The notes under the pieces were generated by a model. That model worked only from the letters and a program-made list of their open reading frames with translations, did no database searches and was not told where the DNA came from. Position numbers and translations under genes: made by a program. Below are positions 1 to 43,302 of a DNA stretch of 43,302 nucleotides, piece by piece. The stretch comes from a virus, in IMG/VR virus record IMGVR_UViG_3300048589_000082, positions 1 through 43,302 of that record; one strand, written 5' to 3'. Position 1 is the stretch's first letter. Each line of letters starts with the position of its first letter.

Positions 1-1
1 T

Positions 2-121
2 ACCACATGCGACGGCCGCACGATGCTTCGGTGCTATACGCAGGGACAACTTGTGTGGGAGAAGGAATTGACGCGCCACGAAATAGCGCGCCTGATCCGT
101 GAAATGGCCGCAAGCCTCTAG
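2..121 (+). CDS. 3' part of small hypothetical gene (second copy of the 42104 gene)
   Basis: This open frame runs in from the window edge and ends at a TAG at 119-121. Its 39 residues match the last 39 residues of the 45-aa protein encoded at 42104-42241, since the DNA is identical. It is best seen as the same gene reached by circular closure rather than a true second gene. Function unknown. Confidence 0.6.
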   Translation, partial: TTCDGRTMLRCYTQGQLVWEKELTRHEIARLIREMAASL

Positions 122-126
122 GCTTG
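111..126. terminator. Short hairpin at the convergent end of two operons
   Basis: CAAGCC-TCTA-GGCTTG is a perfect 6-bp inverted repeat around the stop codon of the small rightward gene, 12 bases from the end of the leftward operon. The same hairpin lies at 42231-42246. There is no T-run, so a terminator role is only suggested by its position between convergent genes. Confidence 0.35.
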
Positions 127-138
127 AGGCTGGTGGAA

Positions 139-414
139 TCAAGCGTCAGGGCTTTCTTTCAGGGCGGCACGGGCAATGGCCTCATAGCCGGGCCTTCCGC
201 TGTCGTAGAAGTTCCGGTCGTGGGAGAGTATTTTGTCAAGTGCCAGTTTTAGCCGCGCGATCTCCGCATCCTTCTCCGCGACGATGCGGTCATGCTCGGT
301 GGCAAGGATGTATTCTACCGTCCTATCGTCGTGATAGGTGTTGGCCGACCAATCGCCAGTGATCCATCCGTCGAAGTGCGGCCAAGCCCATATCCTCGTC
401 GATGCGTCGGTCAT
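139..414 (-). CDS. RIWAW-family hypothetical protein, last gene of the leftward operon
   Basis: The protein has 91 residues. The start at 414 is chosen because its ATG overlaps the TGA of the upstream gene (ATGA). The N-terminus carries a RIWAWP motif and the middle a charged helical segment (EHDRIVAEKDAEIARL) that recurs almost exactly in the gene at 2500-2931. A relative is at 42507-42773. No function is recognised. The helical segment looks like a coiled coil, and the family appears to be exchanged in pieces between small genes of this operon. Confidence 0.75.
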   Translation of the reverse strand: MTDASTRIWAWPHFDGWITGDWSANTYHDDRTVEYILATEHDRIVAEKDAEIARLKLALDKILSHDRNFYDSGRPGYEAIARAALKESPDA

Positions 415-650
415 GTGAGCTTCGCCGCTTTCTTGTACCATCGTTTGTCGCTCCAATGTTTTGCCGCCATGCCACCAGCAACGGCGGCTTCGAGGCCTTC
501 CTCGGTCAATTGGTTCCATCCGTTCCATCGGACTGCCAGCCCTGCTTCAACGAGACGGTTGCGGCCCTCTTTGGATATGAGATTGCCATCCCATGTTGGG
601 CCGTACACGAAAAGCTGCATGAGCACTTCGGATGTGTAAATGTCAGTCAT
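411..650 (-). CDS. WDGNL-family hypothetical protein
   Basis: The protein has 79 residues. Translation from the ATG at 650 is coupled to the upstream mini-gene through TGATG, with an AGAGGGG ribosome site about 8 bases away. A central GPTWDGNLISKEGRNRL segment is shared in modified form with the gene at 42940-43179 (GPIWDGNLVCK). The region looks like a small winged-helix or restriction-sensing fold (fold is a guess). Function unknown. Confidence 0.75.
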   Translation of the reverse strand: MTDIYTSEVLMQLFVYGPTWDGNLISKEGRNRLVEAGLAVRWNGWNQLTEEGLEAAVAGGMAAKHWSDKRWYKKAAKLT

Positions 651-727
651 CACCACGTCCCCTCTTCCCGTTGCGTGTCCCGGTCCCGTTCCACTTCGTC
701 CAGCGTCTCGTCTGATATGTCAGTCAT
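650..727 (-). CDS. 25-residue peptide, MTDISDETLD type
   Basis: A short acidic open frame starts at the ATG at 727, overlapping the end of the upstream gene, and ends in TGATG at the start of the next gene. Its first 13 residues are nearly those of the 56-aa gene at 42773-42943 (MTDISDETLDAVER). Its last residues, QREEGTW, repeat the end of the protein at 2132-2500. It therefore looks like a join of two other small genes, perhaps left by a recombination-driven deletion. It may be a leader or simply a remnant. Confidence 0.5.
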   Translation of the reverse strand: MTDISDETLDEVERDRDTQREEGTW

Positions 728-1172
728 CGTTCCCTCCCGTCAGAGCGCTGATTTCTAAGTAAGCGGCTCGGGCGCGGTCAGCCGCTTTGCGAAAGTCCCC
801 CACCCGCGTCGTGAAGAATGGGTCCGTCGCGGCTTTAGGTCGTATATCTTGGTGTCTCTTGGCAAACTCTCGGTAGGCTGACTCAGCGCCAACAAGGTGG
901 GCAGTTGCGTCAATCAACGCATCCTCCGCCTTGATGAGCGCGGCGGCGAGTTGCGGGGCGAGAGCGATCAGGCTGGCGTTAGCGTCCCATTCTGGCGTTC
1001 CCCGCCAAGTCATAGTGCAAATATCTTGCGAATATGACATTGCCCCACCTGTTCCGGGGCAAGCTACAGCGTCACCCGACGCCTCGATGCACGCGTCCCT
1101 AGCCCATTTTTGGGCTGGGTAAACCCAAGGCCCCGGCGTTGCCTCGTCCAGCAGCTTGCGCAGATCAGTCAT
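720..1172 (-). CDS. Hypothetical protein, early leftward operon
   Basis: The protein has 150 residues. The start at 1172 overlaps the upstream stop (ATGA), ruling out the longer frame. It begins MTDLRKLLDEATPGPW, an N-terminus common in phage proteins of unknown function that carry an ATPGPW signature. An Ala-rich helical middle (residues 65-110) follows, with no catalytic motif. The gene sits in a chain of coupled small genes, so it is probably translated, but no function can be assigned. Confidence 0.75.
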   Translation of the reverse strand: MTDLRKLLDEATPGPWVYPAQKWARDACIEASGDAVACPGTGGAMSYSQDICTMTWRGTPEWDANASLIALAPQLAAALIKAEDALIDATAHLVGAESAYREFAKRHQDIRPKAATDPFFTTRVGDFRKAADRARAAYLEISALTGGNDD

Positions 1173-1303
1173 TTCGCCTCCTTCGCCGCCTCGACGGCCC
1201 GTTGCAGTCGTGTCCATTGGTCCTGCTGCGCGATCTGGTCCGGGGCGACACAGTCGATCACCTGCCCGGTCAGCGCGGATATGATGAGGATGCAGGCGGT
1301 CAT
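1169..1303 (-). CDS. 44-residue peptide with hydrophobic N-terminus
   Basis: It starts at the ATG at 1303 and ends at 1169, overlapping both neighbours by four bases (ATGA at each end), which is the main evidence that it is a gene. The first 17 residues (MTACILIISALTG...) are hydrophobic and followed by a Cys at 18 and an amphipathic tail. It could be a small membrane or exported peptide. There is no canonical lipobox. Confidence 0.6.
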   Translation of the reverse strand: MTACILIISALTGQVIDCVAPDQIAQQDQWTRLQRAVEAAKEAK

Positions 1304-1530
1304 AGCCCCGCTCTCCGGTCGCGCTCGCGCTCATAGAGATAGTCTGTGTCCGGTTCTTCCTGACACTCGCATTCAACGGTTCCGCTGCCCTCGCACTCTG
1401 GGCATTCGATTCCTTCCGCAACCTCTCCATCACCGCCACAATTCATGCAGTCGTGCTTGCGATGATTTTGGCAATGCGGACAGTCGTCATCCCATGGCGT
1501 GGACAGCTTCCATTCATCGTAACCCCTCAT
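1300..1530 (-). CDS. DnaJ-like zinc-knuckle small protein
   Basis: The protein has 76 residues. The start at 1530 overlaps the upstream stop. It opens MRGYDEWKLSTP and then has CPHC, CMNCGGDGE, CPECEGSGT and CEC, closely resembling the CxxCxGxG zinc repeats of DnaJ. It ends near DYLYERERDR. The gene at 6783-6968 shares both the RGYDxWKLxTP start and the DYLYE end but has fewer cysteines, so the two are paralogues. A zinc-binding role is likely; the partner is unknown. Confidence 0.75.
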   Translation of the reverse strand: MRGYDEWKLSTPWDDDCPHCQNHRKHDCMNCGGDGEVAEGIECPECEGSGTVECECQEEPDTDYLYERERDRRAGL

Positions 1531-2132
1531 TCCCCGCCTCCCGTCAGATCGTCGATATTCCCGTGCTTCACGTCGAAGGTGATGGCCGCCACCCACGGGT
1601 TCGCGTCCCATGCGTCGGGGCCGTGGATGCCGTTCCATAGCCGCTTAAAATCGTCGCGCGGGTTTGGCGTATCGCAGTCGATTGTCGCGCTGTTGGCGTA
1701 TGGTGGGCAGCCTTCTGCGATTGCGTCTGCGCTGCTGATCTCCTGCAACCGCTGCACCCGCACATCGGTGACAAGAAGTGTCAGGCGGGAAAACCGTTTC
1801 GGCATGAACCTTGGCGATTTCCAGGCAAACGGCCCTTCATGGGGGGACACAATCTTGTCGCCACACATGTAATCCAGCGTCGCTTTGTAGCGCGGGCAAT
1901 CGCCGTGATCGGATATGCCGAGCCCCCAGACCTCCTTGCACCATAGCCGGTCGCCGGGGGCGTAGGGCAGCGCGGCATCGCCATGCGGGCAGCCATCCGT
2001 CATGGCCCAAATGCGGCCCTGCTCGACGTAGGAGCCGGGCGGAACCCTGTAGATGCGCCGCGTCTGCGTCTTGCGCCCGTCGAGAAGCGCCCGGATCATC
2101 GGCGCGGAAAAGATGATCGGTCTGTCAGTCAT
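1527..2132 (-). CDS. ASCH/PUA-like phage 'morphogenetic' protein
   Basis: The protein has 201 residues with its start at 2132, coupled by TGATG and preceded by AGAGGGG. The N-terminus PIIFSAPMIRALLDGRKTQT is the hallmark of a widespread phage family often labelled morphogenetic protein, whose fold belongs to the ASCH/PUA-like group (known of the family). Further family features are the PYAPGDRLWCKE segment and a terminal WDANPWVAAITF strand. The fold binds nucleic acids in other contexts. The actual role in phages is not established. Confidence 0.85.
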   Translation of the reverse strand: MTDRPIIFSAPMIRALLDGRKTQTRRIYRVPPGSYVEQGRIWAMTDGCPHGDAALPYAPGDRLWCKEVWGLGISDHGDCPRYKATLDYMCGDKIVSPHEGPFAWKSPRFMPKRFSRLTLLVTDVRVQRLQEISSADAIAEGCPPYANSATIDCDTPNPRDDFKRLWNGIHGPDAWDANPWVAAITFDVKHGNIDDLTGGGE

Positions 2133-2500
2133 CACCACGTCCCCTCTTCCCGTTGCGCATCCCGATCCCGCTGCCAGTCGCGGTGCCCCTCTGGGTCCGT
2201 GCGGCTGTCAGGCTCGTTCTCGCGCGTTGCCCAATGCCCGCCCGGCTCCGGCTCGGGGCGTTCCACTGCCGCGCGGTCGCGGCTGCATGTATCACGCCAC
2301 GTCGCGCCATCGGTGCAATCGGCGCGGTCCACGGTCGGGACGCAGGCGGCGAGGATGAGGGCGGTTATCAGGTTCGCGCCCTGTTTCCGCTTTGTCTTGA
2401 TAACCGCTATGGGGTAAGTGGTTGTTTTCACGAGAAATCCGCACGGATTTGCAATCCGCTGCGTAACCTCTCCGCCAACCCGCCAAATGCTTAACATCAT
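2132..2500 (-). CDS. Putative small lipoprotein
   Basis: The protein has 122 residues from the ATG at 2500, coupled to the upstream gene as TAATG. A basic stretch (IKTKRKQGAN) is followed by a hydrophobic run ending in LILAAC, a good lipobox with Cys53. An internal GTG at 2431 would give a more normal signal length. The mature part is very charged (many E, R, D), and its end QREEGTW recurs in the peptide at 650-727. An Rz1-like outer spanin or an exclusion lipoprotein are possibilities; neither is shown. Confidence 0.6.
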   Translation of the reverse strand: MMLSIWRVGGEVTQRIANPCGFLVKTTTYPIAVIKTKRKQGANLITALILAACVPTVDRADCTDGATWRDTCSRDRAAVERPEPEPGGHWATRENEPDSRTDPEGHRDWQRDRDAQREEGTW

Positions 2501-2931
2501 TACGTTTCCTCGCGTTCGCCGTCAAGGTGGTTGTCAAGGTTATCAGTCCGGTTATCAGGTTCGCGTTCCGGTTCCGTTTCGTTCCTGTCTTTCAGCGCGC
2601 GGATGGCGTCGGCAAACTCGTCGATCATGCCCATGTTCGGAAAACACCGCAGCAACCTGCGCGCCGCATCATCCAGCGCATCGTTGCGGGCGGTGTCCAG
2701 TCTGGCACGAAGAGTTTCAATCACCGTCCACGCCACAGACAACTTGTCATGTAGCCGCGCGATCTCCGCGTCCTTCTCGGCCACGATGCGGTCGTGTTCG
2801 TCTGCGCGGACGTATTTGAAAGCGCCGCTATCCATCGACTGCGGAATCGGGTAGCCATCAATGACAAACATACCGTCGAACTCTCCATCATAGTTCGGTT
2901 TCGCCCATATCATCTTCAGTGCGTCACTCAT
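2500..2931 (-). CDS. RIWAW/EHDRI-family hypothetical protein
   Basis: The protein has 143 residues from the ATG at 2931, overlapping the upstream stop. It shares an N-terminal MIWAKPNYDG pattern, a middle EHDRIVAEKDAEIARL coiled-coil piece with the gene at 139-414, and a C-terminal NDALDDAARRLLRCFPNMGM piece with the gene at 42507-42773. The terminal part is rich in E, R, D and N. It seems to be the fullest member of a mosaic family. Function unknown. Confidence 0.8.
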   Translation of the reverse strand: MSDALKMIWAKPNYDGEFDGMFVIDGYPIPQSMDSGAFKYVRADEHDRIVAEKDAEIARLHDKLSVAWTVIETLRARLDTARNDALDDAARRLLRCFPNMGMIDEFADAIRALKDRNETEPEREPDNRTDNLDNHLDGEREET

Positions 2932-3143
2932 CGGTCTTGATCCTCTCTGCGATCCTGCCGTAGAACATAACGAAACCTCCGATTAACGATGGAAAGATAG
3001 GCATTAACAACCTCACGCTGGTCAACCCCACAGCGTTCCGCTGCGACATTGTAAGCATCACCGATTGATCTGCCGCAGGCCATAGCGGCCATCACCCGCG
3101 CGGACAGATAGTCGCTCCTTGTCGTTGCTCCAGCGTCACTCAT
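2928..3143 (-). CDS. Small hypothetical protein
   Basis: The protein has 71 residues from the ATG at 3143, which overlaps the stop of the upstream gene; the longer frame is rejected for that reason. The start MSDAGATTRSDYLSARV leads into a predominantly helical, Arg-rich protein. Coupling on both sides supports expression. No family is recognised. Confidence 0.65.
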   Translation of the reverse strand: MSDAGATTRSDYLSARVMAAMACGRSIGDAYNVAAERCGVDQREVVNAYLSIVNRRFRYVLRQDRREDQDR

Positions 3144-3355
3144 CGGTCTTGGTCCCCCGGTTCCGTTTCGTTCCACTCCCGCAGCGCCTCGACCTGGGGC
3201 CGCGTTTTCTCGATCTTCCGCCGGATCGCTGGCGCATCTTCCTTGCGCACCCACCCCGCCACATGGACAAAGCCGAGGCGCTCCAGAAGCCGCTTGATCG
3301 CTTTGTAATCCTTCATATCCCACATATACTTTAGATTGCCATACATGGCAAGCAT
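3140..3355 (-). CDS. Small basic hypothetical protein
   Basis: The protein has 71 residues, with several possible Met starts (1, 4, 11, 14). The ATG at 3355 has a G-rich site five bases upstream. The core, LERLGFVHVAGWVRKEDA..., with an amphipathic helix after it, looks like a small DNA-binding or adaptor protein, but no family is recognised. It ends NETEPGDQDR; a similar NETEP piece is near the end of the protein at 2500-2931. Confidence 0.65.
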   Translation of the reverse strand: MLAMYGNLKYMWDMKDYKAIKRLLERLGFVHVAGWVRKEDAPAIRRKIEKTRPQVEALREWNETEPGDQDR

Positions 3356-3356
3356 T

Positions 3357-3572
3357 TCAACCCCCGTCGCCGCTGTTCAGTGCGTCGCCGAGCGGATCGG
3401 GTCGCTCGACAGCGCCTCGCAGAGCCTCTATCAGTCGCCGCCCTTCCGCCTCGTCGCGGACCTCTACAGTCAGCGTCAGACCGTCGAAGTCGTCATCTTC
3501 CGCGAATATGTCGCCGCACTCATTGCCGAGGCGATAGCGCAGTGGCCCTATCGTGCCGACGATCTCGTTCAT
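3357..3572 (-). CDS. Small acidic hypothetical protein
   Basis: The protein has 71 residues, starting at the ATG that overlaps the upstream stop at 3569-3571. It is acidic, with alternating beta-type segments (LTLTVEVRDEAEGRRLIEAL) and a loose Gly/Asp end. It may be a small ferredoxin-like fold. No function is recognised. Confidence 0.65.
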   Translation of the reverse strand: MNEIVGTIGPLRYRLGNECGDIFAEDDDFDGLTLTVEVRDEAEGRRLIEALRGAVERPDPLGDALNSGDGG

Positions 3573-3982
3573 ACCTTCGCCTCCTCATTCGTGACCGTGA
3601 CCTTGCTCCAGTTATACGGGCCGTCCTGCTCATTCCGGCCAGCGAGGATCACGCCAGACGTCCCGACCGGCACAAGCCGCTTCCATCCCTCGCGCGTCAC
3701 CCGCACGACATAGCGGTTCTGCGCTGACGGAGCGGTGTAGCCCTTCGGGTGCCATAGGATGATCGTCCTCATCGGCGTGATGCCGAGCGCCGCCAGCTCG
3801 GCGACGGCGACCGCTTGCCGGGCTTCGCTGACCTTGCGGCTGGCCGCCCATATGGCCGGGTTGGTCTTGTCGGAAGCGGCCGCCACAGCGGCGCGCTTGC
3901 GCTCGTAGGCACGGGACAGGGCAGCCTCGGCGGCCTTCGCGCGCTTCTTCGCGACGGCGATGCGGATTTCTGCGCGGGTCAT
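3569..3982 (-). CDS. Hypothetical protein with N-terminal coiled coil
   Basis: The protein has 137 residues and begins at ATGA overlapping the upstream gene. Residues 5-70 are Ala/Arg/Lys-rich helix, probably coiled coil. Residues 72-137 are beta-rich with MRTIILWHPKGY and VGTSGVILAGRNEQ. The neighbours upstream are recombination genes, which suggests a DNA-related accessory role; this is inference only. Confidence 0.7.
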   Translation of the reverse strand: MTRAEIRIAVAKKRAKAAEAALSRAYERKRAAVAAASDKTNPAIWAASRKVSEARQAVAVAELAALGITPMRTIILWHPKGYTAPSAQNRYVVRVTREGWKRLVPVGTSGVILAGRNEQDGPYNWSKVTVTNEEAKV

Positions 3983-4323
3983 TTGGAAAACCCCAACACT
4001 CCGGTTTCAAACATGCGATCCAAGGTTCTCCCCCACGCCCGCAATATGTCCTCAAACTCCCATTCCGATTCCGCGTCATTGTTCCTGCGGTCAATCGCGT
4101 CATGGCAGGAGGAACAGGCATAAACCGCCTTGTAATCGGCCGGCTTCTGCGCCATCCCCGCCCACCCGAAAAACCGCAGGTGGGCTAGAACAGTGGTCGC
4201 ACTGTTGTAATTGCAGTACCGGAGATTGACGGTGCAATTCTCGCCACGCGCGCTTTCACGGGCGGCGACGGAAACGATCGGCTTTCGGGTGCCGTATATC
4301 TGACGCCCTGTAAGGTTGTTCAT
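3979..4323 (-). CDS. YbcO-like (DUF1364) putative nuclease
   Basis: The protein has 114 residues. The order RESARGENCTVNL, TTVLAHLRFFGWAGMAQKP, YACSSCHDAIDRR matches the DUF1364 family, of which E. coli YbcO (DLP12 prophage) is the known structural member: a beta-beta-alpha/HNH-like metal nuclease with a zinc knuckle. The paired cysteines and the His-Asp of CHDAID fit that motif. These genes usually lie beside NinB-type recombination mediators, as here. It probably cuts branched or damaged DNA during recombination. Confidence 0.85.
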   Translation of the reverse strand: MNNLTGRQIYGTRKPIVSVAARESARGENCTVNLRYCNYNSATTVLAHLRFFGWAGMAQKPADYKAVYACSSCHDAIDRRNNDAESEWEFEDILRAWGRTLDRMFETGVLGFSK

Positions 4324-4559
4324 TCCTCGGCCTCCACGAATTTGCGAATGCGGTTGACCAGATACTTGTGGTCTCCGCCCCCGCGTTCCGTTGACGGAAC
4401 CTGGGTTTTGAAGATGCGCCCATTGATCCGCGCCACCAGCTTCGGATGGCCGTGCCCGGTGGGCTGCAATATCCGCCAGTCCGTTATCCCGAGGCGCTCA
4501 AATTCCCGCGAGACAAGGCCATACCAGTGTTGCGTTCGCAGTCGATTGATCAGCTTCAT
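4320..4559 (-). CDS. Small basic protein, HicA-like pattern
   Basis: The protein has 79 residues. The start at 4559 is chosen over the longer frame because its ATG overlaps the NinB stop. The middle reads TGHGHPKLVARINGRIFKTQVPS followed by DHKYLVNRIRKF, a pattern like the HicA double-stranded RNA-binding-like fold, in which a G-x-H-x-K motif carries the key His. No HicB partner is adjacent. It could be a phage HicA-like nucleic-acid protein rather than a toxin. Confidence 0.6.
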   Translation of the reverse strand: MKLINRLRTQHWYGLVSREFERLGITDWRILQPTGHGHPKLVARINGRIFKTQVPSTERGGGDHKYLVNRIRKFVEAEE

Positions 4560-4987
4560 TCGCTCGGCTCCGTCAGTTTCACGCACAATTCCGAAAGCCC
4601 CTTGTGCATCGCGTCCAGGTATTGCGATTTCTCCCCGACCGTCATTAGCCGCGTGATCGGGAAATCTAGAGGCTCCATCATGAAGGCAAGTTTCGTCTCG
4701 TAGGGCAGCGGCTTGATTAGCCGGTCATAGGTTTCGCGGAAATCTTCGTGCCCATCGCGCATGATCGGGACTCCGTAGTGGAGTTTGCAGAACCCCCGGA
4801 CTTCCTCGGCAGTCCTGTCTCCAAGCTGTTCGGCGGCCTCCATGCACCAAAGACGTTGCAGCTTGTTCTGTTCAAGCGATCGGCTGGCGCCAGATGTAAC
4901 CGTGATGGTGAGGGGCGGCTTGAGGTTGCCCACAAGCCGCGCCACCCGCTCCATGTCCTCGGCCGATCTGACTATATGGGTGGTCAT
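4556..4987 (-). CDS. ninB: NinB/Orf recombination mediator
   Basis: The protein has 143 residues, close to lambda Orf (NinB, 146 aa). Family features are the SLEQNKLQRLWCMEAAEQLGD segment near residues 35-55, the C-x-LHYGVPI segment, and a YLDAMH motif near the C-terminus. In lambda, Orf binds single-stranded DNA and helps load the annealing protein onto SSB-coated DNA (known of the family). Here it lies between a YbcO-like nuclease and a Rad52-like annealer and thus completes a recombination set; SSB is at 11504. Confidence 0.9.
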   Translation of the reverse strand: MTTHIVRSAEDMERVARLVGNLKPPLTITVTSGASRSLEQNKLQRLWCMEAAEQLGDRTAEEVRGFCKLHYGVPIMRDGHEDFRETYDRLIKPLPYETKLAFMMEPLDFPITRLMTVGEKSQYLDAMHKGLSELCVKLTEPSE

Positions 4988-5674
4988 TCAGAACGCCTCT
5001 TTTTCAGTCCACACTCGCAAGCCATCCGCCACAGGAAATTCCTTGTGGTGCTTGCGCGCCCATTCTTCGATGAACGCCGTAAGATCGTCCCGGACATTCC
5101 GAGCGATGTAATTCAAGAGTGCCTTGTGGTCGGTGATTTCGTAGCGGGTGACGGTGCGGAGGCCCTTCACCTTGTCATTGGCGGCCTCACGTGCGGCAGC
5201 TTCGGCTGCGTCAAACTCGGCCTGCTTCGCGGCGGCGGCGCGTTGGGCTTCAATGTCTCCAGCGTTGGCGGCGCGCGCGGAGGCCTCGGCTTCACGGGCC
5301 TTGCGCCACATTTCTTCTTGCGCCTTGCGGGCGGCCTCGGCCTTCTCTGCGGCCAGCTTGCGCTTGAATCCGTCCACAAGAGAAACAAGGCCCTTTGCCA
5401 TGCGGTCAAGGTCTTCTAGCGTCGGCGCGAAACGCGCCTTGGTGGCTTTCCACTGGTCATAGATCGGCTTGGCCTCGCTTTCCTCGGCGGCTCCCACGGC
5501 CTTACGAGCCGCCTTGATCTGCTTGATTAGATCGTCAACAGATTTCATCTGCGCTTCGTTCTCGACCGGCGTTCCGTCCAGCCAATTTTCGGCCTCACTC
5601 AGGGCGTCACCGAACGGCGCAAGGGCTTCGTCAATTGGGTTCGGCGGATTGTTCGAAAGTCGCGGGGCGTTCAT
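4988..5674 (-). CDS. Long coiled-coil protein next to the annealing gene
   Basis: The protein has 228 residues from the ATG at 5674, which has a GAGGAGG ribosome site. Residues 35-180 are heptad-rich Ala/Glu/Lys helix with few hydrophobic breaks; the end (KVKGLRTVTRYEITDHKALLNYIARN...) is more globular. Proteins of this shape are regularly found beside phage single-strand annealing proteins, but their role is not established. A scaffold or partner of the Rad52-like protein is inferred from position. Confidence 0.75.
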   Translation of the reverse strand: MNAPRLSNNPPNPIDEALAPFGDALSEAENWLDGTPVENEAQMKSVDDLIKQIKAARKAVGAAEESEAKPIYDQWKATKARFAPTLEDLDRMAKGLVSLVDGFKRKLAAEKAEAARKAQEEMWRKAREAEASARAANAGDIEAQRAAAAKQAEFDAAEAAAREAANDKVKGLRTVTRYEITDHKALLNYIARNVRDDLTAFIEEWARKHHKEFPVADGLRVWTEKEAF

Positions 5675-5684
5675 GTCGTCCTCC

Positions 5685-6359
5685 TCAATAGGGAATTTCG
5701 TCCCCGCCAAGATCGGCGGGGGTCAATTCTTCCTTGCGAGCATTCTTGGCCGCAATAACAGCAGGTATGGCTTGCACGGAGCGAGGCAGGTCTTTCCAGA
5801 TCGCGGCGAGGGCTTCCAGTGTCCCGGCTGCGGCGAGGCTGTCGCGCGCCACCTGTTCCGGGCTTGGTTCGTCGCCGCCGGGTTCGTCGCCGTGAAGGTC
5901 GCCCTTGTGCCACAGGTCAAGTGCCGCGCCGAAGCGCATGGCTGCGTTGCGGAGCGCGTCGCCGATGGTTTCCTTGATGGCATCGCCGCCGCGCTTGCCG
6001 TCCGGGTGGCCGTATCCAAGGCGCGTCACTCCGCAGACAGTCAGCTTTATCCACATTCCGCCGTTCTCGTCCATAAGCGGCGTCCCGTTCGGCCCATAGG
6101 CGACCGGCTCCCATCCCCAATTCGGGTCACAGTCCAGAAGCCGATCGGTCAATGCGGCGTGGCCGACGTAATCCAGGTGCACCACGTCAGGGTGATGCCA
6201 CGTCCCGCATATCTTGCAGCGGATGCCGGCCTTGAAGTTGGCTCGCACCGCTTCCGTCTGCACCTTTGTGGGCTTCGGAAGTTTGGAAATGAGGTTTGCC
6301 GGGAATGGCTCACGCAAGAGGGCAAGCCCGGTTTTCGGCTGCTTCGTCGGGGCGTTCAT
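5685..6359 (-). CDS. Rad52-like single-strand annealing protein
   Basis: The protein has 224 residues, starting at the ATG at 6359 that overlaps the upstream stop. The core holds WEPVAYGPNGTPLMDENGGMW, a VTRLGYGHPDGKRGGDAIKE loop and GDALRNAAMRFG, the signature of the Rad52/22 (Sak-type) annealers. A CxxC (KICGTW) precedes the core. The C-terminus ends in an acidic GGDEIPY tip very like the SSB tip (LDDEIPF at 11866), suggesting both tips are read by a common partner (inference). It anneals complementary single strands during phage recombination and perhaps concatemer formation. Confidence 0.88.
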   Translation of the reverse strand: MNAPTKQPKTGLALLREPFPANLISKLPKPTKVQTEAVRANFKAGIRCKICGTWHHPDVVHLDYVGHAALTDRLLDCDPNWGWEPVAYGPNGTPLMDENGGMWIKLTVCGVTRLGYGHPDGKRGGDAIKETIGDALRNAAMRFGAALDLWHKGDLHGDEPGGDEPSPEQVARDSLAAAGTLEALAAIWKDLPRSVQAIPAVIAAKNARKEELTPADLGGDEIPY

Positions 6360-6502
6360 TCTGTCCACTCCATCACGGGAATCCCGCGCATCATCCACAT
6401 GTATTTGCGGGCGGCGGCAGTGCGCCATTCGTAGTCAAGGCTGTCCCTCGGGAACGCTCGGCGCTCGCGGAGCATGAGCCTGAACCATTCGCGGGCCGTC
6501 AT
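6356..6502 (-). CDS. 48-residue hypothetical protein
   Basis: The frame begins at an ATG overlapping the upstream stop at 6499 and ends with TGA overlapping the ATG of the Rad52-like gene. Its sequence is Trp/Met/Arg-rich (MTAREWFRLMLRERRAFPRD at the start). The tight coupling on both sides argues for a real gene. No family is recognised. Confidence 0.6.
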   Translation of the reverse strand: MTAREWFRLMLRERRAFPRDSLDYEWRTAAARKYMWMMRGIPVMEWTE

Positions 6503-6786
6503 TTCATCGCCCTCAGTTGTTCATACATCGCCAAATCCGCGCGGTGTTTCGCCGGAAATTGCAGCGCGCAATATCCGAGGATCAAAAGCGCCCCCGCCAC
6601 GAAACAGGCATTGAGAATGCCGAGGCTGCGGCGGTATTCGTCCTCGCGCTTGTGCCAGATCGACCGCTCCAGGATGGCGTTGATCCGCTCGATTTCGGCG
6701 GCTTCCTCGCGCATCCTGCGGCGCTCCTCCAGTTTTGTGCGATCCATGAGGCGGGGCATTGAGCGCTCTACGTCGATCCAATTCAT
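6499..6786 (-). CDS. Single-pass membrane protein with coiled coil
   Basis: The protein has 95 residues. Residues 16-55 are strongly charged helix (KLEERRRMREEAAEIERIN), and residues 57-78 are a hydrophobic segment (LNACFVAGALLILGYCALQF) that should span the membrane once. The ATG at 6786 overlaps the upstream stop. A membrane-anchored early protein could change host envelope functions or anchor a complex. No family is recognised. Confidence 0.7.
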   Translation of the reverse strand: MNWIDVERSMPRLMDRTKLEERRRMREEAAEIERINAILERSIWHKREDEYRRSLGILNACFVAGALLILGYCALQFPAKHRADLAMYEQLRAMK

Positions 6787-6968
6787 TTCAGCTTGTCCTC
6801 CATCATTTCGTCGCGGCGCTTTTCATAGAGGTAATCAGCAAGGCCCTCGGCGTAATCCATCGCTGCAACGCAGGTTTCGCATTCCTCATTGAAGCGGTTC
6901 GATCCGCATTCGGGGCATTCGCCATCGTAGGGCGTGGCGAGTTTCCAAGCGTCATATCCGCGTATCAT
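6783..6968 (-). CDS. RGYD-family small zinc-type protein
   Basis: The protein has 61 residues. The start MIRGYDAWKLATP and the end DYLYEKRRDE are shared with the gene at 1300-1530. It carries CPEC and CETC, enough for one zinc site. Overlaps of four bases with both neighbours support the start and stop. It is a shorter paralogue lacking the glycine-rich zinc repeat. Function unknown. Confidence 0.75.
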   Translation of the reverse strand: MIRGYDAWKLATPYDGECPECGSNRFNEECETCVAAMDYAEGLADYLYEKRRDEMMEDKLK

Positions 6969-7204
6969 TTCAGCCTCCGTGCTTCATCCGCGTCGGCCAT
7001 GCTTTTCAGCTTGCGCGCCAGTGCGGTGTCAAAACGCTGGCTGTCGATCCACGCTTCTTCCGCCTTGTTCGCGTAAATCTCGCGCCAGTCGGCGCTTACA
7101 TCCGCGAGGATGAGCGCGAGTTGTTCCGGCGATGGGCAGTAATCCGCGATTGCATCCAGAATTGACTCGTGAAGGGTGCTTTCGTCTTTCGGCGTCATAA
7201 GCAT
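6965..7204 (-). CDS. Hypothetical protein, first gene after the terminator-like hairpins
   Basis: The protein has 79 residues, mostly helical and acidic, with WREIYANKAEEAWIDSQRF near the middle. The ATG at 7204 has a perfect AGGAGG site five bases upstream, stronger than most in this operon. That fits a gene that restarts translation after the 160-base hairpin-rich gap. Function unknown. Confidence 0.75.
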   Translation of the reverse strand: MLMTPKDESTLHESILDAIADYCPSPEQLALILADVSADWREIYANKAEEAWIDSQRFDTALARKLKSMADADEARRLK

Positions 7205-7224
7205 TTCGGCCTCCTGTGTTCAAA

Positions 7225-7261
7225 CCGGGGCGGGCGCTTCCCGGCGTTAACCCCGCCCCGG
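7225..7261. other. GC-rich 10-bp inverted repeat
   Basis: CCGGGGCGGG (7225-7234) and CCCGCCCCGG (7252-7261) form a perfect 10-bp stem with a 17-base loop, between the terminator-like hairpin at 7292-7319 and the ribosome site of the gene at 7204. It could stall polymerase or protect an mRNA 5' end. Confidence 0.6.
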
Positions 7262-7285
7262 CATCGCCCACCACGGGCGAATCTC

Positions 7286-7319
7286 GAAAAGCCCCGCCCG
7301 ATCATCAAACCGGGCGGGG
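7286..7319 (-). terminator. Intrinsic terminator, leftward
   Basis: On the minus strand a 9-bp perfect stem (CCCCGCCCG with CGGGCGGGG, loop of 10) is followed by GCTTTTCG. It lies 44 bases after the stop at 7363 and should end or attenuate transcripts from the leftward promoter. The short U-run suggests partial read-through to the recombination genes. Confidence 0.7.
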
Positions 7320-7362
7320 AAGGTGCCGCCGCGCACGTCACAGATTGCGGCGGGGGAGGAAG

Positions 7363-7695
7363 TCATTCGCTCGCCTCATCGGCTTCTGCTTCGATCTTGC
7401 TAACCGTCTCGGCGCCGAGAACGCCGAGGCATTCGGGGCGATCCAGAAACCGGATTTCGTCGCCGTCCTCGACCGTCGCGCCGATCATGTGATGAATGTC
7501 GCAGAGGAAGGTGGTTTCGCGGAACTTCCCATTCCCGAGCGGGCGACGGATTGTGCCTTCCTCGTAGCTGATACGGAACAGCGCCTCGGCATATTCGCCG
7601 CGCTCGTTCGCCGGGTCTGTCGCGGCCTGCCAGGTATCCGTGATGTTCCGTGCCGCATCGGCAACGGGCGGGAATGTGTGGCGGGTATGGATCAT
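7363..7695 (-). CDS. Hypothetical protein downstream of the repeat proteins
   Basis: The protein has 110 residues from the ATG at 7695, one base past the stop of the upstream gene. The extended frame reaching back into the repeat region is an artefact. Segments such as ISYEEGTIRRPLGNGKF and TVEDGDEIRFLDRPECLGVLG suggest a small beta-rich fold. Function unknown. Confidence 0.7.
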   Translation of the reverse strand: MIHTRHTFPPVADAARNITDTWQAATDPANERGEYAEALFRISYEEGTIRRPLGNGKFRETTFLCDIHHMIGATVEDGDEIRFLDRPECLGVLGAETVSKIEAEADEASE

Positions 7696-7696
7696 G

Positions 7697-8632
7697 TCAC
7701 GCCTCCACCAGCTTGCCGCCTTCGCAGCGATACCAGACGCCGGCCTTGATGCCGCCGACGCCCGTTGTTCCGCAGGCGATGGATTTTCGGGTGTATTTTC
7801 CGTCGTCCCAAACGAGTTCGCGGGCAAACAGGTCAACGCCGTCAATCTCGCCACGAACGCGCCCATAAAACCCCGTCGCCATGGCACATGACGATTCTCC
7901 CGATGCGGTAGCCGCGCCATGAAGGCCCGATGCGGTAGCCGCGCCCCGATCACCAGATGCGGTAGCCGCGCCCTGATAGCCCGATGCGGTAGCCGCGCCC
8001 TGAAGGCCCGATGCGGTCGCCGCGCCATGATAGCCCGATGCGGTAGCCGCGCCCCAATCGCCAGATGCGGTAGCCGCGCCCAAATCGCCAGATGCGGTAG
8101 CCGCGCCCAAATCGCCAGATGCGGTAGCCGCGCCATGAAGGCCCGATGCGGTCGCCGCGCCCTGATAGCCCGATGCGGTAGCCGCGCCCCAATCGCCCGA
8201 TGCGGTAGCCGCGCCCTGATAGCCCGATGCGGTAGCCGCGCCCTGAAGGCCCGATGCGGTAGCCGCGCCCTGATAGCCCGATGCGGTTAAACCCTCTTGA
8301 CAAGAGCGATCAATCACCCACTTGACCGCTTCCGCCACCAGATCGGAAAGGCCGATCTCCCGCGTGACTGTCAGGGTTTCAGCGGCGATCTTGTCGCCTT
8401 CGCGCATCGTTTTGCCGGCAACCTCAACCACGCAGAATCTTGATCTGGCCGGCGGGTAATAGCCGAATACGGAAAGTGGATGCTGATCCTCGGGGATGGC
8501 GTGAAATCCGTTCCCACACAGGATGATCTCTCCATCGGCGTGGTAGGTCTTGCCAACCTCAAACTGAAACCCGCGACATTGCAGATTTGCATCAAAGCCC
8601 TTGATCGCGCGAATTTTGGTTTCTGCGGTCAT
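7697..8632 (-). CDS. DUF7666-like protein with nonapeptide repeat
   Basis: The protein has 311 residues. The N-terminal 100 residues (IKGFDANLQCRGFQFEVGKTY, then CGNGFHAI and VVEV) match a small domain of phage proteins now called DUF7666. Residues 117-242 are 14 copies of a nine-residue unit ASGxxGAAT, where xx is YQ, LQ, DW, DL, LH, YH or DR. Regular Ala/Gly/Thr/Ser spacing suggests a flat beta-solenoid (inference). A short C-terminal domain (ARELVWDDGKYTRKSIACGTT) follows. The start at 8632 is preferred because it precedes the conserved domain closely. Role unknown. Confidence 0.8.
   Translation of the reverse strand: MTAETKIRAIKGFDANLQCRGFQFEVGKTYHADGEIILCGNGFHAIPEDQHPLSVFGYYPPARSRFCVVEVAGKTMREGDKIAAETLTVTREIGLSDLVAEAVKWVIDRSCQEGLTASGYQGAATASGLQGAATASGYQGAATASGDWGAATASGYQGAATASGLHGAATASGDLGAATASGDLGAATASGDWGAATASGYHGAATASGLQGAATASGYQGAATASGDRGAATASGLHGAATASGESSCAMATGFYGRVRGEIDGVDLFARELVWDDGKYTRKSIACGTTGVGGIKAGVWYRCEGGKLVEA
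7908..8285. repeat. 27-bp tandem repeat, 14 copies
   Basis: Direct tandem repeats of 27 bases built around gatgcggtagccgcgcc encode the nonapeptides of the protein at 7697-8632. The units differ mainly at the two variable codons, so copy number and content can shift by slippage or unequal recombination without breaking the frame. Confidence 0.9.
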
Positions 8633-8642
8633 GTCAGCGCTC

Positions 8643-9644
8643 CTAGTAGGCTTCCGCTTCATCGCGGGTGATGAAAAAATGAATCCCGCCCGCGCACTCC
8701 TCCCACCTGTCCTCCCACCACTCGTGACAGGTGACGCGCTGACCGACGCGATATTTCGTCATGCCGTCGTGCCTGGATATCCCGGCTTCGGCGCCGATGA
8801 CCTCGGCCACGTCGGCGTATTCGGCGCGACACTTGCGGCCAGTGGCGTTGCTGCGACGCGCTTCTGCGGGAATGATCAGCTTGACGATTACGTTGTCACG
8901 GCACTTTTTCCAGCCGACGATCTGCCCCTCTGGAACGATCACGGTTTGCGCGCTGGCGAAGGCTGGGATGTCTTTGGCCCCGCTCAGGTTGGCCTCGCTC
9001 AGGTCGGCCCCGCGCAGGATGGCCACGCTCAGGTTGGCCTCGCTCAGGTCGGCCCCGCGCAGGATGGCCCCGCGCAGGTCGGCCCCGCTCAGGTTGGCCC
9101 CGCTCAGGTTGGCATCGCTCAGGTTGGCCCCGCTCAGGTCGGCCCCGCGCAGGATGGCCCCGCTCAGGTCGGCCCCGCGCAGGATGGCCCCGCGCAGGTC
9201 GGCCTCGCTCAGGTCGGCCCCGCGCAGGTCGGCCTCGCTCAGGTCGGCCTCGCTCAGGTCGGCCCCGCTCAGGTTGGCCACGCTCAGGTTGGCCCCGCTC
9301 AGGTCGGCCCCGCTCAGGTCGGCCTCGCGCAGGTCGGCCCCGCGCAGGATGGCCTCGCTCAGGTTGGCCTCGCTCAGGTCGGCCCCGCGCAGGATGGCCC
9401 CGCGCAGGATGGCCCCGCGCAGGATGGCCACGCTCAGGTTGGCCTCGCTCAGGTCGGCCCCGCGCAGGATGGCCACGCTCAGGTTGGCCTCGCTCAGGTC
9501 GGCCCCGCGCAGGATGGCCCCCGTCATGGCCGCCCATATCACGGCCGAGCCGATCTTGACCGACGCGGGCGCATCCTCTGCGCAGGCGATTTCTGCGGTG
9601 AACTGCACGGCGCCCGTGTAGCGGTTGCGAATGTCGAATTGCAT
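8643..9644 (-). CDS. Pentapeptide-repeat protein
   Basis: The protein has 333 residues. It starts at the ATG at 9644, with GGAGG six bases upstream and a good promoter beyond it. Residues 40-223 hold about 36 pentapeptides of the A(D/N/I)L(S/R)(G/E/V) type, which fold as a right-handed quadrilateral beta-helix (known of the family). The roughly 110-residue C-terminal part with a [17 protein letters not shown] segment resembles DUF5758 found on other phage pentapeptide proteins. Some pentapeptide proteins mimic DNA and bind gyrase, but that is not shown here. As the first gene from the leftward promoter it would be made at once after infection. Confidence 0.88.
8976..9527. repeat. 15-bp tandem repeat encoding pentapeptides
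   Basis: About 36 units of 15 bases (caggtcggcctcgct type) encode the pentapeptide helix. High base identity among units suggests recent expansion. Confidence 0.9.
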
Positions 9645-9667
9645 GGCGTTCCTCCGTTTGTGATGAC

Positions 9668-9697
9668 ACCATAAAGTGCCAATCGGCAGCATGTCAA
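9668..9697 (-). promoter_or_regulatory. Leftward early promoter
   Basis: On the minus strand TTGACA (plus 9692-9697) and TATGGT (plus 9668-9673) are separated by 18 bases. The palindrome TGCCGATTGGCA lies inside the spacer at 9677-9688, so a bound regulator would block polymerase. It feeds the pentapeptide gene and probably the whole leftward operon. Confidence 0.7.
9677..9688. promoter_or_regulatory. Operator O1
   Basis: TGCCAATCGGCA, a near-perfect palindrome, sits in the spacer of the leftward promoter. It is the exact reverse complement of the operator at 9823-9834. Confidence 0.7.
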
Positions 9698-9705
9698 GCA
9701 CAAAG

Positions 9706-9717
9706 TGACAACCGGCA
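9706..9717. promoter_or_regulatory. Operator O2, degenerate copy
   Basis: TGACAACCGGCA, within a larger direct repeat with O1 (AAAGTGcCAAtCGGCA against AAAGTGaCAAcCGGCA), starts 29 bases from O1 and lies just upstream of the -35 of the leftward promoter. Confidence 0.6.
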
Positions 9718-9809
9718 TCATGCGGGCTTTTAGCGTATCACCGAAGCTTCAGCTCATACCCGCGCTATAAACACTGTTTTTCTCCATCCGCAAAACGGTC
9801 CTTTGGCAC

Positions 9810-9838
9810 TTGACACGGCGGGTGCCGATTGGCACAAT
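9810..9838 (+). promoter_or_regulatory. Rightward early promoter, likely leaderless start
   Basis: TTGACA (9810-9815) and CACAAT (9833-9838) are 17 bases apart. The start of transcription is expected at about 9844-9846, which is the ATG of the regulator gene. This promoter should drive the rightward early operon. Confidence 0.7.
9823..9834. promoter_or_regulatory. Operator O3
   Basis: TGCCGATTGGCA, within a perfect-armed GTGCC-GATT-GGCAC, overlaps the spacer and -10 of the rightward promoter. A further half site, TTGGCACTT, is at 9804-9812. Confidence 0.7.
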
Positions 9839-9843
9839 GAGGC

Positions 9844-10050
9844 ATGGGGAACGCACACGACTTCTTCGCCCGCGTCGAGCGCTTCTGCGCAGATCAAGGG
9901 ATTTCACCGGCCACCCTCTGTGGGCGGGCTACGGGAAACGCGCGGCTTTTCGGGCGCATGAAGCGCCGCGCCGCACAACTTCAGCAGGACATGGAGAGGA
10001 TAGATCGGTGCATGGCATCAGCCTCCGATGGTGGCGCAGATGCCCGGTAA
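9844..10050 (+). CDS. Cro-like helix-turn-helix regulator
   Basis: The protein has 68 residues. The order HDFFARVERFCADQGISPATLCGRATG, then RMKRRAAQLQQDMERI and RCMA, follows a known pattern of small phage and alphaproteobacterial HTH proteins of the type ...RVERFC...ISxxxLGRxAxxD...L..G....V..RV..FM. The helix-turn-helix is about residues 20-42. No ribosome site is visible and the promoter places the start of the transcript on the ATG, so a leaderless mRNA is likely. It is the natural candidate to bind O1-O3 and switch the two early promoters. Confidence 0.75.
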   Translation: MGNAHDFFARVERFCADQGISPATLCGRATGNARLFGRMKRRAAQLQQDMERIDRCMASASDGGADAR

Positions 10051-10162
10051 ATTTCTTGCCCGTGCACAATCATGCGCCTTTGCGGCGATTGTTGCAAGTA
10101 TGGTTTTTGATACCGCGCGCGCCGATGAAATCTTCGAGGCTTCGGAGGTTCCGCTTGGATAA
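10040..10162 (+). CDS. 40-residue peptide with signal sequence
   Basis: The ATG at 10040 overlaps the end of the regulator gene by 11 bases, and the frame closes just before the methyltransferase. Residues 1-28 look like a signal peptide (basic start, hydrophobic FAAIVASMVF, ARA-DE cleavage), leaving a mature acidic peptide of about 12 residues. If real it would be an exported micropeptide. It may instead be a chance frame. Confidence 0.4.
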   Translation: MPGKFLARAQSCAFAAIVASMVFDTARADEIFEASEVPLG

Positions 10163-10850
10163 GTTGCGCGTCCTTGACCTTTTCAGCGGGATTGGCGGGT
10201 TTTCTCTCGGCCTCGAAAGAACCGGCGGCTTCGAGACCGTCGCCTTCTGCGAGATTGAGGAGTGTCCCCGCCGCGTGTTGTCAAAACACTGGCCGGGGGT
10301 TCCGATTTACCATGACGTGCGAGAACTCACAAAAGACGTTCTGGACCGAGGCGGAATTGCCGTTGATGTCATCACCGGGGGGTTCCCGTGCCAGAGATTC
10401 AGCAGCGCGGCTAGAGGAAGAAACAATGCGCCCGACCTATGGCCGGAAATGGCGCGTTTGGTATCTGAAATCAAACCGAGATACATCATTGCCGAAAACG
10501 TCAAACGCGATCCTATTGAGAGAGCCGCCGCTCATGCGACCAGCATGGGGATGCAGTGTGACGTGGTATGTATACCTGCGGATGAAGTCGGGGCTGACAC
10601 TGAGCGAGTGCGTTGGTGGGCGATTGCACACCCCCACGACGAAGGCAAATTTCCGCGCGCCCTCGATGCAGAAGTGGCCAAGCTGCCGGCGCTATTCGCT
10701 GGCGTTTGGGGAGCGGAAAATTACCGGGCCGCTATTCGCCTATCTGATGGGATACCCGATAGAATGGGCGCAGTTGCCGCATTCGGAAACGCCGTCGTCC
10801 CGCAAATCCCCGAGCTGATCGGCCGCGCCATCCTGGAGGCAGCCGAATGA
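10155..10850 (+). CDS. C5-cytosine DNA methyltransferase
   Basis: The protein has 231 residues from a TTG at 10155, chosen because GGAGG lies six bases upstream; the longer upstream frame runs through the regulator gene. Motifs in order: I (DLFSGIGG, residues 8-15), IV with catalytic Cys79 (GGFPCQ), VI (ENV, 114-116), VIII (ERVRWW, 150-155), X (GNAV, 211-214). It transfers methyl from S-adenosylmethionine to C5 of cytosine. The target-recognition part between VIII and X is only about 50 residues, so the enzyme is small for the family. No matching restriction enzyme is near, so it is most likely a solitary masking enzyme. Confidence 0.92.
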   Translation: MDKLRVLDLFSGIGGFSLGLERTGGFETVAFCEIEECPRRVLSKHWPGVPIYHDVRELTKDVLDRGGIAVDVITGGFPCQRFSSAARGRNNAPDLWPEMARLVSEIKPRYIIAENVKRDPIERAAAHATSMGMQCDVVCIPADEVGADTERVRWWAIAHPHDEGKFPRALDAEVAKLPALFAGVWGAENYRAAIRLSDGIPDRMGAVAAFGNAVVPQIPELIGRAILEAAE

Positions 10851-11131
10851 GACGCGCCGCCGTTGACGCCAATCAAGCCGAGATCGTCAAGGCCCTCCGC
10901 AAGGTCGGCGCGACCGTCCAGCCGCTTCACAGGGTCGGCCAGGGGTGCCCGGATTTGGCCGTGGGGCATCGCGGAGTCAATCACTTTATCGAGGTCAAGG
11001 ACGGCTCCAAGCCGCCGAGCGCTCGCGGTCTGACCGACGCGCAATTCCGGTGGCATTCGCTTTGGGCCGGACAGGTCTCAATCGCGGAAAGCGTTGATGA
11101 CGCGCTGAGAATAATCGGAGTGATCGAATGA
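10847..11131 (+). CDS. PD-(D/E)XK (VRR-NUC-like) nuclease
   Basis: The protein has 94 residues and overlaps the methyltransferase by ATGA. GCPDLAVG (residues 33-40) followed by FIEVKDG (about 47-53) gives the PD...ExK active site of the restriction-enzyme-like nuclease fold. The small size fits stand-alone VRR-NUC or Holliday junction resolvase-like phage enzymes. Likely roles are cutting branched DNA or assisting packaging. It is not a convincing restriction partner for the methyltransferase because no recognition domain is present. Confidence 0.8.
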   Translation: MRRAAVDANQAEIVKALRKVGATVQPLHRVGQGCPDLAVGHRGVNHFIEVKDGSKPPSARGLTDAQFRWHSLWAGQVSIAESVDDALRIIGVIE

Positions 11132-11316
11132 AAAAGATGCGTTCGGGTTCAACTCGCGCCGATGCGGAGTTACTGGCCGAAAAGATCAGGGCTTTCTGGT
11201 CCAAGCGCGGCGTTGAAGTCACAGCCAGCGTTGTGAAGTCGTCGGCCCATGATGGCGCGGTTTGGGAAATCGAAAGCGACCTGATTAACGGACTGCCGAG
11301 AAAGGGCAAGAAATGA
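11128..11316 (+). CDS. Small basic hypothetical protein
   Basis: The protein has 62 residues and is coupled to the nuclease (ATGA) and to the next gene. RADAELLAEKIRAFWSKRG followed by VTASVV and WEIESDLINGLP suggests a helix plus beta hairpin. It carries many Lys/Arg, so nucleic-acid contact is possible. Function unknown. Confidence 0.75.
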   Translation: MKKMRSGSTRADAELLAEKIRAFWSKRGVEVTASVVKSSAHDGAVWEIESDLINGLPRKGKK

Positions 11317-11507
11317 TCTGCTACAAAGACATGACCTTTTGCAGTTCCGACTGCACCATGACTTCATGCCATCGTTATTGGGATGAAACAAAAAACGCCG
11401 CCGCGCAAAAGTGGTGGGGCAAGCCCGGTGCGCCGGTGGCGTTTTCTGACTTTTCCGATTGTTGTGCCGGATACACAAAGCCGATTGCCGAGGAGGGCAA
11501 GCAATGA
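11313..11507 (+). CDS. Cys-rich small protein, probable zinc binder
   Basis: The protein has 64 residues. MICYKDMTFCSSDC...C near the start supplies four cysteines (3, 10, 14, 19) plus His20, and FSDFSDCC is near residue 50. The ICYKDMTFC start and AFSDFSDCC segment occur in small proteins of many phages from GC-rich Proteobacteria. The order just before SSB suggests a replication accessory role, which is inference. Confidence 0.75.
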   Translation: MICYKDMTFCSSDCTMTSCHRYWDETKNAAAQKWWGKPGAPVAFSDFSDCCAGYTKPIAEEGKQ

Positions 11508-11866
11508 AACAGATCACGATTGCTGGCGGAATTGGCAAGGATGCCGTTATTCGCCGCACAAATGACGGAGACGCGATTACCGGATTCAGCGTCGGCGTAA
11601 ATGACGGATACGGCGACAAGAAACGCACGATCTGGTTTGATTGCTCCATTTTCGGAAAGCGCGGCGAAAAGCTGGCCGATTATCTGACAAAAGGATCGCG
11701 CGTCGTTGTTTCCGGCGAGTTCGGAACGCGGGAATACGAGGGCAAGACCTATTTCACCGTTCGGGTGAATGAAATCGAATTGATGGGGGGCGGCGAGCGG
11801 AAAGAAGAAAGCCGCGTGGATCACAACGCCATCGGGTCAAAGCTGGACGACGAGATTCCATTTTAA
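11504..11866 (+). CDS. ssb: Single-stranded DNA-binding protein
   Basis: The protein has 120 residues from the ATG at 11504, overlapping the upstream stop. The OB-fold region begins ITIAGGIGKDAVIRRTNDGDAITGF and includes FDCSIFGKRGEKLADYLTKGSRVVVSGE, the standard SSB core. The C-terminal tip LDDEIPF is the acidic peptide through which SSB recruits replication and repair proteins. It protects phage single strands and works with the NinB and Rad52-like proteins of the leftward operon. Confidence 0.95.
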   Translation: MKQITIAGGIGKDAVIRRTNDGDAITGFSVGVNDGYGDKKRTIWFDCSIFGKRGEKLADYLTKGSRVVVSGEFGTREYEGKTYFTVRVNEIELMGGGERKEESRVDHNAIGSKLDDEIPF

Positions 11867-11875
11867 GGACAAGAA

Positions 11876-12547
11876 ATGAGCATCGCAATAATGTCATGGG
11901 TGTTTAAGAACGGCCCCCGCGATCCAGGGGAAAGGCTCGTTCTTTTAGCGCTCGCGGATTATTGCGACGACAACGGCGAGTGGGCGCCGAGCATGGCCGG
12001 AATAGCAGAGAAAGCGGGCATGACAGAGCGCGGCGCCAGGGGTGTTGTGCGCCGTCTGGAGGCTGGCGGATGGATCGAGGTCCGCGTTGGAGGAGGGCGC
12101 GGGGGCCGCAGCTTCTACCGCGTTCTGACCGCCGAAAACCCGGAACCAGAAACCCGGAATGAGAAACCCGGAATGAGAAACCCGGAATGTGGCGACACAA
12201 AACCCGGAACGTCACGACACAAAACCCGGAACCGTGCTTCCGCCGAACCATCAGTAACCATCAAGGAACCGTCAAAGAGTAAGGATGCGCGCATCGCGCT
12301 TTGTTCGGTTCTGAGCGAAAAGGTCGCTGACGACTTCATCGCTCACCGCAAGGCGATGCGCAAGCCTCTCACGGCTCGGGCTGCCGAGTTGATCGCCTCC
12401 AGGCTTGCGACATGCAGCGACCCGGACGCGGTGGCGAACCTCTCGATAATGAACGGATGGCAGGGGGTATTTCCAGAGCGCGGGAATGATCCTGTTAAAA
12501 CGTTCTCGCCTAAATTCGACCTGTCCAAATTCGAGGAAACCAGATGA
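11876..12547 (+). CDS. Replication initiator-like HTH protein containing iterons
   Basis: The protein has 223 residues. Residues 20-72 form a winged helix (LVLLALADYC, SMAGIAEKAGMTERGARGVVRRLEAGGWIEV), the HTH_36-type domain of phage replication proteins analogous to lambda O. Residues 87-119 are low-complexity (NPE/KPG/TRN) because they are encoded by six iterons. Residues 130-205 are helical (VADDFIAHRKAMRKPLTARAAELIASRL). As in lambda O, the initiator gene seems to contain the origin it recognises. It lies directly after SSB and before two more replication-type genes. Confidence 0.8.
   Translation: MSIAIMSWVFKNGPRDPGERLVLLALADYCDDNGEWAPSMAGIAEKAGMTERGARGVVRRLEAGGWIEVRVGGGRGGRSFYRVLTAENPEPETRNEKPGMRNPECGDTKPGTSRHKTRNRASAEPSVTIKEPSKSKDARIALCSVLSEKVADDFIAHRKAMRKPLTARAAELIASRLATCSDPDAVANLSIMNGWQGVFPERGNDPVKTFSPKFDLSKFEETR
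12136..12231. repeat. Six iterons, candidate replication origin
   Basis: AAACCCGGAA occurs six times with starts at 12136, 12150, 12164, 12178, 12200 and 12222, that is steps of 14, 14, 14, 22 and 22 bases. The last interval units share a longer 22-base form ending in CGACACA. The array is inside the initiator-like gene, as the lambda origin is inside gene O. Confidence 0.75.
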
Positions 12548-12963
12548 ACCTCAGAACCGCAGAAATCACGCAGGCTTTTACGCGGTGGCTGGATCGTTAT
12601 TCCCCGCCAGCGTCGATCAAAGACAAACCGCAGGCGATGCAGGACGAAGCAGATACGCTTCTTCGCGCTCTAATTCGCAGCGCGCCGGGAACGAATGTTG
12701 GGCAATGGACGGAGCGAGTTTTGGAGCGCGTTTCCGAGAGGATGAAAACGCGGGCATGGCCGACCGTGTTTGAAATTTCCGACGCGGCCAAGAGTTTCAA
12801 CGCCAATGACGGCGCGAGAGAAGATGGTGACAGATCGAAACTGTCGCGCGATCAGTTGTTCCTCCTCAATGACAAGATATTGCCGACCGCCCGCAAATGG
12901 CTCGGCATTCCGGGATTGAAAGAGCATGGGGAAAAGACGCTGGCACATTGGGGGGAGAAATGA
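12544..12963 (+). CDS. Hypothetical replication accessory protein
   Basis: The protein has 139 residues, coupled to the initiator-like gene by ATGA. It is mostly helical, with TRWLDRYSPP near the start and TARKWLGIPGLKEHGEKTLAHW at the end. The position directly after an O-like initiator is where lambda-type phages place a helicase loader, but there is no ATPase motif and the protein is too short for one. A DnaT- or P-like adaptor is possible; this is inference. Confidence 0.7.
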   Translation: MNLRTAEITQAFTRWLDRYSPPASIKDKPQAMQDEADTLLRALIRSAPGTNVGQWTERVLERVSERMKTRAWPTVFEISDAAKSFNANDGAREDGDRSKLSRDQLFLLNDKILPTARKWLGIPGLKEHGEKTLAHWGEK

Positions 12964-13259
12964 CACACCTGACGGAATGCGATGTTTCGCGGGCGCAGGA
13001 AATCTTTGCGATGGTTCCGTGTCGCAAGGAATTGCGGATATTGGAAATCGCGCAAGAAGTGGCAGACGCGACTGGGATTCCCGTCAATCTCATTCTCGGG
13101 AATAGCCGTTTGCCGCATATAGCCCACGCCCGCCAGTTGGCCTATTTCATTGCCTTGAGAAATGATTTCTCGACAGTCGAGATTGGCAGGGCATTCAACA
13201 AGGATCACACGTCAGTAATGCACGGCATTCGCGCAGAATCCATTCGGAGGGGCCAATAA
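12960..13259 (+). CDS. Stand-alone DnaA domain IV-like DNA-binding protein
   Basis: The protein has 99 residues from the ATG at 12960, overlapping the previous stop. Residues 26-90 match the DnaA C-terminal domain: ILEIAQEVADATGI, RQLAYFIALRNDFSTVEIGRAF, then the signature KDHTSVMHG (81-89; DHTTVLHA in DnaA), which contacts the DnaA box. No ATPase domain is present. It could bind DnaA boxes in the phage or host origin, to recruit or to block DnaA. One perfect TTATCCACA is at 6047-6055, but no cluster was seen. Confidence 0.85.
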   Translation: MTHLTECDVSRAQEIFAMVPCRKELRILEIAQEVADATGIPVNLILGNSRLPHIAHARQLAYFIALRNDFSTVEIGRAFNKDHTSVMHGIRAESIRRGQ

Positions 13260-13510
13260 TGACACCTGAACAAAGACTATGGCAGGCTGTATTGGGGCAG
13301 GCAATCAGCGACGCCATGATGGAAGACCCGCAAACGCTGGAAAGCATGATGGACAAGAAATCCGCGCGATTCTGGTTTGACTTCGCGGATAGGAATTTCC
13401 GGTGGGTATGCGAAATGGCAGGGATGAATCCCGATGCAGTAAGCGAGGCGTGGCGGGACGGCAGGGTAAGCCGCGCTGGCGAACTGCGGCAACGGGTGTT
13501 GCACAAATGA
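13259..13510 (+). CDS. Hypothetical protein before the first methyltransferase
   Basis: The protein has 83 residues, starting one base into the previous stop. WFDFADRNFRWVCEMAGMNPDAVSEAWRDGRV is a conserved-looking segment seen in phage early proteins of unknown function. It is helical and possibly DNA-binding. Its stop overlaps the ATG of the methyltransferase. Confidence 0.75.
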   Translation: MTPEQRLWQAVLGQAISDAMMEDPQTLESMMDKKSARFWFDFADRNFRWVCEMAGMNPDAVSEAWRDGRVSRAGELRQRVLHK

Positions 13511-14208
13511 GGGAGGAACGCATCGGCGGGCAGCGGCTGATTTTGGGCGATTGCCTGGAGGTCATGCCGACGCTCGGTCGGGTGGACGCTGTGGTGACTG
13601 ATCCGCCGTATGGGATTGGCGTTGACCGATCTATGGCCGCAAATAGCGGGACGCAGTATGGCAAGGCTGCCGCCGCCAAGGGGCATTACAAGGCGCAAGG
13701 CTGGGATGACAGGCCTATCGGCGAAGAGCATGTGAACGCTATCACCGGCGCAGCTAATCACCAGATAATCTTCGGCGGGAATTACTTTGCGCTGCCCCCC
13801 GCGCGCTGCTGGCTCGTCTGGGACAAGGAAAACGGCAGCAATGAGTTTGCAGACTGTGAACTGGCGTGGACCAACCTAGACAAGCCTGTGCGGCTCTTGC
13901 GGTGGATGTGGAACGGGATGCTGCGTAAGGGGCAAGAAGCGCGGCACGGCCACCCCACCCAAAAGCCCGTCGCTCTCATGGAATGGTGCCTAGGCTTCCT
14001 GCCCGACGCCAAGACCATCCTCGACCCCTTCATGGGCAGCGGCACCACCCTAGTCGCTTGCCAGAAGATGGGCCGCGCAGGAACGGGAATCGAACTGGAC
14101 CCGGATTACTTCGAGATCGCCTGCAAGCGCGTTGATGAGGCGACACGCCAGCCTGACCTGTTCATCGAGCCGACGCCAAAGCCAATCCAGGAGGGATTTG
14201 ACCTGTGA
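13507..14208 (+). CDS. DPPY DNA methyltransferase, copy 1
   Basis: The protein has 233 residues. DPPY (motif IV, residues 32-35) precedes HPTQKP (149-154) and DPFMGSGTT (motif I, 173-181), the order of beta-class amino-methyltransferases such as HinfI and CcrM. DPPY favours N6-adenine (known of the family). It transfers methyl from S-adenosylmethionine. The first 38 residues and the region after HPTQKP are shared with copies 2 and 3, while residues 39-148, the expected target-recognition part, differ. No restriction enzyme is next to it. Confidence 0.92.
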   Translation: MREERIGGQRLILGDCLEVMPTLGRVDAVVTDPPYGIGVDRSMAANSGTQYGKAAAAKGHYKAQGWDDRPIGEEHVNAITGAANHQIIFGGNYFALPPARCWLVWDKENGSNEFADCELAWTNLDKPVRLLRWMWNGMLRKGQEARHGHPTQKPVALMEWCLGFLPDAKTILDPFMGSGTTLVACQKMGRAGTGIELDPDYFEIACKRVDEATRQPDLFIEPTPKPIQEGFDL

Positions 14209-15071
14209 TCACCCTATCCGCCGCAGAACGCGCCCGCATGGCAGAGCAATACGGTTGCATTGTCCCCGAGGGGATCGAGGTCAAGCAAATCCCTCGCGGT
14301 GTATCTGGCGAGCCACTGCCGTATTGGGATGGCAAGCAACTCACCGATGGTTTGACCCGCGCCGAATCCGCGAAGCGCCACAAGCGCCGCGTGTGGGCGG
14401 GGATTCGCCGGGTTGACCCTGAGGTAGCGGCTCGGCGGGCGCGGGTGATGAATCTGCACTCTCAGGGCCTCTCGACGCGGCAAATTTGCGAAGCCGTGAA
14501 TCTCTCGGAATGCACGATCTACCACTATTACCGAGACCTCGGGTTGAAAGCGAATATGCCGAAGCGCGGTCCCTCCCCGGAGGAATTGGAGCGCGAGATT
14601 TTGTTGCGGCGCATTTCGGAATTGGCGGTGCAGGGAAAGAACGCCAGAGAAATTGCGGAAACTCTCGGCCGCAAGATTAAACAGATTTCCGGGTTTGCCG
14701 CGCACCATAAAATTGCCATAGCACCGCCTCCTGAATATACTAAGACAGGAAAGCTGAAAGGCAGAAGCCTAGCCTACGCCCTAAAACGCGACGGATTGAG
14801 GAAAAAAGCACTGGAAGCGATCATCCCTCTTTACCTGCAACGCAAGACGCGCGAGGAAATCGCGGCAATTACCGGCTACAATATCGGATATGTCGGGGAG
14901 ATCATCGGGGCATCCGGGGAGGTCGGACTCCATCGGAGAGACGTGGAGGACAAATACCGCCGCATCCTCGCGGAATTGGCAAATGGCAGGAGTTACAGGG
15001 AGGTGTGCAAGATTGTCGGGTGCGACAAGAAAACCGTATGGCGCGCTGTGAAGTGGCGCGAGGGACAGTGA
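14205..15071 (+). CDS. Protein with several helix-turn-helix units
   Basis: The protein has 288 residues. At least four HTH-like units can be read: residues 85-110 (LSTRQICEAVNLSECTIYHY), about 140-160 (GKNAREIAETLGRKIKQI), about 212-232 (KTREEIAAITGYNIGYVGEI) and 262-284 (RSYREVCKIVGCDKKTVWRAV). The spacing resembles transposase or recombinase DNA-binding halves, but there is no DDE or Ser/Tyr catalytic part. It lies between methyltransferases 1 and 2 and is coupled to copy 1. It may be a transcription factor or origin-bridging protein. Function unknown. Confidence 0.75.
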   Translation: MITLSAAERARMAEQYGCIVPEGIEVKQIPRGVSGEPLPYWDGKQLTDGLTRAESAKRHKRRVWAGIRRVDPEVAARRARVMNLHSQGLSTRQICEAVNLSECTIYHYYRDLGLKANMPKRGPSPEELEREILLRRISELAVQGKNAREIAETLGRKIKQISGFAAHHKIAIAPPPEYTKTGKLKGRSLAYALKRDGLRKKALEAIIPLYLQRKTREEIAAITGYNIGYVGEIIGASGEVGLHRRDVEDKYRRILAELANGRSYREVCKIVGCDKKTVWRAVKWREGQ

Positions 15072-15284
15072 ATGACAACGCCATTCTACAACCAATCTGA
15101 GCGCGAGGCCAATCAGGAGCTTGAAATCCTGAGCCTCCGCGCCCGGCTGGCAGAGTCGCAGAAGCGCGTGGCGGAATTGCAGCGGCTATACGACAATTCG
15201 CAGAACTACATCCAGCGTCTGATGGCGCTGGTAAAGCGGCTGGAGTCACGCCCGGCAGAGCAGCTATTTCGGAGGTTGCAGTGA
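15072..15284 (+). CDS. Short coiled-coil protein
   Basis: The protein has 70 residues starting directly after the previous stop. Residues 10-60 are a clear heptad helix (NQELEILSLRARLAESQKRVA...), ending in RPAEQLFRRLQ. Its stop overlaps the GTG of methyltransferase 2. It may mediate oligomerisation. Function unknown. Confidence 0.7.
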   Translation: MTTPFYNQSEREANQELEILSLRARLAESQKRVAELQRLYDNSQNYIQRLMALVKRLESRPAEQLFRRLQ

Positions 15285-15955
15285 GGGAGGAACGCATCGG
15301 CGGGCAGCGGCTGATCCTCGGGGATTGCCTGGAGGTCATGCCGACTCTCGGCCGGGTGGATGCCGTGGTGACGGACCCGCCGTATGGGATTGGTCGGGAC
15401 GGGCAGAAACAAACCACCGGAGGCAACGGTGGCCGTAAGGCTTACGACTTCAAGGGGTGGGACCAGACAAGACCGCCGCGCGAGGTGTTCGACGCCATAC
15501 GGGCGGTGTCAGACAATCAAGTTATCTGGGGCGGCAACTATTTCGCGGACATGCTTCCAGCATCGGGCGGCTGGCTTGTGTGGGATAAGGGGCAGCGCAT
15601 CAACCAGTCGGACGGCGAACTAGCCTACACGTCAAAGCCCGGCGCGTTGCGCATCTTTGAGCAAAACCGCGTTGCGCTACTCATGGAGGGCGCGGTTCAC
15701 CCAACGCAAAAGCCGCTGTCCGTGATGCGGCGCAGCATCCGTCAATTTCCCGCCGCCAAAACCATCCTCGACCCTTTCATGGGCAGCGGTACAACCCTCG
15801 TCGCCTGCCAGAAGCTCGGCCGCCACGGCATCGGCATCGAGATCGACCCGGACTATTTCGAAATCGCCTGCCGCCGCGTCGATGAAGCCGCGCGGCAACC
15901 GGATTTGTTCATCGCGCCGCAGCCCAAACCGCAGCAAGAGGCTATGGACCTATGA
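15281..15955 (+). CDS. DPPY DNA methyltransferase, copy 2
   Basis: The protein has 224 residues with a GTG start overlapping the previous stop. Motif order is the same as copy 1: DPPY at 32-35, HPTQKP at 140-145, DPFMGSGTT at 164-172. The middle (residues 39-138) is unlike copies 1 and 3 (for example KAYDFKGWDQTRPPREVF). After HPTQKP it has LSVMRRSIRQFP instead of VALMEWCLGFLP, whereas from LGRHGIG to the end it equals copy 3. This patchwork points to gene conversion between copies. Confidence 0.92.
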   Translation: MREERIGGQRLILGDCLEVMPTLGRVDAVVTDPPYGIGRDGQKQTTGGNGGRKAYDFKGWDQTRPPREVFDAIRAVSDNQVIWGGNYFADMLPASGGWLVWDKGQRINQSDGELAYTSKPGALRIFEQNRVALLMEGAVHPTQKPLSVMRRSIRQFPAAKTILDPFMGSGTTLVACQKLGRHGIGIEIDPDYFEIACRRVDEAARQPDLFIAPQPKPQQEAMDL

Positions 15956-16596
15956 GGGAGGAACGCATCGGCGGGCAACGCCTGATCTTGGGGGATTGCC
16001 TTGAGGTTATGCAGACTCTCGGCCGGGTGGATGCGGTCGTGACGGACCCGCCGTATGGGATTGGTATTGCAAATAACCCTGTCAGGCAGAAACATGACCG
16101 TAAGAATTGGGACTCATCTCCTATCGGCGCGGAACACTTGCGGGCAATACTTTCCGGCTCGGTTGAGCAAATCATATGGGGCGGAAACTACTTCAATCTT
16201 CCGCCGTCTCGCGGGTTCTTGGTTTGGGACAAGAAGCAGCCTGAGAATTTTAGTCTTGCCATGTGCGAGCAGGCGTGGTGGTCGCGAGATACCAACGCTA
16301 AGGTCTTTTCCAAGAGTGTTCTTGGTTATGATAAGAGCCACCCAACCCAAAAGCCCGTAGCCCTCATGGAGTGGTGCCTCGGCTTTTTACCCGACGCCAG
16401 CACCATCCTCGACCCATTCATGGGCTCTGGCACCACGCTCGTTGCCTGTCAGAAACTCGGCCGCCATGGAATCGGCATCGAGATCGACCCGGACTATTTC
16501 GAGATAGCGTGCCGGCGTGTCGATGAAGCCGCGCGGCAGCCGGATTTGTTCATTGCGCCGCAGCCCAAACCGCAGCAAGAGGCGATGGACCTATGA
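15952..16596 (+). CDS. DPPY DNA methyltransferase, copy 3
   Basis: The protein has 214 residues; its ATG overlaps the stop of copy 2. DPPY is at 32-35, HPTQKP at 130-135, DPFMGSGTT at 154-162. The N-terminal 38 residues equal copy 2 except Gln21 for Pro. The middle (39-128, with QKHDRKNWDSSPIGAEHL) is its own, only distantly like copy 1. It is the shortest of the three. Different target sites for the three enzymes are inferred from the differing middle parts. Confidence 0.92.
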   Translation: MREERIGGQRLILGDCLEVMQTLGRVDAVVTDPPYGIGIANNPVRQKHDRKNWDSSPIGAEHLRAILSGSVEQIIWGGNYFNLPPSRGFLVWDKKQPENFSLAMCEQAWWSRDTNAKVFSKSVLGYDKSHPTQKPVALMEWCLGFLPDASTILDPFMGSGTTLVACQKLGRHGIGIEIDPDYFEIACRRVDEAARQPDLFIAPQPKPQQEAMDL

Positions 16597-17087
16597 CCTA
16601 CGATTGGCAGCGCGCATTCCGGGCCGGGGCCGAACTGGCAAGGGACGACCGACGCCTCGGCGACACTCCCGAAGCAATCATGTGGGTGCTCCTCCGCGAT
16701 GCTTTCCGGGTGTCCCGGTTTTTCGCGGGCACCCCACGGGCGGGCTATCCGGTAAAATCCGCCATGCCCGAAGCACCGGACGAAATCACGATCTGGCAGA
16801 AGATCAACGCATACATCAAGGGTGAGGTCCAGGAACTGCCCGAATACGAGCCAAGCCCAATCCGCCCGAGCGCCGAGGAATGCACCCGCGCCGATCACGT
16901 GCTGAGGCTGTTCCACGCGGTCACGAGCGAGTGGGGCGCAAACAGCACGCGGCGTCGCTCTGTGGCAGCGTTGGCGATGGGCCTGCGCAGGGATGCCGTC
17001 ATTCGTCGCTACGGGCTGACGCGGCGGCAGATCGACGTGGCGCGGGAACGGGCGCTGCGGGAAATGGTCAAAAAAATCCCGGGCTGA
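16593..17087 (+). CDS. DUF6362-like HTH protein, possible late regulator
   Basis: The protein has 164 residues, coupled to methyltransferase 3 by ATGA. ITIWQKINAYIKG in the middle and a C-terminal helix-turn-helix (AVIRRYGLTRRQIDVARERAL, residues 135-156) resemble phage proteins labelled DUF6362. As the last gene of the early rightward operon, placed 70 bases before a promoter and the tRNA/late block, it occupies the slot of late activators or antiterminators such as Q. That role is inferred from position only. Confidence 0.75.
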   Translation: MTYDWQRAFRAGAELARDDRRLGDTPEAIMWVLLRDAFRVSRFFAGTPRAGYPVKSAMPEAPDEITIWQKINAYIKGEVQELPEYEPSPIRPSAEECTRADHVLRLFHAVTSEWGANSTRRRSVAALAMGLRRDAVIRRYGLTRRQIDVARERALREMVKKIPG

Positions 17088-17153
17088 GTGCAATTGATGC
17101 TCGGGGGAAAAGCGAATTAGCTATTGCATATGTGATAAATTTCGGTAATTTGA

Positions 17154-17162
17154 TGCTATAAT
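17154..17162 (+). promoter_or_regulatory. Extended -10 promoter before the tRNAs
   Basis: TGCTATAAT is a perfect extended -10 element (TGnTATAAT) in a locally AT-rich stretch. No good -35 is found 17 bases upstream, as is usual for this class or for an activator-dependent promoter. Transcription would begin near 17169 and run into the tRNAs and probably the late genes. Confidence 0.65.
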
Positions 17163-17191
17163 CGGGCGTGGATTATATGCGCCCGGTAGCG

Positions 17192-17267
17192 TGTCGGGGT
17201 AGAGAAGCAGTAAACTCACTGGCCTCATAAGCCGGAGACGCGGGTGCAAATCCCGCCCCCGCAACCA
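17192..17267 (+). tRNA. tRNA-Met(CAU)
   Basis: The 76-nt sequence folds as a cloverleaf: acceptor TGTCGGG with CCCCGCA (one C-C mismatch, one G-U), D-stem GAG/CTC, anticodon stem CTGGC/GCCGG around loop CTCATAA (CAU), T-stem GCGGG/CCCGC with loop TGCAAAT, and encoded CCA. It could be initiator, elongator or a CAU tRNA modified to read AUA; the sequence alone does not settle which. Confidence 0.85.
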
Positions 17268-17335
17268 GGTAAGGCGTCACCCGAGCGACGGCGGGCCGCT
17301 GTAGGGCTAGATACCCCACTCCGTTGCAACAGATT

Positions 17336-17410
17336 GCGGGCGCGCGCTCGGGTAGCGTCCTTGGCCTTCCAAGCCATAGAGCGAGGGTTCGAGTCCCTCC
17401 GTCCGCTCCA
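17336..17410 (+). tRNA. tRNA-Gly(UCC)
   Basis: The 75-nt gene has acceptor GCGGGCG with CGTCCGC (one G-U), a D-loop TCGGGTA with the conserved GG, anticodon loop CTTCCAA (UCC), T-arm GAGGG-TTCGAGT-CCCTC and encoded CCA. The outermost anticodon-stem pair is a mismatch. Confidence 0.85.
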
Positions 17411-17475
17411 TAGCCTCGCTGGGCCTGCGGTATGAGCCACGAGGATCGACTGTCAGGTGCCGCAGGCCAACTGAA

Positions 17476-17549
17476 TGCCGTTTGGTGTAATGGAAGCACG
17501 GCGGTCTCCAAAACCGCAGGAAGGGGTTCGATTCCCCTAGCGGATGCCA
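17476..17549 (+). tRNA. tRNA-Trp(CCA) with weak acceptor end
   Basis: The 74-nt gene has an ideal D-arm (GTGT...GCAC), anticodon stem GCGGT/ACCGC around CTCCAAA (CCA), T-arm AGGGG-TTCGATT-CCCCT, discriminator G and encoded CCA. The acceptor TGCCGTT/AGCGGAT pairs at only five positions; the two outer pairs (U1-U72, G2-A71) do not form. It may need editing or may be decaying. Confidence 0.8.
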
Positions 17550-17671
17550 ATGACGCGCTAACTGCGCGCGCATCGACGTGCAGGCGGCTGCCGTAAAGTG
17601 CCGTCGTAGCGCAATGCGCCAAGGCGGGGACGAAACGCCAGCCACCTAATCACCAATCACTAGAGGCACAG
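17550..17671 (+). other. Structured non-coding gap after the tRNAs
   Basis: No gene is seen. The segment contains GGCTG (17583-17587) and CAGCC (17639-17643) that can close a stem over about 60 bases, with inner GGCG/CGCC and GCGC/GCGC pairs. This size and shape could be a degenerate tRNA or a small RNA, but no anticodon or T-arm could be placed. Confidence 0.3.
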
Positions 17672-17872
17672 ATGCGCTATCGCGTCGGACCTGTCCGCGC
17701 CGTCAAGGCAGATTGGGGCGAATGGGACGGAGAGACGCGCGGGGATACCGTATTTGACGATGGCTCGTGGAGCGAGGACCAGCCGACCGGCATCCTCACG
17801 GCCAGCGGAGATATGATCTATCGCTGCGCCAGCCGCATTGGCTTTGACCTCGGCTTTGACGATGGCGATTGA
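17672..17872 (+). CDS. Small acidic hypothetical protein
   Basis: The protein has 66 residues. The ATG has AGAGG upstream. WGEWDGETRGDTVFDDGSW and GFDLGFDDGD make it strongly acidic. It is the first protein gene after the tRNAs and thus starts the late block. No function recognised. Confidence 0.7.
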   Translation: MRYRVGPVRAVKADWGEWDGETRGDTVFDDGSWSEDQPTGILTASGDMIYRCASRIGFDLGFDDGD

Positions 17873-18059
17873 GTTCGAGGTCTCGGACATGGACGTGGTC
17901 CGCGCCGCGCTATTCGACGCGCTGGCATCAGGTCTTGATCTGAATGACGTATGCGAGGCGGCAAGACACGCTGATTGCGTGGATTGTTTCATGGAGGCCG
18001 TGAGCCTCATCGGGATTGGCGGAATAGGCCCGAGCGACTGGCAGGTTGTTGGGGTATAG
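17862..18059 (+). CDS. Small acidic hypothetical protein
   Basis: The protein has 65 residues from the ATG at 17862, overlapping the previous gene by 11 bases. It is largely helical with several Cys (EAARHADCVDCFMEAV) and a Gly-rich end. Function unknown. Confidence 0.65.
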   Translation: MAIEFEVSDMDVVRAALFDALASGLDLNDVCEAARHADCVDCFMEAVSLIGIGGIGPSDWQVVGV

Positions 18060-18074
18060 AGGACAGAGGGACAA

Positions 18075-18386
18075 ATGGGAACGCTTCGCTTCACACTCGG
18101 CGATTACAGCCGGGACAACGCCCGCACGGTGATTTCATCGCGCATCGCCACATCGGACGCATACACCACGTCCACCTCCGCGACATACGTGGAGGATGGC
18201 GCCGGGGATATTACCGCCAAGGCTGGGCAGGTATTCCGGGCTTCCGCGAGTGAAGCAATGTGGCTCGCTTTCGGGGGTCGTGTGGCGACGGTCGGGAATG
18301 ACTTCTACCTCTCCCCCGACCGGGAATACGAGTGGGAAATCCACCCGGCCGACGCAGGCAAGATCAGCGCAATTGACGAAGCGTAA
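18075..18386 (+). CDS. Hypothetical protein before terminase
   Basis: The protein has 103 residues, Thr/Ser/Ala-rich and apparently all-beta (AYTTSTSATYVEDGAGDITAKAG, YLSPDREYEWEIHPADAG). There is a good ribosome site (GAGG with ACA spacer). Proteins like this near terminase are sometimes head-decoration or joining proteins, but no family is recognised. Confidence 0.75.
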   Translation: MGTLRFTLGDYSRDNARTVISSRIATSDAYTTSTSATYVEDGAGDITAKAGQVFRASASEAMWLAFGGRVATVGNDFYLSPDREYEWEIHPADAGKISAIDEA

Positions 18387-18393
18387 CAGGAGG

Positions 18394-18415
18394 CCAGCGT
18401 CCCGCAAGGGACTGG
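18394..18415. other. GCAA-loop hairpin upstream of the small terminase gene
   Basis: CCA-(GC bulge)-GTCCC-GCAA-GGGAC-TGG forms a stem of eight pairs with a stable GNRA tetraloop, 10 bases before the ATG of the small terminase gene and between two ribosome-site-like stretches (AGGAGG and AGGGG). It may be a translational switch or part of the packaging site. Confidence 0.5.
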
Positions 18416-18424
18416 CATAGGGGA

Positions 18425-18673
18425 ATGGCAATCAGGGCAAAGGGCAGCGTCCTTCACAAGATGACGGACGACCACAGGCTTAAGATTGCAAACAGCAATA
18501 TTCTCAGCAGGTTAATCGCACATGCCGAGGGGTCGCAGGACATGAAGCAGTCCGAAGTGACCGCAGGGCTCGCATTGCTCAAAAAAGTCCTGCCAGATTT
18601 GCAGAACACCACGGTCGAAACAGGCGAGGGCGGGCTGGTCATCACGATTGCCCGAGACGTTTCCAAGCTGTGA
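18425..18673 (+). CDS. Terminase small subunit-like protein
   Basis: The protein has 82 residues. MTDDHRLKIANSNILSRLIAHAEG and KQSEVTAGLALLKKVLPDLQ match the helical core of small phage terminase subunits, which bind the packaging site and position the large subunit. The stop overlaps the GTG start of the large subunit. It is short for the family, though compact versions occur in podoviruses. Confidence 0.75.
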   Translation: MAIRAKGSVLHKMTDDHRLKIANSNILSRLIAHAEGSQDMKQSEVTAGLALLKKVLPDLQNTTVETGEGGLVITIARDVSKL

Positions 18674-19992
18674 CATTCCAACTCAACCCCGGCCAGCGCC
18701 GGGCAATGGATGACCTGCTCACGCAGGGCAAGCGGTTTAACCTGCTCTACGGCGGCTCGCGCTCCGGCAAGTCGTTCTTGCTCTGCACCTGCGACCAGGA
18801 CCGGGCACTGTTCGCGCCGGAATCGCGCCACTTGATCGTGCGCAAGGAAATGACGGCCGCAAAGGCGTCAATCGCGCGGGACACTTTCCCGAAAGCGTGG
18901 GCGCTGCGGTATCCCGGTGTCCCGGCGCCCGAATGGCACGAGAAGGATGGGCTGTTCACATTCCCGAACGGCTCGGAGGTATGGATCGGCGGCCTGAATG
19001 ACGACAAGGCCGTCGAAAAGATGCTCGGCCGAGAATACGCCACGATCCACGGCGAGGAGATCAGCGAGTGGCCTTATCATTGGTTCACGCTGTTGCGGTC
19101 TCGCCTTGCACAGGTATGCACCGACATCAACGGCGGGACGCTGAGCCAGCGCTTCTATGGCTCGCTCAACCCGACAACCCGGATGCACTGGACCTATCGC
19201 CTGTGGCACGAGGGTATTGACCCGCAGGACGAAGTGCCCATCGATCGGGCGCAATACGGCTTCCACGTCATCAACCCGTATGACAACCGGGAGAACCTGA
19301 GCGGGGATTACCTCGCGGACCTCGAAAGCCTGCCCGAGCGCCAGAAGCGGCGCTTCCTCCTTGGGGAATACACGGCCGACGATGAGAACGCGCTTTGGAG
19401 GCGCAGTTACTTCAAGCGGTCGATCCTGAAAGAGGACGGCAGCTACCCGGTGCGAATGACGCGGATCGTGGTCGCGGTCGATCCGGCGGTGACAAACTCC
19501 CCCGGCTCGGATGAGACAGGGATTGTCGCGGTCGGCCTTGGGGCTGATGGATTTGGATACGTCCTGGCGGATGAGAGCGGCAGGTATCGCCCCGAGGAGT
19601 GGGCACGGCGTGCCGTGTCGCTCTATCGCTCGCTTGATGCGGACAGGATCATAGGCGAGGTCAACAACGGCGGCGACCTGATAGAGGCAGCCATCCGGGC
19701 GCAGGCTGCGGACGTGCCATACAAGGCTGTCCGGGCATCCAAGGGCAAGGTGGCCCGCGCCGAGCCTGTGGCGGCGCTATACGAGCGCGGCAAGGTGCTG
19801 CACATCGGGGCATTCCCCGAACTTGAAGACCAGTGCTGCGCCATCACGGTTGGATTTGACAGTAAGGTGGCCGGTTGGTCGCCGGACAGGGTTGATGCCC
19901 TCGTGTGGGGCTTGACCGAGCTATTCCCCGCGCTTTCGGCAAGGAGAACGACGATGACAGAACTGCCGAAACCGCAATTCAGCATGATCTGA
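18670..19992 (+). CDS. terL: Terminase large subunit
   Basis: The protein has 440 residues with a GTG start overlapping the small subunit. GGSRSGKSF at residues 28-36 is the Walker A of the packaging ATPase; YATIHGEEIS near 120-130 is the Walker B region with catalytic Glu. VAVDPAVTNSPGSDETGIV near 260-280 starts the RNase H-like nuclease domain, and IGEVNNGGDL holds a later acidic residue. It cuts concatemers and pumps DNA into the procapsid. Its length is normal for Terminase_6-type proteins. Confidence 0.95.
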   Translation: MTFQLNPGQRRAMDDLLTQGKRFNLLYGGSRSGKSFLLCTCDQDRALFAPESRHLIVRKEMTAAKASIARDTFPKAWALRYPGVPAPEWHEKDGLFTFPNGSEVWIGGLNDDKAVEKMLGREYATIHGEEISEWPYHWFTLLRSRLAQVCTDINGGTLSQRFYGSLNPTTRMHWTYRLWHEGIDPQDEVPIDRAQYGFHVINPYDNRENLSGDYLADLESLPERQKRRFLLGEYTADDENALWRRSYFKRSILKEDGSYPVRMTRIVVAVDPAVTNSPGSDETGIVAVGLGADGFGYVLADESGRYRPEEWARRAVSLYRSLDADRIIGEVNNGGDLIEAAIRAQAADVPYKAVRASKGKVARAEPVAALYERGKVLHIGAFPELEDQCCAITVGFDSKVAGWSPDRVDALVWGLTELFPALSARRTTMTELPKPQFSMI

Positions 19993-19993
19993 C

Positions 19994-22018
19994 ATGAAAG
20001 ACAGTTTGAAGGCGGATATTGGGCGATTGATCAAGAACGCCCAACAGTGGAGCGCGTCCGATATTCGGAGCGACCTGTTTGACCGCTACATGGGCGAGCC
20101 GTACGGCGATGAAGTCCAAGGCCGCTCGCAATTCATTTCGACCGACGTTGCCGATGCGGTTGAAGCTATTCTGCCCGATATCATGGACGTGTTTACCTCC
20201 TCGGAGGGGTTGATCGAGTTTCAGCCGGTCGGCCCCGAGGATGAGGAAGCTGCGCGGCAGGAGACGGGGATTGTAGAGCATATATTCTGGCAAAAGAACA
20301 ACGGATTCGAAATCCTCTACACGTGGTTCAAGGAAGCGCTGATCCAGCAGAACAGCTATGTCCAACGCGGGTGGGTGGAAAAGCGCCGGATCGAGATCGA
20401 GGAATACGAAGACCTCACGCCCGACGAATTGCTCACCATCCTGTCCGAGAAGGGGGATTATGAAATCCTCGAAAGCGAGGGCGGGGGGGATGAGCCCATC
20501 CGCATCAAGCTGCGCTGCACCGCGAAGGACAAGCGGTATGAGGTGACGTGCTTTCCGCAGGAAGAGTTTTTCGGCACGCCGAGGTGGAACAAGGTTTCAC
20601 TGGAGGGCATCCCGTGTTGCGGGCGGCGCCGGGAAATGGAGCGCGGCGAATTGCGGGCCATGGGCTTCTCCAAGGCCAGTATCGCCAAGGCTTTCGAGGA
20701 GTCGGACGAGGACCAGACCGAGGACCGCTTCAACACCCGCGATAACCAGGAGTTCGAAGAGGAACACGGGGACGAGTCAACCGAAAAGGTGACAGTCTAC
20801 CAGGCATTCGTTCGCGCCGACGTGAATAACGATGGGTTCTCGGAGTTGCTCCAGGTGTGGGCATACGGCGACGGCTCGCAGATTCTCGAATGGGAGGGCG
20901 GCAAGGAAGCCATTGACGAGGTTTCGTGCATCCCGATTTCATCTCTCACGCCGTATATCGTGCCGCACCGGCACATTGGCCGGTCGGTCGCCGAAATCGT
21001 TGACGACATTCAGAAGGTCAAGACGGTCCTTCTCCGGCACACGCTGGATAACATCTACCTGACAAACTACGCCCGGCCGCATTTCGATGAGAACATGGCG
21101 GGCGAGAATACGTTCACCGATCTAGCAAACCCGGCCCCCGGCGCCCCTGTCAGGACGGGCGGCGCGGAAGTTATCTACAACATGCCGCCGAGCGTGATCG
21201 GCACCACGTTGCCGCTTCTGGAGAAGTTCGACGACCTGAAGGAAACCCGCACCGGGGCCACGCGATACAATCAGGGCCTTGACGCCGATTCGCTGAACAA
21301 AACGGCAACGGGTATCGAACAGATCATGAACGCTTCGCAGAAGAAGACGCTCCTGATCGCCCGCACCTTTGCCGAAACCGGGCTGCGCGACCTGTTCATG
21401 GGCATTCACCGCGATCTGCGATCAGGGCCGATGAAGGAATTGGCCGTCAAGCTGAATGGCAAGTGGGTATCGGTCAATCCGCGCACGTGGAAGGACCGAA
21501 CCGACATGAACGTGGCGATTGGGAACAACTCGCGCGAGCAACGCCGCAACGGAATGATGCTCCTGGGGCAGGTGCAGCGCGAATTGATGACTGCCGGAAG
21601 CCGGATGGTCAATGAAAAGAAGGTCTATAACCTGACCGCCCGGATGATGGAGACATTCGGCTTCAAATCAATTGCCGAGTTCATGGACGACCCCGACATG
21701 CTGCCGCCTCCGCAGCCGCAGCAGCCCGGCCTGCAAGAGCAATTGGCCATGAAACAGACGCAAATCATGGAGTTTGAGGCTCAATCGCGGGCGGCGAACG
21801 ATAAAATGAAGATCGAGGCCGACCATCAATTCCGCATGGCCGAATTGGCGCTGAAACACCAGGAAGCGCAGCGGAAAGAGGCTGAAACTGCCTCCAGAAT
21901 GATGACGGAACAGGAAACGCTGGACCTGAAGCGCAAGGAAGTCGTCATGAAGGACGACCTTGCGCGCGACCAGTTGGCCAAAGAGACGGAATCGGCGGTC
22001 GATTATGGCAAGGTCTGA
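19994..22018 (+). CDS. P22-type portal protein
   Basis: The protein has 674 residues. SDLFDRYMGEPYGDEVQGRSQFISTDVADAVEAILPDIMDVF near residues 20-65 is the recognisable start of P22-like portals, and the roughly 670-residue size fits podovirus portals (P22 gp1 has 725). The C-terminal 120 residues are a Gln/Glu/Ala-rich helix that would form the barrel reaching into the head. Twelve copies form the DNA channel at one capsid vertex and hold the terminase and the adaptor. Confidence 0.92.
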   Translation: MKDSLKADIGRLIKNAQQWSASDIRSDLFDRYMGEPYGDEVQGRSQFISTDVADAVEAILPDIMDVFTSSEGLIEFQPVGPEDEEAARQETGIVEHIFWQKNNGFEILYTWFKEALIQQNSYVQRGWVEKRRIEIEEYEDLTPDELLTILSEKGDYEILESEGGGDEPIRIKLRCTAKDKRYEVTCFPQEEFFGTPRWNKVSLEGIPCCGRRREMERGELRAMGFSKASIAKAFEESDEDQTEDRFNTRDNQEFEEEHGDESTEKVTVYQAFVRADVNNDGFSELLQVWAYGDGSQILEWEGGKEAIDEVSCIPISSLTPYIVPHRHIGRSVAEIVDDIQKVKTVLLRHTLDNIYLTNYARPHFDENMAGENTFTDLANPAPGAPVRTGGAEVIYNMPPSVIGTTLPLLEKFDDLKETRTGATRYNQGLDADSLNKTATGIEQIMNASQKKTLLIARTFAETGLRDLFMGIHRDLRSGPMKELAVKLNGKWVSVNPRTWKDRTDMNVAIGNNSREQRRNGMMLLGQVQRELMTAGSRMVNEKKVYNLTARMMETFGFKSIAEFMDDPDMLPPPQPQQPGLQEQLAMKQTQIMEFEAQSRAANDKMKIEADHQFRMAELALKHQEAQRKEAETASRMMTEQETLDLKRKEVVMKDDLARDQLAKETESAVDYGKV

Positions 22019-22211
22019 CAGGATCAAGGCCATATTGGCTGATCAGGACTTCCAGTGGGCAATCGAGCGTCTGGAGGCGCAATTGACCCGGAAGGTAATG
22101 GCGAGCGCGACAACCGAAGAGGACCGCGCGACGGCGTTGCACACATACCACGGGCTGCAAGCGGCCAAGGCATTGCTCCGCAGCGTGGCATCTGAAGAGG
22201 AATCCCCGTGA
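22005..22211 (+). CDS. Small hypothetical protein between portal and scaffold
   Basis: The protein has 68 residues from the ATG at 22005, overlapping the portal end by 14 bases. It is helical (FQWAIERLEAQLTRKVM) with ATTEEDRATALHTYHGLQAAKALL, a segment found in small proteins at this place in related podoviruses. Probably an assembly accessory protein. Confidence 0.7.
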   Translation: MARSDRIKAILADQDFQWAIERLEAQLTRKVMASATTEEDRATALHTYHGLQAAKALLRSVASEEESP

Positions 22212-23110
22212 CCGAGAACTCCACTGGAGCGATCTCACTAAGCGAGGCTGTCGAACGAGTTACGGCGCGAGCCGGGGCGGACGACGAAACCGTTGAGACG
22301 CAGGAAGCCGAAGGGACTGGCAACAGCGACCCCGAAGCGAACGAGGTTGAAGCGGAGGCCGAAACCGAGGATCAGGACGACGCGGATAGCGACCCTGAGT
22401 ATGAGGTTGACACGGCCGAGGGCAAGCGTCGGGTGAAGCTGTCAGAGCTTCTCGAAAGCCCGATGTTCAAAGCCGACTACACGCGCAAGACGCAATCCCT
22501 CGCGGAGGAGCGTAAGGCGCTTGAACGGTCGGCAGCGGAGACTGCCCAACTCCGCGAGCAGCTTTCGGAATCCCTGAAGCGGTGGGCGGTGCCTACCGAA
22601 GCGGAACCGGATTGGGCTGAATTGGCGACCAAGCTACCGCCGCAGGAATACAACCTGCGCCGGGTGCAGTGGGAGCAACGTCAGAGGCAAAAAGAGCAGG
22701 CGCGGGCCGAGTTCCACGCCATGCAGGATCAACTGAGGGCCGAGGCAATCGCGACCGAGCGGAACAAGCTTCTTGAAGCATTCCCCGAGTGGCGAGACGA
22801 AGCCAAGTTTCTCAGCGCGGCGAAGCAGATGGCAGACGGGGCTACGGTCTACGGGTTTTCTGCGGAGGAAGTCGGCCAGATTGCCGATCACCGCATGATC
22901 AAGGTGTTGAAAGACGCCATTGCCTACCGGGAATTGCAGAAGGCGAAACCAGCCATTGAAAAGAAGGTGGCCGAGGTCAAGCCGTCGCTCCAGCCCGGAG
23001 CCAAGCCAAACCGCGACAAGGAGGCTGAGGCTGCACGTCAGAAGCAGCTCGCCCGGTTCAAGAAAGGCGTCTCCCTGAAAGAGGCGCTTGGAATCTTGAC
23101 GGGCGAATAA
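22208..23110 (+). CDS. Scaffolding protein
   Basis: The protein has 300 residues (GTG start). Residues 1-65 are very acidic (EANEVEAEAETEDQDDADSD), 90-185 heptad-rich helix, and the end basic (KPNRDKEAEAARQKQLARFKK). This layout and the place just before the capsid gene identify it as the scaffold that guides procapsid assembly; the basic tail probably binds the coat. YEVDTAEGKRRVKLSELLES near residues 60-80 is common to such proteins. Confidence 0.85.
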   Translation: MTENSTGAISLSEAVERVTARAGADDETVETQEAEGTGNSDPEANEVEAEAETEDQDDADSDPEYEVDTAEGKRRVKLSELLESPMFKADYTRKTQSLAEERKALERSAAETAQLREQLSESLKRWAVPTEAEPDWAELATKLPPQEYNLRRVQWEQRQRQKEQARAEFHAMQDQLRAEAIATERNKLLEAFPEWRDEAKFLSAAKQMADGATVYGFSAEEVGQIADHRMIKVLKDAIAYRELQKAKPAIEKKVAEVKPSLQPGAKPNRDKEAEAARQKQLARFKKGVSLKEALGILTGE

Positions 23111-23128
23111 CCCTCAGGAGCGTGAAAA

Positions 23129-24079
23129 ATGGCACAACCTGCCAACACCTTCGACAGCTACGACATGACGGGGATCATTGACGATCTGGTGAACCAGATT
23201 TTCAACATTGACCCCGACGACACGCCGTTCCTGTCGAAATCGGCCAAGACCAAGGCGTATAACACCTATCACGAGTGGCAGACTGACGCCCTCCGCGCAT
23301 CGGCGGACAACGCCCACATTGAAGGCGGCGACACCACTGCGGACGCCAGGACCGCCACCACGCGGCTCGGCAACTACACGCAGATTTTCAAGAACGCCGT
23401 CTCGATTTCGGGAACTGACATGGCGCTCCGCAAGGCGGGCCGTGGCAAGGAAATGCTCTACCAGATCGGCAAGAGCATGAAGGAGCACAAGCTTGACATT
23501 GAGCGTGCCCTGTTCCTGAACAACGCTCGCGTTGCGGGTAGTTCCGTGGTGGCCCGTGAACTTGCGGGCGCCCCGGCGTGGCTCGTTACCAACCTTGAGT
23601 TCGAGGCGGGTAACGGCGGCGCAAACCCGACCGGCGACGGCACGAACGCACGGACGGACGACGGAACCCCCGTCGCCTTCTCGCAGACGCGCTTTGACCC
23701 GGCGATGCAACTCATTTGGGAAAACGGCGGGAAACCCGACACGGTTTATCTCTCGGCGTTCCAGATGAACCTTGCCCTCGGGTTCACCGGCAACAACGCG
23801 CAGCGCAACACGGTGAAAGTCGGTCAGGTCGAAAAGATGATCGACGTTTACCGCACCCCGTGGGGCGTGGTCGAGTTTGTCCTTTCGCGCGAAAACCGCG
23901 CGCGGGACGTGTTCATCTTCCAGGATGATATGTGGAAAGTCGCGATTGCTCGCGAAACGAAGCAGGAAGATCTGGCGAAGATGGGCGACAACGAGCGCAA
24001 GCAGATCGTTACGGAACTCACGTTGGAGTGCTGCAACGAAAAAGCGCACGGCGCCGTTTACGACAACACCACGTCGTAA
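23129..24079 (+). CDS. Major capsid protein (SU10/DUF5309 type)
   Basis: The protein has 316 residues. NTFDSYDMTGIIDDLVNQIFNIDPDDTPFLS at the start, WQTDALRASADNAHIEGGDT and GRGKEMLYQIGKSMKEHKLDIERALF match the coat protein family known from phage phiSU10 (formerly DUF5309), which has the HK97 fold. It has a strong GGAG ribosome site. It is expected to be the most abundant virion protein. The long open frame on the other strand here is a shadow. Confidence 0.93.
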   Translation: MAQPANTFDSYDMTGIIDDLVNQIFNIDPDDTPFLSKSAKTKAYNTYHEWQTDALRASADNAHIEGGDTTADARTATTRLGNYTQIFKNAVSISGTDMALRKAGRGKEMLYQIGKSMKEHKLDIERALFLNNARVAGSSVVARELAGAPAWLVTNLEFEAGNGGANPTGDGTNARTDDGTPVAFSQTRFDPAMQLIWENGGKPDTVYLSAFQMNLALGFTGNNAQRNTVKVGQVEKMIDVYRTPWGVVEFVLSRENRARDVFIFQDDMWKVAIARETKQEDLAKMGDNERKQIVTELTLECCNEKAHGAVYDNTTS

Positions 24080-24091
24080 GGAGAACAGGCC

Positions 24092-24526
24092 ATGTCTTAC
24101 AAGCAGAACCTCGGCGCGGTGACTGTCACCGCGTCCACTGTGACCGTGACTCGGGATGCTCACGCGGGCGTCCCGATTGTGCTCAACCGGGCGGCTGGCG
24201 TGACTGCCACTCTCCCGGCGGCAACCGGCTCTGGCGCGCGTTACGAGTTCATCCTTGCGGCGGACGCGAGCGGCAACCAGGTTGTGCAGGTTGCCAACTC
24301 GTCCGACACGATGATGGGCGTTGCCTACCTCGGCAACGACTCGGCGGGCGCGTCGTGCTTCTATACGGCGGATTCGTCCGACACGATCACGCTCAACGGC
24401 TCCACCAAGGGTGGTCTGAAGGGCGCTCGCGTCATTGCGGACGATATTGCCGCGAACGTGTGGGCGGTTCTCGTCTACTCGGAAGCGTCTGGCACCGAAG
24501 CAACGCCGTTCTCGGCTGCGGTCTGA
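24092..24526 (+). CDS. Probable head decoration or spike protein
   Basis: The protein has 144 residues, rich in Ala, Thr, Ser, Val and Gly, with AGVTATLPAATGSGARYEFIL and TITLNGSTKGGLKGARVIA. The all-beta pattern and the gene directly after the capsid gene suggest an outer capsid decoration protein; this is inferred, not shown by a motif. Confidence 0.7.
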   Translation: MSYKQNLGAVTVTASTVTVTRDAHAGVPIVLNRAAGVTATLPAATGSGARYEFILAADASGNQVVQVANSSDTMMGVAYLGNDSAGASCFYTADSSDTITLNGSTKGGLKGARVIADDIAANVWAVLVYSEASGTEATPFSAAV

Positions 24527-25081
24527 GTGTATCTGAAACCGCTCGGCCTGTTCATCGTCAGCATTCCCAAGTGCGGATCGCAGACGCTTGAACGGGCAAT
24601 CGAGCGGGTTTCTGGCGAAAAGTGCCTGCCCGGCCATATCCCGGTCGGACAGGCACGCAAGACGCTTGGCGAGATAGAGGCGTGGGCGCTGATACGCGAC
24701 CCGTGGGAACGGCTCACAAGCGCGCTCAATTACGTTTACGGCGCGTCCCGAACGCATCTTGACGATGCCATGAATGGGGTTTGCCGCCATCAAACCATCA
24801 TCCTGAAGCCGCAAAGCTTCTTTGTGGACGGCGCCACGCGGTTATTCCCGTTCGAGGCGTTGCCGGAAGTGCTCCGGCTGATTGGATATGCAGAGGAAAT
24901 ACCCCGTGCAAACAGGTCAACGCCGCGTTGGACGGCCGAGGAAATCCGCGCCCACCCCAGAAGCGGAGAATGTGCAGCCCGATACTCCGCAGATTTTGCC
25001 CTCCGAGCCGCTGTTTCGGATGATCGTCACAAACCGCGCGATTTCGCTTGGCAGCGGACGGCGGGCGGTCCTGGGGGATGA
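24527..25081 (+). CDS. Sulfotransferase family protein
   Basis: The protein has 184 residues with a GTG start directly after the previous stop. IPKCGSQT (residues 13-20) is the P-loop-like 5'-phosphosulfate-binding motif of sulfotransferases. RDPWERLTS (57-65) has Arg57 and Ser65 eight apart, as in the 3'-phosphate-binding motif. RSTPRW...ARYSADFAL near the end fits the family's C-terminus. It should move sulfate from PAPS to an acceptor, unknown here. It is short for the family and lies within virion genes, so it may modify the virion or the host surface. Its last 194 bases overlap another frame. Confidence 0.82.
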   Translation: MYLKPLGLFIVSIPKCGSQTLERAIERVSGEKCLPGHIPVGQARKTLGEIEAWALIRDPWERLTSALNYVYGASRTHLDDAMNGVCRHQTIILKPQSFFVDGATRLFPFEALPEVLRLIGYAEEIPRANRSTPRWTAEEIRAHPRSGECAARYSADFALRAAVSDDRHKPRDFAWQRTAGGPGG

Positions 25082-25145
25082 AATCGAGGTGACGGCGCAT
25101 CGCCGCAAGTCCCTGCTTTTCTGGAGGCAAGCGCGCGATGCGTGA
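24888..25145 (+). CDS. Hypothetical protein with AT-hook-like motif, overlapping the sulfotransferase
   Basis: The protein has 85 residues if it starts at the ATG at 24888; a start at 25020 would give 41. VGRPRKSAPTPEAE resembles an AT-hook (GRPRK). MIVTNRAISLGSGRRAVLGDEIEVTAHRR is a compact beta-type end likely to be real. The ribosome site is weak at both starts. The next gene overlaps its end by eight bases. The long overlap with the sulfotransferase means both frames may be used. Confidence 0.6.
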   Translation: MQRKYPVQTGQRRVGRPRKSAPTPEAENVQPDTPQILPSEPLFRMIVTNRAISLGSGRRAVLGDEIEVTAHRRKSLLFWRQARDA

Positions 25146-25413
25146 GGAGTGGATCGACCAGGGCGACAAGATCGTTCGCAAGAAAACCCACGACCTTGAC
25201 CACGCCTCTGATGAGGTCAGGTTGCGCCGGGAAGCGCCCGACATGCCGCTGTCTGATAGTTGGCACGTGGCAAGCGTTCCGGCGTGGGTGGTCACGGAAT
25301 GGCTGAAGGAAGCCGGGGTGGCATGGGATGACCCTGCGGCCAAGGACGTTCTGCGCAAGAAGCTTATGAGCGGCGACGTGGGTAAATTCCGGGTGCATGG
25401 GGGCACGTTCTGA
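25138..25413 (+). CDS. Conserved podovirus head/neck hypothetical protein
   Basis: The protein has 91 residues. KIVRKKTHDLDHASDEVRLRREAPDM followed by SDSWHVASVPAWVVTEWLKEAGVAWDD is a pattern found next to the capsid and adaptor genes in many podoviruses. It has no named function. Tight overlap with both neighbours supports co-translation in the virion operon. Confidence 0.8.
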   Translation: MREEWIDQGDKIVRKKTHDLDHASDEVRLRREAPDMPLSDSWHVASVPAWVVTEWLKEAGVAWDDPAAKDVLRKKLMSGDVGKFRVHGGTF

Positions 25414-26000
25414 TGGACTTCGCCACGCTAAAGTCGCGCCTCTACAGCTTGATCGGACGCTATCCGGCCGACATTTGCTATGAGTTGGTGACGGCGGACA
25501 TAAACGCGCGGCTTCGCGTGCGGGAAATGGAAGCGACCGATACGCTGACAGAGGCGGCGAGCGTGGCGCTCCCCTCGGATTTCCTCCAGATGATTTCCAT
25601 TTACCGCGACGTTGACCCGAGGACGCCGCTTTCTCCCACGGATACGACGGGCATCAATCGGGCGCACATGACCTCTGGCACGCCCAAGACCTATGCCATT
25701 GTTGACGGGGCGATCCTGCTTAACCCCGAGCCTGACGGGGCCGAAGACCTCATCATCCGGTATTACGCGCGGCAGGCTGACCTGTCGGCGGATGGCGACA
25801 CGAACGACATTCTGACCAATTATCCGTCCATCTATGTCTACGGGGTGCTGGCCCACCATGCGGCGCTGATCCGCGACGAAAAGGCGATGGCGATTCACGG
25901 CGCGGCCTACGGGCAACACATGAAGCTGGCGCAATCTTCGGATGCGAAGGCCCGCTATTCCGGGGCGCCGATTGTCCCGACCGTCAGGACCGCGCCGTGA
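25413..26000 (+). CDS. Phage adaptor (neck) protein
   Basis: The protein has 195 residues. YPADICYELVTADINARLRVREM, LPSDFLQMISIYRD and YYARQADLS fit the phage adaptor family that forms the ring under the portal in podoviruses (P22 gp4 / SU10-type place). The gene lies between the capsid block and the nozzle gene, the usual position. It would connect portal and tail tube. Confidence 0.8.
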   Translation: MDFATLKSRLYSLIGRYPADICYELVTADINARLRVREMEATDTLTEAASVALPSDFLQMISIYRDVDPRTPLSPTDTTGINRAHMTSGTPKTYAIVDGAILLNPEPDGAEDLIIRYYARQADLSADGDTNDILTNYPSIYVYGVLAHHAALIRDEKAMAIHGAAYGQHMKLAQSSDAKARYSGAPIVPTVRTAP

Positions 26001-27454
26001 TCAGCGAATTTGCCCTCGGATCATGGTTGCCGGATGTTACGGATTACCGGAATCCGGGGCTGGAAGTCTGCACCAACGTCATTCCGGGGCCGGGCGGCTA
26101 TAAACCCGCATATGGCGCGAATACCAGCGAAGGCGACGTGGGTGCTGCGGTTCTCTCGGCCATGTCTTTTCAGCGCGCGGACGGAACCAGGATTACCGTC
26201 TGTGCCACGGCCGGGGATTTGCACCACATAGTCGGCGGGACGGTGACTGACAGCACGCTCACGCTGACCCTGACAGAGCCGGTAAGGTTTGAGCGGTTCG
26301 GATCGTCCATTTATGCGTCTTCGAAGGAGGGCGTCTGGTATCTGGACGACATAGAGGCCGACAGCACGTTCGTTGCCGAAAACTGGACCATTCCGCACGG
26401 GCTTGCCATGGCGCGGGTGGGCGATTTCCTCTTCATGGGCAATCTCATCGACACGGATACGAATGATGCTTCCTACCGTGTCAGGTGGTCGCCGTATAAC
26501 AACCCGCAAGGCGAGTGGGCCACGTCGATTTCGCTGCAATCCGATGCCGTGGACATGCCCGAGAACCTGGGTGTGGTCATGGGGATCACAGGGGGCAACA
26601 CGGGGCTTATTTTCCAGCGCAACGGCTTGTCGCGCATCCAGTATACGGGCGGCCCGAGCGTGTTTGCGAAGCAGGTTGTGGACACGCAGCGGGGTCTTGC
26701 CGCGCCGTTCTCTCTCGCACAGGTCGGCGAGAACGTGTTTTACCTCTCCGATGACGGGTTTTTCGTCACGAATGGCACGGCTGGCCAGTCGATCTCGCGG
26801 GGACGGGTGTGGGATTGGTTCCTTGCGAACGCATCGCAAACCTACCTCTCGACAGTGCAAGCGGCCGTAGATTGGCCAAATCGCTGCGTAGTATGGACCG
26901 TTCCGGGGGATAGCGGCGCATTTGTCGGGCTCCTCTATTACAATTGGGAAACGCAATGGTGGTCCTACGTTGCGCTGGCGACCGACTGCGTGTTTGCGTC
27001 GGGGATTGCGGGCCTGACGCTTGAGCAGGTCGCGGCGATCTATACCGATCTGGACACGATGACGCTTTCCCTCGACTCGCCGTCATTCGCGGCGCGCGGG
27101 AAGTCGATGGCGGCATTTGTCGGCGGGATTCAGTATCAGTTGACGGGTTCCTCCCTCGCGGCGGTGTTTGAAAGCGGGGAGTTTCAACCGCAGCCTGGCA
27201 AGCGGGTATTTGTTCGCAGCGTCACGCCAATCGTGACGGATTCTAGCGATGCAACGCTCGTCTCGATGACCGGAAGAGTGAGGGCTGGTGCCAGTTACAC
27301 CACGGCGCCAGACGTTGCTATCGGGCCTATCGGTTTTGCCCCGTTCAATTTCGATTCCCGTTTCGTTCGGGTGGGCCTGACCATTCCTGCCGGGACGACG
27401 TGGAACGATGCTTTTGGCTATCAGATCGACTTTGACGTGAGCGGCGACACATGA
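25997..27454 (+). CDS. Tail nozzle / packaged-DNA stabilisation-like protein
   Basis: The protein has 485 residues (GTG start). LGSWLPDVTDYRNPGLEVCTNVIPGPGGYKPA at the start and repeated blade-like segments (YASSKEGVWYLDDI, GDFLFMGNL, GLIFQRNGLSRIQYTGG, YLSDDGFFVTNG) indicate a beta-propeller like that of P22 gp10 and podovirus nozzle proteins. It would close the tail tube below the adaptor and hold fibres or the needle. Confidence 0.8.
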   Translation: MISEFALGSWLPDVTDYRNPGLEVCTNVIPGPGGYKPAYGANTSEGDVGAAVLSAMSFQRADGTRITVCATAGDLHHIVGGTVTDSTLTLTLTEPVRFERFGSSIYASSKEGVWYLDDIEADSTFVAENWTIPHGLAMARVGDFLFMGNLIDTDTNDASYRVRWSPYNNPQGEWATSISLQSDAVDMPENLGVVMGITGGNTGLIFQRNGLSRIQYTGGPSVFAKQVVDTQRGLAAPFSLAQVGENVFYLSDDGFFVTNGTAGQSISRGRVWDWFLANASQTYLSTVQAAVDWPNRCVVWTVPGDSGAFVGLLYYNWETQWWSYVALATDCVFASGIAGLTLEQVAAIYTDLDTMTLSLDSPSFAARGKSMAAFVGGIQYQLTGSSLAAVFESGEFQPQPGKRVFVRSVTPIVTDSSDATLVSMTGRVRAGASYTTAPDVAIGPIGFAPFNFDSRFVRVGLTIPAGTTWNDAFGYQIDFDVSGDT

Positions 27455-27840
27455 CCGAGATTCGCGTTGCCACTCAGCCGACAGGTGGAGTTATCCCCGC
27501 CCGAGACGTGCCGATTGATCATCTGTTGATCACCGGGACGACCTCGGGAGCGGCACAGACGCTCTACACGGTGCGGGATGGCGTCATGCTAAAGGTGCGG
27601 CGGCTGGCGGTTGCTAACGTCACCGGCACGGCGGCGACACTGAGCCTGAATGCCATTCCATCGGGTGGGTCAATCGGGGATGGCAACGCCGAGTTGAAGG
27701 GCTACAGAGTCGCGGCGAATACGGCTGTTGACCTGACCAACATGGTGGGCGGGCTGTATCAGGCCGGAACGGTGATCAAGGCTTATTCCGGCACGGGCAG
27801 CGCGCTTGTCCTTCACGGATGGGGAGAGGAAGTCCTTTGA
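27451..27840 (+). CDS. Small beta-sandwich virion protein
   Basis: The protein has 129 residues and is coupled to the nozzle gene by ATGA. IDHLLITGTTSGAAQTLYTVRDGVMLKVRRLAVANVTG is typical of small tail proteins that sit beside nozzle genes. It is all-beta by appearance. It might be a tail accessory or a fibre-attachment protein. Confidence 0.7.
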   Translation: MTEIRVATQPTGGVIPARDVPIDHLLITGTTSGAAQTLYTVRDGVMLKVRRLAVANVTGTAATLSLNAIPSGGSIGDGNAELKGYRVAANTAVDLTNMVGGLYQAGTVIKAYSGTGSALVLHGWGEEVL

Positions 27841-28232
27841 CGCCGATTGCAGTCCCGGCGTCCGATCTTGACGCATGGTTGCCACGGATCGAATGGCACC
27901 TGAAATCGTTCTGCCGAAGCGGGCAATGGACGCCCGAGGAACTGGTCGGGCAGATCAGGAGCCGCGACCGTCAGTTGTGGGTGGCGTTCGACGGGGAAGT
28001 GCGTGCGGCAGTCCTGACGGCTGTAATGGCAGACAGGCTGCAGACCGTGCAGATCACGCATTGCGCGGGCCGTGGGGCGGGGGATTGGCTGCACCTTTGG
28101 CCGGTCCTTGAGGGATGGGCGCGTGATATTGGCGCCAAGCGTATCGAGGCGGTCGCCCGCCCCGGATGGGAACGGAAACTAAAGGACATTGGGATGCTGA
28201 AAACCCATGTCATTCTTGAAAAGAGGCTCTGA
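27837..28232 (+). CDS. GNAT-like acyltransferase-fold phage protein
   Basis: The protein has 131 residues from a TTG with a GGAGAGGAAG site; an ATG at 27819 is possible. LWVAFDGEVRAAVLTAVM, QITHCAGRG and LEGWARDIGAKRIEAVARPGWERKLKDIGM follow the strand-helix order of the GNAT fold, ending with a GWERKL segment common in phage virion-region versions. Acetyl-CoA binding residues are not clear. Role in the virion cluster is unknown. Confidence 0.7.
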   Translation: MTPIAVPASDLDAWLPRIEWHLKSFCRSGQWTPEELVGQIRSRDRQLWVAFDGEVRAAVLTAVMADRLQTVQITHCAGRGAGDWLHLWPVLEGWARDIGAKRIEAVARPGWERKLKDIGMLKTHVILEKRL

Positions 28233-29161
28233 TGGGCACGAGTAGCACGACGACGCAGCGGAACGACCCCTACGGCCCGTCTCAGCCCTACATCAATCAG
28301 GGCCTGGCCGACGCAGGCGCGCTGTATGACGCTGGCGGTTTTCGGATTGACCCCTATATGGGCGATCTGGTGGCGGATCGTGACCCGCTTTCCAATGCGG
28401 CTTACAACGCCTCTGGCGGGGTGGGTGCTGGCGGTTTGAACAGCGCGAACATGGCGCAAGGCTCGCTCGCGCGGGCGATGGACCCGAACGTGCGGTCGCA
28501 ATACACCGACCAGCTTGTGCAGAATACGATTGACCGGATCATGCCGGGGATCAATTCCAGCTTCGCCGGGTCTGGCATGTCCGGTTCCGGGCTTCATGCG
28601 CAGAACCTCGCGAGCGGGGTTTCGTCCGGTGTTGCCGGGGTGCTGGATAACGCATGGCAGCAGGGCGAAAACCGTGCGCTTCAGGCGGCGGGAATGGTGC
28701 CGGGGATCAATAACGCGGCATACGGTGCGGTCAACTTCCTTGACACGATGGGTCGCGGGAACCAGCAGCAGAACCAGGCCGAAATCAACGCGGCGGTGTT
28801 GCAGGACCAGCAGGCGCAGACGGCCGACCTGAATGCGATCCAGGATTACCTCGCGCTTACTTCTGGCGTCGGCGGCATGTTCGGGGTGCAATCTTCTCGC
28901 ACGTCCGGGGGGAACGGCCTCCTGAGTGCGCTCGGGTTCGGTATGCAGGCGGCCCCGTTCCTGTTCCCGTCTGACCGACGCCTGAAAGAGAATATCAAGA
29001 AGGTCGGCAAAACCGACGACGGGCTAAACGTCTATACCTACAACTACAAGGGCAATCCTTTGCGACACATGGGCGTCATGGCTCAGGAGGTCGAGAAGGT
29101 GAAGCCCGGCGCTGTGGGCGAAATCGGCGGGTTCAAGGCTGTTGATTACGGGGCGCTTTGA
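28232..29161 (+). CDS. Virion protein with C-terminal S74 chaperone domain
   Basis: The protein has 309 residues. The front part is Ala/Gly/Gln-rich (SQPYINQGLADAGALYD; SGLHAQNLASGVSSGVAGVLDNAW), like internal or tail-needle proteins of podoviruses. Residues 248-309 (SDRRLKENIKKVGK, YTYNYKG, HMGVMAQEVEKVKPGAV) form the intramolecular chaperone domain of peptidase S74/endosialidase type, which helps trimerise fibres and may cut itself off; the conserved S-D-RRLKENI start is present. It may be an ejection or tail-tip protein. Confidence 0.8.
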   Translation: MGTSSTTTQRNDPYGPSQPYINQGLADAGALYDAGGFRIDPYMGDLVADRDPLSNAAYNASGGVGAGGLNSANMAQGSLARAMDPNVRSQYTDQLVQNTIDRIMPGINSSFAGSGMSGSGLHAQNLASGVSSGVAGVLDNAWQQGENRALQAAGMVPGINNAAYGAVNFLDTMGRGNQQQNQAEINAAVLQDQQAQTADLNAIQDYLALTSGVGGMFGVQSSRTSGGNGLLSALGFGMQAAPFLFPSDRRLKENIKKVGKTDDGLNVYTYNYKGNPLRHMGVMAQEVEKVKPGAVGEIGGFKAVDYGAL

Positions 29162-30345
29162 TGGGAATCCTTGACCAAGCCAAGCAATGGATGACGCCTG
29201 AGCGGGCAATTGCCATGCAGGGAATCGGCATGGGGTTGTCGCAACTCGGCGCTGGCCAGCCGGTGAATATGTCCCCGGCATATCAAGCGCTGCAACAAAG
29301 GCAGCAGCAGGCGCAACTTCGCAAGGTCATGGAGCAGCCGGGGCTGATGGACGGGTTTTCACCGCAGCAGCGCGCCATCCTTGCCACCATGCCGGAAAGC
29401 ATGGCCGTCGAGTTGATCATGCAGCGGGCTTTTGCGCCGCCGCCCGATCCGACGCGCGGGGTTGAAATCAACGGCCAGCTTGTGAATCCGATCACCGGCG
29501 AATTGATGGGGGATTATCGGACGCCTGAAACGGCACCCGATAAAGTGTCCATCGTCACTGGTGAGCAAGCCGCCGCTCTTGGGCTAAAGCCCGACCAGAC
29601 GTATGAAATCACCATGGCGCCGGATGGTTCTCTAAAGAACGTCTCTGGCATCGGCGCCGGTAGCACCACGATCAACATGGCGCAAGGCGATCCGCAATGG
29701 GGGCAAGCGCCCAACGATCACGTGTGGCTTCGCGGGGCGGATGGTCAGGTGATTACGCAGCCGGATTCCAGCGGTCGCGGAGTGGTTCCAATTGCCGCCC
29801 CGATTCCCGGAAGCAAGGCCGCCGCAGATGCGGCAAAGGCCGAGGCCGAGGCAAAGGCGGCGGCCGAGGGCGGCGGGAAACGGGCTGCTTCCGCAGCTAC
29901 AAGCGGAAATGTAGTTATCCAAGACATTTCGCGGCTGAAAACGCTTGTCGAAAACTCCCCGTTGTATAATCCGGCAACCGGCCTCGGCGCGGAAACTCTT
30001 TCCTCTGTTGGCGGAACAAACGCAGCAAACGCAAAACAGCTTGCGATGACGATCCGAGCCAATATCGGGTTTGATCGCCTTCAAAGGATGCGCGAGGAAA
30101 GCCCGACTGGCGGCGCCCTCGGGCAGGTCGCGGTGCAGGAATTGGAGGCCCTGCAATCCACGCTCGGGAGCCTGTCGCAGTCTCAGGGCGAGGAGCAACT
30201 TATCGAGAACCTGAATCGCCTTAACGATCTGTATACTGGCATCCTGCGCAAGATTTACGAGACCGGCGATCCGGCCGCTCTCGGGCTTGCGCCGGGAATG
30301 ATCGCAGACCCTTCCGACGATGATCCTCTCGGGATTCTGAAATGA
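29161..30345 (+). CDS. Putative internal (ejection) protein 1
   Basis: The protein has 394 residues from the ATG at 29161 (TGATG with the previous stop). It has Gln-rich helix early (LQQRQQQAQLRKVMEQPG), PDQTYEITMAPDGSLKNV in the middle and a long helical end. Position after the S74 protein and before the Gly/Ala-rich protein matches ejection genes that build the trans-envelope channel in podoviruses. No enzyme motif. Confidence 0.7.
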   Translation: MGILDQAKQWMTPERAIAMQGIGMGLSQLGAGQPVNMSPAYQALQQRQQQAQLRKVMEQPGLMDGFSPQQRAILATMPESMAVELIMQRAFAPPPDPTRGVEINGQLVNPITGELMGDYRTPETAPDKVSIVTGEQAAALGLKPDQTYEITMAPDGSLKNVSGIGAGSTTINMAQGDPQWGQAPNDHVWLRGADGQVITQPDSSGRGVVPIAAPIPGSKAAADAAKAEAEAKAAAEGGGKRAASAATSGNVVIQDISRLKTLVENSPLYNPATGLGAETLSSVGGTNAANAKQLAMTIRANIGFDRLQRMREESPTGGALGQVAVQELEALQSTLGSLSQSQGEEQLIENLNRLNDLYTGILRKIYETGDPAALGLAPGMIADPSDDDPLGILK

Positions 30346-32012
30346 AAACGCTTTCGGAGCTTCGGGCGCAATTCCCGCAATACGACAATGTGTCGGACGG
30401 TGATTTCCTCATCGGAATCAACCGCAAGCTTTATCCGAACATGCACCCGAGGGCCTTCCTTAACGCGATTTCCGGCGCAGAGAACGCGCACGCCACCATC
30501 CGCAACGATGATCTCAAATCGTGGTATCGTGAGCGCGTCCAGAAGCCGCTGGACGGCGAAACACAGGAACAGACGGCGCGTCGGGTGGGCGGCTCTGCGG
30601 AAGGCCCTGTTGGCAATCCTGGCGGCGCTCTGGAGATTGCCGCACGTGGCGCGCTACAGGGCATCACTCTCGGCGGCGGTGATGAAATGACGGCGGCCTT
30701 TGGTGCGCTGTCTCCTGACCTGACCTATGATCAAGTCCTGAAGGCGGAACGTGACAAGATTGCGCTTGGTCGGCAGGATAACCCATGGGCGGCCTATGGT
30801 GGCGAAGTGGCTGGAGCCGTGGCGCTTCCGCTCGGCGCTGTCGGGCCGGGAAAGACCGTCATCGGCACCGCTGGCAAGTCGGCGGCGGCTGGCGCGGGCC
30901 TGGGCGCAGGATATGGTTTCCTCGCGGGAGAGGGCGGCGCAGAGAACAGGGCGCGGGAAGCATTGGGTTCCGGCATTCTCGGCGGCATTCTTGGTGGTGC
31001 GCTCCCGCTTGCGGGTGCCGGTATCAAGAAACTGTATGACAACTCGGCAACACGCTCGGCCATGCGTTCGGCAGCGAGGGGCGCCCCCGCACTTGATGAC
31101 CTGAAGGCGGCAGCATCCGACATTTACTCTAGCGCCAAGGGTTCTATCCTTCCCCGCGCGGCGTTCGCAACTTCGGCCGATGACATGCTGACCAGGGCGC
31201 GAGATTTTGGCCTTGACGCCGACCTGATGCCCGGTGCCGCGACCGTGGCGAGTCGCATTGACGATGCAGCGCAAAGCACTAATCCAGGCATTACCTTTGG
31301 CGAACTGGACCTGTTGCGCCGGAAAGCGGCTGTTCCTGCCGGAAACATCGCAAACCGACCGGAAAAAGCCATCGGGACGGGATTCATCGAAGGGATTGAC
31401 GATTTCGTTTCGTCCGTTGATCCGGCTCTCGGCGGTCAGATCGGGCAGGCGCGCGAAATGTGGTCGCGGCTTCGCAAATCCGAATTGATCGACGCGGCGA
31501 TTGAGAAAGCCAAGAACCAAGCCAGCGGTTTTGAAAACGGGCTTCGCATTGAATTTCGGCGCATTCTTAACAGCCCCAAGATGGCGCGCGGTTTCTCTGA
31601 TGCGGAACGCAAGGCCATGAAGGCTGTTGTGGACGGCACCACGTTCGGCAACATCATGAAAAAGGTCGGCGTCATGGGCCTTTCGGCGGGTAAAGGCGGG
31701 ACGGGCCTCGGCGCGGCCGTCTCATCCGGCTTTGGCGCGACCATTGGTTCCGGTATCGGCGGTCCCGTGGGCGGGCTCATCGGTGGTGCGCTTCCTGTGG
31801 CGGTCGGAAGCGTGGCGCGTAAGGCGTCCGAGGCTTCGACGCGAGGCGCAGCCGATCTGGCGCGCGGTCTTGTCGCGGCCGGTGGCGTCGGTGCTGTTGA
31901 CAGAATGACCCCCGAGGCGCGCAAGGCCATCGAGGCAGCAATGCGGCGCGGCCTGTTGCCGTTCCTGCCCGATATGTCAAAGATGTTGCCGTTAGGTGCT
32001 AACGTAAACTGA
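30342..32012 (+). CDS. Putative internal (ejection) protein 2
   Basis: The protein has 556 residues. After ELRAQFPQYDNVSDGDFLIGINRKLYP it has two Gly/Ala-rich hydrophobic stretches (about residues 145-225 and 440-500: AAVSSGFGATIGSGIGGPVGGLIGGALPVAVG), likely to enter membranes, separated by a helical middle. These features are typical of pilot/ejection proteins that span the cell envelope during DNA entry. It overlaps the opposite-strand gene by 21 bases. Confidence 0.78.
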   Translation: MKTLSELRAQFPQYDNVSDGDFLIGINRKLYPNMHPRAFLNAISGAENAHATIRNDDLKSWYRERVQKPLDGETQEQTARRVGGSAEGPVGNPGGALEIAARGALQGITLGGGDEMTAAFGALSPDLTYDQVLKAERDKIALGRQDNPWAAYGGEVAGAVALPLGAVGPGKTVIGTAGKSAAAGAGLGAGYGFLAGEGGAENRAREALGSGILGGILGGALPLAGAGIKKLYDNSATRSAMRSAARGAPALDDLKAAASDIYSSAKGSILPRAAFATSADDMLTRARDFGLDADLMPGAATVASRIDDAAQSTNPGITFGELDLLRRKAAVPAGNIANRPEKAIGTGFIEGIDDFVSSVDPALGGQIGQAREMWSRLRKSELIDAAIEKAKNQASGFENGLRIEFRRILNSPKMARGFSDAERKAMKAVVDGTTFGNIMKKVGVMGLSAGKGGTGLGAAVSSGFGATIGSGIGGPVGGLIGGALPVAVGSVARKASEASTRGAADLARGLVAAGGVGAVDRMTPEARKAIEAAMRRGLLPFLPDMSKMLPLGANVN

Positions 32013-32165
32013 CCCTGCCGCGAAAAGCAGGCAGGCAACGGCGCCGAAGTATATCCATGCTGGCGTTTCATCGCCCAACTTGGACGCCTGATACATCAGG
32101 TAAACGAAAAATACAGTCGTCAGATTGGCGGCGAGAATAGCCCCGTAAAGCGCGAAAAAATCCAT
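31992..32165 (-). CDS. Two-span membrane protein, moron-like, opposite strand
   Basis: The protein has 57 residues from the ATG at 32165, with AGGA six bases upstream. Two hydrophobic segments (YGAILAANLTTVFFVYLMY and WIYFGAVACLLFAAGSVYV) are joined by a short charged loop. It is the only leftward gene of the late region and has its own promoter. That is the arrangement of morons, which often exclude other phages or change host envelope traits (inferred). Confidence 0.75.
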   Translation of the reverse strand: MDFFALYGAILAANLTTVFFVYLMYQASKLGDETPAWIYFGAVACLLFAAGSVYVST

Positions 32166-32191
32166 GCCGTTTCCTGTCCGGGAAGGCGGCA

Positions 32192-32220
32192 ATCATAACG
32201 CCTTTCCCCGAGGAAATCAA
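32192..32220 (-). promoter_or_regulatory. Promoter of the moron-like gene
   Basis: On the minus strand TTGATT (plus 32215-32220) and TATGAT (plus 32192-32197) are 17 bases apart, a near-consensus sigma-70 promoter. The -35 overlaps the ribosome site of the rightward gene at 32223. Confidence 0.75.
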
Positions 32221-32222
32221 CG

Positions 32223-32840
32223 ATGTTTCAGGAAATCGTCGCGGGCATGATGGCACGCGGCATCCCCGAGCATATCGCAATCGGCATTGCGACGAGGATG
32301 CGCGCCGAGAGCGGGCTTAACCCCGGCATCAATGAGATAAAGCCCGTTGTTCCGGGTTCCCGTGGCGGGTTGGGCCTGAATCAGTGGACTGGGCCGAGGC
32401 GGCTTGCCTTCGAAAAATTCGCGGACGCGCGCGGCGTTCCCTATGACGATCTGAACGCGCAGCTCGACTTCACGAAGTGGGAACTGGACAACACCGAAAG
32501 CGGTGCATGGAAGGCGTTGCAGGGCACCAAGACGGCGGACGAAGCCGCGCGCGTCTACATGGAAAAGTTTCTCCGGCCCGGCGTCACTCACGCCGACATG
32601 CGCCGCGCGCCAGAGCCTCCGTCAAAGATGCCCGGCGCTGCTACCGGCGTATTCCCGCAAACGAATACGGCACCGCTGACATGGGGTGATCGCGCCGGAA
32701 TCCTTGGCGATGCGCTCATGGCATCCATGCCAGCGCCGGCTCAGGCACCGCAAATCATGCCTATGCAAGTAGCGCCTTACCAGCCGGTCAAACGCGATCC
32801 GCTGGCGATCTATCAACGCCTATTCGGGAGCCTCGGGTAA
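32223..32840 (+). CDS. Tail lysozyme (transglycosylase-like)
   Basis: The protein has 205 residues. ATRMRAESGLNPGINE, with probable catalytic Glu29, then GGLGLNQWTGPRRLAFEKFA and LDFTKWELDNTESGAWKAL match the phage tail lysozyme family (Phage_lysozyme2). Known members cut peptidoglycan during DNA entry. The Pro/Ala/Met-rich tail after residue 135 probably docks it in the virion. No signal peptide, as expected for a virion enzyme. Confidence 0.85.
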   Translation: MFQEIVAGMMARGIPEHIAIGIATRMRAESGLNPGINEIKPVVPGSRGGLGLNQWTGPRRLAFEKFADARGVPYDDLNAQLDFTKWELDNTESGAWKALQGTKTADEAARVYMEKFLRPGVTHADMRRAPEPPSKMPGAATGVFPQTNTAPLTWGDRAGILGDALMASMPAPAQAPQIMPMQVAPYQPVKRDPLAIYQRLFGSLG

Positions 32841-33694
32841 TGGCAGTCACCGACTACTCCACCACGGCCGGGAACAACTCCACGATTTCCGGCGTGAATA
32901 TCGCGGAAGGTTGCTCGCCCGCCGGGATCAACAACGCCATTCGGCAGATGATGGCTGACGTTCGGGCGTTCTACGACGCCACTCCGCTGATCGCGGGGAC
33001 GCCCACGGTTTCCGGCAACTGGACGGTTTCCGGGGCGTGGACGATCAACGGCAACATGACCTTCAAAGATAACGTGAAGGCGATTTTCGGGACCGGTTCC
33101 GACCTCCGGATTTACCACGACGGCAGCAACTCGTTTATTGAAGATGCCGGGACGGGGTCGCTGTCGCTCAAAGGCTCCATCGTCCAGATCACCGGGACTT
33201 CCGACGAAGTGCTTGTGCGGGGCACGGCTGGCGGCGCGGCGGAACTTCGCCAGAACGGCTCCACCAAGCTGACGACCTCGACCACTGGCGTAACCGTGAC
33301 CGGGGCGGTTTCGGCTGACACGGCGGCGGGCAACTGGTTTCTGGACGAAGACGACATGGCGTCAAACAGCGCCACGAAACTTGCTTCGCAACAATCCATA
33401 AAGGCTTACGTTGATGCTGCCGGAATTGGCGTTGGGCAGACGTGGCAGGACGTTGGCGGGTCGCGCTTGGCCGGGACCAGCTACCGGAACACTACTGGAA
33501 AGCCGATCATGGTTGCCATTCGCGGCAATACGAACTCCACGCATTACTTGCAGGTCTCGACCAACAACGCGACGTGGGTTTCTGTCGGGTCCACCATCGC
33601 GGCATCTGCGAACATGACTGCCATTATCCCTGATGACCATTATTACCGGCTGCAATCCGGGGCGACGTTCAACGGGTGGTCGGAACTCCGATAA
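32840..33694 (+). CDS. Tail fibre protein 1
   Basis: The protein has 284 residues. TDYSTTAGNNSTISGVNIAEGCSPAGINNAIRQMMADVRAFYD at the start is a typical phage fibre N-terminus. NGNMTFKDNVKAIFGTGSDLRIYHDGSNSFIED is the IFGxxxDLxIYHDG segment of many fibres, followed by beta-rich shaft and a C-terminal HYYRLQSGATFNGWSEL domain. It likely attaches to the tail and contacts the host or a further fibre. Confidence 0.85.
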   Translation: MAVTDYSTTAGNNSTISGVNIAEGCSPAGINNAIRQMMADVRAFYDATPLIAGTPTVSGNWTVSGAWTINGNMTFKDNVKAIFGTGSDLRIYHDGSNSFIEDAGTGSLSLKGSIVQITGTSDEVLVRGTAGGAAELRQNGSTKLTTSTTGVTVTGAVSADTAAGNWFLDEDDMASNSATKLASQQSIKAYVDAAGIGVGQTWQDVGGSRLAGTSYRNTTGKPIMVAIRGNTNSTHYLQVSTNNATWVSVGSTIAASANMTAIIPDDHYYRLQSGATFNGWSELR

Positions 33695-33960
33695 TGGCTA
33701 TCGCCATGGAAAGCACCGCGACAGTTCGGATGGATTACACGAGCGGGCTGTGGCGGTTCCTGAACAATACCGCCGAGCGTGTCGCGTTCGACATGTCGGC
33801 AGACCCCGGCTTGCGCGTGGGTGGGCAGAAGGTGGTCGGCAAGCGCGCTGCCGCGCTGCCGCCCCCGGCGACCGATCTCGCTTCTGCAATCACGCTCCTG
33901 AACGCGCTGCGGGATCGCCTCTCCGCATCCGGCGCCGCCGAGCATCCGCTTTTCACGTGA
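33694..33960 (+). CDS. Small fibre-associated protein
   Basis: The protein has 88 residues from the ATG at 33694, overlapping the fibre stop by one base (TAATG). It opens MAIAMESTATVRMDYTSGLW, then has VGGQKVVGKRAAALPPPATDLASAITLLNALRDRLSA, like short C-terminal fibre pieces. It may be a fibre cap or connector. Confidence 0.7.
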   Translation: MAIAMESTATVRMDYTSGLWRFLNNTAERVAFDMSADPGLRVGGQKVVGKRAAALPPPATDLASAITLLNALRDRLSASGAAEHPLFT

Positions 33961-33967
33961 GGGCCAT

Positions 33968-35662
33968 ATGTATCTAGGACTCGGGACGCGCATTGGAAGC
34001 TCGCGAACATCGGCAACGATCCAGGTAACGACGCCCGCATACCTTGACCCCACGCTTTTGCTTGTCGGCGAGCAAATCGGCGATGCTTACGTTGCGGGCG
34101 TGTATCCAGATTTCCAGGGCAACGCGGTTTCCGAGGCATCGGTCACATATTACGTTGACGGCGGTGTTGTTCTTTCCACCTATGTCTTGCAGGCTGGCGA
34201 TGCTGTCGGTGCCGCTTATGTCTCTCTCACGGCCGGGTCTGCCACCTATGCCTATTGGGCCGAACCGACTGATGTAACCGACTTCAGCCTCAGCACGGCG
34301 GATTTTACCTTTGTCGTCCCGCCCGGTGTTGGCGGCCCGGTTCTGTCCAGCCCCGTTGATACCGCGAACGGAGGCACGGCCGCGACTGGCTCCGTATCCA
34401 CGGATACCGGCAACGGCACCCTGTATTGGGTCGTAACGACCTCTGTAACGTCGCCAAGTTCTGCAAGGGTCAAGGCCGGGCAGGACCACAACGGCATTGC
34501 CGCCGATGACAGCGGGTCGCAAGTGGTTTCCGGGACAGGGGTTCAAAACCTTTCCCCGGCGCCCTCAGGGCTTACGTCCGAGACGACCTATTATATCCAC
34601 TTCATGCACGAGAACGCATCGGCGGTGCAATCTGCCGTTGCATCCGGCGATGGCTTCACCACGGCGGACGTTACCGCGCCGACGCTTTCCTCTCCCACGG
34701 ACGCCGCCAACGGTTCCACGGCCGCAACGGGCTCTGTCAGCACAAACGAAGGCAACGGCACCCTGTATTGGGTGGTTTCGACTTCCGGCACGGCGCCGAG
34801 CGCGGCACAGGTCAAGGCCGGAAATGATCACACCGGCTCCGCTGCGGCTGACAGCGGGTCGCAGGCGGTCAGCGGGACGGGCGTTCAGACACTTTCCCCG
34901 GCGCCCTCCGGGCTTACCGCATCCACGGCCTACACGATCCACTTCATGCATGAGGACGCGGCTGCGAACCAGTCGAGCGTTTCGAGCGGCGACGGTTTCA
35001 CAACGGCGTCTGGCGGTGTTACCCTGGCCTCCAAGGGCAATCTCATCAACACGTCGGTTGTCGGCACGACGCCCGCTATCCTGACCTCGATCACCGCCAG
35101 CGCAGGAAACCGCATCTTCCTGCTCGTCGCCACCTGCCGCAATACCGGTGGCTCGGCGATGGCCGTTTCGGCCACGTGGAACGGGGAGAACTTCACCGAG
35201 AACGTCCAGTATCTTCACACTGGCGGACGGGTAACGCTCCATCTTCTGACACTCGTCACGGCGTCGTCCGGAACGTTCACGCCGGTTGTCACCTGCTCGA
35301 ACTCGGCGGCGGCGGTCGGCGCCGACTTCCTGGTCACCAGTGGCCAGACGGGCTCGGCAACCCCGATCCAGGCGACGGCGACGAACCAGACCAGCATTGC
35401 GAAGACTTTCACGGCGCCGGGCTCCGGTTCGATCCTCTTTGTCGCGGCGGTCCAGCGGTATAACAGCACCCTCCCTGGCAGCGACGTGACTATCGGCGCC
35501 CCGTTCACGCAGGACAGTCACTTCCGCACCGGCACAGGATCGAACCTGGACCTCCTTTTCAGCGCCGGGGATTACACGACGCCCGATACTTCAAACCGCA
35601 CCGCAACATTCACCAGCGACGGAACGCAAAACATGCTTCTCGTCGGAGTGGAGATTTTCTGA
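33968..35662 (+). CDS. Tail fibre/adhesin with tandem Ig-like repeats
   Basis: The protein has 564 residues. After an N-terminal attachment region it has two tandem repeats, residues 124-237 and 238-347, each with the pattern LSSPxDxANGxTAATGSVST, GTLYWVV, VKAGxDH, LSPAPSGL, YxIHFMHE. This is an Ig/fibronectin-like module of surface proteins. The rest (residues 355-564, SKGNLINTSVVG... and NRIFLLVATCRN) resembles a jelly-roll found in phage adhesins. It may bind host glycans. Confidence 0.8.
   Translation: MYLGLGTRIGSSRTSATIQVTTPAYLDPTLLLVGEQIGDAYVAGVYPDFQGNAVSEASVTYYVDGGVVLSTYVLQAGDAVGAAYVSLTAGSATYAYWAEPTDVTDFSLSTADFTFVVPPGVGGPVLSSPVDTANGGTAATGSVSTDTGNGTLYWVVTTSVTSPSSARVKAGQDHNGIAADDSGSQVVSGTGVQNLSPAPSGLTSETTYYIHFMHENASAVQSAVASGDGFTTADVTAPTLSSPTDAANGSTAATGSVSTNEGNGTLYWVVSTSGTAPSAAQVKAGNDHTGSAAADSGSQAVSGTGVQTLSPAPSGLTASTAYTIHFMHEDAAANQSSVSSGDGFTTASGGVTLASKGNLINTSVVGTTPAILTSITASAGNRIFLLVATCRNTGGSAMAVSATWNGENFTENVQYLHTGGRVTLHLLTLVTASSGTFTPVVTCSNSAAAVGADFLVTSGQTGSATPIQATATNQTSIAKTFTAPGSGSILFVAAVQRYNSTLPGSDVTIGAPFTQDSHFRTGTGSNLDLLFSAGDYTTPDTSNRTATFTSDGTQNMLLVGVEIF
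34337..35008. repeat. Tandem duplication of an Ig-like module
   Basis: Two units (34337-34678 and 34679-35008) encode related modules of about 114 and 110 residues inside the fibre gene. They share long stretches of base identity, such as GGCAACGGCACCCTGTATTG in both, showing fairly recent duplication. Confidence 0.8.
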
Positions 35663-35865
35663 TGGCTTATCGCTACATTTACAACGACTCCCTCCTTGCC
35701 GAGGGTGAACGGACAGTCGTCTTGCAGAACGGCAAGCTATACGTTCGAACAGGCGTTCTTGGCACAACCGACGACCAGATCAATTACCGGCTCCGCGAAG
35801 TCTACGACGACGCGGCTTGGCCGGTGTTGCCCGCACAGATCACCTTTACCGAAAGGACGCCCTGA
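35662..35865 (+). CDS. Small virion-region hypothetical protein
   Basis: The protein has 67 residues. The ATG overlaps the fibre stop and its own stop overlaps the next start (TGATG). YRYIYNDSLLAEGERTVVLQNGKLYVRTG is beta-type. It lies between two fibre genes and may be a linker or chaperone. Confidence 0.7.
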   Translation: MAYRYIYNDSLLAEGERTVVLQNGKLYVRTGVLGTTDDQINYRLREVYDDAAWPVLPAQITFTERTP

Positions 35866-38390
35866 TGCCTTCCTATTACCCGGATCGCCAACTTCTTGAC
35901 CCTAACGGGTATCTCTATGTCAAGGCGTTCAAGATCAATTTCGGCTCGGGCGTTCAAACCATCACGCCCGATTGGGACGTGGATTCGACGTGGGATTACG
36001 ACGACGCATATGGGCGTTTTACCATCGACAAGCACGGCCCCGTGGCGATGTATCAGGAGTCGAATGTCTCGAATAACCCTGCATCTGGAACGTCCGTCTA
36101 TGCGTCCATCACGGAATTGACGATTGCACGTAAAAGCAATCCAGCCGTGGAAAAGGTCTATGACCTGTCCGCCGACCCAATGGAAATGGTGCTTGAAGCA
36201 TCTGCCCCCGGCGCGGATATTGTCGTTCCCTCGCTCGTTTCGGTGAGCCCCGGCGGAACGAACGTGTCTCCCGCGACGAAGGTAACGCTCGTTTGGGATG
36301 AGCAGATCGTTGCGGGGGCGGGAAAAACAATTTCCCTCGTGAACAACACGACCTCGGCCACCATTGAAACATTCGACCTTGACACAGCGCCGACCTCCGG
36401 GGCTGGTTCGGTGGAAATCCTCGGCGTTCAAGTCATCATCACGCCCACCAATGTTTTCTCGGATGGCGTAGTCGTGACGCCGAGCATTCCAGCCGGTGCG
36501 TTTGAGGACCTAGCCGGGAATGCGTGCCTGGCTGTCTCTGCGGGAACACATACCTTCACCATTGCGGCTGTGGCCCCCCCGCCCCCGCCCCCGGTTACAG
36601 GCGGAATTTTGGTGGGAGATTTGACCGGAGCCGGTGTAAAGGTTCACCCGGCCACGTCCTATTCGGGGTCAAGCCATTTCCAGCTTGTCAACGGGTTCAT
36701 TGAAACCACGGCTGCGGGTGCATCAGCAAACTTCAACGGCTCGCCCTATTCCGTGACGATTGACGGAAGCTCGGCCACCATCACGACCGTAACAAACGGG
36801 CTTTCCGTTGATGACATTACCTCGGCCCACGCTGCGAGGGACACGGCTCAGGCTTCGCCCTCAACGGATTGGACGATCATCCTTTGCTCCGGGGTAGACT
36901 TCGCAAACCTCTCGACGTGGAACGCTTCCACGGCGGCAATGAACGGGACGTTTTCGCATCCCGACTTCAACTTCTCGACATTCCGCACCACCAAGAATGG
37001 CGATACATACACGAATGACGCGGAAACGACCGTTTCCGGGGGGTCGATTACCTATCGCCCGTCCGGTTATGAAAGCGGGTATATCCAGTCCTACGTTAAT
37101 CTTAACTCCAACGGTCGCACCATCTTCGATGGCCGGTGGAACTTCTGTATGCAGTCGCACGTTCGGCAATGGGGAGTTATCGAGGGCGGGCCTTCATACA
37201 ATGGATTCCCCACGGCATCTTCGCCATATCGCACCATCTACCAATTCAGCCTTGGGAACGGTAACGGAACGCCTTCCGGTTGTATCGTGTTCAAGAATGG
37301 TGTGAGTTGGGGGATTGAGAAACTCGGACTTGAGCCGGGATTCGCAACGTCCATCATGCTGACGAACAACATCGCGTTCCTGTCCATTGAAAAGGGATGC
37401 AAGGCAGACGGGTTTATCATCTTCGGCAACTTCAACGCCTGCCGGTGCTACAATATCGAGGATATGGAGTGGCAGCGTGGCGCCGAGGATGCAATGCGCT
37501 GCTTCGGAACAAAGGGGCTCGGCGGTTCGCTTCTTGACCGCCGCATCGTCAAATCGACCGTTCGGCGCGTTTACGGCTACGACGGCACTGTTGAATCCGA
37601 TTATGGTGTTACGTGGCTCTCTTTCCACGCCGACTGGATGCAAGACCGGATCAGCAACGACGTTGTTGGAATTGGCGGCTTCGTTGCAGACTGCATCGTT
37701 GAGCAAACAGCCGATTGTGTAAACCTCGGCGCGCGGCTGGATGCCTACTTTGACGGCACCAATGGCAAACCTGATTTTCGCGGTATTTGGGACCCGAACA
37801 ACCCGACCGCCGCAAATACATGGAAGGTCATCAAGGCGCGCGGGACTCAAGGGCGGATCATCAACGATACACAAACCCCGCCGCTCTGCACAACCCAATT
37901 CCGGCGCATCCTGTTTATCGGAAACACGGCAAACTCCTGGTTCTGCGGTGCGGGGGATAACGTGAACGCATCCGACATTATGTCGGTCTTTGACATGCAC
38001 GCCTCCTCTGCGTCGTCGTTCAACTGCAACGCAAGCGGTGTTCCGTGGGGATCGCATACCGGATACGGCCCGAAATGGGGCGGGGGCACATGGGCGCGAA
38101 TTTGCGGATTCAGCCCCACGGGGAACTCAACCGCCGTCGCAATGACCGTTCAACTCGCGAACAATGCTACTGCATCGAACTCCCCCAAAAACCTGTTCAA
38201 CGGCACGGATGGGAGCGGCGGCGGGTTCTCTGCGGTTTCCTTCACGGGGCGCTTCGGGAATACCTATAGCGGCTGCGGCGTGATTGGGCTTGACCACTCG
38301 TCGCACGCGGCATTCCGGGCGGATTGCAACGCTCGCTTTACGCCTCGTGCCGGTGGCGCTCTTGCCGGATTCCAGCCTCCAGCGGTGTAA
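35865..38390 (+). CDS. Large tail fibre or tailspike with SbsA Ig-like domain
   Basis: The protein has 841 residues from the ATG at 35865. Residues about 118-243 form an SbsA/Big_5-type Ig domain (VSVSPGGTNVSPATKVTLVWDE ... FEDLAGNACLAV). A Pro-run linker (APPPPPP) follows, then some 580 residues with regular strands, suggesting a beta-helix (SHVRQWGVIEGG, YNIEDMEWQRG, FVADCIVEQTADCVNLG). This layout fits a host-recognition spike. No clear catalytic motif was recognised, so depolymerase activity is possible but not shown. Confidence 0.8.
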   Translation: MPSYYPDRQLLDPNGYLYVKAFKINFGSGVQTITPDWDVDSTWDYDDAYGRFTIDKHGPVAMYQESNVSNNPASGTSVYASITELTIARKSNPAVEKVYDLSADPMEMVLEASAPGADIVVPSLVSVSPGGTNVSPATKVTLVWDEQIVAGAGKTISLVNNTTSATIETFDLDTAPTSGAGSVEILGVQVIITPTNVFSDGVVVTPSIPAGAFEDLAGNACLAVSAGTHTFTIAAVAPPPPPPVTGGILVGDLTGAGVKVHPATSYSGSSHFQLVNGFIETTAAGASANFNGSPYSVTIDGSSATITTVTNGLSVDDITSAHAARDTAQASPSTDWTIILCSGVDFANLSTWNASTAAMNGTFSHPDFNFSTFRTTKNGDTYTNDAETTVSGGSITYRPSGYESGYIQSYVNLNSNGRTIFDGRWNFCMQSHVRQWGVIEGGPSYNGFPTASSPYRTIYQFSLGNGNGTPSGCIVFKNGVSWGIEKLGLEPGFATSIMLTNNIAFLSIEKGCKADGFIIFGNFNACRCYNIEDMEWQRGAEDAMRCFGTKGLGGSLLDRRIVKSTVRRVYGYDGTVESDYGVTWLSFHADWMQDRISNDVVGIGGFVADCIVEQTADCVNLGARLDAYFDGTNGKPDFRGIWDPNNPTAANTWKVIKARGTQGRIINDTQTPPLCTTQFRRILFIGNTANSWFCGAGDNVNASDIMSVFDMHASSASSFNCNASGVPWGSHTGYGPKWGGGTWARICGFSPTGNSTAVAMTVQLANNATASNSPKNLFNGTDGSGGGFSAVSFTGRFGNTYSGCGVIGLDHSSHAAFRADCNARFTPRAGGALAGFQPPAV

Positions 38391-38392
38391 GC

Positions 38393-38644
38393 ATGTCTCT
38401 CTATGAGCGCATTGAACAGGTGAGCACGTCGCTTCTGGCGGGCCTCATCGCAACAATCGGCGGCGGCATCCTTTGGCTTGTCCGAAGGGTGCTGACCAAT
38501 CAACGCCAAATCGAGTTGCTTCAATCGGAAATCCGGCACCGGGATTCAATCCGGCAAATCGACCGGGCGGCGGTGCAGGAAATCAAGGAAGACGTAAAGG
38601 CGATGCGGGTTGAAATCAAGGAACTGTTTCGGAGGAATGAATGA
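38393..38644 (+). CDS. Membrane-anchored coiled-coil protein, lysis region
   Basis: The protein has 83 residues from the ATG at 38393. One hydrophobic segment (residues 12-30, SLLAGLIATIGGGILWLV) is followed by a long charged helix (LTNQRQIELLQSEIRHRDSI...). It sits directly before the endolysin. It may be a holin-like or an inner-membrane spanin-like protein; no outer partner with a lipobox is beside it. Confidence 0.7.
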   Translation: MSLYERIEQVSTSLLAGLIATIGGGILWLVRRVLTNQRQIELLQSEIRHRDSIRQIDRAAVQEIKEDVKAMRVEIKELFRRNE

Positions 38645-39348
38645 ACGCCGAAGCATTCTTTGCCGAAGCCCGCAAGCAATTCGGGCGCCTGAGCCAAAGT
38701 CAGGTGGACGGCATCAACGCCATCCTGAATGCGGCCGGGGGGCGCAAGCGGTCGCACGTGGCCTATCTCCTCGCAACGGCGTGGCATGAGACAGCGCGGA
38801 CCATGCAGCCCGTGCGGGAGACGCTGGCCGGGTCTGATGCGCAAGCCGTGGCGCGGCTGGATCGGGCGTGGAAAGCGGGCAAGCTGAAACAGGTCAAGGT
38901 GCCGTATTGGCGATTTGACGACACCGGCAGGACATGGCTCGGGCGCGGCTATGTGCAACTGACCCACAAGGACAACTACCGGAAAGCGGCGGCGCTGGTC
39001 GGCGTTGATCTCCTCGGCAATCCCTCGCTCGCCCTTCGCGCCGACATTGCCGCTAGAATCCTGGTGGAGGGCTGCGAGGTCGGTCTGTTCACCGGCAAGA
39101 AGCTGGCCGACTACCTGCCCGGCGATTACGTCAACGCGCGCAAGATCGTCAACGGGCTGGATAAGGCGTTCGAGATAGCCCGCGTGGCCGAGGCTTGGGA
39201 AGCGGCGTTGATCGCGGGCGGCGCGGCGCCCGACAAGCCGAAACCGGCACAACCGACAAAACCCGCAACGCCCCAATTCGGCGGGCTTGGCTGGATCGTC
39301 AAACCCATCCTTGACGCTCTTGCGCTCATCTTTGCGAGGAAGAAATGA
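38641..39348 (+). CDS. Endolysin, GH19 chitinase-like
   Basis: The protein has 235 residues. AYLLATAWHETARTMQPVRE with catalytic Glu50 in a WHE motif, then WLGRGYVQLTHKDNYRKA, and NPSLALRADIAARILVEG follow the GH19 lysozyme/chitinase-like endolysin fold. It cleaves the glycan of peptidoglycan at lysis. A Pro/Lys linker leads to a C-terminal hydrophobic end (GLGWIVKPILDALALIFARKK), unusual for a soluble endolysin, that may bind membrane. Confidence 0.88.
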   Translation: MNAEAFFAEARKQFGRLSQSQVDGINAILNAAGGRKRSHVAYLLATAWHETARTMQPVRETLAGSDAQAVARLDRAWKAGKLKQVKVPYWRFDDTGRTWLGRGYVQLTHKDNYRKAAALVGVDLLGNPSLALRADIAARILVEGCEVGLFTGKKLADYLPGDYVNARKIVNGLDKAFEIARVAEAWEAALIAGGAAPDKPKPAQPTKPATPQFGGLGWIVKPILDALALIFARKK

Positions 39349-39530
39349 CCGACATTTTCCCGTTCGTTCGGATCGCGCTCTACGCCCTCGCCGGTTATCT
39401 GGCGGGGCAAGGGGCTGACAGTTGGGTGGTGGAGTATATCCGCACCGACCCTGACCTTGCGGCGGCTGTCGTGGGAGCCGTGGCGGGCCTCTGGTATGCG
39501 GCTGCAAAGCGGTTCGGGTGGGCGAAGTAG
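39345..39530 (+). CDS. Small two-segment membrane protein (holin candidate)
   Basis: The protein has 61 residues, coupled to the endolysin. It has two hydrophobic parts, FPFVRIALYALAGYLAG and AAAVVGAVAGLWYAAA, with a short soluble loop and a Lys end. The size and place fit a class II holin or pinholin. The pattern is common in phage lysis cassettes. Confidence 0.7.
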   Translation: MTDIFPFVRIALYALAGYLAGQGADSWVVEYIRTDPDLAAAVVGAVAGLWYAAAKRFGWAK

Positions 39531-39561
39531 CCGAGTCATTTTCATCTAACCGCGAGGCGAC

Positions 39562-39924
39562 ATGCTAGGCGCAATTCTCCGCGTCCTGACGGGCGGCGTT
39601 CTGGACCGGGTGCTTTCGACCGTTGACCGCAAGATTGCGGCCGAGACTGACCGCGAGGCACTGAAGGCGGAAATCATCCGCGAGCATTACCGCACCCGAG
39701 CCGACTACATGCGCGCGGGCGGGCTTTGGCTGATGCTGCTATTCGCGGTCCCGCTCGGCGTCTGGTTCGGGGCGGTGTGTCTCTACTCGCTCCTCTTCTG
39801 TTCCGGGTGCGCATATCCGCAGCCGTGGACGATTGCCGCGCTTCCAGCGCCGCTTGATGAGTGGGCCGGGATGATAATCGTCTCAATCTTCGGTGTTGTC
39901 GGCGTGACGCGGTTCAAGCGGTGA
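39562..39924 (+). CDS. Holin-like membrane protein
   Basis: The protein has 120 residues. An N-terminal amphipathic part (LTGGVLDRVLSTVDRKIAAETDREALKAEI) is followed by two strongly hydrophobic segments (GLWLMLLFAVPLGVWFGAVCLY and WAGMIIVSIFGVVGV). This matches the 3TM-type phage holin group by layout. With the gene at 39345 it forms the lysis cassette. Which one makes the lethal hole cannot be told from sequence. Confidence 0.75.
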   Translation: MLGAILRVLTGGVLDRVLSTVDRKIAAETDREALKAEIIREHYRTRADYMRAGGLWLMLLFAVPLGVWFGAVCLYSLLFCSGCAYPQPWTIAALPAPLDEWAGMIIVSIFGVVGVTRFKR

Positions 39925-40018
39925 GGCGCCCCCATTTCCGGCGCGGCAGGCGCATAAAACCCTTCTGGTGGCGTGTGTGTATGAATCTACACAATCGTTT
40001 CACACGAAAGGAAACGAA

Positions 40019-40651
40019 ATGAAACTTTCACTGGCAATGCTGGCGCTCGGCGCGGTTGTCGTCGCTGGTGCAGTCGTCGCGGTGGGAACGCCCGGCCCGA
40101 CCAGGGTTGAAATCGCCGGGTCTGTCGTGAAGCTGAAAGACAAGAGCGGCCACGGCTCGGGCGTCCACATTGGCAATGGATATGTGCTTACGGCAAACCA
40201 CGTCCTGCCGGGCGCGGAAAAATCCATGGCATATCTCCGCGACGACGGGCGCAAGGGCACGGCCAAGGTTGTGTGGGGCAGCGCCGAATATGACATTGCG
40301 CTCATGAAGCTGGATACCTACGAAGGCATTGCCGCTTCTAATCTCGAATGCCGCGCGCCGGTAATGGGCGAGGCAATCGCCATGAAGGGAAACCCGCTCA
40401 TTCTGGAAAACATCACCACATGGGGGCGCGTTGCGGGCACCGAAATATCCATGGGGCCGTGGGCCAGCGCCATTCCGGTCGACGGCGCAATCGCGGGCGG
40501 AATGTCCGGTGGCGGCGCTTTCGACGCTGACGGCGACTTGATCGGCATCAATGTGGGCATGATGATTCAACAATTGGGCCTGGGGAGTTCTTCTGTTGGC
40601 ATTTCGGTGATAGTTCCCGGCTCCGCGATCTGTGGATTACTCGCCCGCTAA
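40019..40651 (+). CDS. Exported trypsin-like serine protease
   Basis: The protein has 210 residues from the ATG at 40019 (AAAGGAA site). Residues 1-23 are a signal peptide or anchor (KLSLAMLALGAVVVAGAVVAV). The catalytic triad is visible: His61 in TANHV, Asp92 in YDIALMKL, Ser163 in GMSGGG. LIGINVGMM follows as in trypsin-like folds. It should act in the periplasm. It lies after the lysis genes behind a 94-base gap, so it may be its own unit. Targets are unknown; envelope or competing-phage proteins are possible. Confidence 0.85.
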   Translation: MKLSLAMLALGAVVVAGAVVAVGTPGPTRVEIAGSVVKLKDKSGHGSGVHIGNGYVLTANHVLPGAEKSMAYLRDDGRKGTAKVVWGSAEYDIALMKLDTYEGIAASNLECRAPVMGEAIAMKGNPLILENITTWGRVAGTEISMGPWASAIPVDGAIAGGMSGGGAFDADGDLIGINVGMMIQQLGLGSSSVGISVIVPGSAICGLLAR

Positions 40652-40713
40652 AACCCTTGCGCCGTCAATATCTTGCGGGCAATACTTGGGCTGAAACAAG
40701 CCGAGGGGATTGC

Positions 40714-40986
40714 ATGATCAGCGGCGAAGATATTGAAGCCTTCCGAGCGGAAAGCGAGCCTGCCTTTGAAGAGGGTCGCAAATTCGTAAAGCGGTGCGCA
40801 AAGGGTATCCCGGCAGATCGGTGGACGACAACGGCAGGAATGCAATTGGTCGCTGAATGTATCAAGCGCCAGTGGGCCGTAATGGACATGCTGTCCGACG
40901 CGCTAAAATCAATGCAGGCGGAAATGATGCGGCAATCGGACGAAAGTGTCGGCTGCTTCGACCGCAACGGCAACCAGACAAGCTGA
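40714..40986 (+). CDS. Hypothetical protein before the phosphoesterase
   Basis: The protein has 90 residues from the ATG at 40714. It is helical with many Glu, Lys and Met (EAFRAESEPAFEEGRKFVKRCAKG; WAVMDMLSDALKSMQAEMMRQ). It is coupled to the next gene through TGATG. Function unknown. Confidence 0.65.
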   Translation: MISGEDIEAFRAESEPAFEEGRKFVKRCAKGIPADRWTTTAGMQLVAECIKRQWAVMDMLSDALKSMQAEMMRQSDESVGCFDRNGNQTS

Positions 40987-42107
40987 TGGCCGCCCCCGGT
41001 TTTGCCCCCGGCGTGATTGAGGAAGCGGTCGCGGCCGTCCAGAAATACGGTAGCGTTGCAGCCGCTTCTCGGGCACTCGGCATTCCCGACTCCACCCTCC
41101 GGCGCCGCTATCTAGCCGCCAATGTTGACCCGGCCATCTCCGCAAGCATGGATGCGGTCGGGACAATGATGATTCCGCAACTCGCATGGGCCAAGACCAA
41201 GAGCGAGGACGGGATAAGCTATTCCGTCCTGCTAAAGCCAGTGGCGAACGCAGAGGACGCGCTGGAGCGCATCCGGGCGGCTTTCGAGGGTATGGCGCCC
41301 GCCGAGCCTGTCACGCCTCCAGAGCGCGTTCTGGACGATCTGTGCAGCGTCTATCCGGTGATGGACCTGCACCTTGGGATGCACGCATGGGGGCGCGAGA
41401 CTGGCGGGGCAAGCTATGACCTGAAACTCGCCTGTCAGGACATTCGCCAAGCATTCGCCAAGGTCATTGCGATTACGCCAGACAGCGCCGAGGCGGTGCT
41501 GATTCTGGGCGGCGACACGCTCCATGCTGACAATGACGACGCGGAAACACCGAAGTCGAAACACAAGCTGGACGTGGACGGGCGGCACTTCAAGGTGCTG
41601 GAAACCGCTGTCGAAATCCTCGCGGAAACCGTCGATCTGTTGCTTGCCAAGCATTCTCGGCTGACGGTGCGGGTGCTGCGGGGGAACCATGACGAAACCG
41701 CGCATCTGGTCCTGACCTTCGCTCTGGCCGAGCGTTACCGCGCCGAGCCTCGGGTTGTCGTGGAGAAAGACCCGCGCGACCTGTTTCAATTCCAGTGGGG
41801 CAAGTGCGCCATATTCGCCCACCACGGCGACAAGGCCAAGCCGCAACAGATGGCCATGTATCTCAGCGACATTTGCACATTCTGGAGCGATACGCGGCAC
41901 CGGCACCTTCTGACCGGGCATGTCCACCACGACGCAGCGAGAGACATTGGCCCGCTACGATGGGAAAGCCTCCGTGCGTTCTGCCCGCCAGATGCCTACG
42001 CGGCGAGCATGGGCTTCGGTGGCAGGCGGGCGCTCCAGGTTCTGACGTTTCACAGGGCTGATGGCTTGGTAATCCGCGCGCTTGATCCAATCGAGAGGGC
42101 CGCGTGA
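40986..42107 (+). CDS. HTH-metallophosphoesterase
   Basis: The protein has 373 residues. Residues 15-42 form a helix-turn-helix (VQKYGSVAAASRALGIPDSTLRRRY). Residues 120-320 carry calcineurin-type metal motifs: DLH (127-129), GGD (175-177), GNHD (233-236), GHVHH (311-315). Such N-terminal HTH plus phosphoesterase proteins are found in phages and may be DNA nucleases related to SbcD/Mre11 by fold. The gene is the second last of the late operon. Substrate not known. Confidence 0.85.
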   Translation: MAAPGFAPGVIEEAVAAVQKYGSVAAASRALGIPDSTLRRRYLAANVDPAISASMDAVGTMMIPQLAWAKTKSEDGISYSVLLKPVANAEDALERIRAAFEGMAPAEPVTPPERVLDDLCSVYPVMDLHLGMHAWGRETGGASYDLKLACQDIRQAFAKVIAITPDSAEAVLILGGDTLHADNDDAETPKSKHKLDVDGRHFKVLETAVEILAETVDLLLAKHSRLTVRVLRGNHDETAHLVLTFALAERYRAEPRVVVEKDPRDLFQFQWGKCAIFAHHGDKAKPQQMAMYLSDICTFWSDTRHRHLLTGHVHHDAARDIGPLRWESLRAFCPPDAYAASMGFGGRRALQVLTFHRADGLVIRALDPIERAA

Positions 42108-42241
42108 AACTCGCCACGTTTACCACATGCGACGGCCGCACGATGCTTCGGTGCTATACGCAGGGACAACTTGTGTGGGAGAAGGAATTGACGCGCCACG
42201 AAATAGCGCGCCTGATCCGTGAAATGGCCGCAAGCCTCTAG
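42104..42241 (+). CDS. Small hypothetical protein, end of late operon
   Basis: The protein has 45 residues with a GTG start overlapping the phosphoesterase stop (GTGA). It begins MKLATFTTCDGRTMLRC and ends in a basic helix (RHEIARLIREMAASL). Most of it lies in the 127-bp repeat. Function unknown. Confidence 0.7.
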   Translation: MKLATFTTCDGRTMLRCYTQGQLVWEKELTRHEIARLIREMAASL

Positions 42242-42247
42242 GCTTGA
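42121..42247. repeat. 127-bp exact direct repeat, right copy
   Basis: Identical to bases 1-127. Upstream of it the late operon is continuous; downstream the sequence differs from that after the left copy. It is the point where the circular map probably closes. Confidence 0.95.
42231..42246. terminator. Short hairpin, right copy
   Basis: The same CAAGCC-TCTA-GGCTTG hairpin as at 111-126, between the end of the rightward late operon and a leftward operon. No T-run follows, so function is uncertain. Confidence 0.35.
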
Positions 42248-42274
42248 TCTGGCGGAATCAAGCCTTATCGCTTG

Positions 42275-42526
42275 TCAGCCATCGGCTTGTCTCCCGGTAA
42301 ACTGTTTTGCCCAATCTCCCGATCCTGCCCGTTTAAGATCATTAAACAGCTTGTCGATTTCTTTCTGCTTTTGGTTCAGCTTATTGAGCGCATCGGTTTC
42401 CGCAAGGTTGGCGAAGCTCGCCTTTTGCTTCGCATCGTCATATGTGCGCTGCGCAATGTCCAAATCTCCAAACGCCTCTGAAAGCGCATCGATTATAGTT
42501 TCTATTTTAGTCATCTCCGCCCCCAT
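42275..42526 (-). CDS. Small coiled-coil protein
   Basis: The protein has 83 residues from the ATG at 42526, or 79 from 42514, where GGGGGCGGAG precedes the start. A heptad helix (residues 15-65) with KLNQKQKEIDKLFNDL dominates. It ends FTGRQADG. No counterpart is seen at the left end. Function unknown. Confidence 0.65.
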   Translation of the reverse strand: MGAEMTKIETIIDALSEAFGDLDIAQRTYDDAKQKASFANLAETDALNKLNQKQKEIDKLFNDLKRAGSGDWAKQFTGRQADG

Positions 42527-42773
42527 TCATCGCGCGGATGGCGGCAGCGAAATCTTCGATCAACCCCATGCTGGGGAACTTCCGCAAAAGCATCTGCGCC
42601 GCATCATCCAGCGCCTTGTTCCGGGCCTCGGAAAGCAGACGCTCATGTTCGGTGGCGAGGATGTACTCGAACTCACCTGCTTGTGGCGTGTGATCTTCCC
42701 ACTCGAACCATCGCAGTTCGTTGCCCCATGGATCAGCGTAGACCCATGCCCATATTCTCTTCGGTGCGTCCAT
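42507..42773 (-). CDS. RIWAW-family hypothetical protein, variant
   Basis: The protein has 88 residues from the ATG at 42773, coupled by TGATG. The front (MDAPKRIWAWVYADP ... EYILATEHER) is related to the gene at 139-414, the rear (NKALDDAAQMLLRKFPSMGL) to that at 2500-2931. It is thus a chimera of two family members. Function unknown. Confidence 0.75.
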   Translation of the reverse strand: MDAPKRIWAWVYADPWGNELRWFEWEDHTPQAGEFEYILATEHERLLSEARNKALDDAAQMLLRKFPSMGLIEDFAAAIRAMNGGGDD

Positions 42774-42943
42774 CACTTCCACCTCTCTGCGCGAAGGCGG
42801 GCGAGGGCGTCATCCAGCACGGCCGCCTGCTCCTTAAATGTCACTTTGTAAGTGTCATCGAAGTGCGGCGAGCGACAGGACGCCACGACAAGCGATATTG
42901 CCCGTTCCACCGCGTCCAGCGTCTCGTCGGATATGTCAGTCAT
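42773..42943 (-). CDS. MTDISDETLD-family small protein
   Basis: The protein has 56 residues from the ATG at 42943, overlapping the stop of the upstream gene. MTDISDETLDAVERA is shared with the 25-residue peptide at 650-727, but here a full helical protein follows (FKEQAAVLDDALARLRAERWK). It seems to be the intact form of that peptide. Confidence 0.65.
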   Translation of the reverse strand: MTDISDETLDAVERAISLVVASCRSPHFDDTYKVTFKEQAAVLDDALARLRAERWK

Positions 42944-43179
42944 CGGCCGGACTCCTTCTCCTTCCTGCGGTCCATCCCGAGTGACACGGCCAGATCAACG
43001 CCAGTTGCGGTTAAAAAATTGAAGCCCGACGATTGATCAGCATATCCCTGTTCCCTGAGCCACTTGCGCGAAGCTTTGCAGACGAGATTGCCGTCCCAAA
43101 TCGGGCCATTCTTAAACATCTGCCAAAGAGCCTCATGAACGCCGCTCGGCATAGACACAACGTCGCGGTAGTTACTCAT
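42940..43179 (-). CDS. WDGNL-family hypothetical protein, variant
   Basis: The protein has 79 residues. MFKNGPIWDGNLVCKASRKWL corresponds to GPTWDGNLISKEGRNRL in the gene at 411-650, with low identity elsewhere. The ATG at 43179 follows the upstream stop closely. Function unknown. Confidence 0.7.
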   Translation of the reverse strand: MSNYRDVVSMPSGVHEALWQMFKNGPIWDGNLVCKASRKWLREQGYADQSSGFNFLTATGVDLAVSLGMDRRKEKESGR

Positions 43180-43302
43180 TGCCGGCCTCCCTCTCTGCGA
43201 TCATAGCGTCAGCCATGCCGTAGACTATTTGGGCCAGAGCATCTGCTGACGGGGCATTTGCGATCTCTGATTGAGAAAAGAGCCCCGCCAGAGCCTGCCC
43301 CG
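43172..43302 (-). CDS. Partial hypothetical protein, cut at the window end
   Basis: An open leftward frame enters from base 43302 and stops at TAA at 43172-43174, giving 42 residues of C-terminus (QALAGLFSQSEIANAPSADA..., ending REAGNE). It overlaps the next gene by eight bases. Small helical protein; no family recognised. Confidence 0.5.
   Translation of the reverse strand, partial: GQALAGLFSQSEIANAPSADALAQIVYGMADAMIAEREAGNE

What the first reader, a model, noticed from the sequence alone, without database searches (positions are those of the whole stretch)
12136..12231. Iteron array inside an O-like initiator gene: likely replication origin
Six exact copies of AAACCCGGAA are spaced 14, 14, 14, 22 and 22 bases apart inside the winged-helix gene at 11876-12547. 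The phasing is too regular for protein-level selection alone, and the encoded stretch is low-complexity. Lambda places its origin iterons inside gene O in the same way. The iterons may thus be bound by the protein they interrupt.
Basis: partly seen in the sequence, partly recalled or inferred. Interest (0 to 1): 0.75.

Follow-up and report, generated by a model that had tools for sequence, protein, structure and literature searches.

The report
Phage replication origin inside initiator gene
This virus gene for a replication-starting protein almost certainly also carries, in its middle, the DNA landing sites where that protein starts copying the genome (as in phage lambda), and a DNA signal beside those sites is shared by many unrelated-looking phages, which appears not to have been described.

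Summary
They occupy all three reading frames. In EBPR podovirus 2 all 60 iteron bases and every spacing are kept, while the spacers (20/36) and the wHTH coding region (187/258) diverge and the C-terminal domain is a different one. So the array is selected as DNA.

In 120 dereplicated relatives, 83 carry a linker array beyond synonymous-shuffle expectation, 75 of them in mixed frames, most often 22 or 17 bp apart. Iteron sequence tracks the wHTH domain, not the C-terminal domain.

New here: right after the last iteron lie about three copies of AACCRTCA, 10-12 bp apart, in mixed frames. Searched as bare DNA in viral contigs, 87 of 120 returned hits lay in sense in wHTH initiators, none antisense; a mirrored control gave 41 hits, none in initiators. 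This stretch is the weakest duplex in the gene (median 99th percentile) and is followed by stem-loop potential, matching lambda's layout.

Verdict: a lambda-type intragenic origin in a different initiator domain family, with an apparently undescribed, not AT-rich unwinding element. Binding and origin activity are inferred.

The parts
11876..12547 (+). O-like replication initiator gene (223 aa): wHTH about residues 3-83, disordered linker about 85-134, helical C-terminal domain about 135-193
   Evidence: phrog_678 'replication initiation O-like' E=2.2e-26; HTH_36 E=2.4e-5, 24.5 bits against a cut-off of 25; AF2 model pLDDT >90 over most of both domains and 45-60 over most of the linker
12136..12231 (+). 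Iteron array: six AAACCCGGAA at 12136, 12150, 12164, 12178, 12200, 12222
   Evidence: all 60 bases conserved in EBPR podovirus 2; all three reading frames
12227..12242 (+). Dyad at the last iteron: CGGAA-ccgtgc-TTCCG
   Evidence: read from sequence; in relatives the strongest excess of foldback energy lies at the last iteron (t=-6.9) and the last iteron is often a clear inverted repeat
12243..12274 (+). AACCRTCA element (three copies at 12246, 12256, 12267, spacing 10 and 11): proposed unwinding element
   Evidence: 31/32 bases conserved in EBPR podovirus 2; family-wide enrichment; unbiased DNA scan with control; low duplex stability
12266..12311 (+). Stem-loop potential GAACCG..CAAAG..CTTTG..CGGTTC, overlapping the last copy of the element and extending downstream
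   Evidence: DNA fold; family-average foldback excess in windows starting 40-60 nt after the last iteron start (t=-4.6 to -3.0)
11504..11866 (+). Single-strand DNA-binding protein gene, immediately upstream
   Evidence: Pfam SSB E=3e-19; phrog_44 E=1e-26
12544..12963 (+). Gene in the position of lambda P (start overlaps the initiator stop); candidate helicase loader, unproven
   Evidence: No hit in Pfam or PHROGs. In relatives this position holds a lambda P-like loader (Bordetella PHB09), a DnaC-like loader (Ld25A), DnaB (PP9W2) or a primase/helicase (SI5)

Best explanation
The array is the iteron part of a lambda-type replication origin lying inside the gene of its own initiator. Shown by sequence: (1) the iterons are constrained at the DNA level; (2) they sit in the codons of a predicted disordered linker between the wHTH domain and a helical C-terminal domain; (3) they are followed by a conserved, weakly paired AACCRTCA element and then by stem-loop potential; (4) iteron sequence tracks the wHTH domain and not the C-terminal domain. 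Inferred: the wHTH domain binds the iterons (the last one as an inverted-repeat site, the upstream ones as tandem single sites); assembly on the array strains and opens the AACCRTCA element; one exposed strand is held by the initiator or a partner; the C-terminal domain, through a loader (perhaps the gene at 12544-12963) or directly, brings in the host replicative helicase. Keeping the sites inside the gene keeps binding domain and sites together when phages swap C-terminal modules.
For: O-like PHROG match E=2e-26. Six iterons in all three frames. 60/60 iteron bases, including 20/20 synonymous third positions, kept in EBPR podovirus 2, against 187/258 in the wHTH region, 20/36 in the spacers, and 27/60 third positions in conserved wHTH codons; Fisher P=6e-8, 1e-8 and 3e-6. 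Family: 83 of 120 dereplicated genes have arrays above 20 synonymous shuffles, 75 mixed-frame, spacing peaks at 22 and 17; lag-22 autocorrelation z=5.7. Iteron similarity follows wHTH identity (partial r=0.37, 0/500 permutations) and hardly C-terminal identity (0.06). AACCRTCA element: 34/74 genes with two or more copies against 3.0 expected, located 20-60 nt after the start of the last iteron; DNA-only scan 87/120 in sense initiators, 0 antisense, control 0/41. The element is among the least stable duplex stretches of the gene (median percentile 0.99, t=13.5 against synonymous shuffles). The same layout is annotated or visible in lambda O and visible in named phages of Arthrobacter, Bordetella, Sphingopyxis and Pseudomonas. 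Neighbours in relatives are helicase loaders or helicases.
Against: No experiment. Physical linkage of the array to the wHTH codons could produce part of the covariation. The proposed unwinding element is only 46-48% AT in the window, unlike lambda's AT-rich tract. The P-position gene has no recognisable homology. The GC-skew minimum is 2.2 kb away and confounded with gene orientation. Some relatives found through the C-terminal domain have no detectable array, and at least one named relative, Salmonella phage SI5, shows none.
Confidence: 0.9

Rival explanations
1. The repeats are an operator: the protein binds them to repress or tune transcription of its own operon, not to start replication.
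For: A wHTH domain next to repeats is also the pattern of autoregulators; DNA-level conservation alone does not distinguish them.
Against: The array sits mid-gene rather than at a promoter, and is coupled to a weak-duplex element and stem-loop. The family is annotated as replication initiators and sits beside SSB, helicase loaders or helicases. Both roles may coexist.
Confidence: 0.06
2. The repeats are a low-complexity protein linker grown by repeat expansion, with no DNA function.
For: The encoded linker is predicted disordered and repetitive linkers are common.
Against: Copies occupy all three frames, so the peptide does not repeat; synonymous randomisation destroys the repeats; spacers diverge while iterons stay identical.
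Confidence: 0.01
3. The AACCRTCA element (and perhaps the array) acts in the mRNA, for example as a translation or antitermination signal, rather than in DNA.
For: The element is strand-oriented and always in the sense strand of the gene (87 sense, 0 antisense), which an RNA element would also show.
Against: It sits a fixed short distance after the iteron array (median 23 nt from the start of the last iteron), has 10-12 bp spacing, and is among the weakest duplex stretches of the gene; lambda has its melting region at the same place.
Confidence: 0.08

Closest known systems
oriLambda in gene O of phage lambda (Escherichia coli)
   Same: Iterons in the middle of the initiator gene, then a melting region, then dyad symmetry; helicase-loader gene next (PMC7466680, PMC5043065).
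   Different: DNA-binding domain is HTH_36-like, not Pfam Phage_rep_O. Iterons are 10-bp direct repeats at 14 and 22 bp, with a clear dyad only at the last, whereas each lambda iteron is an approximately 19-bp inverted repeat. The melting region is a repeated AACCRTCA motif and is not AT-rich.
EBPR podovirus 2 (JF412295) gp8, annotated as hypothetical protein
   Same: Same wHTH, same six iterons and spacing, same AACCRTCA element.
   Different: Unrelated C-terminal domain: a module swap just after the origin.
IMG/VR contig 2522572179_000013 (L011/L103): Phage_rep_O N-domain with the window's type of C-terminal domain
   Same: Shares the C-terminal domain with the window protein and has a 22-bp phased in-gene array.
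   Different: Lambda-O-type DNA-binding domain, palindromic iterons (TCCCCAAACGGGGA) and an ACAAAAGACAA repeat instead of AACCRTCA.
P1 RepL / oriL
   Same: Lytic origin inside the initiator gene; synonymous changes in an AT-rich stretch of the gene reduce RepL-mediated signal (PMC9948254).
   Different: Sequence of repL was not compared here; different initiator and no iteron array of this type considered.

Membership tests
Lambda O family (Pfam PF04492 Phage_rep_O) | N-terminal Phage_rep_O domain | tested here: not met
   No PF04492 hit at E up to 0.01 for the window protein; weak HTH_36 instead. The relative L011/L103 does have PF04492.
PHROG phrog_678 'replication initiation O-like' | Profile match over most of the protein | tested here: met
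   E=2.2e-26, residues 1-204
Lambda-type intragenic origin (functional kind) | Iterons within the initiator gene, conserved as DNA | tested here: met
Lambda-type intragenic origin (functional kind) | Easily melted region directly beside the iterons | tested here: met
   36-nt window after the last iteron at percentile 0.986 of the window gene (family median 0.99) for low duplex stability; but not AT-rich in absolute terms
Lambda-type intragenic origin (functional kind) | Dyad or stem-loop beyond the melting region | tested here: met
   Family-average foldback excess t=-4.6 at +40; window stem-loop 12266-12311. Statistically modest.
Lambda-type intragenic origin (functional kind) | Initiator binds the iterons | not testable with these tools
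   Only covariation of iterons with the wHTH domain
Lambda-type intragenic origin (functional kind) | Lambda P-like helicase loader encoded next to the initiator | tested here: inconclusive
   Window gene 12544-12963 has no hit; PHB09 relative has Phage_lambda_P at E=1.5e-6 and phrog_109 at 2e-28

The most novel reading that the evidence does not exclude
The AACCRTCA triplet is a general, sequence-specific unwinding or helicase-loading signal of HTH_36-type phage initiators. It is conserved across phages with different iteron sequences, C-terminal domains and hosts, and is recognised, probably as single strand, by a conserved part of the initiator or by host replication machinery, comparable in role to DUE repeats or the DnaA-trio of bacterial origins.
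Probability: 0.45. Interest if true: 0.78.

Novelty: new variant of a known kind. Interest (0 to 1): 0.62.

Why it matters
It gives a way to locate the replication origin from sequence alone in a large set of phages and prophages whose initiators carry HTH_36-like domains, many annotated only as 'helix-turn-helix protein' or 'hypothetical'. It supplies dozens of natural pairs of a DNA-binding domain and its likely site (39 distinct iteron 8-mers in 72 genes). It also raises a testable question: why one short motif next to the iterons stays constant while the iterons themselves change.

Tried and rejected
Protein-level repeat: rejected by mixed frames and synonymous shuffles. Lambda O family membership by Pfam: not met. 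GC skew as proof of the origin: the minimum at 9918 coincides with a switch in gene orientation, so not used. DnaA boxes: only one strict TTATCCACA, at 6047, far from the array. Homologs of the P-position gene: none in viral contigs, and one 39-residue match in EBPR podovirus 2. PDB fold search: only generic winged-helix regulators, nothing at E below 0.001, so no specific initiator match. A search of bacterial genomes centred on a locus was not possible. Literature strings for AACCATCA returned 1,924 papers, of which only the 20 listed titles were looked at and one opened; that one held a ribosome-binding-site listing.

Full report
OBSERVATION. They lie in ORF 11876-12547 and fall twice in each reading frame of it. 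Keeping the protein fixed but shuffling its synonymous codons removes the repeats (77 repeated 8-mer pairs against 4.5, sd 2.8; 0 of 50). The window is an IMG/VR virus record.

THE GENE. The 223-aa product matches PHROG 'replication initiation O-like' (E=2.2e-26) and, just below the gathering score, HTH_36. An AlphaFold2 model from 39 aligned sequences shows a confident wHTH (residues 3-83), a low-confidence linker (about 85-134) and a confident helical C-terminal domain (135-193). The iterons lie in codons of about residues 87-119 and the next element about 123-133, so the DNA signals are packed into the codons of the disordered linker. An SSB gene lies just upstream. The gene overlapping the stop codon downstream, in the position of lambda P, has no recognisable family. 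In relatives the same position holds a lambda P-like loader (Bordetella phage PHB09, phrog_109 E=2e-28 and Pfam Phage_lambda_P E=1.5e-6), a DnaC-like loader, DnaB or a primase/helicase.

CLOSEST RELATIVE. EBPR podovirus 2 gp8 keeps all six iterons base for base (60/60) at the same spacings, while the wHTH coding region is 187/258 identical, the spacers 20/36, and the C-terminal half is a different domain. All 20 iteron third positions have synonymous alternatives and all are conserved, against 27 of 60 third positions in conserved wHTH codons (P=3e-6). So selection acts on the DNA, and the C-terminal module was exchanged immediately downstream of the origin.

FAMILY SURVEY. From viral contigs found with the N-terminal or C-terminal domain, plus a few from other searches, 120 dereplicated genes were examined. 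In 83 the best array beats 20 synonymous shuffles, and 75 of these are mixed-frame. Spacing peaks are 22 (81 cases) and 17 (55); autocorrelation peaks at lag 22 (z=5.7). The usual plan is several repeats at 14-18 bp, then about 22 bp between the last two. In 127 genes, iteron similarity (matrix comparison, either orientation) follows wHTH identity (partial Spearman 0.37, none of 500 permutations) and hardly C-terminal identity (0.06, 6 of 500). Pairs with similar wHTH but dissimilar C-terminus have similar iterons (0.65), and the reverse pairs do not (0.38). Linkage may contribute, but spacers between the same iterons are less conserved than the iterons (0.42 against 0.59).

A SECOND ELEMENT. 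K-mer enrichment against synonymous shuffles brings up AACCRTCA. Of 74 genes, 34 carry two or more ACCRTCA copies against 3.0 expected, mostly 10-12 bp apart, in all frames (56/31/16) and 20-60 nt after the start of the last iteron. The window has three copies at 12246, 12256 and 12267; this block is 31/32 identical in EBPR podovirus 2. As an unbiased test, three AACCRTCA with 1-4 nt gaps were searched as plain DNA in viral contigs. Most of the rest are truncated at the edge of the stretch or low-complexity. The complement-not-reversed control found 41 stretches in the whole collection, none in an initiator. Among 73 dereplicated initiators, 65 have the element in mixed frames and 72 have an array directly upstream, with 39 different iteron 8-mers; the last spacing is 21-23 in 65 of 72. 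Named phages show related elements: Bordetella, Sphingopyxis and Arthrobacter (AACCGTCC), Pseudomonas, and E. coli 2H10 has AACCAGTCA.

WHAT THE ELEMENT DOES. Nearest-neighbour duplex energy is weakest there (t=13.5 against synonymous shuffles); the element window is at the 99th percentile of the gene at the median and at 0.986 here. Single-strand folding shows a foldback excess at the last iteron (t=-6.9), less than expected over the element, and excess again in windows starting 40-60 nt downstream (t=-4.6 to -3.0). Lambda's published layout is inverted-repeat iterons, then a roughly 40-bp A+T-rich region that opens when O binds (PMC5043065; PMC7466680). The further dyad (GTCAGAG..CTCTGAC) is visible in the lambda sequence. 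The layout is the same, but here the melting region is a repeated motif of ordinary base composition. I therefore infer it to be the unwinding element, possibly also a single-strand recognition site. What binds it is unknown.

VERDICT. It works like oriLambda. It is not a member of the Phage_rep_O family by Pfam, but it is a member of the O-like PHROG. The origin-in-initiator principle is long known; what appears new, within the limits of the literature search (open-licence papers only), is the general AACCRTCA element and the family-wide rules of spacing and module exchange. Binding, opening and origin activity remain untested.

Noticed in passing
window 1-127 and 42121-42247: The first 127 bases recur exactly, in the same orientation, at 42121, and then diverge. 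127 is a common assembler k-mer size, so the genome may be circular (about 42,120 bp) with an alternative 1-kb branch at the end.
   Followed up: partly
window 12960-13259: 99-aa protein that is only a DnaA domain IV-like helix-turn-helix (Bac_DnaA_C, E=7e-16), two genes after the initiator, although the window has only one strict DnaA box (6047).
   Followed up: no
window 7899-8287 and 8974-9521: Long tandem arrays (27 bp x 14 and 15 bp x 36) in minus-strand ORFs; the first has tail-fibre and collagen-like PHROG hits, the second matches PHROGs of unknown function.
   Followed up: partly
window 17192-17549: Three tRNA genes in a row (Met, Gly, Trp).
   Followed up: no
window 9810-10850 and 13402-16596: One C5 and three N4/N6 DNA methyltransferase genes close to the origin region, with a protein of repeated HTH_23-like domains between them (14205-15071).
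   Followed up: no
L226 and L299: The AACCRTCA triplet also occurs in ORFs that lack the wHTH profile and have no Pfam hit in the N-terminal stretch tested; possibly other initiator types that use the same element.
   Followed up: partly
L103 (L011) 515-560 and lambda O (L187): In Phage_rep_O-type genes the place of AACCRTCA is taken by repeats of ACAAAAGA; AT-rich relatives such as L112 and L130 have 11-12-bp repeats of AACAAA-like motifs.
   Followed up: partly
window 14687-14696 (-): A single further exact AAACCCGGAA on the other strand, outside the initiator gene.
   Followed up: no
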